Below, in pieces: positions 1-64,000 of a stretch of DNA of 64,000 nucleotides. The stretch spans positions 806,402-870,401 of the forward strand of contig NZ_SZWE01000001.1 of the NCBI RefSeq assembly GCF_009669325.1, read 5' to 3'. This DNA is from Roseovarius bejariae (GTDB lineage: Bacteria; Pseudomonadota; Alphaproteobacteria; Rhodobacterales; Rhodobacteraceae). Position 1 is the first letter of the stretch; every line of letters begins with the position of its first letter. Both the position numbers and the translations under genes were made by a program. Below the pieces are notes generated by a model that saw only the letters and a list, made by a program, of their open reading frames with translations, was not told the DNA's origin and made no database searches.

Positions 1-45
1 ATCAAGGTCGGGCGCTTCCCGTGGGGGGCGGCCTACCGCCCGTGA
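1..45 (+). CDS. C-terminal end of a YVTN-type beta-propeller protein (partial)
   Basis: Frame 1 is open from the first base and ends at TGA 43-45. It encodes 14 residues, IKVGRFPWGAAYRP. The V-G-R-x-P-W-G pattern is the usual last blade of YVTN beta-propeller proteins. A beta-propeller protein of this kind is a known companion of the PQQ-associated ABC exporter that follows, so the context agrees. The rest of the gene lies outside the window. With so few residues the call rests largely on that motif and the neighbourhood. Confidence 0.5.
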   Translation: MKVGRFPWGAAYRP

Positions 46-77
46 CACCGACGCAATACCGACGTTCTACAGACAGG
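45..77 (+). repeat. 11-nt-period TACCGACG array, copy 1
   Basis: Three consecutive 11-mers: ACACCGACGCA (45-55), ATACCGACGTT (56-66) and CTACAGACAGG (67-77). Arrays of the same unit order and period occur at 41341-41384 and 52912-52955. This copy fills the gap between the propeller gene and the small exported protein and includes the latter's ribosome binding site. The 11-nt period is about one helical turn, so a protein could read all units from one face. The function is unknown. Confidence 0.6.
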
Positions 78-86
78 AGTTTCACC

Positions 87-539
87 ATGTTTCGCACCAC
101 TGCAATCGCCACCATGTTCGCCCTTGCGCTTCCCGCCGCGGGCCTTGCCGACGATGACGACGACGGCCCCAGCTTTGGCATGGCCGGGGTGCTGTCCTCG
201 GGCAACAAGGAAGACCTGCCGCCGGTGATCCTGTCGGCGGGGATGCCGCTTGCGGACGCGCCTTGGGTGCTGCAATCGGGCACCTATTACGAATTCGAAA
301 TCCAGGGCGATGGCAGCCAGGAACTGGCGCTTGTCGGGCCGGAGTTCTTCCGCGCGATCTGGATCGACGAGATGGTCGTCGAGGGGCTGGAGATCCGCCC
401 GCTGGGGTTGGATTCGGTGGAGTTCGACGAGGCGGGCGAGATGGAGATCGGCTTTGTCGCGATCAAGCCGGGGCGCTATTACATGAAGGTTCCCGGCAGC
501 ACCGGGGAAACGCAACGCTTGGAGATTACCATTAAGTGA
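87..539 (+). CDS. small exported protein of the PQQ locus, cupredoxin-like shape without metal ligands
   Basis: An unrecognised protein of 150 residues. Residues 1-21 form a signal peptide (hydrophobic core, then a small-residue cut region), followed by a run of five Asp. The second half looks beta-rich and ends in a G-R-Y-Y-M-K-V-P strand resembling cupredoxin C termini. There is no Cys and no His in the whole protein, so a type 1 copper site is excluded. Start ATG 87 is preferred over the upstream in-frame ATG because ACAGGAG sits 9 nt before it and a signal peptide follows directly. Its stop overlaps the GTG of the ABC ATPase (GTGA), so the two are co-translated. A role as periplasmic partner of the ABC exporter is inference from position. 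Confidence 0.8.
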   Translation: MFRTTAIATMFALALPAAGLADDDDDGPSFGMAGVLSSGNKEDLPPVILSAGMPLADAPWVLQSGTYYEFEIQGDGSQELALVGPEFFRAIWIDEMVVEGLEIRPLGLDSVEFDEAGEMEIGFVAIKPGRYYMKVPGSTGETQRLEITIK

Positions 540-1255
540 CAGGGCTTTACGTCCAGAACCTCAGCTATGCCTACGGGGCCAAACAGGCCCTGCGGGATGT
601 CAGTTTCGCGATCGAGCCGGGGCAGTTCTGCGCCCTGCTCGGGCCGAATGGTGCAGGAAAATCGACATTGTTTTCGCTTCTGACGCGGCTGTTCACCACG
701 GCGCAAGGGCGCATCGAGGTGGCCGGGCATGACATGGCCCGCAGCCCCCGCGCGGCGCTGGCACGGATGGGGGTTGTGTTCCAGCAACCGACGCTTGACC
801 TGGACCTGACGGTGCAGCGCAACCTGAGTTATTTCGCGGCGCTGCATGGGTTGTCGGGGAAGGCCGCCGAGGCGCGGATTGCCGCCGCGCTGGACCGCCT
901 GAACATGGCCGAGCGCGCGGGCGAACGCGCCCGCGATTTAAACGGCGGCCACCGCCGCCGGCTGGAGATCGCTCGCTGCCTGATCCATGACCCGGCGGTC
1001 CTTCTGCTGGACGAACCCACCGTCGGGCTTGACGCCGCCGCCCGCCGCGCGATCACCGATCACGTGCATGACCTGTCACGCGACGATGGGCTGACGGTGC
1101 TATGGGCGACGCATTTGACAGACGAGATTTCCGAGACGGATCAAGTGGTTATCCTGCACCAAGGCGAGGTTCTGAAAGACGCGCCCTGCCATGAGATCAC
1201 CCGGGGTGCAGGCCTTCAGGATGTGTTCCTGAGCCTCACCGGGGCGCCCGCATGA
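536..1255 (+). CDS. ABC transporter ATP-binding protein, PQQ-dependent alcohol dehydrogenase system
   Basis: ATPase of 239 residues energising the permease that follows. Visible motifs are Walker A GPNGAGKST (about residues 36-44), Walker B VLLLDEPTVGLD, and the H-loop ATH. The signature motif is LNGGHRRR rather than LSGGQ; this altered form is, to my knowledge, typical of ATPases beside quinoprotein dehydrogenases. The GTG start overlaps the preceding stop by 4 nt and the stop overlaps the next ATG by 4 nt. The substrate is unknown. Export of a PQQ-related or maturation factor is a common guess for this family and is not shown by the sequence. Confidence 0.9.
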   Translation: MTGLYVQNLSYAYGAKQALRDVSFAIEPGQFCALLGPNGAGKSTLFSLLTRLFTTAQGRIEVAGHDMARSPRAALARMGVVFQQPTLDLDLTVQRNLSYFAALHGLSGKAAEARIAAALDRLNMAERAGERARDLNGGHRRRLEIARCLIHDPAVLLLDEPTVGLDAAARRAITDHVHDLSRDDGLTVLWATHLTDEISETDQVVILHQGEVLKDAPCHEITRGAGLQDVFLSLTGAPA

Positions 1256-2043
1256 TTGCCGCGCTGACCGCCCTGCGGGCCATCGTGATCCGCGAGGCGC
1301 TGCGCTTTGTGCGGCAACGCTCGCGCTTTGTGGCGGCGCTGGTGCGGCCCTTGGTCTGGCTGGTGGTGTTCGCTGCGGGGTTCCGCGCCGCGCTTGGCTT
1401 GTCGATCACCCCGCCTTACCAGACCTATATCACCTACGAGATTTACATCGTGCCGGGGCTGTGCGGGATGATCCTGCTGTTCAATGGCATGCAAAGTTCG
1501 CTCAGCCTGGTTTACGACCGCGAGATGGGCTCGATGCGGCTTTTGCTGACAAGCCCCCTGCCCCGGTGGTGGCTCTTGATCTGTCGCCTGCTGGCCAGCA
1601 CGGTGATTTCCGTCTTGCAGGTCTATACTTTCCTGATCGTGGCGGCACTCTATGGCATCGACTTTCCGGCGATGGGATACCTTTACGCCCTGCCCGCGCT
1701 GATCGTGGGCGGTGTGATGCTGGGCGCGCTAGGGCTTGCGCTGTCGTCCACCATCAAGCAGTTGGAGAATTTCGCAGGCGTGATGAACTTCGTGATCTTC
1801 CCGATGTTCTTCCTGTCTTCGGCGCTTTATCCGCTGTGGAAAATGGCCGAAAGCTCGGCGCTGTTGCGCGACATCTGCGCGGCCAATCCTTTTACCCATG
1901 CGGTCGAGCTCATCCGCTTTGCTTTGTATGGCGAGTTCAACGCCGCCGCCTTGGGCTGGACCCTGTTGGCGGGGGCGGTGTTCATCGCCCTTGCGCTTTG
2001 GGGCTACGACCCGGCGCGCGGCATGAAACGGCAGAAGGGCTGA
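1252..2043 (+). CDS. ABC-2 type permease, PQQ-dependent alcohol dehydrogenase system
   Basis: Inner-membrane permease of 263 residues with about six hydrophobic segments, of the ABC-2 export type. The central SLVYDREMGSMRLLL stretch is the usual ABC-2 cytoplasmic coupling region, and the PMFFLSSALYP segment near residue 185 is the conserved membrane motif of this family. ATG 1252 overlaps the ATPase stop (ATGA), which supports a two-subunit exporter. The transported molecule cannot be told from sequence. Confidence 0.9.
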   Translation: MIAALTALRAIVIREALRFVRQRSRFVAALVRPLVWLVVFAAGFRAALGLSITPPYQTYITYEIYIVPGLCGMILLFNGMQSSLSLVYDREMGSMRLLLTSPLPRWWLLICRLLASTVISVLQVYTFLIVAALYGIDFPAMGYLYALPALIVGGVMLGALGLALSSTIKQLENFAGVMNFVIFPMFFLSSALYPLWKMAESSALLRDICAANPFTHAVELIRFALYGEFNAAALGWTLLAGAVFIALALWGYDPARGMKRQKG

Positions 2044-2115
2044 CCGAACATACGACCATGCGGGCGGTGAAAAAGGCGCGGCATTGCGCTATGGTCCCGC
2101 CCAAGGAGGCCCCAT

Positions 2116-2664
2116 ATGTTCCGCATCGCAACTGCCCTTCTGCTGGCCAGCGCCCTGCCCCTTGCCGCCGAGACCCGCACCGTCGAGGACGAGCACGGCA
2201 CACTGAACCCGCAGGATACCGGATTTGGCCGGGTCATGAGCAATATCGACAAGGGCGTGGTGGATATGCCGACCTGTGCGACAGGCTATTACATCACCAA
2301 ATCGGGCCGACACGCCGCCGCACGGCAATTGTTCGAGGCCTGCGCCGCCGCCGGGTACACCGGCGCGATGACATGGATGAGCCAACTGGACAACAACGGG
2401 CTGGGCGGCGACTACAACCCCGACCGGGCGGCGGATTGGGACAAGCGCGCCGCCGACTTGGGTGACCCGGTGGGCAAGTTCAATTACGGACTGGACCTGA
2501 TGCGCGGGCATGGCGTGGCGCGCGACAGGGACCTTGGGCGCGCCTATGTGGATGCCGCCGCCAAGGATGGCCTGCCCATCGCCCGGCGGTTGCAGGGCGC
2601 GGATTATGACCTTGATGAGGTCACCCCGGATGCCGACACCTGGAAATACGCGCCGCTGTTCTGA
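2116..2664 (+). CDS. periplasmic Sel1/TPR-like protein of the PQQ locus
   Basis: 182 residues with a clear signal peptide (MFRIATALLLASALPLAAET). The remainder is alpha-helical with Sel1-like spacing: A-A-x-x-G repeats at ARQLFEACAAAGYTGA, AADWDKRAADLGDPVG and AYVDAAAKDGLPIA. The ribosome binding site AAGGAGG (2103-2109) is 6 nt before the ATG. Sel1-like repeats are scaffolds for protein contacts. Lying between the exporter and the cytochrome gene, it could organise the dehydrogenase-cytochrome pair, which is inference only. Confidence 0.75.
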   Translation: MFRIATALLLASALPLAAETRTVEDEHGTLNPQDTGFGRVMSNIDKGVVDMPTCATGYYITKSGRHAAARQLFEACAAAGYTGAMTWMSQLDNNGLGGDYNPDRAADWDKRAADLGDPVGKFNYGLDLMRGHGVARDRDLGRAYVDAAAKDGLPIARRLQGADYDLDEVTPDADTWKYAPLF

Positions 2665-2668
2665 CGCC

Positions 2669-2703
2669 TACGACCAAAGCACACCCCGGTTTTACGACCA
2701 AAG
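2669..2703 (+). promoter_or_regulatory. tandem TACGACCAAAG motif upstream of the cytochrome c gene
   Basis: The 11-mer TACGACCAAAG occurs exactly twice, at 2669-2679 and 2693-2703, 24 bp apart, about 90 bp before the cytochrome start at 2794. Related TACGAC sequences lie upstream of the dehydrogenase (3426) and the response regulator (5372). Their presence only in gaps of this locus suggests binding sites for the LuxR-type regulator encoded at 5458. That regulator assignment is inferred. Confidence 0.5.
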
Positions 2704-2793
2704 GATAAGGGCCGCACCCTTCCCTGCGGGGCCTGCGTCACGCACCATTGGGGCACGCGCGGCACAGACTTATGCCGTTTATTGGAGGACCCC

Positions 2794-3210
2794 ATGAAAC
2801 ACGTCATTCACGCCCTGGGCCTTGCCGTTCTGGCAACCGGCACAGCCCCGGCCATGGCCGAAACCACCTTTGACCAGATCAAGGTCGAGGCCGGAGAGAA
2901 ACTTTACGATGCCGAATGCCGCCGCTGCCATGCGCCGGATTCCGAGCACGACAGCTATGGCCCGCCGCTCAACAACGTGATCGGGCGCGGGGCCGGGACG
3001 GTGGAGGATTACGATTATTCCGTCGCGCTTGAAGCCTCGGGCATCGTCTGGACCCCGGCCGCCCTGCGCGCTTGGATGGAGGATAACGACGGCTTCATGC
3101 CCGGTACCAAGATGCGCCATGTGGGCATCGAGGATCGCACCGTTCAGGATTTCATCCTTGCCTATCTGGACAGCATCACCACACAGGACAATTCCGCGAT
3201 ATCCGACTAA
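2794..3210 (+). CDS. periplasmic class I cytochrome c, electron acceptor for the PQQ dehydrogenase
   Basis: 138-residue monoheme cytochrome. A signal peptide ends near AMAE (residue 23). The heme site is C42-R-R-C45-H46, and the likely distal Met is in FMPGTKM near residue 106, giving a normal His/Met pattern. ATG 2794 is chosen because TGGAGGA (2783-2789) precedes it; the ATG four codons earlier would place that site inside the gene. Quinoprotein dehydrogenases of the ExaA type pass electrons to a dedicated c550-like cytochrome, and the dehydrogenase follows at 3542, so this is the expected partner. Confidence 0.93.
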   Translation: MKHVIHALGLAVLATGTAPAMAETTFDQIKVEAGEKLYDAECRRCHAPDSEHDSYGPPLNNVIGRGAGTVEDYDYSVALEASGIVWTPAALRAWMEDNDGFMPGTKMRHVGIEDRTVQDFILAYLDSITTQDNSAISD

Positions 3211-3226
3211 GGTCTAACACCGCGTG

Positions 3227-3260
3227 AAAGCCCGGCGCGCCACAGGCGGTGCCGGGCTTT
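3227..3260 (+). terminator. hairpin after the cytochrome c gene
   Basis: Arms AAAGCCCGGC (3227-3236) and GCCGGGCTTT (3251-3260) pair perfectly over 10 bp with a 14-nt loop, starting 17 nt after the cytochrome stop. The symmetrical A and T ends mean it could also serve the small opposite-strand gene that ends at 3269. Confidence 0.7.
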
Positions 3261-3268
3261 CGCACGTT

Positions 3269-3361
3269 TCAGCCCATGCTGAGCGCCAGCCAGGCCAAAC
3301 AGGCATAAGCCACTGTCATCGCAAGAGAAATACGCGTCAAACGAACTGGCTTTCGTTGCAT
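3269..3361 (-). CDS. 30-residue single-span membrane miniprotein
   Basis: A short gene on the minus strand between the cytochrome and dehydrogenase genes. It starts at ATG 3361 behind an excellent ribosome binding site (AAAGGAGGG, 6 nt upstream on the minus strand) and ends at TGA 3269-3271. The product begins MQRKPVRLTRISLAM, a basic start, and continues as one hydrophobic helix ending LALSMG. No family is recognised. The 331-bp gap between the cytochrome and the dehydrogenase otherwise holds only the hairpin at 3227-3260 and the dehydrogenase promoter region. Support is the strong ribosome site and sensible topology; conservation was not checked. Confidence 0.5.
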   Translation of the reverse strand: MQRKPVRLTRISLAMTVAYACLAWLALSMG

Positions 3362-3425
3362 GGTTCGCCCTCCTTTCGCTTGGTGCTTTGTTGGCAATCA
3401 TACATCGAACAGGCAAACGCCCCCC

Positions 3426-3436
3426 TACGACCATTG
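3426..3436 (+). promoter_or_regulatory. TACGACC motif upstream of the PQQ dehydrogenase
   Basis: TACGACCATTG, sharing TACGACC and the final G with the pair at 2669 and 2693, lies 116 bp before the dehydrogenase start and 65 bp before the divergent 30-residue gene. A weaker partner, TACATCGAAC, sits at 3401, about 25 bp away, similar to the 24-bp spacing upstream of the cytochrome. Confidence 0.35.
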
Positions 3437-3541
3437 TTCAATTTCGCGCCGTCCCTGCGCACCCAATACTCGTTGTCAGCCAATGATCCCGGCACGGTTC
3501 GGGATTCGGGCTGAGAGGACAAAAGTCTAGGGAGGACACCT

Positions 3542-5308
3542 ATGAACCGGTTCATCATGGCCACCGTGGCCGGGGTGCTGGCCACCAGCACCGCCCACGC
3601 GGAGGTAAGCGAAGAGGATCTGGCCAACGACCAGACCATCACGAGTCAGATCGTGACCAACGGCATGGGGCGTCACCTGCAACGCTACAGCCCGTTGGAC
3701 ACGCTCAACAAGGACAACATCGACAAACTGGTGCCCGCCTGGGCCTTCAGCCTTGGCGGCGAAAAGCAACGCGGGCAGGAAACCCAGCCTCTGGTCTACG
3801 ACGGGATGATGTATATCACCGGCTCGTATTCGCGGCTGTATGCCATCGACATCGAGACCGGCAAGGAAGTCTGGCAATACGATGCCCGCCTGCCCGAAGG
3901 CATCCTGCCGTGCTGTGACGTGGTCAACCGTGGCGCGGCGATCTATGGCGACAAGATCTATTTCGGCACGCTGGATGCGCGCATCGTGGCGCTGGATCTG
4001 AAAACCGGCGACGTGGTCTGGCGCGACAAGATCGCCGATTACAAGGCGGGCTATTCCTATACCGCCGCACCGCTTATCGTCGATGGGCTTGTGGTCACCG
4101 GCAACTCGGGCGGTGAGTTCGGGATCGTCGGCGAAGTACAGGCGCGTGACGCCGAGACAGGCGACATGGTCTGGACCCGCCCGGTGATCGAAGGGCACAT
4201 GGGCACGCTCAATGGCGAAGAAAGCACCATGACCGGCGAGTTGAACGCCACATGGCCGGGCGACATGTGGAAAACCGGCGGCGGCGCCACGTGGCTTGGC
4301 GGATCGTATGACGCCGAGACCGATACGCTGGTCTTTGGCGCGGGCAACCCGGCGCCTTGGAACAGCCACCTGCGCGGCGCGGGGGAACCCAGCGACGATG
4401 GCATGGGGGACAACCTGTATGCCGCCTCGCGTCTGGGGATCGACCCAAAGACCGGCGAGATCAAGTGGCACTTCCAGACCACCCCGCGCGAGGGTTGGGA
4501 TTATGACGGTGTGAACGAGGTCGTGGCCTACGAGGACCGCGAAGGCAACAAGCGTTTCGCCACCGCCGACCGCAACGGGTTCTTCTACGTGCTGAACCGC
4601 GAGGACGGCGCTTTCGTCAGTGCCGCGCCCTTCGTGAAGGATATCACATGGGCCGAGGGCATCGATGAAAACGGTCGCCCGATCTATAACGAGGACAACC
4701 GCCCCGGCAACCCGGCGGATGCCGCCGACGGCAAGAAGGGCGAGGTGGTCTTTTCCGCCCCCGGTTTCCTTGGTGGCAAGAACTGGATGCCGATGGCCTA
4801 TTCGCAGCGCACCGGCAATTTCTATGTGCCGTCCAACGAATGGGGCATGGATATCTGGAACGAGCCGATCACCTACAAGAAGGGCGCGGCCTACCTCGGA
4901 TCGGGCTTTACCATCAAACCGATATACGAAGATCATATCGGCAGCCTCAACGCGATCGACCCCGACACCGGCGAATGGAAGTGGGAATACCAGAACGACG
5001 CGCCCTTGTGGTCGGGGGTGATGACCACCGCAGGCGGCCTGGTGTTCTTCGGCACGCCCGAGGGCGAGTTCATCGCGCTGGATGACGAAACGGGCGAGAA
5101 ACTCTGGTCGTTCCAGACCGGCTCGGGCATCGTCGGCCAGCCGGTCACCTGGGAACAGGATGGTGAACAGTATGTCTCGGTCATCTCCGGCTGGGGCGGG
5201 GCTGTGCCGCTCTGGGGTGGCGAAGTGGCCAAGAAGGTGAACTACCTCAATCAGGGCGGGATGCTCTGGACCTTCAAATTGCCCAAGGAACTGGCCTCGG
5301 CCAACTGA
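3542..5308 (+). CDS. PQQ-dependent alcohol dehydrogenase, ExaA/PedH/ExaF type, predicted lanthanide-dependent
   Basis: Periplasmic quinoprotein of 588 residues oxidising alcohols to aldehydes. An eight-bladed propeller is indicated by repeated W-docking motifs such as TGKEVWQY and TGEKLWSF. Vicinal cysteines C124-C125 ([10 protein letters not shown]) form the ring disulfide of the family. Metal and PQQ ligands by alignment in my head are E192 (GGEFG), N269 (GAGNPAPWN) and catalytic D320. D322, two residues on (W-D-Y-D-G), is the extra Asp that marks lanthanide-using enzymes such as XoxF, ExaF and PedH; calcium enzymes carry Ala or Ser there. The overall sequence resembles ExaA-type ethanol dehydrogenases more than XoxF. 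The start has GGAGG at 3531-3535 and a signal peptide ending at AHA. Electrons should go to the cytochrome at 2794. Confidence 0.95.
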
Positions 5309-5328
5309 TCCCCTTTGCAAACCCTCAC

Positions 5329-5355
5329 AAAGCCCCGCCCCTCCGGCGGGGCTTT
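5329..5355 (+). terminator. Rho-independent terminator after the PQQ dehydrogenase
   Basis: AAAGCCCCGCC (5329-5339) and GGCGGGGCTTT (5345-5355) form a perfect 11-bp stem with a 5-nt loop, 20 nt after the dehydrogenase stop. It separates the structural genes from the regulatory genes. Confidence 0.85.
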
Positions 5356-5371
5356 CCTGTTGTGCCCCCTC

Positions 5372-5382
5372 TACGACTTTCG
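5372..5382 (+). promoter_or_regulatory. TACGAC motif upstream of the response regulator
   Basis: TACGACTTTCG lies 86 bp before the regulator start and shares TACGAC with the sites at 2669, 2693 and 3426. If it is a true site the regulator may control its own gene. This is a single, partly matching copy. Confidence 0.3.
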
Positions 5383-5457
5383 GCCACTAGGCGGCGGCGG
5401 CACAGCTTGCTAGGCTTGGGACAAAGGCTGACGCATAACAACAAAAGGCCGCGGACC

Positions 5458-6132
5458 ATGCTTGCACAGACACAACAGGGGTGCGATTTCCAGACCGTCC
5501 TGATCGTCGACGACCACCCGTTGTTTTGCGATGCCCTGTCGATGACCCTGCAAACCGTGGTGCGCATCGGGGATGTTCACACCGCTGACCGGCTGGAAAA
5601 GGCGCTTGAGCTTCTGGCCGGGGGGCTGCGGCCCGATGCCGTCATGCTGGACCTGAACCTGCCCGATGTGGATGGGCTGGACGGGTTGATCCGGCTCAAG
5701 GCCGCCGCCAATGCGCCGATCATCGTGGTGTCGTCACTGGCCGACAACCGCGTGGTCAGTCAGGTGATCCGCGCGGGCGCCGCCGGGTATGTCCCGAAGC
5801 ATAGCCAGCGGGATGTGTTCCGCACGGCCTTTGACGCGCTGCGCCGGGGCGAGACCTTCCTGCCCGAGGGCTGTATCCTGATGGAAGAGGACGACACCGA
5901 CGATGCCGTCAGCCGCCTTGCCACGCTGACCAACCAACAGGCGCGCATCCTGCAACTGATTTGCGAGGGCAAGCTGAACAAGCAGATTGCCTATGACCTG
6001 TCGATCGCCGAAACCACCGTCAAGGCGCATGTCACCGCGATCATGCGCAAGCTGGGCGTGCAAAGCCGGACGCAGGCAGTGTTGATCGCCAAACAGGCCT
6101 CGTTCGCCAATGTCTTGCAAGAGCCGGGGTAA
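5458..6132 (+). CDS. LuxR-family response regulator of the alcohol oxidation locus (AgmR/ExaE/FlhR-like)
   Basis: 224 residues. An N-terminal receiver (about 12-130) has D18-D19, phospho-acceptor D65 (AVMLDLNLP) and a Lys near residue 116. A LuxR-type helix-turn-helix (about 155-215) includes LTNQQARILQLICEGKLNKQ and ETTVKAHVTAIMRKLG. ATG 5458 is preferred; the longer frame upstream runs through the promoter region. Regulators of this build next to quinoprotein dehydrogenases activate the dehydrogenase and cytochrome genes in Pseudomonas and Paracoccus. The hybrid kinase encoded at 7350 is the likely partner. Confidence 0.88.
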   Translation: MLAQTQQGCDFQTVLIVDDHPLFCDALSMTLQTVVRIGDVHTADRLEKALELLAGGLRPDAVMLDLNLPDVDGLDGLIRLKAAANAPIIVVSSLADNRVVSQVIRAGAAGYVPKHSQRDVFRTAFDALRRGETFLPEGCILMEEDDTDDAVSRLATLTNQQARILQLICEGKLNKQIAYDLSIAETTVKAHVTAIMRKLGVQSRTQAVLIAKQASFANVLQEPG

Positions 6133-6175
6133 CTTGGCAGGGTAAATACGCGTCGCGCTTTAGGGAGGAAGCACG

Positions 6176-7369
6176 ATGGATCAGGCAATCGGCCTGAGTG
6201 CGGGTTGTACCCGCGCGCCGGGCATCGTCCGAACCGCTTGCGTTACCTATGACACCGCCGATCCGGCGGATGAATTGCTGCGGGCGATTGGCCCCGGTGA
6301 CATGGCGCTTGTCATTCTCTTCGTCACCTCCGGCGCCGATGCCGCCCGCCTGATCGCCGAGGCCGCCACGCGGTTTGCCCCCACCCCGGTTGTCGGCTGC
6401 ACCACCGCCGGGGAGCTGACCGACGCGGGCTATACCGAGGATCACATCGTCGCCATGGGCCTGCCCGCCTCGCATTTTCTGGCCAAAACGCGGCTGGTGC
6501 CCGATCTGGACCATGTGAACGCGCAGGACCTGATCGACGAGATGATCCGCAACCGCAACGCCATGATGGAGGAGGCGCCGGACTGGCACCACGAATTCAC
6601 CTTCCTGATGATCGACGGGCTGTCGACGAAAGAGGATTCGCTGACCTCGGAACTGGCCGTGGGGCTGGGGCCGGTGCCGCTTTTCGGTGGCTCGGCGGGC
6701 GATGGCGAGCGGTTCGAACATACCTATGTGCTCTACGACGGTCAGGCGCTGGAGAATGCCGCGATCCTGACGCAGGTGCGCACGCGCTGCCCGATCAAGG
6801 TGTTCAAATCCGATCACCTCGTCCCCGCCTCGCAGCGCATGGTCGTGACCGACGCCGACCCGGCCCGCCGCATCGTGCGCGAGATCAACGCCGAACCGGC
6901 GGCGCGCGAATATGCCCGCATCCTCGGCAAGGACCCCGAGCAACTGACCACCTTCACCTTCGCGGCGCATCCCGTGGTGGTGCAGATCGGCGGGCAGCAT
7001 CACGTGCGGGCCATTCAACAGGTGGCCGACAATGGCGATCTGGTGTTTTTCTCGGCCATCGACGAGGGGCTTGTCCTGACATTGGCCGAACCGCGCAACA
7101 TGGTCGAACACCTGCAAGAAGAGATGGCGGCCCTGACCCGCAGGGCCACGCCCGATACCATCCTGGGCTGCGATTGCATCCTGCGCCGCATGGAGGCGCA
7201 GGAAAAACAGATGACCGGCGCGCTGTCGAATATTCTGGCGTCGAACCGCGTGGTGGGCTTTTGCACCTACGGGGAACAGTTCAACTCGATCCACGTCAAC
7301 CAAACCCTGACCGGCGTGGCCATCTACCCGCCCGAGGACAGCGCCGCGCATGACCCCCTCGCTGATTGA
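6176..7369 (+). CDS. FIST domain sensory protein
   Basis: 397-residue soluble protein with FIST_N (about 40-220; VVGCTTAGELTDAGY is characteristic) followed by FIST_C (about 230-370; GFCTYGEQF near the end). FIST proteins are predicted small-ligand sensors that accompany signal transduction proteins. The ribosome site AGGGAGGA (6162-6169) precedes ATG 6176. The 3' end overlaps the hybrid kinase gene by 20 bp, which implies coupled translation, so the FIST protein probably presents a signal to that kinase. The ligand is unknown; an alcohol, an aldehyde or an amino acid are all possible. Confidence 0.9.
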   Translation: MDQAIGLSAGCTRAPGIVRTACVTYDTADPADELLRAIGPGDMALVILFVTSGADAARLIAEAATRFAPTPVVGCTTAGELTDAGYTEDHIVAMGLPASHFLAKTRLVPDLDHVNAQDLIDEMIRNRNAMMEEAPDWHHEFTFLMIDGLSTKEDSLTSELAVGLGPVPLFGGSAGDGERFEHTYVLYDGQALENAAILTQVRTRCPIKVFKSDHLVPASQRMVVTDADPARRIVREINAEPAAREYARILGKDPEQLTTFTFAAHPVVVQIGGQHHVRAIQQVADNGDLVFFSAIDEGLVLTLAEPRNMVEHLQEEMAALTRRATPDTILGCDCILRRMEAQEKQMTGALSNILASNRVVGFCTYGEQFNSIHVNQTLTGVAIYPPEDSAAHDPLAD

Positions 7370-9578
7370 CCCCAACGATCCCGTCGAGCGGCAGAACGAG
7401 AAGCTGCTCAAGATCGCCGAGTCGCTCATGCGGCGGGTCGAGGAATCCACCGATGCCTCGGGGGCCGCCTATGCCCAATTCCAACGCGCCGCCATGCTGG
7501 AACAGGAGGTGCGCGCGCGGACGCTTGAACTGGAACGCGCGCTTGACCTGCTGAACGAACCCAACGCCCGCCTTGCGCAGGCCAACCGCGAGACCGAGGC
7601 CGCGCGCTCGAACCTCGCCAATGCCATCGAAACCGTGCAGGAGGGGTTTGCCCTTTTCAATTCCGACGAGGAACTGGTCATGTGCAACAGCCGCTTCGGC
7701 ATGCACATGCCCGATATCCGCAGCGCCCTCGTGCCCGGGCTGACCTTCACGCAATACGTTGAACTGGTCAGCGAGTCGCAATTCCTGGCGCTGCCCGACT
7801 CGGAAACCCCGCAACAATGGGCGCAAAAGCGCATGGCGCGCCATGCCGACGAGCATGTGATTTTCAACGCGCGCATGATCTGGAACCGCTGGGTGCAGGT
7901 CTCTGAACATCGCACCCCCGATGGCGGCACGGTGATCCTGCAAACCGATGTCACCGACATCATGCGCATCGAGCGGCAGGAACGCGACCGTATGCTCGAC
8001 GATCAGGCCCGCCTGATCCGTGCCACGCTGGAACATATCGACCAGGGGCTTTGCATATTCGACAGCAAACTGCGGCTGGTGGGCTGGAACAAACGCGCCA
8101 GCGAACTTCTGTCGCAACCGGCCGCGCGCTTCCAGATGGGGGCACAGTTTGCCACGCTGTTCAACCGCTTCCGCGCCGATGTGACCTTCAACGACGAGAT
8201 GAGCGCCGCAGACATCGAGGCCTGGGTAAGCAGCGACGGCAACCGCCCGCCGCTCAGTTTCGAAATTCACCGTGGGCGGTCGCACATCCTGTCGGTCTTC
8301 GCACAGGAGATGCCCGACCGGGGCTTCGTGATTTCCTTTACCGACGTCACCGCCGAGCGGCAGGCGGCACAGGCGATCATCGAGTCCAAGGAGCAACTCG
8401 AACAACGTGTTGCCGACCGGACCGAGGAACTGGCCCGCGCGCTCAAGGATGCCGAGCGCGCCAATGCCACCAAATCGCGTTTCGTCGCCGCCGCCAGCCA
8501 CGATTTGCTGCAACCGCTTTCGGCGGCCAAGCTCTATGTTTCCTCACTGGAAAGCACCGTCGAGGACGATACCGCCCGCAACGTCGCCCACAAGGCCGGC
8601 AGCGCACTTGGCAGCGTCGAACATATCCTCGAAGCCCTGCTTGATATCTCCAAGCTGGATTCGGGGCAGGCCTCGGTGCATGTCTCGGCCGTTCCCCTTG
8701 GCCCGATGCTGATGCAGTTCGGCGATGCCTTTCGCCCGGCGGCACATGCCAAGGGGCTGGATTTGCGTATCCTGCCAAGCGCGGCCTTGGTGCAAAGCGA
8801 TGCCACCTACCTGCGGCGCATCCTGCAAAACCTGATTTCGAACGCGATCCGCTATACCGACCGGGGCAAGGTTCTGGTCGGGGTGCGCCGCCGGGGCGCG
8901 CACCTTGTGATCGAGGTCCACGACACCGGCCCCGGCATCCCCGAGGCCGCGCGCGACACCATCTTTCAGGAGTTTCAGCGCCTCGATGCCGCCGCCAGCG
9001 CCGCCGAGGGCATGGGCCTTGGCCTTGCCATCGTCGAACGCGCCTGCGCCCTGCTGGATCATTCGCTGTCCCTGTCCTCCGAGGAAGGGCGCGGATCGGT
9101 GTTTTCGGTCCGGGTGCCACTGGCCCGTGCCGCCGGTCAGGCCGCCCCCCACCCCGAGCTTCCGGCCACGGGGCAAAGCGGTGACCTGCACAGCCTGATC
9201 GCCCTGATCATCGAAAACGAAGACAACATGCGCGCCGCCCTGACCATGGCGCTGGAAACATGGGGGGTGCAGGTTCTCGATTGTGCAAGCGAGGACGAGG
9301 CGCGCACACTCCTGACCGAGATCGGCGTCAGCCCGGATGTCATCATTGCCGACTACCAGTTGGACAATGGCCGCATGGGCACCGATGCGGCCCAACGTCT
9401 GGGGGTCGAATTCGGATCGCCCCCTGTCTGCATCATCTCGGCCAATCGCTCGGTCGAGTTGTCAGAACGTTGCGCAAGTGAAGGCTTCGGGCTTATCCAC
9501 AAACCCATAGACACCAACAAGCTGTTGCACTTCCTTCTGAACTGTACGGCCCATCAGGACGCGGCCCCCTCCCCTTGA
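7350..9578 (+). CDS. soluble PAS-PAS hybrid histidine kinase (ErcS'/NahK-like)
   Basis: 742 residues with no membrane span. Order: a helical, probably coiled-coil start (1-80), PAS (about 88-205), PAS (about 220-340), a short coiled coil, HisKA with H384 (ASHDLLQPL), an HATPase with the usual N box (LQNLISNAIRY) and G boxes (DTGPGIP, GMGLGLAI), and a C-terminal receiver with D668 (IADYQLDNG). This layout matches cytoplasmic ErcS'-like kinases that act in control of ethanol oxidation in Pseudomonas. It overlaps the FIST gene by 20 bp. A phosphorelay to the LuxR regulator at 5458 is expected but not proven. Confidence 0.9.
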   Translation: MTPSLIDPNDPVERQNEKLLKIAESLMRRVEESTDASGAAYAQFQRAAMLEQEVRARTLELERALDLLNEPNARLAQANRETEAARSNLANAIETVQEGFALFNSDEELVMCNSRFGMHMPDIRSALVPGLTFTQYVELVSESQFLALPDSETPQQWAQKRMARHADEHVIFNARMIWNRWVQVSEHRTPDGGTVILQTDVTDIMRIERQERDRMLDDQARLIRATLEHIDQGLCIFDSKLRLVGWNKRASELLSQPAARFQMGAQFATLFNRFRADVTFNDEMSAADIEAWVSSDGNRPPLSFEIHRGRSHILSVFAQEMPDRGFVISFTDVTAERQAAQAIIESKEQLEQRVADRTEELARALKDAERANATKSRFVAAASHDLLQPLSAAKLYVSSLESTVEDDTARNVAHKAGSALGSVEHILEALLDISKLDSGQASVHVSAVPLGPMLMQFGDAFRPAAHAKGLDLRILPSAALVQSDATYLRRILQNLISNAIRYTDRGKVLVGVRRRGAHLVIEVHDTGPGIPEAARDTIFQEFQRLDAAASAAEGMGLGLAIVERACALLDHSLSLSSEEGRGSVFSVRVPLARAAGQAAPHPELPATGQSGDLHSLIALIIENEDNMRAALTMALETWGVQVLDCASEDEARTLLTEIGVSPDVIIADYQLDNGRMGTDAAQRLGVEFGSPPVCIISANRSVELSERCASEGFGLIHKPIDTNKLLHFLLNCTAHQDAAPSP

Positions 9579-9582
9579 TCCG

Positions 9583-10536
9583 TTATGTTGCCCCGCGCTC
9601 TTCGATCCGGGGGTCCGAACCGATTGCCTCCAGATGCCCCATCAGCGCCTCGCGCCATGCCGATTTGAGCGACAGGGCGACTTGGCTCAGCGGGCGCAAC
9701 ATCGGGGTCAGGATCGCGTATTCATAGCGCAGCGGGTCCTGCAAGGGGCGGAAAACCACCTCGTCGGCAAGGTTGCGGGTAATCTCTTCCGAAACCACCG
9801 CCAAGGGGCCGACGATGGCAAGGCACCGCCCGGTGCGCACGAAATGCATCAAGGGCGAAAACGTCTGGCTTTCGACGGAGACCTCGAAAGGCAGGCCCTC
9901 GCGCTGGAACCGCTCGGCGATATGTTCGCGGTGCGTATGCCCGGCCTGAAGCGCGCCCATGGGGTGCCCGACCAGATCGCCCAGCGTGATACGCGCCGTA
10001 TCTGCAAGCGGGTGCCGCCGCGGCAGGGCGACATAACTCTCGGCGGTAATCTTTTCCGTTTCATATTGCGCATCGCGGCCCGTGGCCGATGGCGCATCGC
10101 AAAATCCGAAATCGATGCTTTGCGTGCGCACCAACTCCTCGATCTGCATCGAACTGCGCGACGTTATATTGACGTTGAATTCCCCCTCCTCGCCCAGCCA
10201 ATCGGCCACGAAGCGCGGAAACAGGAAAGACGACGGCCCGGGCATGGCCGAAATCCGCAGCGAGCCCGCCCTTCCAGAAGCCAGGCTTTGCATGGTGCGC
10301 GACACGGTGGTCAGCCGGTCCAGAACCCTCTCGGCCTCGACAAGCAGGTATTGCGCCTCGGGCACCGGCACCAACTGCCGTCCGCGCCGCTCGAACAGTT
10401 TCATGCCAAGCGTGTCTTCCAGCGAACGGATGGCAAGACTCACAGCGGGTTGCGTGCGGCCCAGTTTGCGCGCGGCCTCGGAAAGCGAGGCCGAGGTCAT
10501 GACCGCACGAAAGGCTGAAAGTTGTACGAGATTCAT
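9583..10536 (-). CDS. LysR-family transcriptional regulator
   Basis: 317 residues with an N-terminal winged helix-turn-helix (MNLVQLSAFRAV; TSASLSEAARKLGRTQPAVS) and a substrate-binding domain (about 90-300). The start at 10536 is chosen because TGGAG lies 7 nt upstream and it places the DNA-binding domain at residue 1; the ATG six codons earlier lacks such a site. It is divergent from the TAXI-TRAP genes, with a perfect inverted repeat at 10560-10577 between them, the usual arrangement for a LysR activator of the adjacent operon. The co-inducer is unknown. Confidence 0.9.
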   Translation of the reverse strand: MNLVQLSAFRAVMTSASLSEAARKLGRTQPAVSLAIRSLEDTLGMKLFERRGRQLVPVPEAQYLLVEAERVLDRLTTVSRTMQSLASGRAGSLRISAMPGPSSFLFPRFVADWLGEEGEFNVNITSRSSMQIEELVRTQSIDFGFCDAPSATGRDAQYETEKITAESYVALPRRHPLADTARITLGDLVGHPMGALQAGHTHREHIAERFQREGLPFEVSVESQTFSPLMHFVRTGRCLAIVGPLAVVSEEITRNLADEVVFRPLQDPLRYEYAILTPMLRPLSQVALSLKSAWREALMGHLEAIGSDPRIEERGAT

Positions 10537-10559
10537 TGGCGCTCCATAAGCCAAACTTA

Positions 10560-10577
10560 GAATAACAAAAGTTATTC
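10560..10577. promoter_or_regulatory. candidate LysR operator
   Basis: GAATAAC-AAAA-GTTATTC is a perfect inverted repeat with 7-bp arms in an AT-rich island. It sits 24 bp upstream of the LysR start and 92 bp before the TRAP binding-protein start. LysR proteins bind T-N11-A palindromes of this kind in shared promoters. Confidence 0.6.
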
Positions 10578-10668
10578 AAATTTGCCTAAATCTATTCCTC
10601 TGTTACGGTCAAAGGCAAGTGACGGCGAAACGTCACGTTTCAACCACCACAAACGGGGAGCTTTCCAT

Positions 10669-11679
10669 ATGACATTACTCAAGAAAATCACCGGCGCGGC
10701 GCTTGCGCTCAGCCTTGGGGCGGGCACCGCCCTTGCCCAGGATCCCACCTTCTTCCGAATCGGCACCGGCAGCGCCGGGGGCACCTATTTCCCCATCGGC
10801 GGCACCATCGCCAACGGGATTTCCGCCCCTCCCGGATCGCGCCCCTGTGACGAAGGCGGCCAATGCGGTGTGCCGGGCCTGATCGCCATCGCGCAATCGA
10901 CCACGGCCTCGGTCTTCAACAACACCGCCGTACAGAACGGCGAGCTCGAGGCAGGTATGGCCGCCGCCGACGTGACCCGTTCGATGTACATGGGCAGCGG
11001 CAAGTTCGACGGCAAACCGCATGAAAAACTGCGCATCGTCGCCAACCTCTATCCCGAGGACCTGCACCTTGTGATGCCGAAAGGCACCTCGATCGACAGC
11101 CTTGCTGACCTCGAAGGCAAGCGCGTCGGTATCGCGCAGGCCGGATCGGGCACCCAAGTCGCCGTGCTTCAGATGTTGGAAAAATGGGGCATCACCCGCG
11201 ACAACATCGACGAGGCCGAGCTGAACAACTCGCAATCCGCCGAACGCCTCGCCGATGGGCAACTTGACGCTTACTTCTACGCCGCGGGCTGGCCGGTCTC
11301 CGCCATGGTGCAACTGGCCACCACCAAGGGGATGGAACTGCACAGCTTCACCGACGAAGACCTTGCCACCATCAACGAGGCCGTCCCGGCCTATATCCCC
11401 TCGACCATTCCCGCCAATGTCTATGAAGGCATTGATTACGAGGTGAAAACCCCCGCCGTTTCGGCCCTTCTGGTGGTCTCCTCGGATCTGGACGAGGAAC
11501 TGGTCTATGGCATCACCAAGGCGCTGTGGAACGACAACACCCGCAAGCTTCTGGACAACGGCCATGCCAAGGGCAAGCAGATCACGCCCGACACCGCGCT
11601 GGACGGGGTCGAAGCGCTTGGTGTGCCGCTGCATCCGGGCGCCGAGAAATTCTACAAGGAAGCGGGCCTGCTGGAGTGA
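10669..11679 (+). CDS. TAXI-family TRAP transporter substrate-binding protein
   Basis: 336-residue periplasmic protein. A signal peptide ends at ALAQ (residue 24) and is followed by the family start FFRIGTGSAGGTYFPIGG. Later landmarks are GKRVGIAQAGSGTQ and the D-A-Y-F-Y-A-A-G-W-P segment. ATG 10669 follows GGGGAG (10655-10660); the longer frame begins inside the promoter. It delivers ligand to the fused permease encoded next. TAXI proteins have been linked to glutamate, other small acids and similar ligands, so the substrate here is open. A hairpin after its stop probably keeps its level above that of the permease. Confidence 0.93.
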   Translation: MTLLKKITGAALALSLGAGTALAQDPTFFRIGTGSAGGTYFPIGGTIANGISAPPGSRPCDEGGQCGVPGLIAIAQSTTASVFNNTAVQNGELEAGMAAADVTRSMYMGSGKFDGKPHEKLRIVANLYPEDLHLVMPKGTSIDSLADLEGKRVGIAQAGSGTQVAVLQMLEKWGITRDNIDEAELNNSQSAERLADGQLDAYFYAAGWPVSAMVQLATTKGMELHSFTDEDLATINEAVPAYIPSTIPANVYEGIDYEVKTPAVSALLVVSSDLDEELVYGITKALWNDNTRKLLDNGHAKGKQITPDTALDGVEALGVPLHPGAEKFYKEAGLLE

Positions 11680-11702
11680 TCCGGCCCTGACCTGACCACA
11701 CC

Positions 11703-11733
11703 CAAGGGGGCGGTGCCGTTCGCCGCCCCCTTG
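11703..11733 (+). terminator. intra-operon hairpin after the TRAP binding protein
   Basis: CAAGGGGGCGG (11703-11713) pairs with CCGCCCCCTTG (11723-11733) and is followed by TTTT. It lies between the binding-protein stop and the permease start, where partial termination or 3'-end protection would give excess binding protein over permease. Confidence 0.75.
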
Positions 11734-11775
11734 TTTTCCGTCCGGCACCACAATCAAGAAACATTCGGGGGCACC

Positions 11776-13992
11776 ATGACCGAGGGGCAACACGAGGCCA
11801 CGCGCGACCTGAGCGAGGACGACCTCAAGGATATCGAACGCAAGTACGACGAAGGCGCCGCCACGCGCACCGTGGCGCCGGGCTTTACCGCCTTCCTGCG
11901 CTACGTCGCCCTTGCCTTCGCGATCTATCACTACCTCACGGCGGGCTTCGCCCTGCCGCCCGATTTCTGGCACATGGGCTGGCACCTGTCGGGGTTGTTC
12001 ATCCTGACCTATGCCTTCTTTCCCGCCTTCAAGACTTCCATCGCTTTCGACCTGAAAACCGGCTGGCTGCGCATCGGCGGCGTGCCCATCATCGACATTA
12101 TCGCCATGGTCCTCGGCGTTGCCTCGGCGCTTTACCTTGGCCTTGCGTGGCGCGGTATCCCGATGCTGGGGATCGAGGAACAGACCTTCCGCATGGGCAA
12201 CCCCAATACCTATGACATGGTGTTCGGCTGTATCCTCATCGTGCTGGTGCTGGACATCGCGCGCCGCACGCTGGGCTGGGTTCTGCCGCTGATCATCTGT
12301 CTGTTCATGTCCTATGCCCTGTTCGGGCCGATCTTTCCCGGCATCCTTCAACACCCGGGCGTGAAGTTCAAAACCTTCGTCTCGTCGATGTATTTCCCGC
12401 AGGAAGGCATCTTTGGCGTCACCCTCTGGGTGGTTTCGACCATCGTCTTTCACTTCGTGCTGTTCGGCGTCATCGCCCAGCGCACCGGGCTGGGACAGCT
12501 TTTCATCGACAACGCCACGATCCTCGCGGGCCGCTATACCGGCGGCCCGGCCAAGGTTTCGGTCGTGTCCTCGGCCTTTTTCGGCACGATCTCGGGTTCT
12601 TCCGTGGCCAACACCGTCTCGACCGGCGCGCTGACCATCCCCAACATGAAGCGGCTGGGCTATCCGGGCCATTTCGCGGGCGGGGTCGAGGCCGCGGCCT
12701 CGGCGGGCGGTCAGATCACCCCGCCGATCATGGGGGCGGCGGCCTTCATCATGGCCGAATTCCTTGAGGTGCCCTATACCACCATCGTGATCGCCGCGAT
12801 CTTTCCGGCGCTGCTGCACTACGTCGGGGTCTTCGCCGTGGTGCACCTGATGGCACGGCGGTTGAACCTGCAAGGGCTGGCCAAGGACAAGCTGCCGCAA
12901 TTCGCCGCCGTCTGGCGCGATGGCTGGGCCAATATCGTGCCCCTCATCGGCCTGCTGCTGGTGCTGTTTTCCGGTTACACCCCCTTCATGTCGGCCTTCT
13001 GCGGCATTTCCCTGTCGCTGGTCGCGGGGATGAGCCGGATCAAACAGCCCGTCACGCTGATCTACGCGGCGGCCTTCATCGCCTTCGTGGTCTGGAAATA
13101 CATGGGCGGCGGCTTCGATTTGTCGATGTCGCTCATGCTGATCGCGGGCAGCGTCATCGCCACGTTCAACCCGCAAGACCGGATCACAATCCCGGAAATG
13201 GCCGTCACCTTCGAGACGGGCGTGAAATATGCCCTCGCCGTGGGCGCCGCCGCCGCCGCCGTGGGCATCGTCATCGGCGTCATCAACACCACCGGCGTGG
13301 GCTTTCGCATCGGGTTCATGGTGACCCAGGCGGCCACCGCGCTCGGCTCGGACCTGCACTGGCTGTTCACCTACGGCGATTGGGAGCTTTTCTCGACCTC
13401 CGACCTCACGCTCTTCATCAGCCTCGTGTTCATCGCGCTGGCCTGTATCCTGATGGGCGCGGGCATTCCCACCACGGCGCTTTACATCATGCTGGTCTCG
13501 GTCGCCCAACCGGCGCTGGCGCAACTGGGCATCCCCCCCATCGCAAGCCATATGTTCGTTCTCTACTACGGCGTGGTGGCCGAGATCACGCCGCCGGTCT
13601 GTACCTCGGCCTACGCGGCCTCGGCGATTGCCAACTCAAACCCCTTCCGCACCGGCATTTCCGCCTTCACGCTGGGTCTGGGCAAGGTGCTGGCGCCCAT
13701 GGCCTTCGTCTATGCGCCGGTGCTGCTGTTCGTGTCGGAAACCGGCTTTGATCTCTGGGAGTTCAGCTATACCGCGACAAGCTGCATTATCGGGGTGGTC
13801 TCGCTCTCGGCGGCGGTGGTGGGCTATTGGCTGACCCCCATGGGGGCGCTGTCGCGCTGGCTTCTCGCCATCGCGGGGCTTGTCTTTATCGCACCATCGC
13901 TACAGGCCGATCTGGTGGCCGCGATCATCGCCGCGCCGGTGATCCTTAGCCAAGTGATCGCCCGGCGGCACGCCGCCTCGACCGCGGGCTAG
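11776..13992 (+). CDS. TAXI-TRAP transporter fused 4TM/12TM permease
   Basis: 738-residue membrane protein joining the small (DctQ-like) and large (DctM-like) TRAP subunits, as is normal for TAXI systems. A polar start (residues 1-35) is followed by many hydrophobic spans. The conserved block SSAFFGTISGSSVANTVSTG near residues 270-290 and the later GAGIPTTALYIML segment are typical DctM sites. ATG 11776 is chosen after GGGG; the longer frame runs into the hairpin. It should import the ligand of the preceding binding protein using a sodium or proton gradient. Confidence 0.93.
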   Translation: MTEGQHEATRDLSEDDLKDIERKYDEGAATRTVAPGFTAFLRYVALAFAIYHYLTAGFALPPDFWHMGWHLSGLFILTYAFFPAFKTSIAFDLKTGWLRIGGVPIIDIIAMVLGVASALYLGLAWRGIPMLGIEEQTFRMGNPNTYDMVFGCILIVLVLDIARRTLGWVLPLIICLFMSYALFGPIFPGILQHPGVKFKTFVSSMYFPQEGIFGVTLWVVSTIVFHFVLFGVIAQRTGLGQLFIDNATILAGRYTGGPAKVSVVSSAFFGTISGSSVANTVSTGALTIPNMKRLGYPGHFAGGVEAAASAGGQITPPIMGAAAFIMAEFLEVPYTTIVIAAIFPALLHYVGVFAVVHLMARRLNLQGLAKDKLPQFAAVWRDGWANIVPLIGLLLVLFSGYTPFMSAFCGISLSLVAGMSRIKQPVTLIYAAAFIAFVVWKYMGGGFDLSMSLMLIAGSVIATFNPQDRITIPEMAVTFETGVKYALAVGAAAAAVGIVIGVINTTGVGFRIGFMVTQAATALGSDLHWLFTYGDWELFSTSDLTLFISLVFIALACILMGAGIPTTALYIMLVSVAQPALAQLGIPPIASHMFVLYYGVVAEITPPVCTSAYAASAIANSNPFRTGISAFTLGLGKVLAPMAFVYAPVLLFVSETGFDLWEFSYTATSCIIGVVSLSAAVVGYWLTPMGALSRWLLAIAGLVFIAPSLQADLVAAIIAAPVILSQVIARRHAASTAG

Positions 13993-13996
13993 GCCC

Positions 13997-15238
13997 ATGT
14001 CGGAAACGGTCACGATCCTCGGCGCCGGCATTGTCGGCATCTGCTCGGCGCTGTCGTTGCTGGAGCGCGGGCAGCGCGTGCGCCTGATCGACAGGGGCGA
14101 CCCGGGGCAGGAAACCTCCCTCGGGAACGCGGGCGTTGTCTCGCCATGGTCGATCATCCCGCAATCCACCCCGGGCCTCTGGCGGTCGATCCCCGGGATG
14201 ATCCTGTCGCGCAACAAGCCGCTTTCGGTGCGTGCCGGAACATGGCCCCGGATGATCCCATGGGGCCTGCGCCTTCTGGCGCAGGGCACCGAGGCGCGAA
14301 CGCGCCGCGCCGCCGAGGCGATGGACCATCTTTGCGCCCCTTCGATCGACCTTTACCACCGTCACCTTGCGGGCACCGGGCACGAGGGGTTGATCCGCGA
14401 CAGCCACTATATCCACGCCTTCCGCGATGAGGCCGCCGCGCGGGATGCGTTCGACAGCCTCGGCTATCGCATCCGCGCCGAGAAAGGCGCGCCGATGGAG
14501 GTCATCGACCATGCCGCACTCAAACGCATGGAACCGGCCATCGGCCCCGCTTATCGCGCGGCCATCACCATCGGCGCACAGGCGCGGTGCACCAACCCGG
14601 GACGCATGGGGCAGGTTCTGGCGCAAAAGGCCCGTTCCATGGGGGCCGAGATCATCCGTGACGAGGTGCAGGCCCTCACCGAAACCGAAACCGGCTGGCA
14701 TATCACCGGGCAGGCCCAAAGCTATGACGCCGCACAGGTCGTCATCGCCATGGGCGCTTGGTCGGCGGCGCTCTTGCGGCCGCTGGGTTATCGCCTGCCG
14801 CTGATGGCCGAACGGGGGTATCACATCGAATGCGAAAATCCGGGCGTCAGCCTTGAAAACTCGATCATGGACATGGACGGAAAATTCGTGGCCTCCAGCA
14901 TGGAGGGCGGGGTGCGCATTGCCGGTCAGGCCGAATTCGGCCCCGCCGAGGCGCCCCCCGACCCGCGGCGAAAAGGCATCCTCGCGCGACAGGCGCGCGA
15001 GGTCTTTCCCGACCTGAACGTTGCGCAAGCACGCTTCTGGATGGGCCGCCGCCCCTCCTTCCCAGACAGCCTGCCGGTGCTCGGCCCGTCCGGGCGGCAC
15101 AAGGGCCTGTACTTCTGCTTCGGGCATTCCCACTACGGGTTGATGATGGCGCCCAAATCCGGCGAGGTGCTGGCCGATCACCTGACCGGCACACGCCCCA
15201 ACCTGCCGCTTGCGGCCTACAGCGCCTCACGATTCTGA
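13997..15238 (+). CDS. DadA-like FAD-dependent D-amino acid dehydrogenase/oxidase
   Basis: 413 residues. An N-terminal dinucleotide fold (VTILGAGIVGICSAL, residues 5-19) is followed by an ETSLGNAGVVSP segment that matches the flavin region of DadA proteins. The C-terminal DSLPVLGPSGRHKGLYFCFGHSHYG is the second FAD contact of this superfamily. It starts 4 nt after the TRAP permease stop, so it belongs to that operon. The imported ligand may therefore be an amine or a D-amino acid oxidised here; this is inference. Its last 12 bases overlap the convergent GGDEF gene. Confidence 0.88.
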   Translation: MSETVTILGAGIVGICSALSLLERGQRVRLIDRGDPGQETSLGNAGVVSPWSIIPQSTPGLWRSIPGMILSRNKPLSVRAGTWPRMIPWGLRLLAQGTEARTRRAAEAMDHLCAPSIDLYHRHLAGTGHEGLIRDSHYIHAFRDEAAARDAFDSLGYRIRAEKGAPMEVIDHAALKRMEPAIGPAYRAAITIGAQARCTNPGRMGQVLAQKARSMGAEIIRDEVQALTETETGWHITGQAQSYDAAQVVIAMGAWSAALLRPLGYRLPLMAERGYHIECENPGVSLENSIMDMDGKFVASSMEGGVRIAGQAEFGPAEAPPDPRRKGILARQAREVFPDLNVAQARFWMGRRPSFPDSLPVLGPSGRHKGLYFCFGHSHYGLMMAPKSGEVLADHLTGTRPNLPLAAYSASRF

Positions 15239-16276
15239 GGGCGCTCTGGGTCCGATCCCCTGCGTGTGGCGAAGTGTGGGATCATAAACTACGTAACGCC
15301 CCCGCCCCCTGTCCTTGGCGGCATAAAGCGCGACATCGGCATCCTGCATCATCTGCTCGGGATCGACCCGGGCATATTCACAACTCAGGCTCGCGCCGAT
15401 GCTGGCCGAGACCCGGCATTCTTTTTCGCCGAAAGGGATGGGCCGCTCCAGCCGCGCGATCAGCCGCCCGGCGATTTCGGCCACGCGGTCGCGGTTGGTC
15501 AACCCGTCGAAGATCAACACGAATTCATCGCCACCCGTGCGGATGATCGTATCCTCGCCGCGCGTTTCGCTCACGATGCGGCGGGCCACCCGCTGCAAGA
15601 CATGATCCCCCGCAGCATGGCCCAGCGTGTCGTTCACCGATTTGAAATAATCCAGATCAAGCGCCATCAGGACGAAATCATGCTCGGTTTCCATCAACCG
15701 CTCCAACACGGGTTGCATGGCCCGGCGGTTCTTGAGCCCGGTCAGCGTATCGGTAAAGGCCTGTTCCTCGGCGGCGATCTTGGCGCCCTGCAATCGCAGG
15801 TTCAGCTTGCGCGACGCCTCCATCGCCGCCGATTTCGCCTCGATCAGGTAGAGCATTTCGATGGCAAGGTCGGTGGCCGCGAAATCGGCGCTGGTGAGGG
15901 TGAAATCGCGCACCGCCTCCATCACCGAAATCCCGAACGACAGGTTTACGACGGCACCGCCAGCCGGACCGAAACCGCCCTGCTCGGGCAGGCACACCAG
16001 CGTTCCTTTCAGGTCCGATTGCGGCCCGGTGCGCAACTGAAAATGCAGTTTCGCGCCCTCCGCCCGGCGCAGGGCCTCCATGCTGTCGCCCAGCTTGGGG
16101 CGCTTGAGCTCCAGCAGCTCCAGAAACCGCCGCCCCTCGGGCGGGGTCTCGGCCGCAAGCTTGGCAAAGGTCGGTCCGACATGCACCACATGCCCCGTGG
16201 CATTGAGCACCGCATGCATCGGGCACAGCACATCCAGAAGCGCATATAGCGCGGTCTCGTTCTGCTCATCTTTCAT
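15227..16276 (-). CDS. H-NOXA (HNOBA) domain diguanylate cyclase
   Basis: 349 residues making cyclic di-GMP. The N-terminal half (about 10-165) fits the H-NOX-associated PAS-like domain (FLELLELKRPKLGDSMEAL, LKGTLVCLPEQGG, then a helical linker to residue 185). The GGDEF domain (about 185-340) has an intact active site, RTGGDEFVLIF, and an intact inhibitory site R-G-E-D five residues before it. The start overlaps the H-NOX stop by 4 nt (ATGA), so they are co-translated and should interact. In known pairs, NO bound to H-NOX heme alters the partner enzyme. Here the H-NOX lacks its heme ligand, so the signal is unclear. Confidence 0.92.
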   Translation of the reverse strand: MKDEQNETALYALLDVLCPMHAVLNATGHVVHVGPTFAKLAAETPPEGRRFLELLELKRPKLGDSMEALRRAEGAKLHFQLRTGPQSDLKGTLVCLPEQGGFGPAGGAVVNLSFGISVMEAVRDFTLTSADFAATDLAIEMLYLIEAKSAAMEASRKLNLRLQGAKIAAEEQAFTDTLTGLKNRRAMQPVLERLMETEHDFVLMALDLDYFKSVNDTLGHAAGDHVLQRVARRIVSETRGEDTIIRTGGDEFVLIFDGLTNRDRVAEIAGRLIARLERPIPFGEKECRVSASIGASLSCEYARVDPEQMMQDADVALYAAKDRGRGRYVVYDPTLRHTQGIGPRAPSES

Positions 16277-16869
16277 CGCAGCTGCGCCCCCAGGTCAAAG
16301 GCCCGCCCCGAGGCAAAGGCCGCTTCCACCACCCGCACCTCGATGATTTCCCGATCCGCCCGCGTGCCCTTGTGTTCCAGAAAGACCAGCGCGCCATAAT
16401 CATCGGCCATGGCCCGCAAAAGCCCCATCATCACGCGCCCGAAGGCAATCCGTCCCTCCGGCATCGGCCCCACCGTCAGGCTGTAGTGGCCTCGGGCATG
16501 TTCCTCCAATTCCAACGGCGGCAGCACGAGGTCCGGCACCGCCAGCCGCGCGCGCCCCGGCAGATCATCCAGTGAATGCAGGAACTCCACGAAATCCAAC
16601 CCGCCAAACCGCAACAAGCGGCGCAACGCCTCAAGGTTGGGATGCGATACCAGATAGGTTCCGATATCCTCCAACACCTCGCCCAGCGGCTTTTTTAGCG
16701 TCAGCGCCAGTTCGCCCAGCACCTCAAGCGTGATCGCGTCGTCATAGGTCAGCATCGGCTCGAACTCGACAAACCCGAGGTCAAGCCTGTGCATGATCCC
16801 GTGCCATGTCTCGCGCCCATATGTATCGCGGGTGAATCGCTCCACCGCGCGGTTGGCCAAACCGTGCAT
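16273..16869 (-). CDS. H-NOX family protein lacking the proximal heme histidine
   Basis: 198 residues with the normal H-NOX length and layout: MHGLANRAVERF start, YDDAITLEVL, a helix into the heme-ligand region, then a C-terminal beta sheet. In heme-binding H-NOX proteins the sequence L-D-x-L-H supplies the iron ligand at about residues 102-105. Here it reads SLDDLPGRA, placing Pro104 at that position. The propionate-binding Y-x-S-x-R motif is also changed, to Y129-S-L-T-V. Both losses suggest it does not bind heme in the usual way. It is coupled to the H-NOXA-GGDEF gene by a 4-nt overlap and is divergent from the TPP-riboswitch operon. No stop or frameshift is seen, so it looks functional. 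Confidence 0.88.
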   Translation of the reverse strand: MHGLANRAVERFTRDTYGRETWHGIMHRLDLGFVEFEPMLTYDDAITLEVLGELALTLKKPLGEVLEDIGTYLVSHPNLEALRRLLRFGGLDFVEFLHSLDDLPGRARLAVPDLVLPPLELEEHARGHYSLTVGPMPEGRIAFGRVMMGLLRAMADDYGALVFLEHKGTRADREIIEVRVVEAAFASGRAFDLGAQLR

Positions 16870-16994
16870 TGCCCTCTCCGTACTGGCTGGCCCATCTTGG
16901 GCATGGCCCGGTTAAGAACTGCTGAACAAATAAAATCCGCCGCGTTTTCCTGCCCCCTTGCCGGGGCCAAGGCGCGCTGTTACACATCTGCCAT

Positions 16995-17085
16995 CCGTTG
17001 GGGTGCCCCCGTGATCCGGGGGCTGAGAGGCCACGCGCCAACCCACCGAACCTGATCCGGTCAGTACCGGCGGAGGGAACGGAGC
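16995..17085 (+). promoter_or_regulatory. TPP (THI-box) riboswitch
   Basis: The canonical elements are present in order: GGGGTGCCCC (P1/P2 side), the sensor core CTGAGAGG at 17023-17030, ACCC, then GAACCTGATC at 17048-17057, the P4/P5 part and GGAGGGAAC at 17072-17080. It precedes the thiamin-precursor operon starting at 17153, so high thiamin pyrophosphate should turn the operon off. No T-rich terminator follows, so control of translation at the AAGGAGG site (17141-17147) is more likely than transcription termination. Confidence 0.95.
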
Positions 17086-17152
17086 ATGTCACAAGGGCCC
17101 ATGGCCCCGTTGCGCCCCCTTCATCGCCTGACCCCAAGCCAAGGAGGCCACG

Positions 17153-18088
17153 ATGAAAGCCGCACTCACCCTCGCCGCCAGCCTGCTCACCGCCCTGCCC
17201 GCCATGGCGCAGGACCAGATGACGCTTGTTCTGGACTGGTTCGTCAATCCCAACCACGGCCCGATCATCGTGGCGCAGGAACAGGGCTATTTCGCCGACG
17301 AAAACCTCGAGGTCGAGGTGATCGCCCCCGCCGATCCCTCCGCCCCCCCCAAGATGGCCGCCGCGGGCAAGGCCGATCTGGCCATCTCGTACCAGCCGCA
17401 ACTGCACCTTCAGGTGGCCGAGGGCCTGCCGCTCAAGCGTGTCGGCACCCTCGTGGCCTCGCCGCTCAACTGCCTTCTCGTGCTTGAGGACGGCCCCATC
17501 GACAGCATGGCCGACCTCAAGGACGGCAAGGTGGGCTTTTCGGTCGCGGGCGTGGAAGAGGCGCTGCTCTCGGCGCTGCTTTCCGATGCCGGGCTGAGTT
17601 TCGACGACATCGAGTTGATCAACGTCAACTGGTCGCTCTCACCCTCGCTGATGTCCGGCCAGGTGGATGCCGTCATCGGCGCCTACCGCAACTTCGAACT
17701 GAACCAGATGGAACTGGAAGAGGTCGAAGGCCGCTGCATGTACATCGAGGAAATGGGCGTCCCCGCCTATGACGAGTTGATCTATGTCGCCAACCCCGAA
17801 ACCGCCGACATGGATCAGATCGCCCGCTTCCTGCGTGCCACCGAACGGGCCACGCAATATATCGTCAACCACCCGCAAGAGGCGTGGGAGGTCTTCTCGG
17901 GCACTTCGACCGAGCTGCAGGACGAGCTGAACGAAATGGCATGGGCCGACACGATCCCGCGCTTCGCCCTGCGTCCATCCGCGCTGGACCATGGCCGTTA
18001 CAAAGCCTTCAGCGCCTTCCTGGCCGAGGCCGGGTTGATCGACGCACCGCAAGCGGTCGAAGACCTGGCCATGGACCCCGCGCAATGA
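17153..18088 (+). CDS. thiY: ThiY-like thiamin-pyrimidine precursor binding protein (NMT1/THI5 family)
   Basis: 311-residue periplasmic protein. A signal peptide ends at AMAQ (residue 20) and is followed by the family hallmark LVLDWFVNPNHGPI, with later features VIAPADPSAPPKMAAAGKAD and LKDGKVGFSVAG. It binds formylaminopyrimidine or a related pyrimidine breakdown product and passes it to the ThiX-ThiZ transporter. The start has AAGGAGG 5 nt upstream. It is the first gene after the TPP riboswitch, and its stop overlaps the first TenA gene by 4 nt. Confidence 0.92.
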   Translation: MKAALTLAASLLTALPAMAQDQMTLVLDWFVNPNHGPIIVAQEQGYFADENLEVEVIAPADPSAPPKMAAAGKADLAISYQPQLHLQVAEGLPLKRVGTLVASPLNCLLVLEDGPIDSMADLKDGKVGFSVAGVEEALLSALLSDAGLSFDDIELINVNWSLSPSLMSGQVDAVIGAYRNFELNQMELEEVEGRCMYIEEMGVPAYDELIYVANPETADMDQIARFLRATERATQYIVNHPQEAWEVFSGTSTELQDELNEMAWADTIPRFALRPSALDHGRYKAFSAFLAEAGLIDAPQAVEDLAMDPAQ

Positions 18089-18762
18089 GCGATTACGGCC
18101 AAACCTTCGCGCTCTGGCGTGACGCAGCGGGCCAGCATTGGCCCGCCTACACACGGCACCGCTTTGTCGAGGGTCTGGGCGACGGCAGCCTGCCGCGCGC
18201 GGCCTTTCTTGATTACATGGTGCAGGATTACCTGTTTCTGGTGCATTTCTCCCGAGCTTGGGCGCTGGCGGTGACCAAGGCCGAAACCGTGGATGAAATG
18301 CGTCTCTGCGCGGCAACGGTGAACGCGCTGATCAACGACGAAATGGCCCTGCACATCCGCACCTGCGCCGATCTGGGCCTGACCGAGGCCGACCTCTTCG
18401 AGGCCGAGGAAAAGCCGCAGAACATCGCCTATACGCGCTACGTGCTGGATGCCGGGCACGCAGGCGACCTGCTTGACCTGCTGGCGGCCCTCGCCCCCTG
18501 CGTCATGGGATACGGCGAAATCGGCGCGCGCCTGAAGGGCGAGGCAACCTCGGAGAGTTACGCCGACTGGATCGCCACCTATGCAAGCGAGGACTATCAA
18601 CAGGTTTGCCGCGAGGTGGGCGCCCTGATCGACGCCGCCATCACCCGCCGCCTTGGCACGACACCACAGGACAGCCCCCGCTGGACGGCCCTGACCCAGC
18701 GCTTCACCACCGCCACGCGACTTGAAGTGGGGTTCTGGGACATGGGGCTGGAGGCGGCATGA
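18085..18762 (+). CDS. tenA: TenA, aminopyrimidine aminohydrolase (Cys type)
   Basis: 225 residues, all-helical TenA/THI-4 fold. It carries the catalytic cysteine of TenA_C enzymes at C139 (APCVMGYGEIG), plus the YLFLVHFSRAWALAV helix and D-Y near residues 43-49. TenA_C hydrolyses aminomethylpyrimidine to HMP for re-entry into thiamin synthesis. ATG 18085 overlaps the ThiY stop, and its own stop overlaps the ATPase start (ATGA). The gene is under the TPP riboswitch. Confidence 0.92.
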   Translation: MSDYGQTFALWRDAAGQHWPAYTRHRFVEGLGDGSLPRAAFLDYMVQDYLFLVHFSRAWALAVTKAETVDEMRLCAATVNALINDEMALHIRTCADLGLTEADLFEAEEKPQNIAYTRYVLDAGHAGDLLDLLAALAPCVMGYGEIGARLKGEATSESYADWIATYASEDYQQVCREVGALIDAAITRRLGTTPQDSPRWTALTQRFTTATRLEVGFWDMGLEAA

Positions 18763-19484
18763 CCGCCCCGGGCCTGACACTCTCGGGCAGCGCCAGCTTC
18801 GGCGAGACGCCGGTTTTCGGCCCGCTCACCCTCAACGTGCCAGCCGGGCAATGGACCTGCCTGCTCGGCCCGTCCGGCGTGGGCAAGACCACGCTCTTGC
18901 GCCTCGTCGCGGGGCTCGATGACCTGACGCATTTCGACGGCACGATCACCACAAGCGACGGCGCCCCCCTGCGGGGCCGCATTGCGCTCATGGCGCAGAG
19001 CGATCTGCTGATGCCGTGGCTTTCGGTGCTGGAGAATACCCTGCTGGGCGCCCGTCTGCGGGGCGAGACACCGGACAGGGACCGCGCCCGCGATGTGCTG
19101 GCGCGGGTGGGCCTGACCGACCATCAAGGCAAACGCCCCGGCGCCCTGTCCGGCGGGCAACGCCAGCGCGTGGCGCTGGCCCGCACCCTGATGGAGGACC
19201 GGCCGGTCGTCCTGCTGGATGAACCCTTCTCGGCGCTCGACGCCCGAACCCGCGCCGACATGCAGAACCTTGCCTGCGAACTTCTGACAGGCCGCACCGT
19301 CCTGATGGTCACCCACGACCCGGGCGAGGCCGCGCGCCTTGGCCACCGGATCACGATCATGGAAACCGGCGGCCTCTCGCCGGTCACGCCCCCGCCCGGC
19401 CCCGCGCCCCGCCCGGTGGACGATCCCGCCACCCTGCAAGCACAGGCCGCCCTGCTGAACCGCCTGCGCGACAGCGCCGCCTGA
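18759..19484 (+). CDS. thiZ: ThiZ-like ABC transporter ATP-binding protein
   Basis: 241 residues. Walker A GPSGVGKTT (about 35-43), Q-loop in IALMAQSDLLMPWLSV, signature LSGGQRQRVALAR, Walker B VVLLDEPFSALD and H-loop VTHD are all intact. It powers uptake through ThiX. The start overlaps the TenA stop by 4 nt. The gene lies between the two TenA-like genes inside the TPP-controlled operon. Confidence 0.92.
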   Translation: MTAPGLTLSGSASFGETPVFGPLTLNVPAGQWTCLLGPSGVGKTTLLRLVAGLDDLTHFDGTITTSDGAPLRGRIALMAQSDLLMPWLSVLENTLLGARLRGETPDRDRARDVLARVGLTDHQGKRPGALSGGQRQRVALARTLMEDRPVVLLDEPFSALDARTRADMQNLACELLTGRTVLMVTHDPGEAARLGHRITIMETGGLSPVTPPPGPAPRPVDDPATLQAQAALLNRLRDSAA

Positions 19485-19497
19485 AGGAGACACGCCC

Positions 19498-20154
19498 ATG
19501 CGCCCCACCGACCACCTGCGAAGCCTTGCCGCCGACGATTGGCAGGCCGCCACCCGGCACGGTTTCACCGATGCGCTGGCCGATGGCAGCCTGCCAAAGG
19601 ACAGGATGCTGACCTACCTGCAACAGGATTACCTTTTCGTCGAAGGCTTCGTGCGGCTGCTCGCCTCGGCCATCGCCCATGCCCCCAGCCTGCCCGACGC
19701 AATCCCGGCGGCGCAGTTCCTTGGCCTGATCTCGGGGCCGGAAAACACCTATTTCCTGCGCGCGATCGACACTTTGGGCGGCGATCCGGACACCCCCGCG
19801 CCCGCCGCCCCCGTCACCGCCGAGTTTCAGGCGCTGATGGCCCGGGCCGCGGGCTCGGGCCGCTACGAACAGATGCTCGCCGTGCTGGTCGTGGCGGAGT
19901 GGAGTTACCTCGACTGGGCCAGCCCCCATGCCGGGAAGGCCGCCGGCCTGCCGTTCTGGTTCGGCGAATGGATCACCCTGCATTCCGGCGCGGGTTTCGA
20001 AAGCGTCGTGGCCTACCTGCGCGACCAGCTCGACACTGCATGGCAAGACCTCGACGACACCGCCCGCCGCGCGGTGGAAGACACTTTCCGCCAAGGCGTG
20101 GCACTGGAACGCCGGTTCTTCGACGCGGCCTTGGCCGGGTTCGGGGCCGCATGA
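19498..20154 (+). CDS. second TenA-family protein (Glu type, no catalytic Cys)
   Basis: 218 residues with the TenA fold (QQDYLFVEGFVRLLASAI) but with no cysteine where the first TenA has C139: the matching helix reads LVVAEWSYLDWASP. This is the TenA_E pattern, in which a glutamate replaces the thiol. TenA_E proteins are proposed to act on formylated or other altered pyrimidines upstream of the TenA_C step. It has its own ribosome site, GAAGGAGA, before ATG 19498 and overlaps the permease gene by 4 nt. Confidence 0.88.
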   Translation: MRPTDHLRSLAADDWQAATRHGFTDALADGSLPKDRMLTYLQQDYLFVEGFVRLLASAIAHAPSLPDAIPAAQFLGLISGPENTYFLRAIDTLGGDPDTPAPAAPVTAEFQALMARAAGSGRYEQMLAVLVVAEWSYLDWASPHAGKAAGLPFWFGEWITLHSGAGFESVVAYLRDQLDTAWQDLDDTARRAVEDTFRQGVALERRFFDAALAGFGAA

Positions 20155-20888
20155 AACAGGGGCTGTCGATCCTCGGCTCGGCGCTTCTGGCCATCGCGCT
20201 CTGGCAGGCGGTGGTCAGCCTTGCCGCGCCGCCCTCCTATATCCTTCCCGGACCATACGACGTGGCCGAAACACTCGTCACCCAGCGCGGGCAGATCTGG
20301 CACCATACATGGTACACGCTGGCCGAGGTGGTGCTTGGCCTCGCGCTCGGCGCGGGCCTTGGCGCGCTTTCGGCCATCGGCCTTGCCGCCTCGCCCCTCG
20401 CCACGGCGCTTTTGCGTCCGATGATGGTGTTTTCGCAGGCGATCCCGGTGTTCGTGCTGGCCCCGATCCTGACCCTCTGGCTGGGCTACGGCATCTGGCC
20501 CAAGGTGATCATGGCGCTGCTGATCATCTATTTCCCCGTCACCTCGGCCTTTTTCGACGCGCTGATGCGCACCCCGCAAAGCTGGCTGGATCTGGCCCGC
20601 GTCATGGGGGCCAGCCGCAGGCGCGTGATGCGCCACATCCGTATCCCCGCCGCCCTGCCGGGGCTGGCCTCGGGGCTACGGCTGGCGGCGGTCTATGCGC
20701 CCATCGGGGTGATCATCAGCGAATGGGTCGGCGCCTCGCAGGGGCTGGGATACCTCATCCTGCTGGCGCTTGGCCGGGTCAAGGTGGATTTGATGTTCGC
20801 CACCACCATTGCCCTGGCGCTGATGACCCTGCTGGTCTATGCGGGCGTCGACCGCGCTTGTCGCCGCTGGCTCGACCGGGCCGAGTAG
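20151..20888 (+). CDS. thiX: ThiX-like ABC transporter permease
   Basis: 245 residues with about six membrane helices and a standard binding-protein-dependent permease loop (ARVMGASRRRVMRHIRIPAA, the EAA motif). It forms the channel for the pyrimidine precursor with ThiY and ThiZ. ATG 20151 overlaps the preceding stop (ATGA). It is the last gene of the riboswitch operon and is followed by paired hairpins. Confidence 0.92.
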   Translation: MKQGLSILGSALLAIALWQAVVSLAAPPSYILPGPYDVAETLVTQRGQIWHHTWYTLAEVVLGLALGAGLGALSAIGLAASPLATALLRPMMVFSQAIPVFVLAPILTLWLGYGIWPKVIMALLIIYFPVTSAFFDALMRTPQSWLDLARVMGASRRRVMRHIRIPAALPGLASGLRLAAVYAPIGVIISEWVGASQGLGYLILLALGRVKVDLMFATTIALALMTLLVYAGVDRACRRWLDRAE

Positions 20889-20899
20889 AGAGCGATCAA

Positions 20900-20929
20900 G
20901 GGGGCGCTGCCCCCGCCGCCCTTCGGGCG
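20900..20929. terminator. double hairpin between the convergent thiX and fbpB genes
   Basis: GGGGGC-GCT-GCCCCC (20900-20914) and CGCCC-TTC-GGGCG (20917-20929) follow the permease stop directly. The next bases, CCCCCGGAGTATTT, resemble a short sequence I have often seen after genes in Roseobacter genomes; that resemblance is from memory only. Confidence 0.6.
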
Positions 20930-20968
20930 TCTCCCCCGGAGTATTTCAGGAAAGATGAATATAGGCGG

Positions 20969-22636
20969 TCAGCCCGCGTGGATCGCCGTGCCCATCTTGG
21001 CGCTGCGCTTTCCCGTGCTGTTGTCGCGCCCCAGCGTGCGGCACAAGAGGGCCACCGGGATGAGGCCGAACCCCACAAGAACCAGCGACGGCACCGCCGC
21101 CTGCGCCAGCCGCTCGTCCGAGGCCAGCCTGTGGGCCTGCACCGCCAGCGTCTGGAAGTTGAAGGGATGCAGGATCAGGGTGGCGGGAAGCTCCTTCATC
21201 ACGTCCACGAAGACAATCAGCAGCGCGGTCATGACACTGGTTTTCGCCACCGGCAGATGCACCCGCCACAGCAGTTTCGGCCCCGGCTGGCCCAGAGAGC
21301 GGCCAATCGCGTCGTAATGCGCGGGCACCGTGGCCATGCCGCTGTCATAGGCATTGAGCGCCGCGGCCATGAACCGCGCCATGTAGGCCACCACCATCAG
21401 CCAGATCGACCCGGTGATCAGAAGCCCGGTGTCGATCCCGAAGCTGGCCTCCATGATGTCGTCGATCAGGTTGTCCAGCGCCGCCATCGGCACCATCAAC
21501 CCCACCGCGATCACCCCGCCCGGCACCGCGTACCCCAGCCCCGCGGCAATCACCATGCCCTTGGAGCGCCGCCCCGGGTTGGTCCTCGCCCGGAACCCGA
21601 TCAGCACCGCGCCGATCACCGTCAGCACCGAGGCCACCGCCGCCACCGTGACCGAATTCTGCATGAACCCAATGTATCGCGGCGACAGAAGGCTTTGCCC
21701 CGATCCATGGGCCATCACCCCCAGCATCGCCACCGGGATGACAAAGCCCAGAAGCACCGGCAGCACACAGATCAGCGTGGCCATCCACCCCACGCCCCCC
21801 GTCAGGCGGGGCTTCTCCATCGTCTCGAAGCGCGCGCCGCGCCCGGCGGTACGGGCCTTGCCGCGCTGTGCCCGCTCCAGCCCCGCCAAAAGCAAAGCGA
21901 AACTCAGCAGGCACAGCGAAAGCTGCGCCGCAGCCCCGCGGTCGCCCATGGAAAACCACGCCTGGTAAATCCCCGTGGCAAAGGTCTGCACGTTGAAAAA
22001 GGCCACCGTGCCGTAATCGGCGATCGTCTCCATCACCGCCAGAAGCGCCCCGCCCGCAATCGCCGGGCGCGCCATCGGCAGCGCCACGCGCCAGAAGGCC
22101 CGGATCGGCGACCGGCCCAGCGTACGCGCCACCAGGAAGGCATTGGACGACTGCTGTTTGAACGAGGCCCGCGCCAGCAGGTAAACATAAGGGTAAAGCA
22201 CGATGGTCAGCATCAAGGCCGCCCCCCCGAGGCTGCGGATCTCGGGGAACCAGTAGTCGCGCGGGCCCCACCCCGTCACCTCGCGCAGAAGGGTCTGCAC
22301 CGGGCCGGGGTGATCCAGCAGATGGGTATAGGCATAGGCCAGAACATAGGCCGGAAAGGCCAAGGGCAGCGCCAGCGCCACCTCCAGAACCCGCACACCG
22401 GGAAAGCGGTAAACCGTGACCAGCCACGCGGTGATACTGCCCAGAACGGCGGTCGAGACCCCGACGATCACCACCAACGTCAGCGTCGCCCCCGCATAGC
22501 GCGGCAACACCGGCCCCAGAACATCGCGCCACGTCTGCCAATCGCCGGTCAGCGCGGCCAGACCCGCCGCCGCGATGGGCGCCACGCAAAGGGCCACCAC
22601 GAGCCAGGCGAGGCGATGCAAAAACTGTTCGGACAT
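20969..22636 (-). CDS. FbpB-like iron(III) ABC transporter permease
   Basis: 555 residues, two fused permease halves with about twelve helices. Each half has an EAA loop (ARTLGRSPIRAFWRVALPMA and AIGRSLGQPGPKLLWRVHLP), followed by TADYGT-type FbpB signatures (METIADYGTVAFF; VDVMKELPATL). The start at 22636 is preferred over the ATG 37 codons earlier because the extra residues are basic and unlike the family. No binding protein or ATPase is adjacent, so its partners are elsewhere. HemP and an iron-box-like palindrome lie upstream on the same strand, which fits iron control. Confidence 0.9.
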   Translation of the reverse strand: MSEQFLHRLAWLVVALCVAPIAAAGLAALTGDWQTWRDVLGPVLPRYAGATLTLVVIVGVSTAVLGSITAWLVTVYRFPGVRVLEVALALPLAFPAYVLAYAYTHLLDHPGPVQTLLREVTGWGPRDYWFPEIRSLGGAALMLTIVLYPYVYLLARASFKQQSSNAFLVARTLGRSPIRAFWRVALPMARPAIAGGALLAVMETIADYGTVAFFNVQTFATGIYQAWFSMGDRGAAAQLSLCLLSFALLLAGLERAQRGKARTAGRGARFETMEKPRLTGGVGWMATLICVLPVLLGFVIPVAMLGVMAHGSGQSLLSPRYIGFMQNSVTVAAVASVLTVIGAVLIGFRARTNPGRRSKGMVIAAGLGYAVPGGVIAVGLMVPMAALDNLIDDIMEASFGIDTGLLITGSIWLMVVAYMARFMAAALNAYDSGMATVPAHYDAIGRSLGQPGPKLLWRVHLPVAKTSVMTALLIVFVDVMKELPATLILHPFNFQTLAVQAHRLASDERLAQAAVPSLVLVGFGLIPVALLCRTLGRDNSTGKRSAKMGTAIHAG

Positions 22637-22781
22637 GGGATCAGGCCACCGGCGGTTTCGATTTCCGCCCATGGCTGCCACAAAACGCCGCCCTGCGCCA
22701 GCCATTCCCGACAAAAACTCTACGGCATAACCGCGCAGGGGCGCCACCTGCCCCCCTGCACCTCCCGCCTGACCCGCTGCC

Positions 22782-22946
22782 TTACTTCGTCAGGATCAGC
22801 TTGCCCGCCCGCGTGATCCGCAGGGTATAAAGCTTGCCATCCAGAACGATGGTCGCCGTCGCCCCGCCCATGGTCAGGCTGCGGGCATCGTGGCACGTGG
22901 GGTCGGGGCGCAGCTCGGGCGCAGCCTTGCTTTGGGCCCGGATCAT
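22782..22946 (-). CDS. hemP: hemin uptake protein HemP
   Basis: A 54-residue protein. The C-terminal half carries the HemP signature: DARSLTMGGATATIVLDGK followed by LYTLRITRAGKLILTK, a short beta-meander ending in the conserved K-L-I-L-T-K. It is thought to support heme uptake and is strongly iron-regulated in alpha- and betaproteobacteria. ATG 22946 overlaps the TGA of the small upstream gene (ATGA). The FbpB-like gene begins 145 bp downstream. No heme receptor or HmuTUV genes are in the window. Confidence 0.88.
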   Translation of the reverse strand: MIRAQSKAAPELRPDPTCHDARSLTMGGATATIVLDGKLYTLRITRAGKLILTK

Positions 22947-23089
22947 CGCCCCGCCTCCACCCGGTCCAGAATCACGTCAAGCCAAGGCATCCCGGGCCAT
23001 TGGCCCGCCATGGCCTCGCGCAGAAGGGTGTCGCGCCGCGGCGCGCGCCCCATCTTGGGGATAAGCATTGATTGAGTGCCTGTTCGCAT
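22943..23089 (-). CDS. 48-residue protein upstream of hemP
   Basis: A short gene starting at ATG 23089 behind GGGAGA (7 nt). It begins MRTGTQSMLIPKMGRAPRRD, continues with a helical, Trp-containing second half and ends DVILDRVEAGR. No family is recognised. Its stop overlaps the hemP start by 4 nt, which implies translational coupling, so it may be a leader peptide or a small iron-related protein. The frame can be extended to 23206, but that would read through the iron-box-like palindrome, so the shorter form is chosen. Confidence 0.55.
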   Translation of the reverse strand: MRTGTQSMLIPKMGRAPRRDTLLREAMAGQWPGMPWLDVILDRVEAGR

Positions 23090-23163
23090 CGCACTGTCTC
23101 CCGTTGCTGTCTTGGGCTGCACCGGGCTGACCGTATCGGTTGGCTGGGTATTGACTCGATAGA

Positions 23164-23178
23164 TGACTTTTTTAGTCA
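23164..23178. promoter_or_regulatory. iron-box-like palindrome upstream of hemP
   Basis: TGACTTTTTTAGTCA is a perfect 5-bp-arm palindrome that fits the TGA-N9-TCA form of alphaproteobacterial iron operators (RirA type). An outer pair, TTGAC at 23151 and GTCAA at 23184, surrounds it. It lies 75 bp before the 48-residue gene and hemP. The divergent Nudix gene starts 109 bp away. Confidence 0.6.
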
Positions 23179-23286
23179 GGTTTGTCAATTCAAAACCCCG
23201 GACCAACGATAAATCTGGCGTGACACCACAATATCCAGTATGCTCAACCCATGTTTTGGGCAGAGAAGCGCAAGGGAAAGGCCCGC

Positions 23287-23769
23287 ATGACGCTTCATAC
23301 GATTAAACAGTTGCCGATTTCCCTGCGCACGCAGCACAAAAGTGACGTGCGCACGCAGTTTGCCGCCCTGTGCTACCGAATCCGCAAGGACAAACCCGAA
23401 ATCCTGATGATCACCAGCCGCGCCTCGCGCCGCTGGATCATCCCCAAGGGCTGGCCGATGGATGGCAAGACCCCGGCGCAAAGCGCCATGACCGAAGCCT
23501 GGGAAGAGGCTGGCGTGATCGGCAAACCGATCGACCTGTGCCTTGGGCTTTATTCCTATCGCAAGTGGATGGGGCCAAAACAATTCCTGCCCTGCGTGGC
23601 GCTCGTCTATCCGGTCAGGGTGAAATCGCTGGCCGATGACTTTCCCGAAAAAGGCCAGCGCAAGCGCAAATGGATGCGCCCAAAGAAAGCCGCCCAACGG
23701 GTGTCCGAGCCGGAACTGGCGCAAATCCTGCGCAATTTCGACCCGCGCATACTGGGCCGCAAAACCTGA
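23287..23769 (+). CDS. Nudix hydrolase (diphosphoinositol-polyphosphate hydrolase-like)
   Basis: 160 residues. The Nudix box reads GWPMDGKTPAQSAMTEAWEEAGV, written in two parts GWPMDGKTPAQ and SAMTEAWEEAGV; the catalytic E-x-x-E-E is intact, while the usual Arg of R-E is Thr and the first Glu is Lys. RRWIIPKGWP before it is typical of the Aps1/DIPP-like subgroup. Start ATG 23287 is taken because GGAAAGG lies 5 nt upstream; an ATG at 23251 has no such site. The substrate is unknown. Confidence 0.85.
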   Translation: MTLHTIKQLPISLRTQHKSDVRTQFAALCYRIRKDKPEILMITSRASRRWIIPKGWPMDGKTPAQSAMTEAWEEAGVIGKPIDLCLGLYSYRKWMGPKQFLPCVALVYPVRVKSLADDFPEKGQRKRKWMRPKKAAQRVSEPELAQILRNFDPRILGRKT

Positions 23770-23832
23770 CGCGCGCTTGATCAATCCGTGTAAAGGCATA
23801 AATATCACGCGGTATTCGCAACAGGACGACCC

Positions 23833-24288
23833 ATGATTCAATTCACGTTGAAATGTGACAAGGATCACCGCTTTGACAGCTGGTTCCAATCCTCCGACGC
23901 CTTCGACAAACTGAAGGCGGCGGGCATGGTCGCCTGCACGCACTGCGGATCAACCAATGTGGACAAGGCCATGATGGCCCCAAGCGTACAGGCCAGCCGC
24001 GGCAAACCCGAGGCCCCCGGGGCCGCAGCGCCTGAAACCGCGCCCGGCCCCCTCAGCACCCCGGCAAACCCGGCGGAACAAGCCATGACCGATCTGCGCA
24101 AGAAGATCGAGGACAACGCCGATTACGTCGGTATGAACTTCGCCCGCGAGGCGCGAGACATCCACGATGGCCTCTCGCCCGAGCGCGCGATCTATGGCGA
24201 GGCCAAGCCCGACGAGGCCCGCAAACTGATTGAAGACGGCGTGCCGGTGGCCCCCCTACCCTTCGTGCCGGGGCGCAAGGCGAACTGA
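23833..24288 (+). CDS. DUF1178 family protein
   Basis: 151 residues. The N-terminal part resembles a one-sided zinc ribbon, with C8-D-x-D-H-x-F-D-x-W-F followed by C35-T-H-C38-G. A variable Pro/Ala linker precedes a conserved C-terminal half (KIEDNADYVGMNFAREARDIH, GEAKPDEARKLIEDGV). This is the standard DUF1178 layout, common in alphaproteobacteria, with no assigned role. Confidence 0.88.
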   Translation: MIQFTLKCDKDHRFDSWFQSSDAFDKLKAAGMVACTHCGSTNVDKAMMAPSVQASRGKPEAPGAAAPETAPGPLSTPANPAEQAMTDLRKKIEDNADYVGMNFAREARDIHDGLSPERAIYGEAKPDEARKLIEDGVPVAPLPFVPGRKAN

Positions 24289-24360
24289 CCACCTGTTGAC
24301 AATTCGCCGCCGCTGGGGCCGCATAGGGGCCTTTGGTAACGGGCGGAAAGGATCAGGGAT

Positions 24361-25005
24361 ATGCATATCGTCATCACCGGCGCGAACCGTGGGATCGGGC
24401 GTGAACTTCATGATCGCTACACCGCTGCGGGCCATGACGTGACGGGGACCTCCCGCCAAGGCGGTGAATTCGCCACGCTGGATGTCACAAACCCCGACAG
24501 CCACGCGGCCCTTGCCCGGGAACTGGATGGCAGGCCCGTTGACTTGCTGATCTGCAACGCGGGCGTTTACCTCGACAAGCACGAAAACCTTGCCGATGGC
24601 TTTCCCGCCGCGATGTGGGCCGACACCTTCGCTGCCAATGTGACCGGCGTGTTCCTGACCGTGCAGTCGCTCTTGCCCAACCTGCAAATGGACCCGGGCG
24701 CGAAACTCGCGATCATCTCAAGCCAGATGGCCAGCCACACCCGCGCCCCCGGCGGCAGCTATATCTACCGCGCGTCCAAGGCCGCCGCGTTGAACCTCGG
24801 GCGCAACCTCGCGGTCGATCTCGCCCCCTTGGGCGTCTCGGTGGGCATCTATCATCCGGGGTGGGTCAAGACCGACATGGGCGGCGACGCCGCCGCGATC
24901 ACGGTCGAAGAATCCGCCGCCGGGTTGATCGACCGTTTCAACGAGCTCGACCGCGACTCCACCGGCTGTTTCAAAACCTACGACGGGCAGGATCACCCCT
25001 ACTGA
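24361..25005 (+). CDS. short-chain dehydrogenase/reductase
   Basis: 214 residues. The cofactor motif is TGANRGIG (residues 6-13), followed by NAGV (about 61-64), the catalytic Ser in IISSQM, and Y-x-x-x-K (YRASK). It is shorter than classical SDRs and resembles the CsgA/YciK-like group. The substrate cannot be told. It is convergent with the EcsC gene, and a palindrome-rich spacer separates them. Confidence 0.88.
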   Translation: MHIVITGANRGIGRELHDRYTAAGHDVTGTSRQGGEFATLDVTNPDSHAALARELDGRPVDLLICNAGVYLDKHENLADGFPAAMWADTFAANVTGVFLTVQSLLPNLQMDPGAKLAIISSQMASHTRAPGGSYIYRASKAAALNLGRNLAVDLAPLGVSVGIYHPGWVKTDMGGDAAAITVEESAAGLIDRFNELDRDSTGCFKTYDGQDHPY

Positions 25006-25015
25006 CCGGCGCCTT

Positions 25016-25099
25016 TCGTACGACTCGTACGATCCATGCCTGCCAGTCCCCGATTTTCGTACGAAACGCAGGGGGCAAACGTACGACTCGTACGAAAAT
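25016..25099. repeat. CGTACGA palindrome cluster and bidirectional terminator
   Basis: The 16-mer CGTACGACTCGTACGA occurs twice exactly, at 25017-25032 and 25080-25095. The second copy also forms the right arm of a hairpin: ATTTTCGTACGA (25053-25064) with TCGTACGAAAAT (25088-25099), a perfect 12-bp stem with A/T ends. It lies between two convergent genes and could terminate both. A related cluster is at 41269-41302. Confidence 0.7.
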
Positions 25100-25100
25100 T

Positions 25101-25892
25101 TCAGGCTCGTTTGACCGGGCTGTGGGTGACCATGGCGCGGAACTCTTCGACCAGTTCGGCATGGTCCCGATCCGCGTCGATGGCCAAACGGCGCAGCCCG
25201 AAATGCACCTGCGCCATCTTCTGGTAATAGCTTGTATAGGCATAATTTGTGGCCGCCCCGGCCGCCGCCCCAAGAATTGGTATGGTCTGCGCGGCCAGTT
25301 TCTGGCCCAGCACCGTGGCCAAGCGCGGCGCCACTCGTGCGATCACCGCATGAACGCTCGCGCCGGTCACCGCCACCCGCGTACTCAGAAAGGCCAGATC
25401 CGCCCCATCGTCATGGTCCAACGGTCCGGCAGCCGCGAAAACCTGCAGGCAATCATGCCTAACCCCTTGTTCTTGAGCGGAAAATCCATGCTCCACGGCA
25501 ACATCCTGAATGGCGCGCAACAGCACTGTCGTGGTCACCGGAAGCTCCGCCATGGCACTCGGAAGGCCGCCAAATCCACCCGCCGCACCCATGGCCGTGG
25601 TCACCGCACGGGTCATCCATCCGGGGCTTTCCCCCACCACATCGCGTGACCGATGCGCCGCCTCCATCGCGATTTTCAAAGCGTTTTCAGTACCTTCGCC
25701 CAAACGCCCCCGCACTTGCGGCGGCAGGCGGTCCAGCAGGCTTTCGGCCTGCCCACCGATCAGGTTGAGCACCTGAATGCCCGCGTTCGAGGCCCCGGAA
25801 TGCACCTGCGCCAAGGCGTGCAAGCGGCGCTGCACCTCGTCGCTATCTATCTGTTTTTCAATGATTTCCAAGGGAGCCCCCAAAGCTGACAC
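25101..25892 (-). CDS. EcsC family protein
   Basis: 263 residues. A helical start is followed by the EcsC hallmark region with Gly/Ala-rich hydrophobic segments (AVTTAMGAAGGFGGLPSAMA and IPILGAAAGAATNYAYTSYY). GTG 25892 is the start in the longest frame. EcsC-domain proteins are poorly understood; some accompany ABC transporters or protein secretion. It stands alone here. Confidence 0.85.
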   Translation of the reverse strand: MSALGAPLEIIEKQIDSDEVQRRLHALAQVHSGASNAGIQVLNLIGGQAESLLDRLPPQVRGRLGEGTENALKIAMEAAHRSRDVVGESPGWMTRAVTTAMGAAGGFGGLPSAMAELPVTTTVLLRAIQDVAVEHGFSAQEQGVRHDCLQVFAAAGPLDHDDGADLAFLSTRVAVTGASVHAVIARVAPRLATVLGQKLAAQTIPILGAAAGAATNYAYTSYYQKMAQVHFGLRRLAIDADRDHAELVEEFRAMVTHSPVKRA

Positions 25893-25923
25893 CCTCTATA
25901 GATCAGGCCAAAGCGCCACATTT

Positions 25924-26409
25924 TCAAGCGTCACGTTCCACCACGCCCCTTACGCCATCCCATGCGCCAGGCACCAGCTCCAGCCCCAAAACCCGCTCCG
26001 GATTGGTGGGTGGCGGCATCTGCACAGCTGTCAATTTGGAAAACCCGAACCGTCCATAGTAAGGCGCATCGCCCACCAGCAGCACCCGCTGCCAGCCCTG
26101 CGCCTCGGCCAGATGCAGGCTCTCGCGGATCAACCCGCCGCCAAGCCCCTCGCCCTGCCGGGTCGGGTGCACCGCAACCGGCCCCAACAAAAGGGTTTTT
26201 TCGCCTGCCACCCGCACCGGCCAATAGCGGATCGCCCCCGCCAGAATCCCATCGGGGTCGCGCGCCACCATGCTCAACCCGGCAACGGGCGGCACGTCAT
26301 CGCGCAACCGGTACGAGGACAGCGCCTCACGTCCCGGCGCGAAGCAGAGGTCGTAAAGCGCCTCGACCTCCCACCAATCCTCACCTGTTTCTGGCCGCAA
26401 ATCGAACAC
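25924..26409 (-). CDS. GNAT family N-acetyltransferase
   Basis: 161 residues of a single GNAT domain, YhbS-like. The acetyl-CoA loop is V-H-P-T-R-Q-G-E-G-L-G-G-G-L (about 86-99), preceded by the beta-4 strand LLLGPVAV and followed by GWQRVLLVGDAPYYGRFGF. GTG is used as start, with AGGGG upstream. The substrate is unknown. It is divergent from the flavin reductase gene. Confidence 0.88.
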   Translation of the reverse strand: MFDLRPETGEDWWEVEALYDLCFAPGREALSSYRLRDDVPPVAGLSMVARDPDGILAGAIRYWPVRVAGEKTLLLGPVAVHPTRQGEGLGGGLIRESLHLAEAQGWQRVLLVGDAPYYGRFGFSKLTAVQMPPPTNPERVLGLELVPGAWDGVRGVVERDA

Positions 26410-26504
26410 GGGGACCCCTGCGAAACCCTTGTGAATAAAACTGGAATTGCGCCTAGCACGGCGTTACCTCTGGCAAAAGCCGGAAAAAACAGGAAGCACG
26501 CGCA

Positions 26505-27107
26505 ATGTTCTACACTCCCGATCAGGGCCACGGCCTGCCCCACAATCCGTTCAACGCCATCGTGGCCCCCCGGCCCATCGGCTGGATCTCCACCCGTGAC
26601 GCCGAAGGCCACGATAACCTCGCCCCCTATTCGTTCTTCAACGCCGTGGCCTATGTCCCGCCACAGGTAATGTTCGCCTCCACCTCGGCCAAGCCCGACC
26701 GCGACGGCACCAAGGATAGCGTCGCCAATATCCGCGAAACCGGGGTGTTTTGCGTCAATATCGTTGGCGAAGCCCTGAGCGACGCGATGAACCGTACCTC
26801 CGGCCCATGGCCCCGCGAGGTGGACGAATTCACCGATGCGGGCATCGCCAAAGCAGATTGCGAAACCATCGCCTGTTCCCGGGTGTCCGAGGCGCCCGCC
26901 GCCCTCGAGTGCCGCCTGACGCAGATTGTCGAGCTTCCGGGCAAGGCGAATTTCGTTGTTTTCGGTGAGGTCACGGGCATTCACATGCGCGACGATTGCC
27001 TGCGTGACGGGCTGTTCGACCCCGCCGCATATCGCCCGCTGGCGCGCATGGGCTATCAGGATTACACCGTGGTACGCGATACCATATCGCTCAAACGCCC
27101 GGAATGA
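26505..27107 (+). CDS. flavin reductase family protein (DIM6/NTAB)
   Basis: 200 residues with the FMN-binding split barrel. Landmarks are PFNAIVAPRPIGWISTRD near the start and NLAPYSFFNAVAYVPPQVMF, the usual FMN phosphate loop. It probably binds FMN and reduces flavin or acts as an oxidoreductase on a small substrate. Its stop is immediately adjacent to the stop of the convergent HlyD gene. Confidence 0.88.
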   Translation: MFYTPDQGHGLPHNPFNAIVAPRPIGWISTRDAEGHDNLAPYSFFNAVAYVPPQVMFASTSAKPDRDGTKDSVANIRETGVFCVNIVGEALSDAMNRTSGPWPREVDEFTDAGIAKADCETIACSRVSEAPAALECRLTQIVELPGKANFVVFGEVTGIHMRDDCLRDGLFDPAAYRPLARMGYQDYTVVRDTISLKRPE

Positions 27108-28295
27108 TCACGGTTCGTGGAAGGCTTCCTGGCTTTTGTAAAGCGGCTTGAGAAGGTATTGCAGCACGGTCTTTTCCCCGGTGTGTAACTCCACCTGCGC
27201 CTGCATCCCGGGGCGAATTTCGATGCGTTCCTGCCGGGGCGTCAGGTTGGCGGTGTCCACCTTCAGGGTGACCTTGTAATGCGGGTTTCCATCGGGGTCG
27301 CGGGCGTTCTCATCTTCAAATGTATCGGCCGAGATAAAATCCACCACACCCTTGAGTGATCCAAAAATCGTATAGTCATAAGCGGTTAGCTTGATGGTCG
27401 CCTCTTGGCCGTGGCGGATGTTGGCGATGTTTTCCGGGGCCACCTTGGCCTCGACGAACAATTCCTCATCCAGCGGGATGATCTCAAGAATTTGCTCACC
27501 GGGGCGTACCACCCCGCCGATTGTGGTGACGTTGAGGTTATTGACGATCCCGCGCATCGGGCTTTCCAACACGGTGCGGTTCAACTGGTCCTGACTGGAT
27601 TTGAGGTTCTGCTTGAGCGTGCCCAATTCCTTCAATGTCTCGGAATATTCCTTGGCCCGCTCCAATTCGGTCTGGGTGACGATCTCGTCATAACGGGTCT
27701 TGGCATCGGCATAGGCCCCGCGCGCGCGGGTCACCTCGATCAAGGCCACGATCTTTTTCTTCAAAAGGTTTTCCAAAAGGCGCATTTCCTCGCGCGCCTG
27801 TTCCATCACCTGTTTCGCGCCTTCGCTGCGCTTGACGAAATCTTCCTGCCGCGCCTTGAGCAGGGCTTTTTCCGAGGCCACCATCTCGGGGCTGCGCAGG
27901 GCCATGTCGTCGGGTACGGTGAATTCATACTGCCCGGCCAATTCGGCCTCCAACCGCAAACGGCGAATTTCGAACGCGGTGATCTGATCGCGCAAATCCT
28001 CGACCGAGGATTTGAACTGCGTGCCATGCAGGCGCGCCAGAACATCACCGCGCTGCACGATATCGCCCTCCTGCACCATCAGTTCCGACAGGATCCCGCC
28101 TTCGAGGTTCTGGATGATCTGCGGGCGCGACGACGAGATGAACGAGCCTTCGGCGCGCACGATCTCATCCACCCATGCAAAGGCGGCCCAAAGGATGAAC
28201 AGCCACACCGTGATCGCGCACAGCCAAATGGTCAGGCTTGGCCCCCGCAAACGGTCATTCAACTGCGCGGCAAGGTTCGTGGCACTCACAGACAT
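27108..28295 (-). CDS. type I secretion membrane fusion protein (HlyD/LapC family)
   Basis: 395 residues: one N-terminal span (about 24-46), a biotinyl-lipoyl-like half (SSSRPQIIQNLEGGILSEL, GDIVQRGDVLARL), a long coiled coil (about 105-255), then the second half-motif and a beta-barrel ending in TGEKTVLQYLLKPL. It links the inner-membrane ABC protein to the outer-membrane channel. The start at 28295 is used because the ABC gene ends one base before it; the longer frame begins inside that gene. Confidence 0.92.
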   Translation of the reverse strand: MSVSATNLAAQLNDRLRGPSLTIWLCAITVWLFILWAAFAWVDEIVRAEGSFISSSRPQIIQNLEGGILSELMVQEGDIVQRGDVLARLHGTQFKSSVEDLRDQITAFEIRRLRLEAELAGQYEFTVPDDMALRSPEMVASEKALLKARQEDFVKRSEGAKQVMEQAREEMRLLENLLKKKIVALIEVTRARGAYADAKTRYDEIVTQTELERAKEYSETLKELGTLKQNLKSSQDQLNRTVLESPMRGIVNNLNVTTIGGVVRPGEQILEIIPLDEELFVEAKVAPENIANIRHGQEATIKLTAYDYTIFGSLKGVVDFISADTFEDENARDPDGNPHYKVTLKVDTANLTPRQERIEIRPGMQAQVELHTGEKTVLQYLLKPLYKSQEAFHEP

Positions 28296-28296
28296 C

Positions 28297-30531
28297 TCAG
28301 GCCCCTCCCTTGCCGCCCTGCGCCAGATGCGCCAGCACCTGATCGCGCGGCCCATCCACGGCCAGACGCCCGTTTTGCAAGATCATCGTCCGGTCGGTCA
28401 GTTGCAGGATCGGCACCCGGTGGGTGGCGATCACCGCCGTGCGCCCCTCCAGCCAGCGTTCCAAACGGCTGACCAGCGTTTTTTCCAGCGTCTGATCAAG
28501 GGCTGCGGTGGGTTCATCCAACAGGCACACCTTGGGGTCTTGCAGCCACAGCCGCGCCCAGCCGATGGATTGCCGCTGTCCTTGGCTCAACCCTTGCCCG
28601 CCATCGCGAATTTCAAGGTCCAATCCCTTGGGATGGCTTTTGACGAATTGCCCCAACCCGGCAAAATCCAAAGCCTGCAACAGACGGTCGTCGTTGCGTT
28701 CCAAAAGCGTCAGGTTCAGGTTCTCGCGCAGGGTTCCGGTGAACAGGCGCACATCCTGGCCCAGATAGCCAATCAAGCGGCGCAAATCGCGTGGCTCGAT
28801 CTGGTGCATATCGGCCCCATCCAGCAAAACCCGGCCTTTCGTGGGCGCATAAAGCCCTGACAACAGCTTCAGGAAGGTGGACTTGCCCGATCCATTGGCC
28901 CCCAACACGGCCAGCTTCTGCCCCGGTTGCAGCGACAGTGCGGGAATGTCCAACACGGGCGCCGCCCCTTCGTCATAGCCAAACTGCACCTCGCGCAGCT
29001 CGAACCCGCCTTCGATGGTCTCACGCCTCAGATAGGTCCGGTCGGGGGCGCTGTCCTGTTCGGCCTCGGCGATGCTGTCCAGCCCATTGAGCGCCGATTT
29101 GACATTGCTCCACCGCGCCATGGTGCCCGAAAGCTGCGTCAGCGGGGCCAAGGTCCGGCTGGTCAGGATACTGACCGCGATGATCGAGCCCACGGTGAAC
29201 TCCCCCGCGAACACGAGGTAGGTGCCAGTAATCACCGCCGTGATATAGGTCGCTTGCTGCACCGCCTGGCTCCAGAAGGTCAGCGTCGAGGCCAGCTTGC
29301 GCTGATCGCTGGATTTCACCGCCTGAAGCGTGGTCAGTTCCGTCCACAAGCGGCGAAACCGATCCTCGGCGCGTTGGGTCTTGAGGGTGTCCAGCTCGAA
29401 AATCGCCTCGTGCAACAGGCGCGAGGACTTGGCACTCGCCCCCTGCATTTCCTGCGTCAGACGGATCATCTTCTTTTGCAAGAAGAACCCCGGCAGCACC
29501 ATCAGGATACCGCCCAAGACCAGCACCCAAACCACGTTCCCGGCGATCGAGGCCACCAGCAGCAGGAAGATGAAGATAAAGGGCACATCGGCGAGCGTGC
29601 CGATGGCCGAAGCGGTAAAGAACTCCCGCACCGATCCGAACTCGCGCATGGAGCTGAACAACTGACTTGGCGCTTGGCCCGCGCGCTCGGACCGCATCCC
29701 AAGCACCCGGTTCATCAACAGGCCCTGCACGTTCAATTCGATCTGCCGCCCGGCCCCATCCATCAGGCGCGAGCGCGCGATTTTCAGGAAGGCCTCCATC
29801 ATGATCGCCAGTCCCGCCCCGGCAGCCAACACCCAAAGCGTGGCCTCGGATTGATGCGGGATCACCCGGTCATAGACCTGAAGCGCAAACAGCGCGACCG
29901 CCACCGCCAGAAGGTTCGCCACGAAGGACCCAAGGACGATCTCGCCGATGTGCCGCCGGAACCCCGCGAACTGCCCCCAGAACCAATGCGGCGGGGCCTG
30001 TTCCTCGGTGTGGGTCTTCGAGATCGCCTGCAAGGGCGCCTCGGCGCGCACCAGAATGCCGGTAAAATATGGCTCGAACTCGGCCAGTGGCACATGGGCG
30101 CGGTTATCCGTGCAGGTGGTGTCATAGATCACCACCTCCTGCCCCTGCTGCGCCAGAACCAAAACGAATTGCCCGCTGGTCATCTGCGCCAAGGCGGGCC
30201 ATTGATGCGCCATGCAATGCGCAACGCTTTCCACCTCGGTCAGCAACCCCACTGCGGCCAATCCTTCGGCCAGTGCCTCGGGCTGAGGCTGATCGTCGGT
30301 GCGCTCGCTGGCCATCATGGCCTCAAGGATGTCGCGCGGCATGACCTCCTGGCCCAGCACCGCGGCATAGGTCGCGCCCAGCTCCGCCCGTGCCACCGCC
30401 CGTTCGCCAAAGCGCGATTGCAAAGGCACTTGCGCCGGGGCCTCGGCCGCCGGCGCATTGGGGTCGTTCACCGGGCGCAGCTTGGCCCCGGCTCCAGAGG
30501 TGATCGTCAAGGCGACGGGGGATTTCGTCAA
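28297..30531 (-). CDS. type I secretion ABC exporter (LapB-like)
   Basis: 744 residues: an N-terminal C39-peptidase-like domain without an obvious catalytic Cys (about 40-170), a six-helix exporter domain (about 195-480) and an ATPase domain. Motifs are Walker A GANGSGKST, signature LSQGQRQSIGWAR and Walker B VCLLDEPTAALD. Peptidase-like domains lacking catalysis are normal in exporters of large unprocessed adhesins. TTG 30531 is the likely start; it overlaps the TolC-family stop by 4 nt (TTGA). Confidence 0.92.
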   Translation of the reverse strand: MTKSPVALTITSGAGAKLRPVNDPNAPAAEAPAQVPLQSRFGERAVARAELGATYAAVLGQEVMPRDILEAMMASERTDDQPQPEALAEGLAAVGLLTEVESVAHCMAHQWPALAQMTSGQFVLVLAQQGQEVVIYDTTCTDNRAHVPLAEFEPYFTGILVRAEAPLQAISKTHTEEQAPPHWFWGQFAGFRRHIGEIVLGSFVANLLAVAVALFALQVYDRVIPHQSEATLWVLAAGAGLAIMMEAFLKIARSRLMDGAGRQIELNVQGLLMNRVLGMRSERAGQAPSQLFSSMREFGSVREFFTASAIGTLADVPFIFIFLLLVASIAGNVVWVLVLGGILMVLPGFFLQKKMIRLTQEMQGASAKSSRLLHEAIFELDTLKTQRAEDRFRRLWTELTTLQAVKSSDQRKLASTLTFWSQAVQQATYITAVITGTYLVFAGEFTVGSIIAVSILTSRTLAPLTQLSGTMARWSNVKSALNGLDSIAEAEQDSAPDRTYLRRETIEGGFELREVQFGYDEGAAPVLDIPALSLQPGQKLAVLGANGSGKSTFLKLLSGLYAPTKGRVLLDGADMHQIEPRDLRRLIGYLGQDVRLFTGTLRENLNLTLLERNDDRLLQALDFAGLGQFVKSHPKGLDLEIRDGGQGLSQGQRQSIGWARLWLQDPKVCLLDEPTAALDQTLEKTLVSRLERWLEGRTAVIATHRVPILQLTDRTMILQNGRLAVDGPRDQVLAHLAQGGKGGA

Positions 30532-31835
30532 ATGCTACTCCCATCCGCCAAAAGGCCACGCTCGCGGGCGACCTGCAACCGCGCTTCGGCCAGTTCATAC
30601 TTCAAATCCAGCCGCGCCGCCTGCCGCGCGGCGAAGGTCTCGTAAACGCCGACCACATCCATCACCTGCCGTTGACCGGCATCGTACTGCCGCTGAAACA
30701 GGTCCAGATTGGCCTTTGCCTGCTGGGTCAGAACACTGGCCTCGCTCACTTGCCGGGACAGCGCGCTCAGACGGGTTTCCAAACGGCGCAAGCGGCGGTT
30801 GGCGTCTTCCTCGGCCTGCCCCACCCTGCGGTTGGCGGCCTCACGCGCCACGTCCAGCGCCTTCATGCTGTCCACGGTACCAAGACCAAGAAGCTGATCG
30901 GATTTCACGTTCACCCCGATGCCGCTTCCGTTGTCCCCCAGCGTGCCACCGGCGGTGACCCCCGGCAATAGCCCCGCGCGCTCCATCTTGGCGCTGGCGA
31001 TCTCGCGCTCTTTCTCGGCCTCGGCCTGTAAGACCGAGAGAGGCTTGGCCACGGTACCCGCCACCGCCACGTCGCTTACGCCTGTCACATCGTTCAAGGG
31101 CCGCGCCGACATGGCGTTCAATTCGGCCAGCGCCGTGGCCTCTTCCTCCTGCTTGGCCGAGAGGGTGGATTGAATCTCGGCCAGCTTTTGGCGCAGCACG
31201 TTCAAGTCCGACATGTCCGAGACACCGCCCTTGACGCGCTCGTTCATCACCCACTCGAAGTGCTGCATGTCCTTGAGCGTCGCTTGTTCAAGCGCGATCC
31301 ACTCCCGTGCCTTGGCCCCTTCAAGATACAGCGTCAGCGCGGTGAACACGCGCTCGTTGGTATCCTCGGCCAGCGTTACCGCCGCGGCCTCCACATCGGC
31401 CTTGGCAAAGGCCCGCTCGGCCTTCTTGCGCCCATTGTCGAAAAGCACCTGCTCCACCACCAACTGCGCCACGACATCGCTCAGGCTGGTCAGGCTGATG
31501 TTCGGCCCAATCCGCGGCAGCCAGTTCTTTGACGCGGCCTTGGCCCGCAACCGCGCGCTGCGCAACTCCGCCTCGGCGGGGCGGCTGTAGGCCTCCAGAA
31601 CGGGGCCGGCCACCTGCGCATAGGCACTGCCCGGGGGCAGCAAAGATCGCCGGGCCTGCAAATCGGAAATGATGATCGACTCGGCGGCCTCTTTCTCGGC
31701 CTCGGTCATTTTCGGGGCGGGGTCTTTCGACATGAAGCGCGACACCTCGCCGCCGTCCGCCGACATGCACCCCGTCACCCCAAGCAGGGCCATCAAACCC
31801 ACTGCCCGGATGCCTGCTCTGTACCTCTGCCCCAT
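30528..31835 (-). CDS. TolC-family outer membrane lipoprotein of the type I system
   Basis: 435 residues. A lipoprotein signal peptide ends in LLGVTGC (Cys at about residue 23). The rest is long helical hairpins of the TolC/OEP fold with coiled-coil stretches such as QKLAEIQSTLSAKQEEEA. It forms the outer-membrane exit channel for the adhesin encoded upstream. The start at 31835 is preferred because it places the signal peptide at the N terminus; the longer frame adds 24 residues from the spacer. Confidence 0.9.
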   Translation of the reverse strand: MGQRYRAGIRAVGLMALLGVTGCMSADGGEVSRFMSKDPAPKMTEAEKEAAESIIISDLQARRSLLPPGSAYAQVAGPVLEAYSRPAEAELRSARLRAKAASKNWLPRIGPNISLTSLSDVVAQLVVEQVLFDNGRKKAERAFAKADVEAAAVTLAEDTNERVFTALTLYLEGAKAREWIALEQATLKDMQHFEWVMNERVKGGVSDMSDLNVLRQKLAEIQSTLSAKQEEEATALAELNAMSARPLNDVTGVSDVAVAGTVAKPLSVLQAEAEKEREIASAKMERAGLLPGVTAGGTLGDNGSGIGVNVKSDQLLGLGTVDSMKALDVAREAANRRVGQAEEDANRRLRRLETRLSALSRQVSEASVLTQQAKANLDLFQRQYDAGQRQVMDVVGVYETFAARQAARLDLKYELAEARLQVARERGLLADGSSI

Positions 31836-31870
31836 GACCGCCCCTTGACCGGTAGCTTGTCTTTCAAACC

Positions 31871-31898
31871 CGGCGCGCACCTCGTTGGGCGCGCGCCG
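31871..31898 (-). terminator. hairpin between the adhesin and its secretion genes
   Basis: CGGCGCGC (31871-31878) pairs with GCGCGCCG (31891-31898) with a 12-nt loop, just after the adhesin stop at 31910 in the direction of transcription. It lacks a T tract on the minus strand, so partial termination or RNA-end protection is more likely than a full stop. It would let adhesin be made in excess over the exporter. Confidence 0.55.
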
Positions 31899-31909
31899 CA
31901 CTCGCACTG

Positions 31910-34900
31910 TTAAGTCACGATGTCGATTTCTTCATCCACCACGAGGGTGGCATCGTCGCCCAAGCTGTAGATGTCGTAACCTGCGGGCTCATCGGCCCCA
32001 CCATCCACCTTGGTCGCGCCGGTGATGGTCACCGTGTCGTCGGCGCCACCTTCCACGACCAGCGTGTCGGTATTGTCCGACAGCGCCAGAAGCTGCTCTT
32101 CGGTGATGGTCATCTCCGAATGGTCGCCAAAGCGCAGATCGACGGTTTCGACCTGGAAATCGCCCAGATTGCCGTTCGACAGGTCCACGACCGAGGTGGT
32201 CACCTCGTCCAGCACCACGTAGGTGCTTGAGGCATTGCCCGCATCATCGGTGTTGGTCACGATAAGCTGCGACCCATCGGGGATCGAACTCGCCTGTCCT
32301 GCATCATTCAGGAAGAAGTGATCGGTTTCCCCGGTGAAGGTGCTGACATCGTCATAGATCGACAATTCATTGATCGCGCCACCGCCCTCGACCTCATGGA
32401 TGGTCACATCGTCCTCACCGGTCATGGTGGTGACATAACGATATCCACCGCCCTCGCGGAAGTACCCCACGATGTCGGGCTGATCGGGTGCCACCATGTC
32501 AAAGGTCACGCTGCCGGTCGTGGTATCCTCGTTGCCATAGATATCCGTCGCCAGAACCGAGATCTGCGCGGTGCCGTCCTGATCGGGAATATCGCCGCGC
32601 GGCACGGTCAGGGACCAGTCGCCATTGGCATCGCCGACCGTGGTATAGGTCTTGCCAAAGATCGTGACCTCGACACTCGACCCCGGCTCGACCGTCCCGG
32701 TCAGGTCCATACCGTCGCGGGCCGCGTCCAGACCGACAAAGCCATTCACCGTCTCGGGGGAATCCGTGCTGGCCAGATCGTCCACCACCGTATCGATCAA
32801 GACACGGCTCGGAATCTCGTCAAGGTTTCCGACGCTGTCGCGCACCTCGACCACCATGTCCACTTCGCCCTGATGGCCGTCCATGGCCCCGGATTCGAAA
32901 CTGGCACTCCATTCGCCGGTGTCTTCGTCCACCTCGGCCTCACGACGTACCCCGTCAATCACCACCCAGACGGAGGATCCGGTTTCCACGGTGCCGGTGA
33001 TCTCGAAACCACCGTCGGCCTTGTCCTGATTGATGACGCTCAGGCCCTCGGCCGTCGTCGGCATCCCTTCCGGTGCATCCACCGACAAATCCTCGACGAT
33101 CGTGTCGACATCAACCGCCTGATCGACCGAATAGGAGTTACCGTAAGCATCGCCTACCGTCGCGGTGACCTGCGCCTCGTAGTCGCCCGACGGCAGTTCG
33201 CCGGGTTGATAGGTCGTCTGCCACTGGCCGCTGCCATTGGCGGTAACGGTGTGAACCACACCGTTGAAGTTCACCTCGACCTCGGCATTCGGATCGGCGG
33301 TGCCGGTCACCGTGACTCCCGCGTCATAGGCATCGGAGTTGACCACGCCATTGTCGCCGATCGCATTCATGGTCAGGCTGCCCGGGTCGGTATCCACCCG
33401 CACGGTATGTTCCAGTTGCTGCACGTTGTTGGCGGCATCCGTGGCGGTGATGATCACATCGCTGGAATAATCGCCCCCCGGAACCTGCGCCCCGCTGAAA
33501 CTTGCGGTCCAATCACCGGTCACCGGGTCCACATCGGCCCAGACCGTGCTGCCCTCGAATTCCAGCTTTACGGTCGAGCCGGGCTCGACCGTCCCTGTCA
33601 TGGTAAAGCCCTCGCCGATTTCGCTGCCGCTGATCACCTGATCAGCCCCGCCAATGTCAGCTTCATAGGCAAAGTCCTGCACCACGAGGTCAATCTCGAC
33701 CGTGCTGCTTTTCGTCGTGGTATTGCCCGCCTCATCGGTCGTCGTGGCCGTCACATTCGCTTCGAACTGCTGGCTCGGCAGGTCGGCGGGATCGAACGTG
33801 GCCTCCCAATGGCCGCTTCCATCCGCCGTGACCTCCTGCGAAAGTTCACCGATGGCCACCGTCACGGTCGCCCCCGGCTCTGTTGTACCAGAGATAACGA
33901 CACCGCCCTCGTCCTGCACCGCGTCCGAGTTGATCAGGCTGCTGGAACTGCTCGACCCGGTCGTGATCTCAAGCGCGTTATAGATCGTGTCAATCGACAC
34001 CGTCTCGGTGATCGTGCTGGAATTCCCCGCCTGATCAGTCGAGACGACACTCATCTCCGTCTCGTAATCACCCTCGGGCAGATCCGAAGGGTTGAAGGTC
34101 ACGCTCCAGGACCCGTCCTCTTGAACGGTGGTCGTCTCGGTGTGCCCTTCGATGGTCACCTCGATGGTGGCCCCGGCCTCGCCGGTGCCCGACACATCGA
34201 CCCCATCCTCGAAGTCATCCGCATTCACGATACCCGAGGTGTCCAGCGTCCCTTCCGAGACCTCCGCGACCGGCGCCGTCGTGTCGATCGAGATCGACGG
34301 CCCCTCCAGATCGGTTTCCGTACCATCCGGCTCGGTCACGGTCACGTTGACCGTATAATCACCGTCCTCGGGGAAATCATCCCCCTCGAAAGTGACCTCC
34401 CACTCCCCGTCCTCGTTGGCCGTGGTGGTCTGCGACTCGTCGCCAATCTCGACCGTCACCTCAGAGCCCGGCTCGGCCTCTCCGCTGATGGTGATCGACT
34501 TGTCTTCGTCGGTGGTATCATCCCCACCAACGACAATCGGCTGATCCTCGTTGACACTCGGCGGAATGCGCGACGCCCCACCAACGCCACCGCCGCCGTT
34601 CTCATCCGCGGCCACGACAGACGCCGCAGCGACACCGGCCGCGCCAAGACCCAAGGCACTCATCAGGCCGGACCCGCCCAGCAGGCCCGCTCCCAGCATC
34701 GACACTTCCTCTTCAGCCGCGGTCGCCGGGGCCACCTCGCTGCCACCCAGGAATATCAGATCGTCCGAGGGGCTCCATTTGCCCCACATCTCGGTCGGGC
34801 CGTACTGGGCATAAACCGCCCCTTCGCTGCCCTCGATCAGCGTCACTTCGTTGAGGTAACCATCGGCACTGATGAACAAACGGCTTTCCGCCGCGCCATC

Positions 34901-35122
34901 CTCGCCGAAATACCCTTCAAGGATAACGAGCCGGCCATCGGCCAGATTGATCACCAGATTGCTGCCATCACGATCATAATTCGCGATGTCGATCTGCCGA
35001 AGATTTAGGGAAATTTCCTGTCCGTTACCTGCCGGGATGACACTTACATCACTGCCTTCAGAAACCGAACCACGCTGCGAAATGCCCGCATCTGTGCGGG
35101 CGACATAATCAATCGCCTTCAT
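31910..35122 (-). CDS. type I secreted Ig-repeat adhesin (BapA-like)
   Basis: 1070 residues, very acidic. The N-terminal part (1-130) matches the BapA-type prefix (SLNLRQIDIANYDRDGSN, NLADGRLVILEGYF) followed by a Gly/Ala-rich linker (about 140-185). Seven Ig-like domains of about 95 residues follow, each with a G-x-x-E-P-G-S-x-V core, at about 205, 300, 405, 505, 605, 705 and 810. The C-terminal region (about 900-1070) ends with EEQLLALSDNTDTLVVEGG and D-x-V-T-I-T-G, the usual tail of such proteins, and has no RTX nonapeptides. It should be exported by the system downstream and mediate attachment or biofilm formation. It has fewer repeats than the multi-thousand-residue members of this group. 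Confidence 0.9.
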   Translation of the reverse strand: MKAIDYVARTDAGISQRGSVSEGSDVSVIPAGNGQEISLNLRQIDIANYDRDGSNLVINLADGRLVILEGYFGEDGAAESRLFISADGYLNEVTLIEGSEGAVYAQYGPTEMWGKWSPSDDLIFLGGSEVAPATAAEEEVSMLGAGLLGGSGLMSALGLGAAGVAAASVVAADENGGGGVGGASRIPPSVNEDQPIVVGGDDTTDEDKSITISGEAEPGSEVTVEIGDESQTTTANEDGEWEVTFEGDDFPEDGDYTVNVTVTEPDGTETDLEGPSISIDTTAPVAEVSEGTLDTSGIVNADDFEDGVDVSGTGEAGATIEVTIEGHTETTTVQEDGSWSVTFNPSDLPEGDYETEMSVVSTDQAGNSSTITETVSIDTIYNALEITTGSSSSSSLINSDAVQDEGGVVISGTTEPGATVTVAIGELSQEVTADGSGHWEATFDPADLPSQQFEANVTATTTDEAGNTTTKSSTVEIDLVVQDFAYEADIGGADQVISGSEIGEGFTMTGTVEPGSTVKLEFEGSTVWADVDPVTGDWTASFSGAQVPGGDYSSDVIITATDAANNVQQLEHTVRVDTDPGSLTMNAIGDNGVVNSDAYDAGVTVTGTADPNAEVEVNFNGVVHTVTANGSGQWQTTYQPGELPSGDYEAQVTATVGDAYGNSYSVDQAVDVDTIVEDLSVDAPEGMPTTAEGLSVINQDKADGGFEITGTVETGSSVWVVIDGVRREAEVDEDTGEWSASFESGAMDGHQGEVDMVVEVRDSVGNLDEIPSRVLIDTVVDDLASTDSPETVNGFVGLDAARDGMDLTGTVEPGSSVEVTIFGKTYTTVGDANGDWSLTVPRGDIPDQDGTAQISVLATDIYGNEDTTTGSVTFDMVAPDQPDIVGYFREGGGYRYVTTMTGEDDVTIHEVEGGGAINELSIYDDVSTFTGETDHFFLNDAGQASSIPDGSQLIVTNTDDAGNASSTYVVLDEVTTSVVDLSNGNLGDFQVETVDLRFGDHSEMTITEEQLLALSDNTDTLVVEGGADDTVTITGATKVDGGADEPAGYDIYSLGDDATLVVDEEIDIVT

Positions 35123-35493
35123 AACAACACCACTCTACCTCAGATAGCGACACTTTAGCGTGCCGCTTTGTTTTTCTGCCTTTTTACTACCTTCATTTTG
35201 ACACATTCGCTAGAATTTTTTGCACGACATTCGTCAAAACGCAGCGCAAAGCATCGAATTCGCGTCTGACGTGAATATCGCCACAAGCACAGGTGAATTC
35301 TGAGTCTTTTCTGCAACATGGCCTTTAGCCGCCCACTCGCCAACTGCCCAAAAACGACCCCGAATGTCGGTTTCAAACAGCCACTCAAACCAGAAACGAG
35401 GTTGTAACGCGACAAGACCTACTTCGCGCTTGACGGGGCGCACCCGACCCCACAAGGTCACTCAAACCCCGAAAATCAAAGGACGATCGCGCC
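35123..35493. other. AT-rich intergenic region between the adhesin and argE genes
   Basis: 371 bp clearly richer in A and T than its surroundings, with T-rich runs such as TTTGTTTTTCTGCC near 35168. It holds the divergent promoters of the adhesin operon and argE. No convincing gene was found, and no clear operator or hairpin stands out. Confidence 0.5.
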
Positions 35494-36657
35494 GTGACGA
35501 CACAGCTATCCGATACTGTTGCCCTTCTGGGGGAGCTGATCGCATTTCCAACTGTTTCCGAGCTCAGCAATCTCGACATGATTGCCTATCTGGCCCACCA
35601 ACTGGAAAGTGCGGGTGCGACCGTCGATATCTTTCATGATGAAATCGGCCACAAGGCCAACCTCTTTGCCACCATTGGCCCGGAAACCGATGGCGGGATC
35701 GTGCTGTCGGGTCATTCCGATGTGGTCCCCGTGGCCGAACAGGATTGGGTCAGCTATCCCTTCGAGATGATCGAACACGAAGGCCGTCTCTACGGGCGCG
35801 GCAGCTGCGACATGAAAGGCTTCATTGCCGCCGCAACCGCCATGGCGCCCTATTTCGCCGATCAAGTGAAGGACCGGCCCATTCACTTTGCCTTCACCTA
35901 TGACGAGGAGGTCGGCTGTTTCGGCGCACAGGCGCTTGTCGACAGCCTCAAGCGCAAGGGGATCCGCCCCGGCGTCGCCATCATCGGCGAACCCACCTCG
36001 ATGCGCATCATCGAAGGGCATAAGGGATGTTATGAATACACTACACATTTCTGCGGCATGGCGGGCCACGGCTCGGCCCCGGATCGCGGGGTGAACGCGG
36101 TGGAATATGCGGTTCGGTACGTCAATCGCCTTCTGGAACTCAAGGATGAGCTTCGCGCCCGTGCCCCCTCCGGTAGCCGTTTCGACCCGCCCTGGACCAC
36201 GATCAACACCGGCAGCCTGAAGGGTGGTGTGGCCCATAACGTCATCGCCTCCAACGCCACGCTGGAATGGGAAATGCGCCCCGTACAGGCCGCAGACGCC
36301 CAATTCGTCAAGGACGACCTGCGCCGCTATTGCGAGGAAACCTTGCTCCCCGCCATGCGCGCCATCTGCCCCGAGGCCGAGATCACCACCGAGGTCATTG
36401 GTGAAGTCGAAGGCTTGGAGCCCGCGGATTTGAACGAGGCAAAGGACATCCTGATGGAACTCACCGGCGCGAACCGGGCCGATGTGGTGCCCTTCGGCAC
36501 CGAAGCAGGGATTTTCCAAAGCTACGGCATGTCGGCAGTGGTCTGCGGCCCCGGCTCCATCGATCAAGCCCATAAACCCGACGAATATGTCTCTATCGAC
36601 CAGCTTCAACAATGCGTCGACATGCTGGGCCGTCTGGGCAACAAGCTGGCGAGCTGA
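35494..36657 (+). CDS. argE: acetylornithine deacetylase (ArgE, M20 family)
   Basis: 387 residues. Metal-site motifs of M20 enzymes are in order: HSDVVPV (about 73-79), GRGSCDMKG (about 104-112) with the bridging Asp, DEEVGCFGA with the catalytic E-E pair, a metal ligand Glu in IIGEPTS, and the final His in DQAHKPDEY. The dimerisation domain lies between (about 180-290). It cleaves N-acetylornithine to ornithine in arginine synthesis. GTG 35494 is the start, with AAAGGA upstream. Related M20 amidases cannot be fully excluded, but the overall sequence is ArgE-like. Confidence 0.88.
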   Translation: MTTQLSDTVALLGELIAFPTVSELSNLDMIAYLAHQLESAGATVDIFHDEIGHKANLFATIGPETDGGIVLSGHSDVVPVAEQDWVSYPFEMIEHEGRLYGRGSCDMKGFIAAATAMAPYFADQVKDRPIHFAFTYDEEVGCFGAQALVDSLKRKGIRPGVAIIGEPTSMRIIEGHKGCYEYTTHFCGMAGHGSAPDRGVNAVEYAVRYVNRLLELKDELRARAPSGSRFDPPWTTINTGSLKGGVAHNVIASNATLEWEMRPVQAADAQFVKDDLRRYCEETLLPAMRAICPEAEITTEVIGEVEGLEPADLNEAKDILMELTGANRADVVPFGTEAGIFQSYGMSAVVCGPGSIDQAHKPDEYVSIDQLQQCVDMLGRLGNKLAS

Positions 36658-36780
36658 AGTAAGCCGAGGGCGGCAATTCGCACAACAAAGCCGAGAGTTG
36701 CCGTTGGTGATTGCCAAATCGCATGGCTATTTCCGGCCCGACGTCACCTCGTCACGTCACGTGATGTTCGTCGCTCTGCT

Positions 36781-38772
36781 TCAATCGACTTGTAGGACCT
36801 TCTCGAGTCTTGGAGACAATGCACGCGCCGCTGCGGGAGATATATGGTCGGCATCGAAATAAAGCAGTTTATCGTCGATCATCCAAGCATACCGCCCATC
36901 GCGTTCAAAGAATGCGTTGACCGACATAACCTCGGCGCCCAGTGCGCGGGCAACCTCCATGAGAATATCTCGCGACACGCGGACGAGGGCTTCATGCTTT
37001 TCGATCGTTATAAAACTATTGGTAATTTCGACCTGAATATCGTCCTTGGAAAGGCCCCTGAGGATCGCTTGAGCAATCACGGTTTCGGGAAGCCGCACTT
37101 GCTGTGGGACCTGGTCCATTAAGACAACCCGCAGGCCGGCCTCCTCGAAATAGGTGATCGTGTTGATCAGGCCCGCCTTGAAGCTGGCAAAATAATCGGC
37201 GTCGCTCATGCGAGGCATAGCGGGATCGATCGATAGCAGAAAAGGGTCAGATTTGCGTGTGAGATCGCCCTTGACATAGAGACTCCAGCGCGCGGCGATG
37301 AAGACCGTATCGACCCCCTGCGCGACGGTATCGGCCGCAAATCCCTTAACAAGGTCATGGCATTTTCGCGACGCGGCGCCCCCTTTCACGAGATAAACAC
37401 CCAGCAACGGCGGGCAGGCCGGGTGGATGCCCTGCATAACGCGCAGCGAACGCCCTTCCGTGATTTGCTCAAAGGCCGGCAGGATAGCGGCGGCGTGACT
37501 GTCACCCAGAACCGCAATCGTCGAGGCCGCCGTCTCGGGCCCATAGGCCCTGCAAAGCTTGTCGGACACCGGGCGTGGCCCATCGGCACACATTCCTGAC
37601 AGATTCACCGCCCTGTCGGCTGTGATCAGCTTGTGAAACGCTTGCTGGTCTTTGCCCTCAAGCCGCTGTGGCACACCCTCCCAGGCCACAAGGCTGAACC
37701 CAATGGCACCAAGCATGACGCTTCCGCCAAGGCTTGCGCCAAACACCGCCTTGCGCTCCCGCAACCAGACACGCGTCCGGAAGGGGCGTTCAATCAAGGC
37801 CCATGTGATTGTCGCCAACACCATGGAAAGCGCGATCAACAGCCAGATCATCCCCGGCAAGGCCTCCTCCCACCCGCGGATACGCGACAGCGCAAAGACC
37901 GGTTGATGCCAAAGATATAACGAATAACTGATCAGGCCGATGGCGACCAACGGGGGTGCCGAAAGAAGCCGCCCGGTCATCGTGTCGCCTGAAGCAAAAA
38001 GGATGACAAACATCGCCCCCAGAACCGGGGCAGTCGTGTACAGTGATGGCGAAGGATCGCCGGGCCTTAACCACAGCACGCTGCCAAGAATAAGGACCAG
38101 TCCAAGCGCGGCAAGCCCTTCATGGCGCATCTGGGCTCGGTTCAACAGCAAAGCCGCGCAGATCGACCCCGCCAACAACTCCCAAAGGCGCGACGGCGTG
38201 AAAAAGAAATTCTCCGCCGGAAACTGAGACGCCCCCCAGACCGCAAGCGCCAAGGACCCCGCCGCGACGGCGATAAAGGCCGCTATGTGCCGGGCGCGCA
38301 CGAAACGCCCCAAGGCCCACAAGAATGCGGGAAACACGATATAATACTGTTCTTCGACCGCCAGGCTCCAGGTGTGCAGCAGCGGGCGCAGTTCGGACTG
38401 AACGTCAAAATAGCCCGAATGTTCGATGAAATGCAGGTTCGAGATGAACATGACCGAGAAGGCGAGACTGCGGGCATAATCTTCAAGGGCGACGGGCGGA
38501 ATCCACAGCCAGGCAAACGGGATCGTACAGGCCAGAACGACGAAAAGGGCCGGCAGGATACGCCGTGCGCGGCGTTCGTAAAATCGCCAAAGGCTGTATC
38601 TGCCAGCCTCGCGATCTGTAATCAGGATGGTCGTTATCAGATAGCCGGAGATGACAAAGAACACATCCACCCCGATATAGCCACCGCCAAAGGCGGTGAA
38701 GCCTGCGTGAAACAGGATAACTGGCACGACGGCAATAGCCCTCAGCCCATCTACTTCACGCCTGTATTTCAT
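36781..38772 (-). CDS. OafA/YrhL-type acyltransferase with SGNH domain
   Basis: 663 residues. The N-terminal acyltransferase-3 domain (1 to about 370) begins YRREVDGLRAIAVVPVILFHAG with the conserved R-A and H, and has about ten membrane spans. The C-terminal SGNH domain (about 400-663) has the nucleophile in VLGDSHAAA and the Asp-His pair in YFDADHISP. Such enzymes O-acetylate surface polysaccharide or peptidoglycan. No other envelope-sugar genes are nearby, so the target is unknown. Confidence 0.92.
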   Translation of the reverse strand: MKYRREVDGLRAIAVVPVILFHAGFTAFGGGYIGVDVFFVISGYLITTILITDREAGRYSLWRFYERRARRILPALFVVLACTIPFAWLWIPPVALEDYARSLAFSVMFISNLHFIEHSGYFDVQSELRPLLHTWSLAVEEQYYIVFPAFLWALGRFVRARHIAAFIAVAAGSLALAVWGASQFPAENFFFTPSRLWELLAGSICAALLLNRAQMRHEGLAALGLVLILGSVLWLRPGDPSPSLYTTAPVLGAMFVILFASGDTMTGRLLSAPPLVAIGLISYSLYLWHQPVFALSRIRGWEEALPGMIWLLIALSMVLATITWALIERPFRTRVWLRERKAVFGASLGGSVMLGAIGFSLVAWEGVPQRLEGKDQQAFHKLITADRAVNLSGMCADGPRPVSDKLCRAYGPETAASTIAVLGDSHAAAILPAFEQITEGRSLRVMQGIHPACPPLLGVYLVKGGAASRKCHDLVKGFAADTVAQGVDTVFIAARWSLYVKGDLTRKSDPFLLSIDPAMPRMSDADYFASFKAGLINTITYFEEAGLRVVLMDQVPQQVRLPETVIAQAILRGLSKDDIQVEITNSFITIEKHEALVRVSRDILMEVARALGAEVMSVNAFFERDGRYAWMIDDKLLYFDADHISPAAARALSPRLEKVLQVD

Positions 38773-39124
38773 ACCGTCCCGCCCATACTCATCGACCGTG
38801 CTCGTCGCATAGCGCTACCCGGATCGGAAATAAAGAGGACAGTATGGGCTTGCCCCCTCCGGACACGAGACACACGAGACAGACGCGGCCCGCCTTGAAG
38901 CGCGGCGAGGGGATGAATGTCGGTTATGCGCAGGGAGCGGGCTTTGCACACTCCGCCACGCCCGGTCATGCAAAAAAGCGCCCAACCGTCTCTTTGCCGA
39001 CAGTCATGACAGGCGCAGGGTATGACCAGAAGCACGCCACCAAAATTCAGTTGCCTTTCCAATGCGCTCTTGTCGTTCCAAAACTTTACGGCAGGCTGAG
39101 AGGATATTTTTGCATCCCCGCAGC
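38773..39124. other. 352-bp gap with no supported gene
   Basis: Lies between the minus-strand acyltransferase start and the mntH stop. Frames on both strands are open but have poor starts or run into mntH, and none resembles a known protein. TTTTTGCAT near 39107 offers a short T-rich stretch close to the mntH stop, but no stable hairpin was seen. Nothing else is supported. Confidence 0.4.
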
Positions 39125-40411
39125 TCAGTTGACTAAGAACGGGATTGGCACACCAAAGGTTTGTGCGAGTAGAACAAAATTCAGCGACAATACGGCCGTT
39201 GCTCCGAGGATCGCCAGCCCCCGCATGGCCGGTCTGATCGTGAAAGCGCCCATGATATTGCGCCGTGAGGTGAAGATGACCAATGCAATCATAGGAACTG
39301 GCAGGGCAATCGATAGCACTACTTGGCTCATCACCAGCGCATCGGTGGCGTTGTAGCCGAGGGCGACCACCGCGAAAGCAGGCGCCATTGTCACCAGACG
39401 TCGGATCCAGATTGGCACGTAAATATGCAGGAAGCCCTGCATGATCATCTGTCCGGCCATCGTGCCCACCACCGAGGAAGAGACGCCCGAGGTGATCAGG
39501 GACACCAGGAAGACAGCCGCCGCCGCCGACCCCAGAAGCGGCGTCAGCGTGTGATAGGCTGTTTCGATCTCGGCCACGTCACTGTAGCCCTGATGAAAAG
39601 CCGAGGCCGCCATCATCACCATCGCCATATTGACCATTCCCGCAATGGCAAGCGCGACCACCACCTCGATGTTCGAGAACCGCAACACTTTGCGCCGGTC
39701 TTCGTCGTGGCGGATCAGGGCACGGTTTTGCGTCAGGCCCGAGTGCAGATAGACCGCATGGGGCATCACCGTGGCACCAATGATCCCGACCGCAATGGTC
39801 AACGCGGTCGCGTCTGGAAGGTTGGGGGTCACCAGTCCGACGGCAGCAGAGCCCCAATCGACCGGCGCAATGAAAATCTCAATCAGATAGCAAAGAGAAA
39901 TGATCGCAACCATCGCCCCGATGATCAGCTCCATCGGCCGGAACCCCTGGCGCTCAAAGATGAGGATGCCGTAGGTGACGATGGCGGTCACCACCATGCC
40001 CCAGACCAGAGGCATGTTGAACAAGAGCGCCAGACCGATTGCACCGCCGAGGAATTCGGCAAGATCCGTGGCCATCGCGGCGATCTCGCTGACCGCCCAC
40101 ATCGCACAGACGACATGCCGTGGAAAATTGTCACGCGAAATTTCTGCAAGATTCTTACCAGTTACGATCCCCAGTCGCGCCGACAGCGACTGGAACAGCA
40201 TCGCAATCAGGTTGGCCAGCAGAACCACCCAGAGCAGCAGGTATCCGTAACCGGCGCCCGCCTGGATGTTGGTCGCGTAGTTGCCCGGGTCGACATAAGC
40301 GATCGAGGCGATCACCGCAGGTCCCACAAAAAGAAACTTGCTGCCAAATCCCCGTCGTTCTCCCGAGAGAACGGCGCTCATGTTCTGGCGGGTTCGTTCC
40401 GTATTGATCAT
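39125..40411 (-). CDS. mntH: NRAMP-family manganese/divalent metal transporter MntH
   Basis: 428 residues with about eleven membrane helices. The metal site of the family is visible: D-P-G-N in AYVDPGNYATNIQAGAGY (helix 1) and M-P-H in ATVMPHAVYLHSG (helix 6). It imports Mn(II) with protons. The start at 40411 is chosen since the longer frame would read through the operator region and a GGGGTGAT ribosome site precedes this ATG. It is divergent from the MntR gene and shares an operator region with it. Confidence 0.92.
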   Translation of the reverse strand: MINTERTRQNMSAVLSGERRGFGSKFLFVGPAVIASIAYVDPGNYATNIQAGAGYGYLLLWVVLLANLIAMLFQSLSARLGIVTGKNLAEISRDNFPRHVVCAMWAVSEIAAMATDLAEFLGGAIGLALLFNMPLVWGMVVTAIVTYGILIFERQGFRPMELIIGAMVAIISLCYLIEIFIAPVDWGSAAVGLVTPNLPDATALTIAVGIIGATVMPHAVYLHSGLTQNRALIRHDEDRRKVLRFSNIEVVVALAIAGMVNMAMVMMAASAFHQGYSDVAEIETAYHTLTPLLGSAAAAVFLVSLITSGVSSSVVGTMAGQMIMQGFLHIYVPIWIRRLVTMAPAFAVVALGYNATDALVMSQVVLSIALPVPMIALVIFTSRRNIMGAFTIRPAMRGLAILGATAVLSLNFVLLAQTFGVPIPFLVN

Positions 40412-40445
40412 CAGATCACCCCATTGTGCCTTAGGTGCGAAATAT

Positions 40446-40544
40446 AGCCATGGCTTTATTTTCTGCAATTGGAAAATTTTTTCAGGCCAGGCAGGAAAAT
40501 CAAAGGCGCCTCGGTCTGCTGTTAAATCAAGCCAAGGCTTTATT
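40446..40544. promoter_or_regulatory. paired candidate MntR operators between mntH and mntR
   Basis: AGCCATGGCTTTATT (40446-40460) and AGCCAAGGCTTTATT (40530-40544) differ at one base and are 84 bp apart, eight helical turns. The core AGCCATGGCT is a perfect palindrome. One copy is 34 bp before the mntH start and the other 63 bp before mntR, so each promoter has one. Binding by the adjacent MntR is inferred. Confidence 0.6.
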
Positions 40545-40606
40545 GATTTCCCTTCCTTCAAAATGGTACATCGCCAGTTACACCCCATGACTGAGGCCAG
40601 ACCGTG

Positions 40607-41047
40607 ATGACCGAGCAGAACATCCCCCCGGCAGAGACTTCGCCGTCGGAACAAGCCGGTCGTTTCGCCCGTGCCCGGGAAAAGCAGTCGATGGCCATCC
40701 TTGAGGATTACGTCGAGATGATCGGCGACCTGATCGCATTGCATGGCGAGGCGCGGGTGGCCGACATCGCAGAGCGCATGGGGGTGGCCCACCCCACCGC
40801 CACCAAGGCGGTGGCCCGGCTGAAGCGGGAGGGGCTGGCGACCTCACGCCCGTATCGCGGAGTCTTCCTCACAGAGCAGGGCGAAGAGCTGGCAAACTGG
40901 GTGCGCGCGCGCCATCGGACGGTGGTCGACCTCCTCGTTGCTGTCGGGGTGCCCCGGGATACGGCCGAAGCGGATGCAGAGGGGATCGAACACCACGTCT
41001 CACGCCGCACATTGAATGCCTTCGAAGCATTTCTGGCTGGCGAATGA
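40607..41047 (+). CDS. mntR: manganese-responsive regulator MntR (DtxR family)
   Basis: 146 residues. A helix-turn-helix (about 30-85) reads YVEMIGDLIALHGEARVADI and MGVAHPTATKAVARLKREG, followed by the DtxR dimerisation region with metal-site candidates E and H in EGIEHHVSRRTLNAFEAFL. It lacks the SH3-like domain, as MntR does. Starts GTG 40604 and ATG 40607 are both possible; ATG is taken. It should repress mntH when Mn is plentiful. Confidence 0.88.
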   Translation: MTEQNIPPAETSPSEQAGRFARAREKQSMAILEDYVEMIGDLIALHGEARVADIAERMGVAHPTATKAVARLKREGLATSRPYRGVFLTEQGEELANWVRARHRTVVDLLVAVGVPRDTAEADAEGIEHHVSRRTLNAFEAFLAGE

Positions 41048-41268
41048 AGTTGTCAAAAAATAAAGATTTCCTGTTCGGTCCCTAGACGACATCTGAGTGA
41101 GGATTAATTCGCATCTATTCAGACTGCCACTTATGTTGCTGCCGGTCATGCATCGAACAGCGAATGGCTGCGTTCCTAGCCCTTACGTAGGCACCTCACC
41201 TCATCCTCAGCGCCGTTCAAATGTCGAGTTTGGGGGATGACTCCTGCCATTCCCCCCAAAAATTAAAC

Positions 41269-41302
41269 CGTACGAAACTCCCGTACGTTTCGTACGAAAC
41301 TC
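41269..41302. repeat. CGTACGA palindrome cluster, second copy
   Basis: CGTACGAAACTC occurs twice exactly, at 41269-41280 and 41291-41302. CGTACGAAAC (41269-41278) pairs with GTTTCGTACG (41287-41296) as a perfect 10-bp hairpin with an 8-nt loop. It is related to the cluster at 25016-25099. Both lie between convergent genes, here mntR and the MttB homologue. Confidence 0.65.
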
Positions 41303-41335
41303 ACCGCGCGGCCTGTTAATCCGCCGGGGTGCGGT

Positions 41336-41392
41336 AAAAAATACCGACGCGATACCGACGTCATACCGACGCGCTACAGATCGGTATTTTTT
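41336..41392. repeat. 11-nt-period TACCGACG array inside a terminator-like inverted repeat, copy 2
   Basis: Units ATACCGACGCG (41341), ATACCGACGTC (41352), ATACCGACGCG (41363) and CTACAGATCGG (41374) run head to tail with an 11-nt period. The array is flanked by AAAAAATACCGA (41336-41347) and TCGGTATTTTTT (41381-41392), a perfect 12-bp inverted repeat that could end transcription from either side. The rest of the 377-bp gap (41048-41424) shows no gene. Confidence 0.7.
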
Positions 41393-41424
41393 CCGTTAAC
41401 CCAAGGACTTAGATCAGATTCGCA

Positions 41425-42987
41425 TCAGAAGTCCGTTGGCGCGCCGCCCTCCGCCTTGCGCCGCTCCACGAAAGCGGCCAGTTCCTCGCGGATCGCGGGC
41501 TCCATCGGCGGTTCTTCATAGTTGGCAAGAATGTCGCGATAGGTCTGATGCGCGCGCTCGGCGGTCCAGATGCCGCCCGCCGCTTCCCATGCCTCGTAAT
41601 TGCGCCAGTCGCTCAGGAAGGGCTGATAGAAGGCTGTAGTATAGCGGTCCTGCGTGTGCTGGATGCCAAAGAAATGCCCTTGGTCGCCTACTTCGCGAAT
41701 GGCCTCGATGGCGATGTCATCGGGGGTCGTGGCGGTGATCATCGGATCCATATACCGTTGAATATGCTGCAAAATTTCGCAATCCATCACGAACTTTTCC
41801 GGGCTGGCGATCAGCCCGCCCTCCAGCCACCCGGCGGCATGGTAGATCATGTTGGCCCGCGCCTGCACCGCCGACCACAGGCTGTTCGAGGTTTCCCACA
41901 TCGCCTGCCCGTCCGGCACATTTGCCGCGCAAACGCCCGAGGCCCGCATCGGCAGCTTGTAGAACCGCGCCAACTGTCCGGTCATCTGCGTGGCGCGCAT
42001 GTATTCCGGCGTTCCGAAGGCCGGCGCGCCCGATTTCATATCGACGTTGCTGGTAAACGTCCCGATGGCACAACAGGCCCCGGGCCGGATCACCTGCGCC
42101 AGCACCACGGCACAGAGCGCCTCGGCCAGCGATTGCGACACCGCCCCGGCCATCGTCACCGGCGCCATGGCCCCGGCAAGGGTGAAAGGCGTGACAATAA
42201 GTGCTTGATTTCGCCGGGCAATTCTAATCCACCCATCCAGCATCGGATAGTCGTGCTTCAGTGGCGAGGTGGAGTTGATGTTGGTGAACATATGCGGTTT
42301 CGCTTCGAACTCCTCGTGGGTCAAACCGCCCGCGATCCGCACCATTTCCATCACGTCCTCGACCCGCTCCTTGCCGAGGCAATAGGCGTGCGAAACCTTG
42401 TCGGTCAGGGTCAGCTTGTCATAGAGCACATCCAGGTGCCGCACGCTGGCGTGGATGTCCTGCGGCTCCACCGGGTAGCCGCCGACGAAGTGGATACAGT
42501 TGAAATACTGGCTTAATTTCAACAGGTTGCGGCACATCTCGCGGTTGCCCGTCACCTTGCGGCCCGTGGTCAGGTCCCAATAGCTGGGCGGGGACGAGAC
42601 ATTGCCGAAGTTGAAATGCGGCCCGCCCATGGTGATTTCCCGCGCGGGGTTGCGCGGGGTGATCGTCCATTGCTCGGGGGCCTTGCCGATCATCTCCATG
42701 ACGAAATCGCGCCCCATGCGGACGTTTTCACCGTCAATCGTACAGCCCCCCGAACCCCGCAGAATCTCAATCGCTTCGGGGTTCAGGAACTCGATGCCGA
42801 TCTCTTCGAGAATGCGCATCGCCCCGTCATGGATGGCCTGCACGCCCTCTTCGGTGAGAGGTTCCACCGGCCTGTCGATATTAACGGGCGGGCTCCATGG
42901 CATCTGTTCGATCGCCGCCGTGCCGCGCCGTTCGGCATTGCCTGCGCGGCCCCCGCCGCGTCGTCTGCGTTTCGCCTCTGCTGCCAT
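41425..42987 (-). CDS. MttB-family (trimethylamine methyltransferase-like) protein without pyrrolysine
   Basis: 520 residues covering the whole MttB TIM-barrel family (LTEEGVQAIHDGAMRILEEI near the start; PSYWDLTTGRKVTG; MTGQLARFYKLPMRASGVC). The frame has no in-frame UAG, so it belongs to the non-pyrrolysine branch, some members of which demethylate glycine betaine or other quaternary amines to a corrinoid protein. The start at 42987 is chosen because AGGAGG lies 10 nt upstream. No corrinoid protein or reductive activase is in the window. The natural substrate is unknown. Confidence 0.88.
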   Translation of the reverse strand: MAAEAKRRRRGGGRAGNAERRGTAAIEQMPWSPPVNIDRPVEPLTEEGVQAIHDGAMRILEEIGIEFLNPEAIEILRGSGGCTIDGENVRMGRDFVMEMIGKAPEQWTITPRNPAREITMGGPHFNFGNVSSPPSYWDLTTGRKVTGNREMCRNLLKLSQYFNCIHFVGGYPVEPQDIHASVRHLDVLYDKLTLTDKVSHAYCLGKERVEDVMEMVRIAGGLTHEEFEAKPHMFTNINSTSPLKHDYPMLDGWIRIARRNQALIVTPFTLAGAMAPVTMAGAVSQSLAEALCAVVLAQVIRPGACCAIGTFTSNVDMKSGAPAFGTPEYMRATQMTGQLARFYKLPMRASGVCAANVPDGQAMWETSNSLWSAVQARANMIYHAAGWLEGGLIASPEKFVMDCEILQHIQRYMDPMITATTPDDIAIEAIREVGDQGHFFGIQHTQDRYTTAFYQPFLSDWRNYEAWEAAGGIWTAERAHQTYRDILANYEEPPMEPAIREELAAFVERRKAEGGAPTDF

Positions 42988-43082
42988 GGGATACGAACCT
43001 CCTGATGCGTCTTGCACCTAGGAAACACTGGATTCGCCAAAGGGTTTGCCACTTTGCGACCGATCTTGTCGCTTTTGAAATC

Positions 43083-43976
43083 CTACCCGGCCGAAGCGAT
43101 GCCGCGGCGCGTTCGTCCTGTCCAAAGGATGTAGCCAGCAAGGCTCACCACCACGATCCCGCCCCCCAGAACCATCATCGGTGTCGGGGCCTCGCCCACG
43201 CCCAGCCACACCCAAAGCGGACCCAGCACGGTTTCGAGTAGCATCAAAAGGCTCACGTTGGAGGCATGGGTGTGGCGCGAGGCCAGCGAGAGCAGGAAAA
43301 ACGACACCGGCAACACGATCATGCCCGTGGTCGCCATGGCCCAGACATGGCCATCGCCCATCCGGTCAACCCCGGTGACGACCAGCCCGAAACACCCTGC
43401 CAGAAAGGCCCCCACCCCGATCACCAGCATGATAGGTAGTTGCCGGGCCGAGCGGATGACCACGAAATTCAACGCCAGAACAAAGGCCACCCCAAGGCCG
43501 AACCCCGCCCCGGCAAGGGCCGCAAGATTTAGTTCCACGCCCTCTCCTTCGCCGCCCAGAACGGCAATCCCGATCCCGGTCATGACCGCCGCAATGGTGA
43601 TCCACGTGGCAAACCGCGTCGCCTCGCCCAGCAAAATCCATGCCAGAAGCGCCGCCCAGACAGGCACCGTGGCCAGTCCGAACAGGACAACCGCCACCGG
43701 CGCGATGGCGATGCCAAGGCAAAACAGCAGCGAGTTGAAAAACTGGCACAGGACGATCACGCCCCCCGCGCGGGTGAACATATGCCGCAACTCACCGCCA
43801 CGGTCCCGGCTCAGGATGGCCCAGAGCCCCACCATGACACAGCCCATCAGCAACCCGCGCCACGCGGTCATCTGGAAACCGTCCATCCCGGACAACCGCA
43901 TGAACAGGGAATCCGGCGTCAGAACCAGTGTCCCGATCCCCGCCAGGGCCACACCATAAAGTGGATGCTGCCTCAT
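43083..43976 (-). CDS. EamA/DMT-family transporter
   Basis: 297 residues with about ten hydrophobic spans in two EamA halves (LSGMDGFQMTAWRGLLMG in the first; the second ends with LLETVLGPLWVWLGVGE, the typical signature). ATG 43976 overlaps the HAD gene stop by 4 nt. It probably exports an amino-acid-like metabolite, but the substrate cannot be read from sequence. Confidence 0.88.
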   Translation of the reverse strand: MRQHPLYGVALAGIGTLVLTPDSLFMRLSGMDGFQMTAWRGLLMGCVMVGLWAILSRDRGGELRHMFTRAGGVIVLCQFFNSLLFCLGIAIAPVAVVLFGLATVPVWAALLAWILLGEATRFATWITIAAVMTGIGIAVLGGEGEGVELNLAALAGAGFGLGVAFVLALNFVVIRSARQLPIMLVIGVGAFLAGCFGLVVTGVDRMGDGHVWAMATTGMIVLPVSFFLLSLASRHTHASNVSLLMLLETVLGPLWVWLGVGEAPTPMMVLGGGIVVVSLAGYILWTGRTRRGIASAG

Positions 43977-44680
43977 GGGTCCAACCATGCGGGGATATGG
44001 CCAATATCGGGCAAAACCGCATCCGCAAGCGGCGCAAGCTCCGCCTCTTCCGCCATGCCGGTCAGCACGCCAAGCGTCTGCATCCCCGCCCGCCGCCCGG
44101 CGATCAGGTCATGGGTGCTGTCGCCCACCATGACCACCCGCCCGGGCGCAAGGCCCATCTGCCGCGCAAAAGCCAGCAGCGGGCCGGGCGCAGGTTTGGC
44201 GCCATGGCCTGAATCGAACCCGGCGATGAAATCGAACTTTGCCGCGATGCCGGTGTTTTCCAGATGGCTGCGCGCGCCATATTCGCTGTCGTTGGTCATC
44301 ACGCCAAGGGCCAGCCCCCGCGCGGCCAGATCGGCCAGATAGGGCGCCAAAGGCACGGCAGGGGCAAGGGGGGCGTTGGCCGAGGTGATCATCAGGAACC
44401 GCTCGATCTCATCGGTGCTGCGCCCCGGCAGGGCACTGGCCACGCATTCGGCGGCCTCGCGATTGGTTCCCGCAATGACCGGGCTGGTCGGGCGAAAACG
44501 GGCCGCCGCAAGATCGAAGTCGATGGCCGCGGCGATCCGCGTCATGACCTGTGCCTCGCCACCTGCCAGCTCGCGGATCGTCTCGGCGGCCCAGACATTC
44601 CATGTGGCGTGGAAATCGAACAGGGTGCCATCCTTGTCGAACAGGATGCCATCAACCTTTCTTGACGCGACGTTCATCAT
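43973..44680 (-). CDS. HAD-superfamily phosphatase (Gph-like)
   Basis: 235 residues. Motif I FDKDGTLFD (about 14-22), motif II V-M-T-N-D (about 126-130), Lys in GAKPAPGPL and motif IV VMVGDSTHD are intact. An inserted helical cap lies between motifs I and II. It resembles phosphoglycolate phosphatases, but the substrate is not fixed by the motifs. It overlaps both neighbours by 4 nt, forming a three-gene unit DUF3572-HAD-EamA. Confidence 0.88.
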   Translation of the reverse strand: MMNVASRKVDGILFDKDGTLFDFHATWNVWAAETIRELAGGEAQVMTRIAAAIDFDLAAARFRPTSPVIAGTNREAAECVASALPGRSTDEIERFLMITSANAPLAPAVPLAPYLADLAARGLALGVMTNDSEYGARSHLENTGIAAKFDFIAGFDSGHGAKPAPGPLLAFARQMGLAPGRVVMVGDSTHDLIAGRRAGMQTLGVLTGMAEEAELAPLADAVLPDIGHIPAWLDP

Positions 44681-44961
44681 GTCCAGTTCACCTGCTCACC
44701 GCCCGGCAGCGCCGCGCGGGCCTGCATCGGCAGTTGCGGATCAAGCCCCTGCGCCTCGCAACAGGCGATGATCCAGGCATCGTCCATCAACAGGAAATCA
44801 AGGACAGAGCCAAGGAAAACAGGGTCTTGCGCCTGCTCGCGCAGCTCGGACTCGGACACCCCCGTGGCCCCCATGAAGACCGGCAGCAAGTCCTCGTTCC
44901 CGGCCAACCAAGCCAGACATTGCAGCGCCACAGTCTCGGCGGTTTCTCGCGTGATATTCAA
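44677..44961 (-). CDS. DUF3572 family protein
   Basis: 94 residues, helical, matching DUF3572: ETVALQCLAWLAGNEDLLPVF, then LREQAQDPVFLGSVLDFLLMDD. The start codon is TTG at 44961. The stop overlaps the HAD start by 4 nt. A small conserved alphaproteobacterial protein without a known role. It is divergent from the PleD-like gene. Confidence 0.85.
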   Translation of the reverse strand: MNITRETAETVALQCLAWLAGNEDLLPVFMGATGVSESELREQAQDPVFLGSVLDFLLMDDAWIIACCEAQGLDPQLPMQARAALPGGEQVNWT

Positions 44962-45048
44962 GAGTGTTACGCTCCCGGAAAGGATTTCTTAACCAATGCA
45001 ATGGATAGTCGTCCCATTCGAAAGAGCAAGTCGGAAAGGCATGTGCGT

Positions 45049-46443
45049 ATGCCCCGGAACGTATTGATCGTCGATGAACTCGCCACCAACAGGATTGTCC
45101 TCAAGGTCAAACTGTCGGGGGCGCGCTATGGCGTCATCCAGGCTGCATCGCTGTCCGAAGCGCGCAAATGCCTCGATCGGGATCCCCCCGATCTCGTGCT
45201 GGCCTCCGCCGACCTCACCGGGGCCAATACCGCGCAGATCGTGCAGGCCCTCCGCGGCACGGCGCGGACACGGGACATACCCGTGGTATTGCTCCTCGCC
45301 CACGACAACGCCGAGGCTCGGCTCGATGCCCTGCGGGCGGGCGCAAGCGACGTTCTCACGAAACCCGTGGATGACCGGTTCTTTCTGGCTCGCCTGCGTA
45401 GCCTTTTACGTCAGCATCACACCAGTCAGGCGCTCAACCTGCATTCCGGAACCGCCCATGCGCTCGGCTTTGCCGAGCCCCCCGCCAGCTTCCAAGTAAC
45501 CGGGCGCATCGCCATCGTCGCACACCCCGCGGCCGCCGCCATGAAATTGCGCGCCGATCTCATGCATCGCATCCAGCATGATATGACCCTGCTGACCTTC
45601 GATGCCCCCGAGGTCGCGTCGGATCTCGCACCGCCACCCGATGTGGTGGTGCTACGCATCGCGACCGCAGACTGCGAACGAGGGCTGCGCCTGATCGCAG
45701 ATCTCAAAGCAGACACGGCCACTCAAAACAGCCGCATTCTCGTCCTGCTGCCCCCGGAAACCATACCGCTTGCCAGTACCGTCCTCGACATGGGCGCGCA
45801 TGATATCCTGTGCGGGGCGACCGAAACAGGCGAACTCGCGCTTCGCCTGCAAAACCAGATACGACGCAAACACCAGGAAGACAGCCAACGCGCCAAGCTC
45901 AAGACGGGCCTGCAAGCGGCTGTGACTGACTCCCTTACCGGGCTTTACAACCGCCGCTACGCCCTGCCCTACATGACACGCACCATAGCCGAATCTGCCG
46001 GCTCGGGCCGGCCCCTTGCGGTGATGGTGGCCGACCTTGATCATTTCAAGAAAATCAATGACAGGCTGGGACATGCGGCCGGAGACGAGGTGTTGCGGCG
46101 CGTGGCCGGGTTACTGCGCGATACCCTGCGTGACGATGACCTTGTCGCGCGTATCGGCGGCGAAGAATTCCTGATCGTGCTGCCCGACACCCCCCGGGAA
46201 CGCGCGAAACAGGTGGCCGGACGTCTTTGTAAAACCGTGCGCGACACACCGATCGCGCTGACCGGGCAAAAAGCACCGGCACATGTCACGCTCAGTATCG
46301 GTGTTTCTCCGGTGCACCTGCCCACGCACGACCCCCTGCCGGATGCCGAAACCCTGATTGCACAGGCCGATCGTGCGCTCTACGGGGCCAAAGCGGGCGG
46401 GCGCGATACCGTATCCTTTTGTGCAACGCGCCCGGCCGCCTGA
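45049..46443 (+). CDS. PleD-like diguanylate cyclase (REC-REC-GGEEF) with degenerate receivers
   Basis: 464 residues in PleD order. The first receiver (1-120) aligns residue for residue with Caulobacter PleD from memory, but the phospho-acceptor Asp53 is Ser53 (PPDLVLASADL), and the conserved Thr of the ITA motif is Leu. The Lys of TKP remains. The second receiver (about 150-290) is degenerate, as usual. The cyclase has an intact RIGGEEFLIVLP site and an intact inhibitory R-D-D-D five residues before it. The start at 45049 has GGAAAGG 9 nt upstream; an ATG at 45001 is possible but poorly spaced. It should make cyclic di-GMP without phospho-control at this site. Confidence 0.88.
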   Translation: MPRNVLIVDELATNRIVLKVKLSGARYGVIQAASLSEARKCLDRDPPDLVLASADLTGANTAQIVQALRGTARTRDIPVVLLLAHDNAEARLDALRAGASDVLTKPVDDRFFLARLRSLLRQHHTSQALNLHSGTAHALGFAEPPASFQVTGRIAIVAHPAAAAMKLRADLMHRIQHDMTLLTFDAPEVASDLAPPPDVVVLRIATADCERGLRLIADLKADTATQNSRILVLLPPETIPLASTVLDMGAHDILCGATETGELALRLQNQIRRKHQEDSQRAKLKTGLQAAVTDSLTGLYNRRYALPYMTRTIAESAGSGRPLAVMVADLDHFKKINDRLGHAAGDEVLRRVAGLLRDTLRDDDLVARIGGEEFLIVLPDTPRERAKQVAGRLCKTVRDTPIALTGQKAPAHVTLSIGVSPVHLPTHDPLPDAETLIAQADRALYGAKAGGRDTVSFCATRPAA

Positions 46444-46447
46444 GCGA

Positions 46448-46930
46448 TTACTCCCGGTCTTTCCAGCGGCGTTTCATGGCCTCCTCCAGACGCCCGGCAA
46501 AGGCATGCCGCGCCTCCGGCTCCATCTGTGCCAGATGCTCAAGCAAAACCTGCTGGCCAATCGCCACGCGCCGTCCCAACATCTCGCGCATCCGCGCCAT
46601 CTGCGTGGCGACCGGCGCAGGGTCAAAAGGCTCGGCCCGAAGACCCTCGACAAGCTGCTGCATCGCCGCGCCATAGGCCGCACGCCCGTCACGGCCTTGC
46701 TCTCGGTAATTGCGCCGCATCTCGCGGGCCACGACGCGCTTGTCCTCCTGGCTCAGTGCGCGGGTCATCGGCCCACCCGCCATGTGATGGTGACGCCCGT
46801 CAAACCCGCCGTGCCGCAGGGCCACCCCCCCGACGACCCCCAGCACCAGCAGGTTCAGGGCAAGGGACAACGCGAACACCACCTTCAGCCAAGGGCGCAT
46901 ACCGGCCTTCTTTTCCATGCGTTCCCCCAT
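46448..46930 (-). CDS. Spy-like periplasmic heavy-metal-sensor domain protein
   Basis: 160 residues: one N-terminal span (about 12-34), a His-rich patch (GGFDGRHHHMAGG), then helices typical of the LTxxQ/CpxP-like periplasmic sensor group (ALSQEDKRVVAREMRRNYRE, MARMREMLGRRVAIGQQVL). Proteins of this class bind metals or misfolded proteins. The start overlaps the anti-sigma-like gene stop by one base. It is the last gene of the ECF-sigma operon. Confidence 0.78.
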   Translation of the reverse strand: MGERMEKKAGMRPWLKVVFALSLALNLLVLGVVGGVALRHGGFDGRHHHMAGGPMTRALSQEDKRVVAREMRRNYREQGRDGRAAYGAAMQQLVEGLRAEPFDPAPVATQMARMREMLGRRVAIGQQVLLEHLAQMEPEARHAFAGRLEEAMKRRWKDRE

Positions 46931-47316
46931 CACAACGCCCCCTCATCCCAAGCCAGCCCCAGTTCCGCCCCGGGCATGACGTCCACCGTATAAGAGGCCG
47001 TGTCGCCCGCGCCCAGATAACTGGCCAATGCATCCGACAGCCCCACATCCGGGCTCACGCCCAACCAGATCCCGGCAACCCCCGCCGCCGTGAGGCCCGC
47101 CATGGCCGGCCAGCCGCCCAAGGTCTCGAAGAACTGCCGCAGATACCCGGACCGCGGGCGCGGTGCGGGTGCGGGGGCAAACCCCGCCTGCGCGGCCTCG
47201 GCATCGGCCAGAACCCGGGCCATCAGCTCCGCCGACGGCTCGGGGCGGGCCGCGCGGGCCGCCTCGAAGGCCGCCTCCAACCGGGTCTCTTGTCTGTCAT
47301 CATCCGTCATCGGCAT
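46930..47316 (-). CDS. probable anti-sigma factor
   Basis: 128 residues: a cytosolic helical start (1-70; EAAFEAARAARPEPSAELMARV), one membrane span near 75-95 (WPAMAGLTAAGVAGIWLGV) and a short periplasmic tail. Sequence is not diagnostic, but the position 3' of an ECF sigma gene with a 17-bp overlap and this topology are typical of anti-sigma factors. Start ATG 47316 has GGAG 7 nt upstream. Confidence 0.72.
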   Translation of the reverse strand: MPMTDDDRQETRLEAAFEAARAARPEPSAELMARVLADAEAAQAGFAPAPAPRPRSGYLRQFFETLGGWPAMAGLTAAGVAGIWLGVSPDVGLSDALASYLGAGDTASYTVDVMPGAELGLAWDEGAL

Positions 47317-47884
47317 ATCCCAACTCCTCGCGCCGCCCTTCAAGGGCCGCGCTCAATGCCCGTTTTCCCCGCGCGGTCAGGCTTTCCACCGCTTCCACGC
47401 TGATTTCCATGACATCGGCGATCTCGGGGTTGGCCAAGCCCTCGATATGGCGCAACACTACCGCCTGACGCTGCCGGTCGGGCAACCCGTCCAACGCCTC
47501 TTGCAAGGCGTCGACCCGTGCCTCGGCCTGCATCTTGTCCAGAGGGCCGCACGCCTCGTCTTCGGGCTCGGGCACCGCATCAAGGGCCACGCCCCGCCCT
47601 GACCGCCGCAGCCGGTCGGTACACAGGTTGGCCACCACCCGGTAAAGCCAGGTGGTCACCTTCGCTTCGCCCTGCCGCCACTCCGGCGCGATGCGCCACA
47701 GCCGCAACAAGGCCTCCTGCGCCACATCCTCCGCCTCGGCCGCGTTGCCCAACAGGCGCAGCGCATGGCCAAAGGCCTTGGGTGTCAGACGCAGGGTCAG
47801 GGCCCGTGCCGCCGCAGGCTCACCGTTGGCAAAAAGCACCAACAAGGCTTCGTCGGTTACATCCTGCATCACATCCAGCGGCAT
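47300..47884 (-). CDS. ECF-family RNA polymerase sigma factor
   Basis: 194 residues. Sigma region 2 (about 25-95) reads AFGHALRLLGNAAEAEDVAQ and LLRLWRIAPEW; region 4 (about 130-185) reads LPDRQRQAVVLRHIEGLANP and EIADVMEISVEAVESLTARG. It directs transcription of a stress regulon and is presumably held by the protein encoded next. The gene for an EF-hand protein is 23 bp upstream in the same orientation. Confidence 0.92.
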   Translation of the reverse strand: MPLDVMQDVTDEALLVLFANGEPAAARALTLRLTPKAFGHALRLLGNAAEAEDVAQEALLRLWRIAPEWRQGEAKVTTWLYRVVANLCTDRLRRSGRGVALDAVPEPEDEACGPLDKMQAEARVDALQEALDGLPDRQRQAVVLRHIEGLANPEIADVMEISVEAVESLTARGKRALSAALEGRREELGYADDG

Positions 47885-47907
47885 GACCCCTGTCCCAAGA
47901 GCGGCGC

Positions 47908-48387
47908 TTAGTCGTCGTCGCTCATACGGCCCCAGCCTTTACCCATCATGCCATGATGGCCCCAACGGCGACCGTTGCCAAACTCGTCCTTCGACAGGGC
48001 GCCATCGCCATCCTTGTCCATCCATTCGATCATGCGGCCCATACGCTTGCCGCGCATCTGCTGCATCTCGGCCTGGGTCACCTTGCCATCGTTATCGGCA
48101 TCCATCCAGTCCATCCTCCGATCGACACGGGCTTCGACCCGGGCCATGGCCCGCGCCATCATTTCTTCACGGCTGATCGCCCCGTCACCGTCGCTGTCGG
48201 CCTCGCCAAACCGGGCCGCGGCGCGGGCCTGCATCTCGTCGCGGGTAATCTTGCCGTCACCGTTGGTGTCGACCTCTTCGAAAGACGGGCGGTTACCGTA
48301 GCCACCTTTGCCCTGCGCCACCGCGAAACCAGCACTTGCCACCATGGCTGCGCCCACGACACTCAGAATCATCGTCTTGCTTTGCAT
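47908..48387 (-). CDS. exported four-EF-hand calcium-binding protein
   Basis: 159 residues with a signal peptide (residues 1-24, ending FAVAQG). Four canonical EF-hand loops follow: DTNGDGKITRDE, DSDGDGAISREE, DADNDGKVTQAE and DKDGDGALSKDE, all with acidic positions 1, 3, 5 and 12. It ends in a Gly/His/Met-rich tail. Start 48387 is taken after GGAGAG because it begins the signal peptide. It lies immediately upstream of the ECF sigma gene, so it may be a target or a sensor of that system. Confidence 0.9.
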   Translation of the reverse strand: MQSKTMILSVVGAAMVASAGFAVAQGKGGYGNRPSFEEVDTNGDGKITRDEMQARAAARFGEADSDGDGAISREEMMARAMARVEARVDRRMDWMDADNDGKVTQAEMQQMRGKRMGRMIEWMDKDGDGALSKDEFGNGRRWGHHGMMGKGWGRMSDDD

Positions 48388-48645
48388 CTGCTCTCTCCGT
48401 GTTTCCTGGGCACGCATCCCGCGGGCCCTTCATCTCGGTGTCAGGCAAGCGCCCATCTGCGCCGTGCTGACCCACTTGATACGTGGGGTCGCGGCCGTTC
48501 CGTCGCATCCCTGTTGGTTTTTTGATCACAGGGACGTGACCTTCGGCAAATACTTTGCGACATCCCGCCGCAAGGACGCGGTGACACCTTTCAATCTTCC
48601 GTCCCTTCCCCCAATTTACCTCGATCATCAGGCAAGAGGTACACC

Positions 48646-49035
48646 ATGTCAGGCACGACGCATCACGGCGAAGACCGCGCCCTCGGGCCCGCCGTTTGGA
48701 AAGGATTTCGGCGCAAGTGTCCCAATTGCGGCAGCGGCCCTTTGCTCAAGGGCTACCTCAAACTGCGCGACAGCTGCACCGTCTGCCGCGAAGACCTCAG
48801 CCACGCCCGCGCCGATGACGGCCCGGCCTACCTGACCATCCTGATCGTCGGGCACCTCATGGCCCCACTTCTCCACATCGTCTTTGTGGCATGGCGGCCC
48901 GAGCCTCTGGTGCTGTTCACCATTTTCGCGGTTGGCTGCGTCACCCTCTCGCTATACCTTCTGCCCAGATTGAAGGGGATGATCGTGGGCTTCCAATGGG
49001 CGCGCCTGATGCACGGCTTCGGCGAAGTCACCTGA
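48646..49035 (+). CDS. DUF983 family membrane protein
   Basis: 129 residues: an N-terminal zinc-ribbon-like part (CPNCGSGPLLKGYLKLRD and CTVC) followed by two membrane spans (about 63-83 and 88-106). This matches DUF983, a family of unknown function common in alphaproteobacteria. ATG 48646 is preceded by AAGAGGT. The 258-bp gap before it holds the divergent promoters. Confidence 0.88.
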   Translation: MSGTTHHGEDRALGPAVWKGFRRKCPNCGSGPLLKGYLKLRDSCTVCREDLSHARADDGPAYLTILIVGHLMAPLLHIVFVAWRPEPLVLFTIFAVGCVTLSLYLLPRLKGMIVGFQWARLMHGFGEVT

Positions 49036-49074
49036 GTCCCTTCGCCGCGCCATACCGGCGCCAAGGGATTTGAC

Positions 49075-49782
49075 ATGAGCAGCGACCAGACCATCGATAA
49101 AACCGCCATCCGCAACGCCGCCACGGTGATTGCCCTGCGCGACAGGCATAACGATCCGCATGTCCTGATGGGTCAGCGCGGCTCGAAAGCCGCCTTCATG
49201 CCCAACAAGTTCGTCTTCCCGGGCGGGGCCGTGGATGCGGGCGACGCATATATTCCGCTGGCCCGCCCCCTGCCCGCGCTGTGCGCGCAACGCCTGACCG
49301 AGGATTGCACGGGCGATCTGTCGCACGCGCTCGCCGCCGCGGCCATCCGCGAGCTTTGGGAAGAAACCGGCCTTCTGCTGGGCACACCCGGCGAATGGTC
49401 TGGCGAGGTGCCGCACGATTGGAAAACCTTCGCCGCCCGCGGCTTCCTGCCCAGCGCCCATGCCTTGCAATTCGTCTTCCGCGCCATCACGCCACCGGGC
49501 CGCCCCCGCAGGTTCGATGCGCGGTTCTTCCTCGTGGATGCGGATGAACTGTCTTCCGACCCCGATGACTTCTCCGCCGCCTGCGAGGAACTTTCCCACC
49601 TGCAATGGGTGCCCTTGGCAAAGGCACGCGAATTCGACCTGCCCTTCATCACCGAGGTCGTGCTGGCCGAAATCACCGCCCGCGCGGCCGAGGTCGGACC
49701 GCCCACATCGGTCCCATTCTTCCGCAACGACGACGAAGAAAGCCTCTTTCTGCGCCTTGCCGGCCAAAGCCCTCTGGCCTAG
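49075..49782 (+). CDS. Nudix hydrolase (NUDT19/CoA-diphosphatase-like)
   Basis: 235 residues. The split Nudix box is PNKFVFPGGAVD followed, after an insertion of about 35 residues, by AIRELWEETGLLLG; the catalytic R-E-x-x-E-E is intact. The long insertion within the box matches the NUDT19-like group, some of which hydrolyse CoA derivatives. It stands 39 bp after DUF983 and may share its transcript. It is followed by the twin-hairpin element. Confidence 0.85.
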   Translation: MSSDQTIDKTAIRNAATVIALRDRHNDPHVLMGQRGSKAAFMPNKFVFPGGAVDAGDAYIPLARPLPALCAQRLTEDCTGDLSHALAAAAIRELWEETGLLLGTPGEWSGEVPHDWKTFAARGFLPSAHALQFVFRAITPPGRPRRFDARFFLVDADELSSDPDDFSAACEELSHLQWVPLAKAREFDLPFITEVVLAEITARAAEVGPPTSVPFFRNDDEESLFLRLAGQSPLA

Positions 49783-49785
49783 GCA

Positions 49786-49832
49786 CCGATTTCTTCAAAA
49801 GAAATCGGACCGAAATCTTTTCAAGATTTCGG
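49786..49832. terminator. twin-hairpin repeat element, copy 1
   Basis: Two perfect 10-bp hairpins with 3-nt loops stand two bases apart or less: CCGATTTCTT-CAA-AAGAAATCGG (49786-49808) and CCGAAATCTT-TTC-AAGATTTCGG (49810-49832). It lies between the convergent Nudix and EamA genes. A copy at 52857-52903 keeps the first hairpin unchanged and alters one base pair of the second in both arms. Confidence 0.8.
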
Positions 49833-49856
49833 CCACCTGCCTTCAAGCGCCGAGTC

Positions 49857-50756
49857 TCAAATCAAGACGAGCACAAGAATACTCACCGTCAAAAGGCCCA
49901 TCCCCCACACCTCGCGCCCCGTGATCCTCTCGCGGAACACCAGAACCGAGGCAAGGATTGAAAAGATCACCTCGATCTGCCCGACGGCAAAGACCAAGGC
50001 CGCCGATTGCAAGGTGAACGCCGTGAACCAGCACAGGCTGCCGCCCATGCTCATCACCCCCATCCAGACCGCCACGCGCCGCGCTTGCCACACGGCGCGC
50101 ACCTGCCCCGCCTCGCGCCACGCAAGCCACAGGCCAAGGCCGATGGCCTGCGTGGTATTGACCACCGCCACCGACACCCCCGCGCGCAACAAGGCATCGG
50201 CGCTCTCGATTTCCAGGGTCGCCCCGCGATAACCCACCGCCGACACGGCGAACAAGGCGCCCGACAAAAGACCCAAGGCCGCGCCCTTATTGGCCACCCG
50301 TCGCAGGCTCAGCCCCGGCAAGCCCGCGTTGTCCGACAGGATCAGAACGCCGACCAACCCCAGCACGATCGCCGCCATGGCAGGCGCGCTCACCCGGTCG
50401 CCCAGCACGACAAAACCAACCAGCGCCGTTTGGATCACCTCGGTTTTCTTGAAGGTGATGCCCACCGCGAAGGATCGCGCGGCAAACAGGGCCACCACGC
50501 ACCACGTCGCCAAGACCTGCGCCAGGGCCCCGCTCAGGGCATAGGCCCAGAAAAGCCCACTCAACCGGGGCAAGCCCGCGCCCTGCAACAGCATATACCC
50601 TGTGACCAAGGCAACCACGAAAGGCGTCGAATAGGCAAAACGTGCCAAAGTGGCCCCGCCCGCGCTCAGCGTGCCAAGGCTCAACTGTTTTTGCAGCATG
50701 AAGCGCAGCGTCTGAAACGCCGCCGCCGCAATCGAAAGGATGATCCAGGCCTCCAT
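49857..50756 (-). CDS. EamA/DMT-family transporter
   Basis: 299 residues, about ten membrane spans in two EamA repeats (QLSLGTLSAGGATLARFAYS in the first; VGQIEVIFSILASVLVFRER near the end is the conserved last-repeat signature). The start at 50756 is chosen because AGGGG lies closer to it than to the ATG four codons earlier. The substrate is unknown. It is not closely similar to the EamA protein at 43083. Confidence 0.88.
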   Translation of the reverse strand: MEAWIILSIAAAAFQTLRFMLQKQLSLGTLSAGGATLARFAYSTPFVVALVTGYMLLQGAGLPRLSGLFWAYALSGALAQVLATWCVVALFAARSFAVGITFKKTEVIQTALVGFVVLGDRVSAPAMAAIVLGLVGVLILSDNAGLPGLSLRRVANKGAALGLLSGALFAVSAVGYRGATLEIESADALLRAGVSVAVVNTTQAIGLGLWLAWREAGQVRAVWQARRVAVWMGVMSMGGSLCWFTAFTLQSAALVFAVGQIEVIFSILASVLVFRERITGREVWGMGLLTVSILVLVLI

Positions 50757-50777
50757 GAGGCCCCTCATGCCCCGATT

Positions 50778-51686
50778 TTACGGCTTGGGCCAGAGCGGAT
50801 GCGGCACCGGGTCTTTCGCGCGCAGGAAATGCCGCGCGAAAATCTCCCGGTAGGAGGCATAGCGATAGCCATCGTTGCGCTCAAGGTAATGCGCGCGCTG
50901 CTCGCGATAAAGCGCCGGCAGGCGATACCACGGCACCTTGGGGTGCATGTGATGCACGACGTGAAAGTTGTTGTTGAGAAAGAGCAGCGCCAGAATGCCC
51001 CGGTCCTCGATGATCACCGTCCTCCCCCGCGCCTTTTCGTGGGCCCGATGTTCAAGGAAGGTGCGGATTTTCAGGATTGAAATCGCCATATAGGCCGAGA
51101 TCACATAGGCCCAGACCGGCATCGCCGAGACGCTGACGATCCACCAGATCACCACCGCCACCGCCGGAACATGCCACAGCCACGCGCGTAGCACATCCCG
51201 CGCGCCCGCCCGGATCAGCCGCCAGTCGCCCTGCATGAAGGCCACTTGCGATACCACCGGCCCAATCACCATCCGCCCCAAAAGGGTGTTGTTCATCAAC
51301 AGGATACGCCGCATCCAGCCCGGCAAGCGCCCCCATACGGCGGGGTCCATGTAATTGCTTTCCGGGTCGTCGTACGGGTCGGTCAGAAACTCGTCGCGGT
51401 GATGCGCAAGATGGGTGTCGCGGAATCGCTGATACGGAACGAAAAGGCTCAGCGCCGGAAAGACCAGCGCCTCGTTCACCCGGTCATACCGCGTGGGATG
51501 GCCATGTAGAACCTCGTGGCACAGCGACGAATGCAGCGCCGCGAAAACCCCGGCGGCGACGATCCCCAAGGGCAGCCACAGTGCGGCCAACCAGATGGTC
51601 GCCACGGCCCAGCCGCCGTAACAGACCGCCAACAGAAGGATCGTCGGCCACTCCTCGCGCAGCCGTGCCATGCCTGCTTTACCCAT
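50778..51686 (-). CDS. fatty acid desaturase family protein
   Basis: 302 residues with four to six membrane spans. The three di-iron histidine boxes are present: HEVLH (in SLCHEVLHGHPTR), HLAHH and HVVHH (in NNNFHVVHHMHP). It may be an acyl desaturase or a related hydroxylase such as a carotenoid or lipid-modifying enzyme. The start at 51686 overlaps the DUF2061 stop by 8 nt, so they are co-translated. Confidence 0.9.
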   Translation of the reverse strand: MGKAGMARLREEWPTILLLAVCYGGWAVATIWLAALWLPLGIVAAGVFAALHSSLCHEVLHGHPTRYDRVNEALVFPALSLFVPYQRFRDTHLAHHRDEFLTDPYDDPESNYMDPAVWGRLPGWMRRILLMNNTLLGRMVIGPVVSQVAFMQGDWRLIRAGARDVLRAWLWHVPAVAVVIWWIVSVSAMPVWAYVISAYMAISILKIRTFLEHRAHEKARGRTVIIEDRGILALLFLNNNFHVVHHMHPKVPWYRLPALYREQRAHYLERNDGYRYASYREIFARHFLRAKDPVPHPLWPKP

Positions 51687-51885
51687 GGAGGCGCCCCCAG
51701 TTGACCCGCGCCCAGATCCGCTCGTAAAGGACATACATGGTCAGCCCGATCAGCGTGTTGATCACGGCCATCGCGCCGCCCACCGCCGCCGACCCGGTCA
51801 TGGCCAACCCCACGAGGGACATCACGGTCAACCCCATGACATTCCATAAAACAGCTTTGACCAGCGTGCGCCGTGGCGTCTCCAT
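51679..51885 (-). CDS. DUF2061 family small membrane protein
   Basis: 68 residues with two membrane spans (about 9-32 and 35-53) and the DUF2061 pattern R-R-T-L-V-K-A-V-L-W-N and Y-V-L-Y-E-R-I-W. Start 51885 has AAGGAGG 6 nt upstream. It is coupled to the desaturase gene by an 8-nt overlap. The function is unknown. Confidence 0.85.
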   Translation of the reverse strand: METPRRTLVKAVLWNVMGLTVMSLVGLAMTGSAAVGGAMAVINTLIGLTMYVLYERIWARVNWGRLHG

Positions 51886-51972
51886 GTCGTCCCTCCTTTG
51901 TTCGATTGCAGGCACAGGGCTAAGCCAAAACCGCGCGTCCGCGCAGTCCGAATGTAGTTAACATTTTTTTGC

Positions 51973-51994
51973 ATTGATGATATTTATCACCAAT
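51973..51994. promoter_or_regulatory. inverted repeat overlapping the XRE regulator start
   Basis: ATTGATGATA-TT-TATCACCAAT is an inverted repeat matching at 9 of 10 arm positions and overlapping the first base pair of the regulator's ATG at 51993. The place suggests autorepression by the regulator; it also lies 88 bp upstream of the divergent DUF2061 gene. Confidence 0.5.
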
Positions 51995-52850
51995 GATGGA
52001 AAAAACAGACAAACGCCTACGCGCAGACCTTTTCCGCACCCGCCTGAGCGACGCGATGCGGGATCGCGGCACCAATCAAAGCGCCCTCGCCCGCGCCGTG
52101 GGGGTGGATCGCTCCACCATCTCGCAGTTGCTCAAGGGCACGGGGGCACGCCTGCCCAATGCGCAGGTGGTGGGCGAATGCGCCCGTGCGCTCGGGGTGT
52201 CCGCCGATTGGCTTCTGGGCCTCACCGATCGGCCCGAAACCGCCGCCGACATTCTCGCCAACACCATGGCCATGACCGAAGCCTCCCGCGCGCTTGTCGA
52301 TGAACAGATCTTCCGATGGCATCAGGAAGCCGCGGGTTTCAAGATCCGCCACGTCCCGGCGGGCCTGTCCGACATGCTCAAGACCCAAGACATGCTGGAA
52401 TGGGAATACACCCCGCATCTGGGCCGCAGCACCCAACAGGCCATCGGCGCCTCACAGGACCGGCTGGAATGGATGCGCAGCGCCCAATCGGATTACGAGA
52501 TCGCCATGCCGCTTTACGAGGTCTATTCGATGGTACGCGGCGAAGGCTACTACGCCGACCTGCCCAAAGAGATTCGCCTGGCCCAGGCCCGGCGCCTGAT
52601 CGACGTCAGCCATGATCTCTACCCGCGCCTGCGTGTCTATCTCTACGATGCCCGCCGCCTCTATTCGGCGCCGATTACCATTTTTGGCCCCCAAATGGCC
52701 GTGCTTTATATCGGACAAACCTACATGGCCTTCCGCGATACCGAACGCGTGCAGGCCCTCACCCAACACTTCGATCATCTGGTCCGCGAGGCCCAGGTCA
52801 CCGCGCGGCAATTCCCCGACCACCTGCGCGACCTCATGGCGGATATCTAG
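51993..52850 (+). CDS. XRE-family transcriptional regulator with C-terminal sensor domain
   Basis: 285 residues. An N-terminal HTH_3 domain (about 13-75: LSDAMRDRGTNQSALARAVG, then DRSTISQLLKG) is followed by an uncharacterised domain (about 100-285) with an aromatic-rich segment (PLYEVYSMVRGEGYYADLP). Such regulators are common in Rhodobacterales, but I cannot name the ligand or targets. An inverted repeat at its start codon suggests self-control. It ends just before the twin-hairpin element. Confidence 0.85.
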   Translation: MMEKTDKRLRADLFRTRLSDAMRDRGTNQSALARAVGVDRSTISQLLKGTGARLPNAQVVGECARALGVSADWLLGLTDRPETAADILANTMAMTEASRALVDEQIFRWHQEAAGFKIRHVPAGLSDMLKTQDMLEWEYTPHLGRSTQQAIGASQDRLEWMRSAQSDYEIAMPLYEVYSMVRGEGYYADLPKEIRLAQARRLIDVSHDLYPRLRVYLYDARRLYSAPITIFGPQMAVLYIGQTYMAFRDTERVQALTQHFDHLVREAQVTARQFPDHLRDLMADI

Positions 52851-52856
52851 CGGGCA

Positions 52857-52903
52857 CCGATTTCTTCAAAAGAAATCGGACCGAAGTCTTTTGAAGACTT
52901 CGG
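52857..52903. terminator. twin-hairpin repeat element, copy 2
   Basis: CCGATTTCTT-CAA-AAGAAATCGG (52857-52879) and CCGAAGTCTT-TTG-AAGACTTCGG (52881-52903). Compared with the copy at 49786, the second hairpin has G-C in place of A-T at one position in both arms, a compensatory change that argues for an RNA or DNA hairpin being kept. It follows the XRE gene stop by 6 nt. Confidence 0.8.
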
Positions 52904-52911
52904 CCCAGCTG

Positions 52912-52955
52912 ACACCGACGTAAGTCCGCCAAAGTACCGACGTATTGCAGACAGC
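52912..52955 (+). repeat. 11-nt-period TACCGACG array, copy 3
   Basis: Units ACACCGACGTA (52912), AGTCCGCCAAA (52923, diverged), GTACCGACGTA (52934) and TTGCAGACAGC (52945) follow the same 11-nt period and final CAGA unit as the arrays at 45 and 41341. It lies between the convergent XRE and aldo-keto reductase genes, right after the twin-hairpin element. Confidence 0.55.
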
Positions 52956-52992
52956 GATTTTAGCGCCTTTTCAGCACCTTATCTACAAATCC

Positions 52993-54039
52993 TCAGAACG
53001 GCATTGGATGCGCCCGATGCGCCGCGTCGATCTCTTCCAGCACCTCGTCCGACAGGCTCACATTCCCAGCGCCCAATGCCACGTCCAGTTGCGTCACCGA
53101 GGTTGCCCCGAAGATCACCGACCCCATGAAGGGGCGCGTCATGCACCACGCAATGGCCATCTGCGCCGGGTCCAGACCATGCCGTGCTGCGATCTCCAGA
53201 TAGGCCCCGACCGCATCAAGCGCCCGCCCGGTCTTGCGCCCCCCGAGCGTCTCGTTCAGCGTCATACGCGAGCCTTCGGGCACGGCGCCCCCTTGATATT
53301 TGCCGGTCAACAGCCCCGCCGCCAGCGGCGAAAAGGCCAGCAACCCGACATTCTCGTTCACGCTCAGCTCCGCCAGGTCCGTGTCATACAGGCGGCACAG
53401 CAGGGAATATTCATTCTGGATACTGGCGACACGCGGCAGGCCCTTGTCCTCGGACATCCGCAACCACTGCGCCGTGCCCCATGCGCTTTCGTTCGACAAG
53501 CCAAAGGCGCGGATATTGCCCTTGTCCACCTGCTTTTGCAGGGCCTCCAGCGCATCTTCCATATGCGCCAGCGTGGCCGTCTTATCCTGCCCCGACGGGT
53601 CATATTGCCAGTTTTTCCGGAACATGTAGCTGCCCCGGTTCGGCCAATGGAATTGATACAGATCGATGTAATCGGTCTTGAGGCGCCGAAGCGACCCCTC
53701 CACCGCCTCGGGAATGGTCTTTGAAGAAATCGGCGCCCCCTCGCGCGCATGTTTCATGCCCTCGCCCGAATGCTTGCTGGCCAGAACCACCTCATCGCGC
53801 CGCCCGCTCTTGGCAAACCATTCGCCGATCACCTCCTCGGTCCGGCCAATGGTTTCCTTGGCGATGGGATTCACAGGGTACATCTCGGCGGTGTCGATGA
53901 AATTGAGGCCGCGCTCCAGCGCGCGGTCAATCTGCGCATGGCCTTCTTCCATGGTGTTCTGGCTGCCCCATGTCATTGACCCAAGGCACAGCGCGCTGAC
54001 CTCGATCCCGGTCCGCCCCAGTCGGTTTTTCTTCATCAT
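52993..54039 (-). CDS. Tas-like NADP(H)-dependent aldo/keto reductase
   Basis: 348 residues. The start MKKNRLGRTGIEVSALCLGS and the GSMTWGSQNT segment fit Tas-like enzymes. The catalytic tetrad is visible as Asp and Tyr in FIDTAEMYPV, Lys in LASKHS and His in YQFHWPNRG. The C-terminal cofactor region includes VIFGATSVTQLDVALG. GGAAAGG lies 5 nt before ATG 54039. The substrate is unknown. Confidence 0.88.
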   Translation of the reverse strand: MMKKNRLGRTGIEVSALCLGSMTWGSQNTMEEGHAQIDRALERGLNFIDTAEMYPVNPIAKETIGRTEEVIGEWFAKSGRRDEVVLASKHSGEGMKHAREGAPISSKTIPEAVEGSLRRLKTDYIDLYQFHWPNRGSYMFRKNWQYDPSGQDKTATLAHMEDALEALQKQVDKGNIRAFGLSNESAWGTAQWLRMSEDKGLPRVASIQNEYSLLCRLYDTDLAELSVNENVGLLAFSPLAAGLLTGKYQGGAVPEGSRMTLNETLGGRKTGRALDAVGAYLEIAARHGLDPAQMAIAWCMTRPFMGSVIFGATSVTQLDVALGAGNVSLSDEVLEEIDAAHRAHPMPF

Positions 54040-54253
54040 TTGCGCCTTTCCTTGTCCCTCGCGCTCGGCGCAAAGACTAGCGGTTTTCCGGCCCGCGTCA
54101 CCCCCCGGGTCTTTCACTGGATCTGCGGCGGGCATAGCTTAGGGTCAGGACCCATTCATCCCACACCACTGGCGCCCTATCGTCGAACCGGGGCTCTGGC
54201 GTGTGACGCAAAGTTGAGTGGCCAGTCCGGTGCATTCGCCCTACCATAGTTCG

Positions 54254-54811
54254 ATGCGTTATCTGTTTGCCCTCACCTTCAGCCTGGTCGCCACGCTCAG
54301 CATGGCCGCACCACAGGCCTACCGCCTCGACACGGCCCGCTCCAGCGTAGGCTTCACCTATGCCATCGAGGGCAGCGCGGCACAGGGCACCATGCCGGTC
54401 AAATCCGCCGAGGTTCTGCTCGACCTCGACAACCTGCCCAACAGCCGGGTGCACGTCACGCTGGATGCTGCCGCGGCCCGCGCGGGGTTCATCCTTGCCA
54501 CGCAGGCGATGAAAGACGCACAGGTCCTCAATACACGACGCTTCCCCGAGATCACCTTTCGCTCCACCACGATCAACGGCGATCTGTCCGGCGCGACCGT
54601 CACCGGCGATCTGACTGTGCGCGGCGTCACCCGCCCCGTTACCCTGACCGCCGGGCTTTACCGGCAACGCGGCACGGACCCGCGCGATCGACGGAACCTG
54701 CTGGTGCTGCTCACCGGGCAAATCAGCCGGGCGGCCTTCGGCGCAACGGGCTATGCGGGCATGGTGGATGACACCATCGGCCTGCGCATTCTCGCCCGGA
54801 TCACCCGTTAG
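54254..54811 (+). CDS. YceI-family periplasmic protein
   Basis: 185 residues with a signal peptide (MRYLFALTFSLVATLSMA) and the YceI lipocalin-like barrel: YRLDTARSSVGFTYAIEG at the start, then RRFPEITFRSTTI and GDLTVRGVTRPVTLT, the classic family strand pair. YceI proteins bind isoprenoid-like molecules. ATG 54254 is used because it starts the signal peptide. Its end overlaps the convergent MFS gene by 11 bp. Confidence 0.88.
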   Translation: MRYLFALTFSLVATLSMAAPQAYRLDTARSSVGFTYAIEGSAAQGTMPVKSAEVLLDLDNLPNSRVHVTLDAAAARAGFILATQAMKDAQVLNTRRFPEITFRSTTINGDLSGATVTGDLTVRGVTRPVTLTAGLYRQRGTDPRDRRNLLVLLTGQISRAAFGATGYAGMVDDTIGLRILARITR

Positions 54812-56078
54812 GGGCCTGCCCCTCGGCCTCTTCAGCCGCCTCTTCGGCCTGCTCGACGTACCATTCCTGCGCCGCTTCCACCGCCACCGGCGAGGAGGTC
54901 GGCAAAACCCCAAGGTAGCTGCCGGTTTCATCCACCGGCACCCCGGGGCGCCGCGTCATACGCCAGCCCGCGTAAAGGGTGATCGCCGCAAAGACCACCG
55001 CAAGAAACAGCCAGAACCCCTTGGGCCCGGCAACATCCATGACCTGCCCCGTGGCCATCGGCCCCACGACCGCGCCCACGCCATAGGCAAAAACCAACCC
55101 GCCCGACGCCGCGGCCATATCATCGACCTCCAGAAAATCGTTCGTATACGCGATGAACAGCGCATAGAGCGGGTTCGCCACGCCCCCCACGATAAAGGCC
55201 AGAACAAGCAGCGTTTCGAACTGCGCCCCCACGACAAAGCCCACCGCCGTCGCCGTCGCCCCGATCGCCGCCAATCCAAGGATCAGCAACCGCCGGTCCA
55301 TCCGGTCCGACAGCCACCCAACCGGGATTTGCCACACCAGGGAGCCGGTGAAAATCGCCGCGACGAATCCGGTGATCTGCCCCACGCTCAATCCCGCCGC
55401 CGCGCCATAAACCGAGGCCATGCCGAACTGCGCCGCGAAGGCCCCGCCCAACAACAGCGTGCCCACACTGGCCAAGGGGGACTTGTGGTAAAGCTGCATC
55501 AGGCTCATCGGTTTGGTGGTGTCCGAGGCCGGCGTCGGCGTAATCGACAACAGGATCGGCGCGAAACTCAGCGAGACAAGGATCGACGGGATCACGAACA
55601 GGAAAAACCCGCTCGCCTCGCCAAGGTTCATCAATCCCTGCGCCGCGATCAGGCCCAGCATCTGCGCCACCATGTAAACCGACAAGACCTGCCCGCGCGT
55701 CTGGTTTGTCGCCGCATTGTTGAGCCAGCTTTCGGCGGTCACGTAAACGCCCGACAAGCAGAACCCGAGGATCACCCGGATCAACGTCCAGCTATAGGGA
55801 TCGGTCAGGATCGGAAAGGCAATCAACCCCGCCGAAATGAACGAGGCCAAGGCCGCAAAGACCCGCACATGCCCCACCCGCCGGATCAACTCCGGGGCAA
55901 GACGACTGCCCACCAAAAATCCAAGGAAATACCCCGATGTGATCACCGACAGTTCCAGCGTGCCAAAGCCCTCCATGGCCCCGCGCACCCCCATCAGGGT
56001 GGCCTGCATGCCATTGCCGATCATGATCAGGACCATACCGAGCAGCAGGGCCCAGACGCTGGCAAGTACCTGGAACAT
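54801..56078 (-). CDS. MFS transporter
   Basis: 425 residues with about twelve membrane spans in two halves of six (first loop signature [18 protein letters not shown]; second [13 protein letters not shown]). It ends in an acidic tail ([11 protein letters not shown]). It belongs to the sugar/other MFS group with many Ala and Gly, and the substrate is unknown. The start at 56078 is preferred over the longer frame, which overlaps the metG promoter region. Confidence 0.88.
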
Positions 56079-56259
56079 CGCGCGGCCCCTCTGCCCTGGT
56101 GTCAGGACAACGCCTACCAAGGCAAAAAACGACGCGTCAAACCGGAACGCGACAGGATTGTCGAAATTGACATATCCACCGCGCGCCCTCTGGTCCTTCG
56201 CGCCCAAGGGCTTTAAACCCCCCGCAACACGGCACGGCGCGAAAGGCGGGAAAGTAACA

Positions 56260-57978
56260 ATGGCACGGCACCTGGTCACCTCGGCAATCCCCTATATCAA
56301 CGGGATCAAACACCTGGGCAATCTCGTGGGCAGCCAATTGCCCGCCGATCTGTTCGCGCGCTTCCAGCGGGCGCGCGGGCACGAGGTTTTGTTCCTGTGC
56401 TCCACCGACGAACACGGCACCCCCGCCGAACTGGCCGCCGCCAAGGCAGGGGAACCCGTGGCCGAATACTGCGCCCGTATGCACAAGGTGCAGGCCGATA
56501 TCGCCCAAGGCTTCCGGCTCAGCTTCGATCACTTCGGGCGCTCCTCCAGCCCGCAAAACCACGCGCTGACCCAACACCTTGCCGGCAAGCTTTACGAGGC
56601 CGGGCTGATCGAGGAAGTCACCGAAAAGCAGGTCTATTCCAACGCCGACAAACGCTTCTTGCCCGACCGCTATATCGAAGGCACCTGCCCCAACTGCGGC
56701 TACGACAAGGCGCGCGGTGATCAATGCGAAAACTGCACCAAGCAGCTTGACCCGACCGACCTTCTGGACCCGCGCAGCGCCATTTCCGGCTCCACCGACC
56801 TTGAGGTGCGCGAAACCAAACACCTTTTCCTGCGCCAAAGCCAGATGCGCGACACCCTGAACAAGTGGATCGACAGCAAAACCGACTGGCCGGTCCTGAC
56901 CACCTCGATCGCCCGCAAATGGCTCAATGATGGCGACGGCCTTCAGGATCGCGGCATCACCCGTGACCTCGATTGGGGCATCCCCGTCAAACGCGGCGAC
57001 GAGGACTGGCCCGGCATGGAAGGCAAGGTCTTCTACGTCTGGTTCGACGCGCCGATCGAATATATCGCCTGCGCCGCCGAATGGGCCGAGGCCAACGGGC
57101 TGGATCAATCCGCGTGGGAACGCTGGTGGCGCACCGAACGCGGCGCCGACGACGTGCGCTATACCCAGTTCATGGGCAAGGATAACGTGCCCTTCCACAC
57201 CCTGTCCTTCCCCGCCACGCTAATGGGCTCGGGCGAAGACTGGAAACTGGTGGATTACATCAAATCCTTCAACTACCTCAACTACGACGGCGGCCAGTTC
57301 TCGACGTCCCAAGGCCGCGGCGTCTTCATGGATCAGGCGCTTGAAATCCTGCCCGCCGACTACTGGCGCTGGTGGCTGCTCAGCCACGCCCCCGAAAGCT
57401 CGGACGCCGAATTCACATGGGAAAACTTCCAATCCTCGGTCAACAAGGATTTGGCCGACGTGCTGGGCAACTTCGTCAGTCGCGTCACCAAGTTCTGCCG
57501 CTCCAAGTTCGGCGAGGCGGTTCCGGAAGGCGGCGAGATGGGCGCGCGGGAAACCGCCCTCATCGACACCCTCACCACCCGCATCCGCGCCTATGAGGGC
57601 CATATGGAGGCGATGGATGTCCGCAAATCGGCGCAGGAGTTGCGCGCCATCTGGGTGGAAGGCAACGAATACCTGCAAGAGGCCGCGCCATGGGCCACCT
57701 TCAAGGAAGACCCGGAAACCGCGGCGATGCAAATCCGCCTCGCCCTCAACCTCATCCGGCTTTACGCGGTGCTCTCCAGCCCCTTCATCCCGGATGCGGC
57801 GAAAACCATGCAAGAGGCCATGCAGACCAGCAATGACAGCTGGCCCGACGATGTGCCAACCGCGCTTGCCACGCTCCAACCCGGCCACGCCTTCACCGTA
57901 CCCGAGGTGCTTTTCGCCAAGATCACCGACGACCAGCGCGAGGATTGGCAGGCCCGCTTCTCCGGCACCCGCGATTAA
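56260..57978 (+). CDS. metG: methionyl-tRNA synthetase
   Basis: 572 residues, class I synthetase for methionine. The HIGH motif is HLGN in [10 protein letters not shown] (about 12-21). A zinc knuckle reads [17 protein letters not shown] (about 146-162). FDAPIEYI and the anticodon-binding helical domain follow, with no C-terminal tRNA-binding extension. The KMSKS motif is altered to QFSTS ([13 protein letters not shown], about residue 347), losing both lysines; variants of the form KFSTS are, from memory, usual in alphaproteobacteria. ATG 56260 starts at the family position. A hairpin follows the stop. Confidence 0.94.
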
Positions 57979-57983
57979 GCGGC

Positions 57984-58000
57984 GCGCGCCAAAGGCGCGC
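57984..58000 (+). terminator. hairpin after metG
   Basis: GCGCGCC-AAA-GGCGCGC is a perfect 7-bp stem six bases after the metG stop. It has no T tract, so it may act with Rho or as a 3'-end stabiliser. Confidence 0.5.
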
Positions 58001-58169
58001 ACAGGGTATCTCGCCCGTGCGCCTCTGGCGCCCGGCTCGCGCCTATGTCCAATCTGACGCTTCAATTGCAGCCACATGCGAAACCAACCGGTGTTTTTGG
58101 GTATTTTAGCCAAGAAAAAACCAGAGCGCGCCTGCCCGTTTTCTCCTGTTCAAAAATATCCTGGGGTGA

Positions 58170-58227
58170 GGTGAAAATCCCATTTTCACCGAGGGGCAAA
58201 GCCCCTCATTGGCGCGCGTAAGCGCGC
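58170..58227. terminator. three consecutive hairpins between metG and tRNA-Leu
   Basis: GGTGAAAAT-CCC-ATTTTCACC (58170-58190), GAGGGGC-AAA-GCCCCTC (58191-58207) and GCGCGC-GTAA-GCGCGC (58212-58227) stand almost back to back. They lie downstream of the minus-strand tRNA gene and may end its transcript. The rest of the 302-bp gap after metG has no gene; AAAAATATCCTGGGG at 58153 resembles the 20930 region in reverse. Confidence 0.6.
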
Positions 58228-58280
58228 TCAGACCTGCGTGGCGCAGCCACTCCTTTTGGCACGTCAATCAGGAAAACCGC

Positions 58281-58366
58281 TGGTACCCGCGGCCGGACTC
58301 GAACCGGCACGGCCTTTCGGCCTGGAGATTTTAAGTCTCCTGTGTCTACCATTCCACCACGCGGGC
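58281..58366 (-). tRNA. tRNA-Leu (TAA anticodon)
   Basis: 86 bases with CCA encoded. Acceptor arms GCCCGCG and CGCGGGT pair apart from a G-U end; the D-loop has TGGTGGAATGGTAGACA. The anticodon stem-loop is GGAGA-CTTAAAA-TCTCC with anticodon TAA. A type II variable arm (GGCCGAAAGGCC) is present, and the T arm is CCGGTTCGAGTCCGG. It reads UUA and UUG leucine codons. Confidence 0.95.
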
Positions 58367-58437
58367 CAGCGGCGCGGACAATATCCGATGTCATGGTGGT
58401 GTAAAGGCGCGAAGCGGGTCATCAGACCCGATAAACG

Positions 58438-58986
58438 CTAGAGATCGTCTTCGCCGGTCTCCAGCACCGGCAAAAGATGCCGCTCCCCCAGCCACGGGTT
58501 CATCTCCAAGGCCGCCCGCAGCTCCAATGCCGCCTCGGCCTTGCGGCCCAATGCCATAAGCGTCAGCGCGCGACCGGCCCGCGCCGCCACATGCCGTGGC
58601 TGACGATCCAGCGCTGCATCCAGTTCGGGCAGGGCTTTTTCGAAATCTTCCCGCAGGAAATGGATGAACCCGCGTTGATTGTACCCTTCGGCATAATCCG
58701 GGCAATAGGCCACCAAGGCGTCAAAGGCCTTCATCGCCGATCCATAGTCATACATCTCGCGCCGTGACACGCCGGAATCCAACAGGTCCTGGGCATGACC
58801 GTCAGGTGCTTGCGCCCAGATTTCCCACATCCGGCTGGCCAAGGCCCGCCCTGCCGCCTCATCGGGCGCGGTCCGGGCCTGTGCGATCAACCCGTCCAGA
58901 GCATCGGCATGATCCGGCGGGGCGGGGCAATCGGCCCAACCCGGCGTGGCAAGGACAATGGCAAATGCAAGAGCACGTATAGACAT
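58438..58986 (-). CDS. exported TPR-repeat protein
   Basis: 182 residues with a signal peptide (MSIRALAFAIVLATPGWAD). Tetratricopeptide repeats follow (MYDYGSAMKAFDALVAYCPD, AEGYNQRGFIHFLREDFEKA, AALDRQPRHVAARAGRALTL), with the family residues at A8, G and P. It is a periplasmic protein-interaction scaffold of unknown partner. It stands alone between the tRNA and the putR gene. Confidence 0.85.
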   Translation of the reverse strand: MSIRALAFAIVLATPGWADCPAPPDHADALDGLIAQARTAPDEAAGRALASRMWEIWAQAPDGHAQDLLDSGVSRREMYDYGSAMKAFDALVAYCPDYAEGYNQRGFIHFLREDFEKALPELDAALDRQPRHVAARAGRALTLMALGRKAEAALELRAALEMNPWLGERHLLPVLETGEDDL

Positions 58987-59019
58987 GTAACGAAGGGTAC
59001 AGACCCCCTCACCTCACGG

Positions 59020-59496
59020 TCAAATCACATCCGAGAGGGCATTCTCCTTCACCGCCTGCATCGCCACATAGGTCGAGGTGTTCGACACATAAGGCAGGGT
59101 CGAGATATGATCGGCCAGAACCCGGCGATAGTCGGTCATGCTATGGGTCCGCACCTTCATCAGGTAATCGAAATTTCCCGCGATCAGATGCACCTGCTCG
59201 ATCTCGGGCACCCTGGCCACCGCCGCATTGAACTCCGCCAGCGCCGCCTCGCGCGTATCGCTCAGGCGCACTTCGACGAAACTCACGTGATCCATGCCAA
59301 GGCGGATGGGATCGAACAGCGCGCGATACCCGGTGATGATTCCCTCCTTCTCCAGCCGCCGCAGCCGTGCCTGTGTGGGCGACTTGGACAGGCCGATGGT
59401 GCGCGCCAGATCGGTGATCGAAATACGACCATCCCCCGCCAGCGCCTTGAGAATCGCACGGTCGAAACGGTCAAGCTCCGGGTGGTCATTTTGCAT
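59020..59496 (-). CDS. putR: Lrp/AsnC-family regulator PutR
   Basis: 158 residues. The helix-turn-helix is ARTIGLSKSPTQARLRRLEK (about 32-51), followed by the RAM ligand domain (about 70-145; VHLIAGNFDYLMKVRTHSM). It is divergent from putA with 114 bp between them, the arrangement of the proline-responsive activator PutR in alphaproteobacteria. It should activate putA when proline is present. Confidence 0.9.
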   Translation of the reverse strand: MQNDHPELDRFDRAILKALAGDGRISITDLARTIGLSKSPTQARLRRLEKEGIITGYRALFDPIRLGMDHVSFVEVRLSDTREAALAEFNAAVARVPEIEQVHLIAGNFDYLMKVRTHSMTDYRRVLADHISTLPYVSNTSTYVAMQAVKENALSDVI

Positions 59497-59527
59497 TGCG
59501 TTTAGCCATTTTTATACTCAATTTCAC

Positions 59528-59539
59528 TATGTATACATA
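59528..59539. promoter_or_regulatory. palindrome between putR and putA
   Basis: TATGTATACATA is a perfect 12-bp palindrome in an AT-rich part of the shared promoter, 72 bp before putA and 32 bp before putR. It is a candidate PutR operator; no experimental motif was available for comparison. Confidence 0.5.
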
Positions 59540-59610
59540 CATTTTTAGGAAAAACAACTCGCAGAACACTGGTATGCTTGGACGAAATGCCTTTTCGGGA
59601 GGACCCACCC

Positions 59611-62600
59611 ATGCCTTATGATACCGACATCCGCCGCGCCATCGACCTTGCCACCTATGCCGACGAGGGGCAGACCGTGGCCCGCCTCACCGAACTGGCC
59701 GCCCTTTCGGAAACCGACCGCGCGCGCATCGTCGAACGCGCCGCCGATCTGGTGCGCGACATCCGCGGCCAATCCAGCCCCGGACTGATGGAAGTGTTCC
59801 TTGCCGAATACGGCCTGTCAACCGAAGAAGGTATCGCGCTGATGTGTCTGGCCGAGGCGCTTCTGCGCGTGCCCGACGCCGACACCATCGACGCGCTGAT
59901 CGAGGACAAGATCGCGCCATCCGACTGGGGAAAGCACATGGGCCATTCCGCCTCGCCACTGGTCAATGCCTCCACATGGGCGCTGATGCTGACCGGCAAG
60001 GTGCTGGAGGATGAAAAACCCGGGCTGGTGGGCACCCTGCGCGGTGCCGTCCGCCGGTTGGGCGAGCCGGTCATTCGCACCGCCACGGGCCGCGCCATGA
60101 AGGAAATGGGCCGACAGTTCGTTCTTGGCGAAACCATCCAATCGGCCATGGACCGCGCCGCAGGCATGGAGAAAAAGGGTTACTCCTATTCCTATGACAT
60201 GCTGGGCGAGGCCGCCCGCACCGATGCCGACGCCACCCGCTATCACCTTGCCTATTCGCGCGCCATCACCGCCATCGCCAATGCCTGCACCAATGCCGAT
60301 ATTCGCGACAACCCCGGTATCTCGGTGAAGCTCTCGGCGCTTCATCCCCGCTATGAAGTGGCCCAGCGCGAACAGGTGATGGATGTCCTCGTCCCCCGCC
60401 TGCGCAGCCTCGCCCTTCTGGCAAAATCCGCCAAGATGGGCCTCAATATCGACGCCGAAGAGGCCGACCGCCTCTCGCTTTCGCTCGACGTGATCGAAAC
60501 CGTGCTCTCGGAACCCGCGCTTGCCGAGTGGGACGGTTTCGGCGTGGTGGTGCAGGCTTACGGCCAACGCGCCTCCCACACGCTGGATTTCCTCAACGAT
60601 CTGGCCACGCGCCTCGATCGCAAGATCATGGTGCGGCTGGTGAAAGGCGCCTATTGGGACACCGAGATCAAGCTGTCGCAGGTCGAAGGCGTCGATGGCT
60701 TCCCGGTCTTCACCTCCAAGGCGGCCACCGACATCAGCTATATCGCCAATGCCCGCAAACTCCTGTCGATGACCGACCGGATTTACCCGCAATTCGCCAC
60801 TCATAACGCCCATACGGCGGCGGCGATCCTTGAGATGGGCAAGGACCAGAAGGATGAATTCGAATTCCAGCGCCTGCACGGCATGGGCGAAGCGCTGCAC
60901 GACATCATCCTGAAAAACGAAGGCACCCGGTGCCGCATCTATGCTCCCGTGGGCGCGCACCGTGATCTGCTGGCCTACCTCGTGCGCCGCCTTCTGGAAA
61001 ACGGTGCCAACTCCAGCTTCGTCAACCAGATCGTGGACGAGGATGTCCCCCCCGAGGTGGTCGCCCGCGATCCCTTCGAGGCGATCAACGATGAAAAGCC
61101 CCACCTGCCCACCGGGCCGGACCTCTTCCTGCCCGAGCGCAAGAACTCCAAGGGCTTCGATCTGGCGCACCAGCCGACATTGGATGCCATCGACGCGGCG
61201 CGCGGCCCCTTCGTCAATCACACGTGGGATGTTGGCCCGATCCTTGCCGGCAAAGCCTCCCCCGAGGCCCCGCGCCCGGTGATCAACCCCGCCGACCCTG
61301 CCGACCAGCCCGGCACCGTCGCCACCGCCAGCGCGAAGGACATCGAAACCGCCCTCGCCTCGGCCAAACCATGGGACGCTAGCCCCGAGGAACGCGCCAA
61401 GGTGCTCAACAAGGTGGCCGACCTCTACGAGGAAAACTATGGTGAGCTTTTCGCCGCCATCCACCGCGAAGCGGGCAAAATGGTGCTCGATGCCGTGGCC
61501 GAACTGCGCGAGGCCGTCGATTTCCTGCGCTACTACGCGGCCAACGCTCCTGAAGGGCAAGCCGTCGGCACCTTTACATGCATCTCGCCATGGAACTTCC
61601 CGCTGGCCATCTTCACCGGCCAGATCAGCGCCGCCCTCGCCGCTGGCAATGCCGTGCTGTCGAAACCGGCCGAGCAAACACCGATCATCTCGGCCCTTGC
61701 CGTCGACCTGATGCACAAGGCTGGCGTGCCGAAAGAGGCGCTGCAACTCCTGCCCGGCGGCGGCGAGGTGGGCGCGGCGCTGACCTCGGATGCCCGCGTA
61801 AACGGCGTGGCCTTCACCGGCTCCACCGCAACGGCAATGAAAATCCGCGCCGCCATGGCCGAAAACCTCGCCCCCGGCGCGCCGCTCATCGCCGAAACCG
61901 GCGGGCTGAATGCCATGATCGTCGATTCCACCGCCCTGCCCGAACAGGCGGTGCAGGCGATCGTCGAATCCGCCTTCCAGTCGGCGGGGCAACGCTGTTC
62001 CGCCCTGCGCTGCCTCTACGTGCAGGAGGACATCGCCGACAGCTTCACCGAAATGCTCACCGGGGCCATGGATGCGCTCAACATCGGGATGCCCTGGGAT
62101 CTGTCCACCGATGTCGGCCCGGTGATCGACGAGACCGCCCGCGCAGGCATCGCCGAGCATATCCAGACCGCCCGCGCCGAGGGCCGGTTGATGCATGAGC
62201 TCAAGACGCCGAACGCGGGCACCTATATCGCGCCGACGCTGATCAAACTCGGCGGGATCGAGGATCTGGAGCGCGAGATTTTCGGCCCTGTCCTGCATCT
62301 GGCCACCTTCAAATCCACCGAACTGGACAAGGTGATCGACCGGATCAACGGCACCGGCTATGGCCTGACCTTCGGGTTGATGACCCGGATCGACGACCGC
62401 GTGCAATATGTCACCGACCGGGTTCATGCGGGCAACATGTACGTCAACCGCAACCAGATCGGCGCCATCGTCGGCAGCCAACCCTTCGGCGGCGAGGGCC
62501 TTTCCGGCACCGGCCCCAAGGCGGGCGGCCCACACTACCTTGCCCGCTTCACGGCCCACCCTGCCGCGCAGGCCAAGGGCGACTGGCCCCGCGACATGGG

Positions 62601-63045
62601 CGCGGACGACCTGCAAGGCGCGCTCGACAAGGCCAATACGCATCAGGCCGAACGCCGCGATGCGCTTGTCCTGCCGGGGCCGACGGGGGAATCGAACCGC
62701 CTGACCACCCACACGCGCGAGGCTGTGCTCTGCCTCGGCCCGGGGCCCGAGGCCGCCGCCGAACAGGCCCGCGCGGTCGAGGCACTTGGCGGCATCGCCG
62801 TACAGGCCACCGGCCACGTCGCCCCCGAAGCCCTGACAACCATGGGCGCCCTGTCCGGCGTGATCTGGTGGGGCGATGACACCACCGCCCGCGCCTATGC
62901 GCAGGCGCTGTCGCGCCGCGCCGGGCCGATCCTGCCGCTGATCACCGGGCAACCCGACACCGGCCACGTCCTGCACGAACGCCACGTCTGCGTCGATACC
63001 ACCGCCGCAGGCGGCAACGCCGCCCTGCTGGGCGGCATGGCCTGA
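59611..63045 (+). CDS. putA: bifunctional proline dehydrogenase/pyrroline-5-carboxylate dehydrogenase PutA
   Basis: 1144 residues oxidising proline to glutamate. The FAD-dependent proline dehydrogenase barrel (about 90-480) contains VRLVKGAYWDTEIK and RLHGMGEALHD. The aldehyde dehydrogenase domain (about 540-1010) has E762 (AETGGLN) and catalytic C796 (GQRCSAL). A C-terminal domain of about 120 residues follows. The N terminus lacks a ribbon-helix-helix DNA-binding domain, so it is not self-regulating and relies on PutR. Start ATG 59611 follows GGGAGGA. Confidence 0.96.
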   Translation: MPYDTDIRRAIDLATYADEGQTVARLTELAALSETDRARIVERAADLVRDIRGQSSPGLMEVFLAEYGLSTEEGIALMCLAEALLRVPDADTIDALIEDKIAPSDWGKHMGHSASPLVNASTWALMLTGKVLEDEKPGLVGTLRGAVRRLGEPVIRTATGRAMKEMGRQFVLGETIQSAMDRAAGMEKKGYSYSYDMLGEAARTDADATRYHLAYSRAITAIANACTNADIRDNPGISVKLSALHPRYEVAQREQVMDVLVPRLRSLALLAKSAKMGLNIDAEEADRLSLSLDVIETVLSEPALAEWDGFGVVVQAYGQRASHTLDFLNDLATRLDRKIMVRLVKGAYWDTEIKLSQVEGVDGFPVFTSKAATDISYIANARKLLSMTDRIYPQFATHNAHTAAAILEMGKDQKDEFEFQRLHGMGEALHDIILKNEGTRCRIYAPVGAHRDLLAYLVRRLLENGANSSFVNQIVDEDVPPEVVARDPFEAINDEKPHLPTGPDLFLPERKNSKGFDLAHQPTLDAIDAARGPFVNHTWDVGPILAGKASPEAPRPVINPADPADQPGTVATASAKDIETALASAKPWDASPEERAKVLNKVADLYEENYGELFAAIHREAGKMVLDAVAELREAVDFLRYYAANAPEGQAVGTFTCISPWNFPLAIFTGQISAALAAGNAVLSKPAEQTPIISALAVDLMHKAGVPKEALQLLPGGGEVGAALTSDARVNGVAFTGSTATAMKIRAAMAENLAPGAPLIAETGGLNAMIVDSTALPEQAVQAIVESAFQSAGQRCSALRCLYVQEDIADSFTEMLTGAMDALNIGMPWDLSTDVGPVIDETARAGIAEHIQTARAEGRLMHELKTPNAGTYIAPTLIKLGGIEDLEREIFGPVLHLATFKSTELDKVIDRINGTGYGLTFGLMTRIDDRVQYVTDRVHAGNMYVNRNQIGAIVGSQPFGGEGLSGTGPKAGGPHYLARFTAHPAAQAKGDWPRDMGADDLQGALDKANTHQAERRDALVLPGPTGESNRLTTHTREAVLCLGPGPEAAAEQARAVEALGGIAVQATGHVAPEALTTMGALSGVIWWGDDTTARAYAQALSRRAGPILPLITGQPDTGHVLHERHVCVDTTAAGGNAALLGGMA

Positions 63046-63136
63046 CACACGCCCGTTCCGGGCTTACCCCGGGACCCGGCAAAATTCCCGTCCCCCCGCG
63101 CTTGACGCCGGGGGACGGGCGGGCCAACTATCCTCC

Positions 63137-63886
63137 ATGCTGCCCATTCGCGATCATAACCCGTCTCAACAGACCCCATGGGTCACCTACGCCCTGATCG
63201 CGGTGAACGTGGCGATCTTCCTCAGCTACTGGGGCCTCTTCGCGGATCAGCGCGCCCTGACCATGTTCTTCCTCGACTGGGGCATGGTCCCGGCCCTCGT
63301 CACCGAACAGGGCACATGGGGCACCATGCTCAGTTCCATGTTCCTGCACGGCGGGCTGATGCACCTTGGCGGCAACATGCTGTTTCTGTGGATCTTCGGC
63401 GACAACCTCGAAGAAGAGATGGGCCACCTGCGCTACCTACTTTTCTACCTCGCCTGTGGCGTGGGCGCGGGCCTTGCCCATTACTACGCCGCCCCCTACA
63501 GCGAGGTGCCCACCGTCGGCGCCTCGGGGGCCATCGCCGGGGTCATGGGCGGTTACCTGCTGCTCTACCCCAGGGCGCAGGTCGATATCCTGATCTTCAT
63601 CATCTTCATCATCCGGGTGATCGCCGTCCCGGCCTGGCTCATGCTGGCGCTGTGGTTCGCGATGCAGCTTTTCGGCGGCTTCGGGGCCGACCCGATGAGT
63701 GGCGGCGTGGCCTATTGGGCGCACGCGGGCGGCTTCGTACTGGGCGCGATCCTGACCCTGCCGGTCTTCCTGCGCCGGGGCGGCACGCAGTTCTGGAACC
63801 GCACCCACGGGCAGCCCCCGCACCCCGAGGCCCGCTATGCCTATCAGAAAACCCACATCCCCCGCGTCCGGAGGCACCGCAAATGA
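63137..63886 (+). CDS. rhomboid-family intramembrane serine protease
   Basis: 249 residues with six to seven membrane spans. The catalytic serine is in VGASGAIAGVMGGY (about residue 134) and the histidine in YWAHAGGFVLGA (about residue 194). The preceding loop has FLHGGLMHLGGNMLFLWIFG. Rhomboids cleave membrane-protein helices; the target is unknown. The stop overlaps the next start by 4 nt. Confidence 0.93.
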   Translation: MLPIRDHNPSQQTPWVTYALIAVNVAIFLSYWGLFADQRALTMFFLDWGMVPALVTEQGTWGTMLSSMFLHGGLMHLGGNMLFLWIFGDNLEEEMGHLRYLLFYLACGVGAGLAHYYAAPYSEVPTVGASGAIAGVMGGYLLLYPRAQVDILIFIIFIIRVIAVPAWLMLALWFAMQLFGGFGADPMSGGVAYWAHAGGFVLGAILTLPVFLRRGGTQFWNRTHGQPPHPEARYAYQKTHIPRVRRHRK

Positions 63887-64000
63887 AAACCAAGGCCACC
63901 TGTCATTGCGGCGCGGTCGAGCTGCACCTCGACCTGCCAAACGGCATCACCGGCGCCCACCGCTGCGACTGTTCCTTCTGCCGCCGTCGCGCCGCGCCCA
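63883..64000 (+). CDS. GFA/CENP-V-domain protein (5' part only)
   Basis: The first 39 residues are visible before the window ends. C7-H-C9-G-A-V is the start of the GFA zinc fold, and C29-D-C31-S-F-C34 is the second cysteine cluster. Members range from glutathione-dependent formaldehyde-activating enzymes to proteins of unknown role. ATG 63883 overlaps the rhomboid stop (ATGA). The rest is outside the window. Confidence 0.8.
   Translation, partial: MKTKATCHCGAVELHLDLPNGITGAHRCDCSFCRRRAAP

Follow-up and report, generated by a model that had tools for sequence, protein, structure and literature searches.

An H-NOX-fold protein with proline at the heme-ligand position, paired with a diguanylate cyclase in Roseovarius bejariae, is probably a cyclase regulatory subunit

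The H-NOX and cyclase genes

H-NOX proteins are taught as heme-based sensors of NO or O2, and databases label their genes as “heme NO-binding.” One such gene lies, together with that of a diguanylate cyclase, in the 64,000-nucleotide stretch of the Roseovarius bejariae genome analysed here and referred to below as the window. The features of this gene pair and of its upstream region are the following.

16912..16926, minus strand: CtrA-like element TTCAGCAGTTCTTAA, its start 57 bases upstream of the H-NOX start codon (position-conserved across the family; putative function)
16273..16869, minus strand: H-NOX-fold (HNOB) protein of the Pro-type, 198 aa (Pfam HNOB, 66 bits; AF2 model; Foldseek)
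16558..16560, minus strand: codon CCG of Pro104, at the axial heme-ligand position (alignments and codon reading)
16459..16473, minus strand: V133-G-P135-M-P137 in place of the Y-x-S-x-R propionate clamp, which is lost (alignments to canonical H-NOX proteins)
16273..16276, minus strand: ATGA overlap of 4 bp between the H-NOX stop and the cyclase start (sequence letters)
15227..16276, minus strand: partner diguanylate cyclase, 349 aa (GGDEF, 145 bits; orthologue alignment)
16025..16237, minus strand: N-terminal part of the cyclase resembling H-NOXA (HNOBA), a weak match (17.2 bits, below the curated cut-off of 23.4)
15299..15760, minus strand: GGDEF domain with a GGDEF motif and an RxxD I-site (Pfam; motif census)

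HNOB is the sole Pfam match (E up to 1) of the open reading frame at 16273-16869 (-), exceeding its cut-off of 25.5 bits. The gene product is the single HNOB protein detected in this genome, and it contains no cysteine.

Loss of the heme ligand and of the propionate clamp

In phmmer alignments the heme His of Nostoc Alr2278 falls on Pro104, and the same column is His in all 24 alignable canonical H-NOX proteins (30 loci fetched), so that the replacement of the heme His by Pro104, already proposed in the initial annotation, is borne out. A sequencing error at this codon was considered and rejected: a protein from a separate record (P0001), 94% identical, carries the same Pro. The Y, S, and R of the canonical YxSxR motif align with V133, P135, and P137, and the clamp positions of the window protein therefore read V-G-P-M-P. 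The annotation had found the clamp to be lost but had placed it at YSLTV, four residues upstream; because the clamp is absent in either register, the loss stands despite the misplacement. With neither axial His nor clamp, the window protein is not classed here as an H-NOX gas sensor.

The AF2 model of the protein (pLDDT 89, pTM 0.86) finds its best Foldseek match in the Nostoc H-NOX structure 3tf8 (E 9.7e-12, TM 0.80/0.85), and the modelled protein is accordingly predicted to have the H-NOX fold. A closer fit of this model to NO-activated soluble guanylate cyclase (sGC) was set aside, as the model of a His-type member has the same trait.

Distribution in the Rhodobacteraceae

Of 394 genomes of the Rhodobacteraceae (393 genera), 296 contain the Pfam HNOB domain. 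Two groups can be roughly distinguished by score among the matches listed, which extend down to about E 7.6e-22: a strong group of 41 rows, reaching to E 1.1e-32, and a weaker one. From the strong group 30 loci were read: the 24 alignable proteins all have both His and YxSxR, and an ORF with histidine-kinase motifs is present in 25 loci and a GGDEF ORF in 2, with neither within about 1.5 kb in the other 3. The two canonical loci with a GGDEF ORF in place of the histidine-kinase-motif ORF are L002 and L011. Forty loci were fetched from the weaker group. The family profile is matched by 39 of them, each with a GGDEF ORF downstream; the remaining locus (L055) does not match the profile and was dropped as a member. 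An apparent 754-aa fusion protein at another locus (L071) proved to be an artefact of an upstream open frame, the family start MHGIVNRS being found inside it.

A census profile (A1) built from 22 members matched 112 of 159 Rhodobacteraceae genomes. After exclusion of G004, which has a canonical protein only, and of the fragments in G030 and G061, the census comprises 109 loci, the window included. Position 104 takes eleven residue types in this set (P81, H8, N4, Q4, A3, T2, R2, G2, D1, K1, E1), and the full YxSxR motif is found in 0 of the 109 members, those with His included. At the clamp Tyr site (position 133), where the window protein has Val, the commonest residue is Cys (56/109), which might serve these other members as a ligand or redox site.

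Sampling closer to the window gives a more uniform picture of position 104. In the best 120 of 4826 homologues together with the window protein, the residue is Pro in 117, Ala in 2, Ser in 1, and Gln in 1; the possibility raised by the annotation, that close relatives keep His and the window copy is an isolated mutant, finds no case among these 120. A scan of the genus gave a match in 39 of 40 genomes, one of them weak and over 51 residues, and the 30 genus loci that were read (the window among them) carry Pro 29 times and Ala once. One congener holds, at G691:C9:142223-142774, a second match that is 32% identical and has one in-frame TGA.

Named relatives were taken as the best 80 of 573 confirmed matches to the D. 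shibae protein, a set that overlaps the census and leans to His-like members because it is ranked by match to that protein. Position 104 is here Pro in 47, His in 15, Ser in 7, Ala and Gln in 3 each, Gly in 2, and Lys, Val, and Asn in 1 each. The Pro-type is seen in Sulfitobacter sabulilitoris, Roseovarius aestuarii, and Shimia abyssi, and the His-type in Jannaschia donghaensis and Litoreibacter roseus.

A profile scan of 289 genomes sampled across the class gave matches in 7: three family members, namely the window's genome and two relatives, all Rhodobacteraceae, and four weaker matches (L111-L114). L112-L114, as well as L002, which is the same gene as L111, carry MH together with YxSxR. No subfamily member was found outside the Rhodobacteraceae among these 289 genomes, and as far as sampled the subfamily is confined to that family.

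A constant partner cyclase

In all 109 census loci a homologue of the cyclase lies directly downstream on the same strand; the GGDEF motif is present in all 109 and RxxD in 107. The partner is likewise present in 114 of 114 further loci (30 from the genus, 4 on plasmids, and 80 from named relatives, some of which are also in the census). The coupling to an H-NOXA-type GGDEF cyclase that had been noted at the window thus extends to every locus read in both sets. The ATGA overlap is also seen in 21 of the 39 weaker-group loci, taking the first start codon. HNOBA is matched at E up to 1 in 12 of 13 aligned cyclase orthologues, the window's included, with a best value of 5e-9. The window pair therefore shows the overlapping H-NOXA-GGDEF arrangement of the D. 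shibae Hnox/Dgc1 family, with a sub-threshold HNOBA match in its own copy. Several cyclase columns differ between the partners of His and non-His proteins; as this comparison ignores kinship and carries no correction for relatedness, the differences are left out of the argument.

The annotation had proposed to check whether Pro104 and the lost clamp are conserved and always accompanied by the cyclase. Clamp loss and pairing are without exception in the census, but Pro104 is not universal (81/109).

Ancestry of the ligand position and covarying residues

The family forms one clade of 58 rows with support 100/99 in a 68-row tree, standing beside the canonical, cyclase-paired L002 as its nearest outgroup. 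The clade holds both the window protein and the D. shibae protein (L051), which places the window gene together with a reported NO sensor. A distinct sub-branch of H-NOX signalling, as suggested beforehand, does exist and is cyclase-paired in every locus examined, but it is not defined by Pro: it is a single clade with a His minority (8/109) that includes D. shibae Hnox.

A larger, quick tree was made from 171 family and 5 outgroup rows with column 104 omitted, after removal of six census rows that are fragmentary or divergent (L180 and L182-L186), of 12 identical sequences, and of the window's duplicate. Its two deepest family branches carry His (3/3 and 3/4; supports there 82, 77, 43, and 86), as does the outgroup. 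By parsimony, the pattern of His at this position needs 9 changes, or 29 losses if a return to His is barred. His104 is probably ancestral in the family; where it occurs in scattered members, it may be a late survival or a regain. Position 104 requires 36 steps on the tree against 41 for the median column, while the nearby positions 99, 103, and 106 need 8, 8, and 1.

Two other positions vary with the ligand. Trp or His stands at position 135, the Ser site of the clamp, in 17 of 21 His104 rows versus 22 of 150 others, and Ser at position 8, which we take to lie near the heme, in 19 of 21 versus 38 of 150. In simulations on the tree (4000 for each trait), 0 were as extreme as the observed differences of 0.66 (Trp/His135) and 0.65 (Ser8). 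A p<0.01 was also reached by 6 of 134 control traits; in the 15 controls for which values were given, the difference was at most 0.42. The covariation is that of one quick tree with weak deep support; independent pairs on well supported branches number only 3, which is not enough for a sign test, and in these Trp/His135 goes in the same direction in 1.6 of 3 on average and in the opposite one in 0.0. This joint occurrence of His104 with Trp/His135 and Ser8 suggests that the His-bearing members keep a heme pocket and that the rest do not.

Could another His have taken over as ligand? His2 is present in 19 of 21 His-types and 107 of 117 Pro-types, His76 in 13 and 92, and His98 in 13 and 79, and across these two sets no His column specific to the Pro-types was found.

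Selection on the gene and its upstream element

Among 26 genes of the genus, dN/dS is 0.03-0.17 in 14 of the 15 pairs with the lowest dS and 0.40 in the other; for the window gene and its nearest relative, dS is 0.73 and dN 0.12. These values place the gene under purifying selection and indicate that its function is retained. Within the census an invariant core is made up of G70, R87, P117, and G149 (109/109), with R84, R106, D156, and G159 each in 108 of 109.

The gene is preceded by a TTAA-N7-TTAA-like element. A usable upstream stretch was available for 146 family genes, of which 140 have it within 250 bases at up to 2 mismatches, compared to about 38 in letter-shuffled sequence, and 31 have it at up to 1 mismatch, compared to 3.7. 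When the search is confined to 150-30 bases upstream, the element lies 51-80 bases from the start in 128 of 146; the exact TTAA-N7-TTAA occurs there in 0 of 146, the first half being mostly TT(G)G. The element thus looks like a CtrA site in which one half is weak, and is a putative one. Such a site fits two published observations, the quorum-sensing control of hnox/dgc1 in D. shibae and the control by CtrA of rcc02629, the cyclase adjoining the R. capsulatus homologue.

Comparison with known H-NOX systems

D. shibae is reported to have one H-NOX, which inhibits the adjacent Dgc1 when NO-bound (PMC6473078; PMC7232146; PMC8846402), and its Hnox is listed in a table as a heme NO sensor (PMC8846402). 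The locus compared here as L051 is that gene: over 1263 bases its genome is 100% identical to plasmid pDSHI01, the coordinates being the same, and it is the only HNOB match in the D. shibae-type genome (G035). The window protein is like D. shibae Hnox (Dshi_2815) with Dgc1 in belonging to the same clade, in overlapping with a GGDEF cyclase, and in having no full YxSxR. Unlike the window protein, D. shibae Hnox has His104 and Trp135 (with CIWHR at the clamp positions) and a reported NO-dependent inhibition of Dgc1. Since the His members, D. shibae Hnox included, also have no full YxSxR, loss of the clamp alone does not mean absence of heme.

Absence of the axial His from the H-NOX proteins of P. 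denitrificans and R. sphaeroides was stated in 2017 (Kumar and Spiro, PMC5588039). The copy in P. denitrificans HAMBI_2443 (L218), a strain different from the published one, has Pro104. As in the window, the P. denitrificans H-NOX (Pden_3719) has no axial His and overlaps the GGDEF gene, there dgcA (Pden_3720); the protein is 40% identical to that of the window and has been studied through mutants, while the window gene is known from its sequence. The hnoX mutant is described as partly deficient in biofilm, with no BapA and with faster NO consumption, and the dgcAB mutant as overproducing both biofilm and BapA; the authors propose an inhibition of DgcA by H-NOX that is stimulated by NO (PMC5588039). 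The strongest evidence for a working ligand-less member comes from this knockout, which points to inhibition of the cyclase.

Canonical H-NOX proteins of the Rhodobacteraceae share the HNOB domain and differ by His and YxSxR, and mostly by their neighbour with histidine-kinase motifs. A heme-free H-NOX domain kept within a nucleotide cyclase is known from the alpha subunit of sGC, which resembles the window protein as a heme-less H-NOX domain tied to a nucleotide cyclase. Signalling by an H-NOX without heme is also described for Vibrio cholerae, as redox sensing (PMC7108781); the V. cholerae protein uses Cys oxidation, unlike the Cys-free protein of the window.

A proposed descent from NO sensor to cyclase subunit

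What does an H-NOX protein do once its ligand has gone? We consider it probable that the window protein descends from a NO sensor and serves a diguanylate cyclase as a regulatory subunit lacking the heme ligand. The gene belongs to an H-NOX subfamily, here seen only in Rhodobacteraceae, and its product would be the regulatory partner of the cyclase encoded in the overlapping pair. Its ancestor was probably a heme-dependent NO sensor, as reported for D. shibae Hnox; the axial His would then have been lost in most sampled lineages, that of the window among them, mostly to Pro, with positions 8 and 135 differing in step and with the fold, the conserved core, and the cyclase retained afterwards. 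A Pro-type protein would most likely bind the H-NOXA/signalling-helix part of the cyclase and hold its activity down without a His-ligated heme, a direction of control that is suggested by the published P. denitrificans knockout. We infer the absence of heme in the Pro-types. The output might be set by the abundance of the protein, through the CtrA-like promoter element, or by another, presumed input.

Two other readings keep a sensor at this locus. The first, which we regard as unlikely, is that the Pro-type still binds heme and senses NO, the pocket itself or some other residue, His2 for instance, keeping the heme in place. In its NO-bound form an H-NOX can be five-coordinate, with no bond to the His, and NO could still bind to a heme secured by the pocket alone. 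A candidate ligand, His2, is present in 69 of the 81 census Pro-types. NO is probably made in this cell, since the window genome encodes a reductase of the nirS type for nitrite (PF02239, E 1.4e-146); D. shibae Hnox appears in a published table as a heme NO sensor in spite of its incomplete YxSxR (PMC8846402), and NO is proposed to act through the P. denitrificans H-NOX (Kumar and Spiro, PMC5588039). Against this reading speak the variety of residues tolerated at the ligand position in the census, the change of positions 8 and 135 in step with His loss, and the lack of a His column particular to the Pro-types. The second, improbable in our estimate, is that the vacated cavity binds a different small molecule which sets cyclase activity; a heme-free sensor with a new ligand was one of the two roles put forward initially, the other being a structural subunit. 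That the gene is a decaying relic of a NO sensor is suggested by the double loss of ligand and clamp, but can hardly hold for the family given the dN/dS well below 1, the invariant core residues, the cyclase adjoining in every locus examined, and the phenotype of the P. denitrificans knockout (PMC5588039).

It was also asked whether His is kept where NO is made, and the data did not support the idea: NO-forming nitrite reductases (nirK scoring above its cut-off, or nirS at E below 1e-90) occur in 11 of 21 His genomes, which correspond to 22 handles with one duplicate, versus 22 of 58 others (p 0.31).

Regarding the probable role as a ligand-less cyclase subunit, what was already published is the loss of His in two species, R. 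sphaeroides and P. denitrificans, as reported in PMC5588039. Added here are the dominance of this loss across the family, a pairing without exception in the sample, the His minority, and the covariation. A family-wide description of His loss was not found in the literature, in a search that was incomplete for likely relevant papers; no report of a heme measurement on any Pro-type was found in the literature searched, and no H-NOX or heme terms in a survey of alphaproteobacterial c-di-GMP genes (PMC9756655).

The commonest H-NOX of the sampled Rhodobacteraceae is without the ligand (101 of 109 members), and strong, canonical-type scores (E up to 1.1e-32) are found in only 41 of 394 genomes. NO sensing deduced from annotation is therefore doubtful for most of the sampled Rhodobacteraceae. 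As His and Pro both occur naturally within one orthologous H-NOX-cyclase pair, what heme contributes to an H-NOX and how a cyclase is controlled without it can be tested there directly. A bolder reading may be advanced tentatively, and we would not yet bet on it: the family might have turned its commonest H-NOX into a heme-independent sensor or cyclase subunit whose vacated pocket reads a new signal, the D. shibae sensor being the ancestral exception.

Neighbouring genes

Beyond the upstream element and on the opposite strand lies a TPP riboswitch (16989-17095, plus strand; Rfam RF00059, 67.2 bits), which apparently precedes a thiamine-precursor ABC transport cluster, annotated by eye, from 17153 on. 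In this cluster, two TenA-like ORFs (17884-18762 and 19498-20154, plus strand), also assigned by eye, flank an ABC ATPase ORF (18759-19484).
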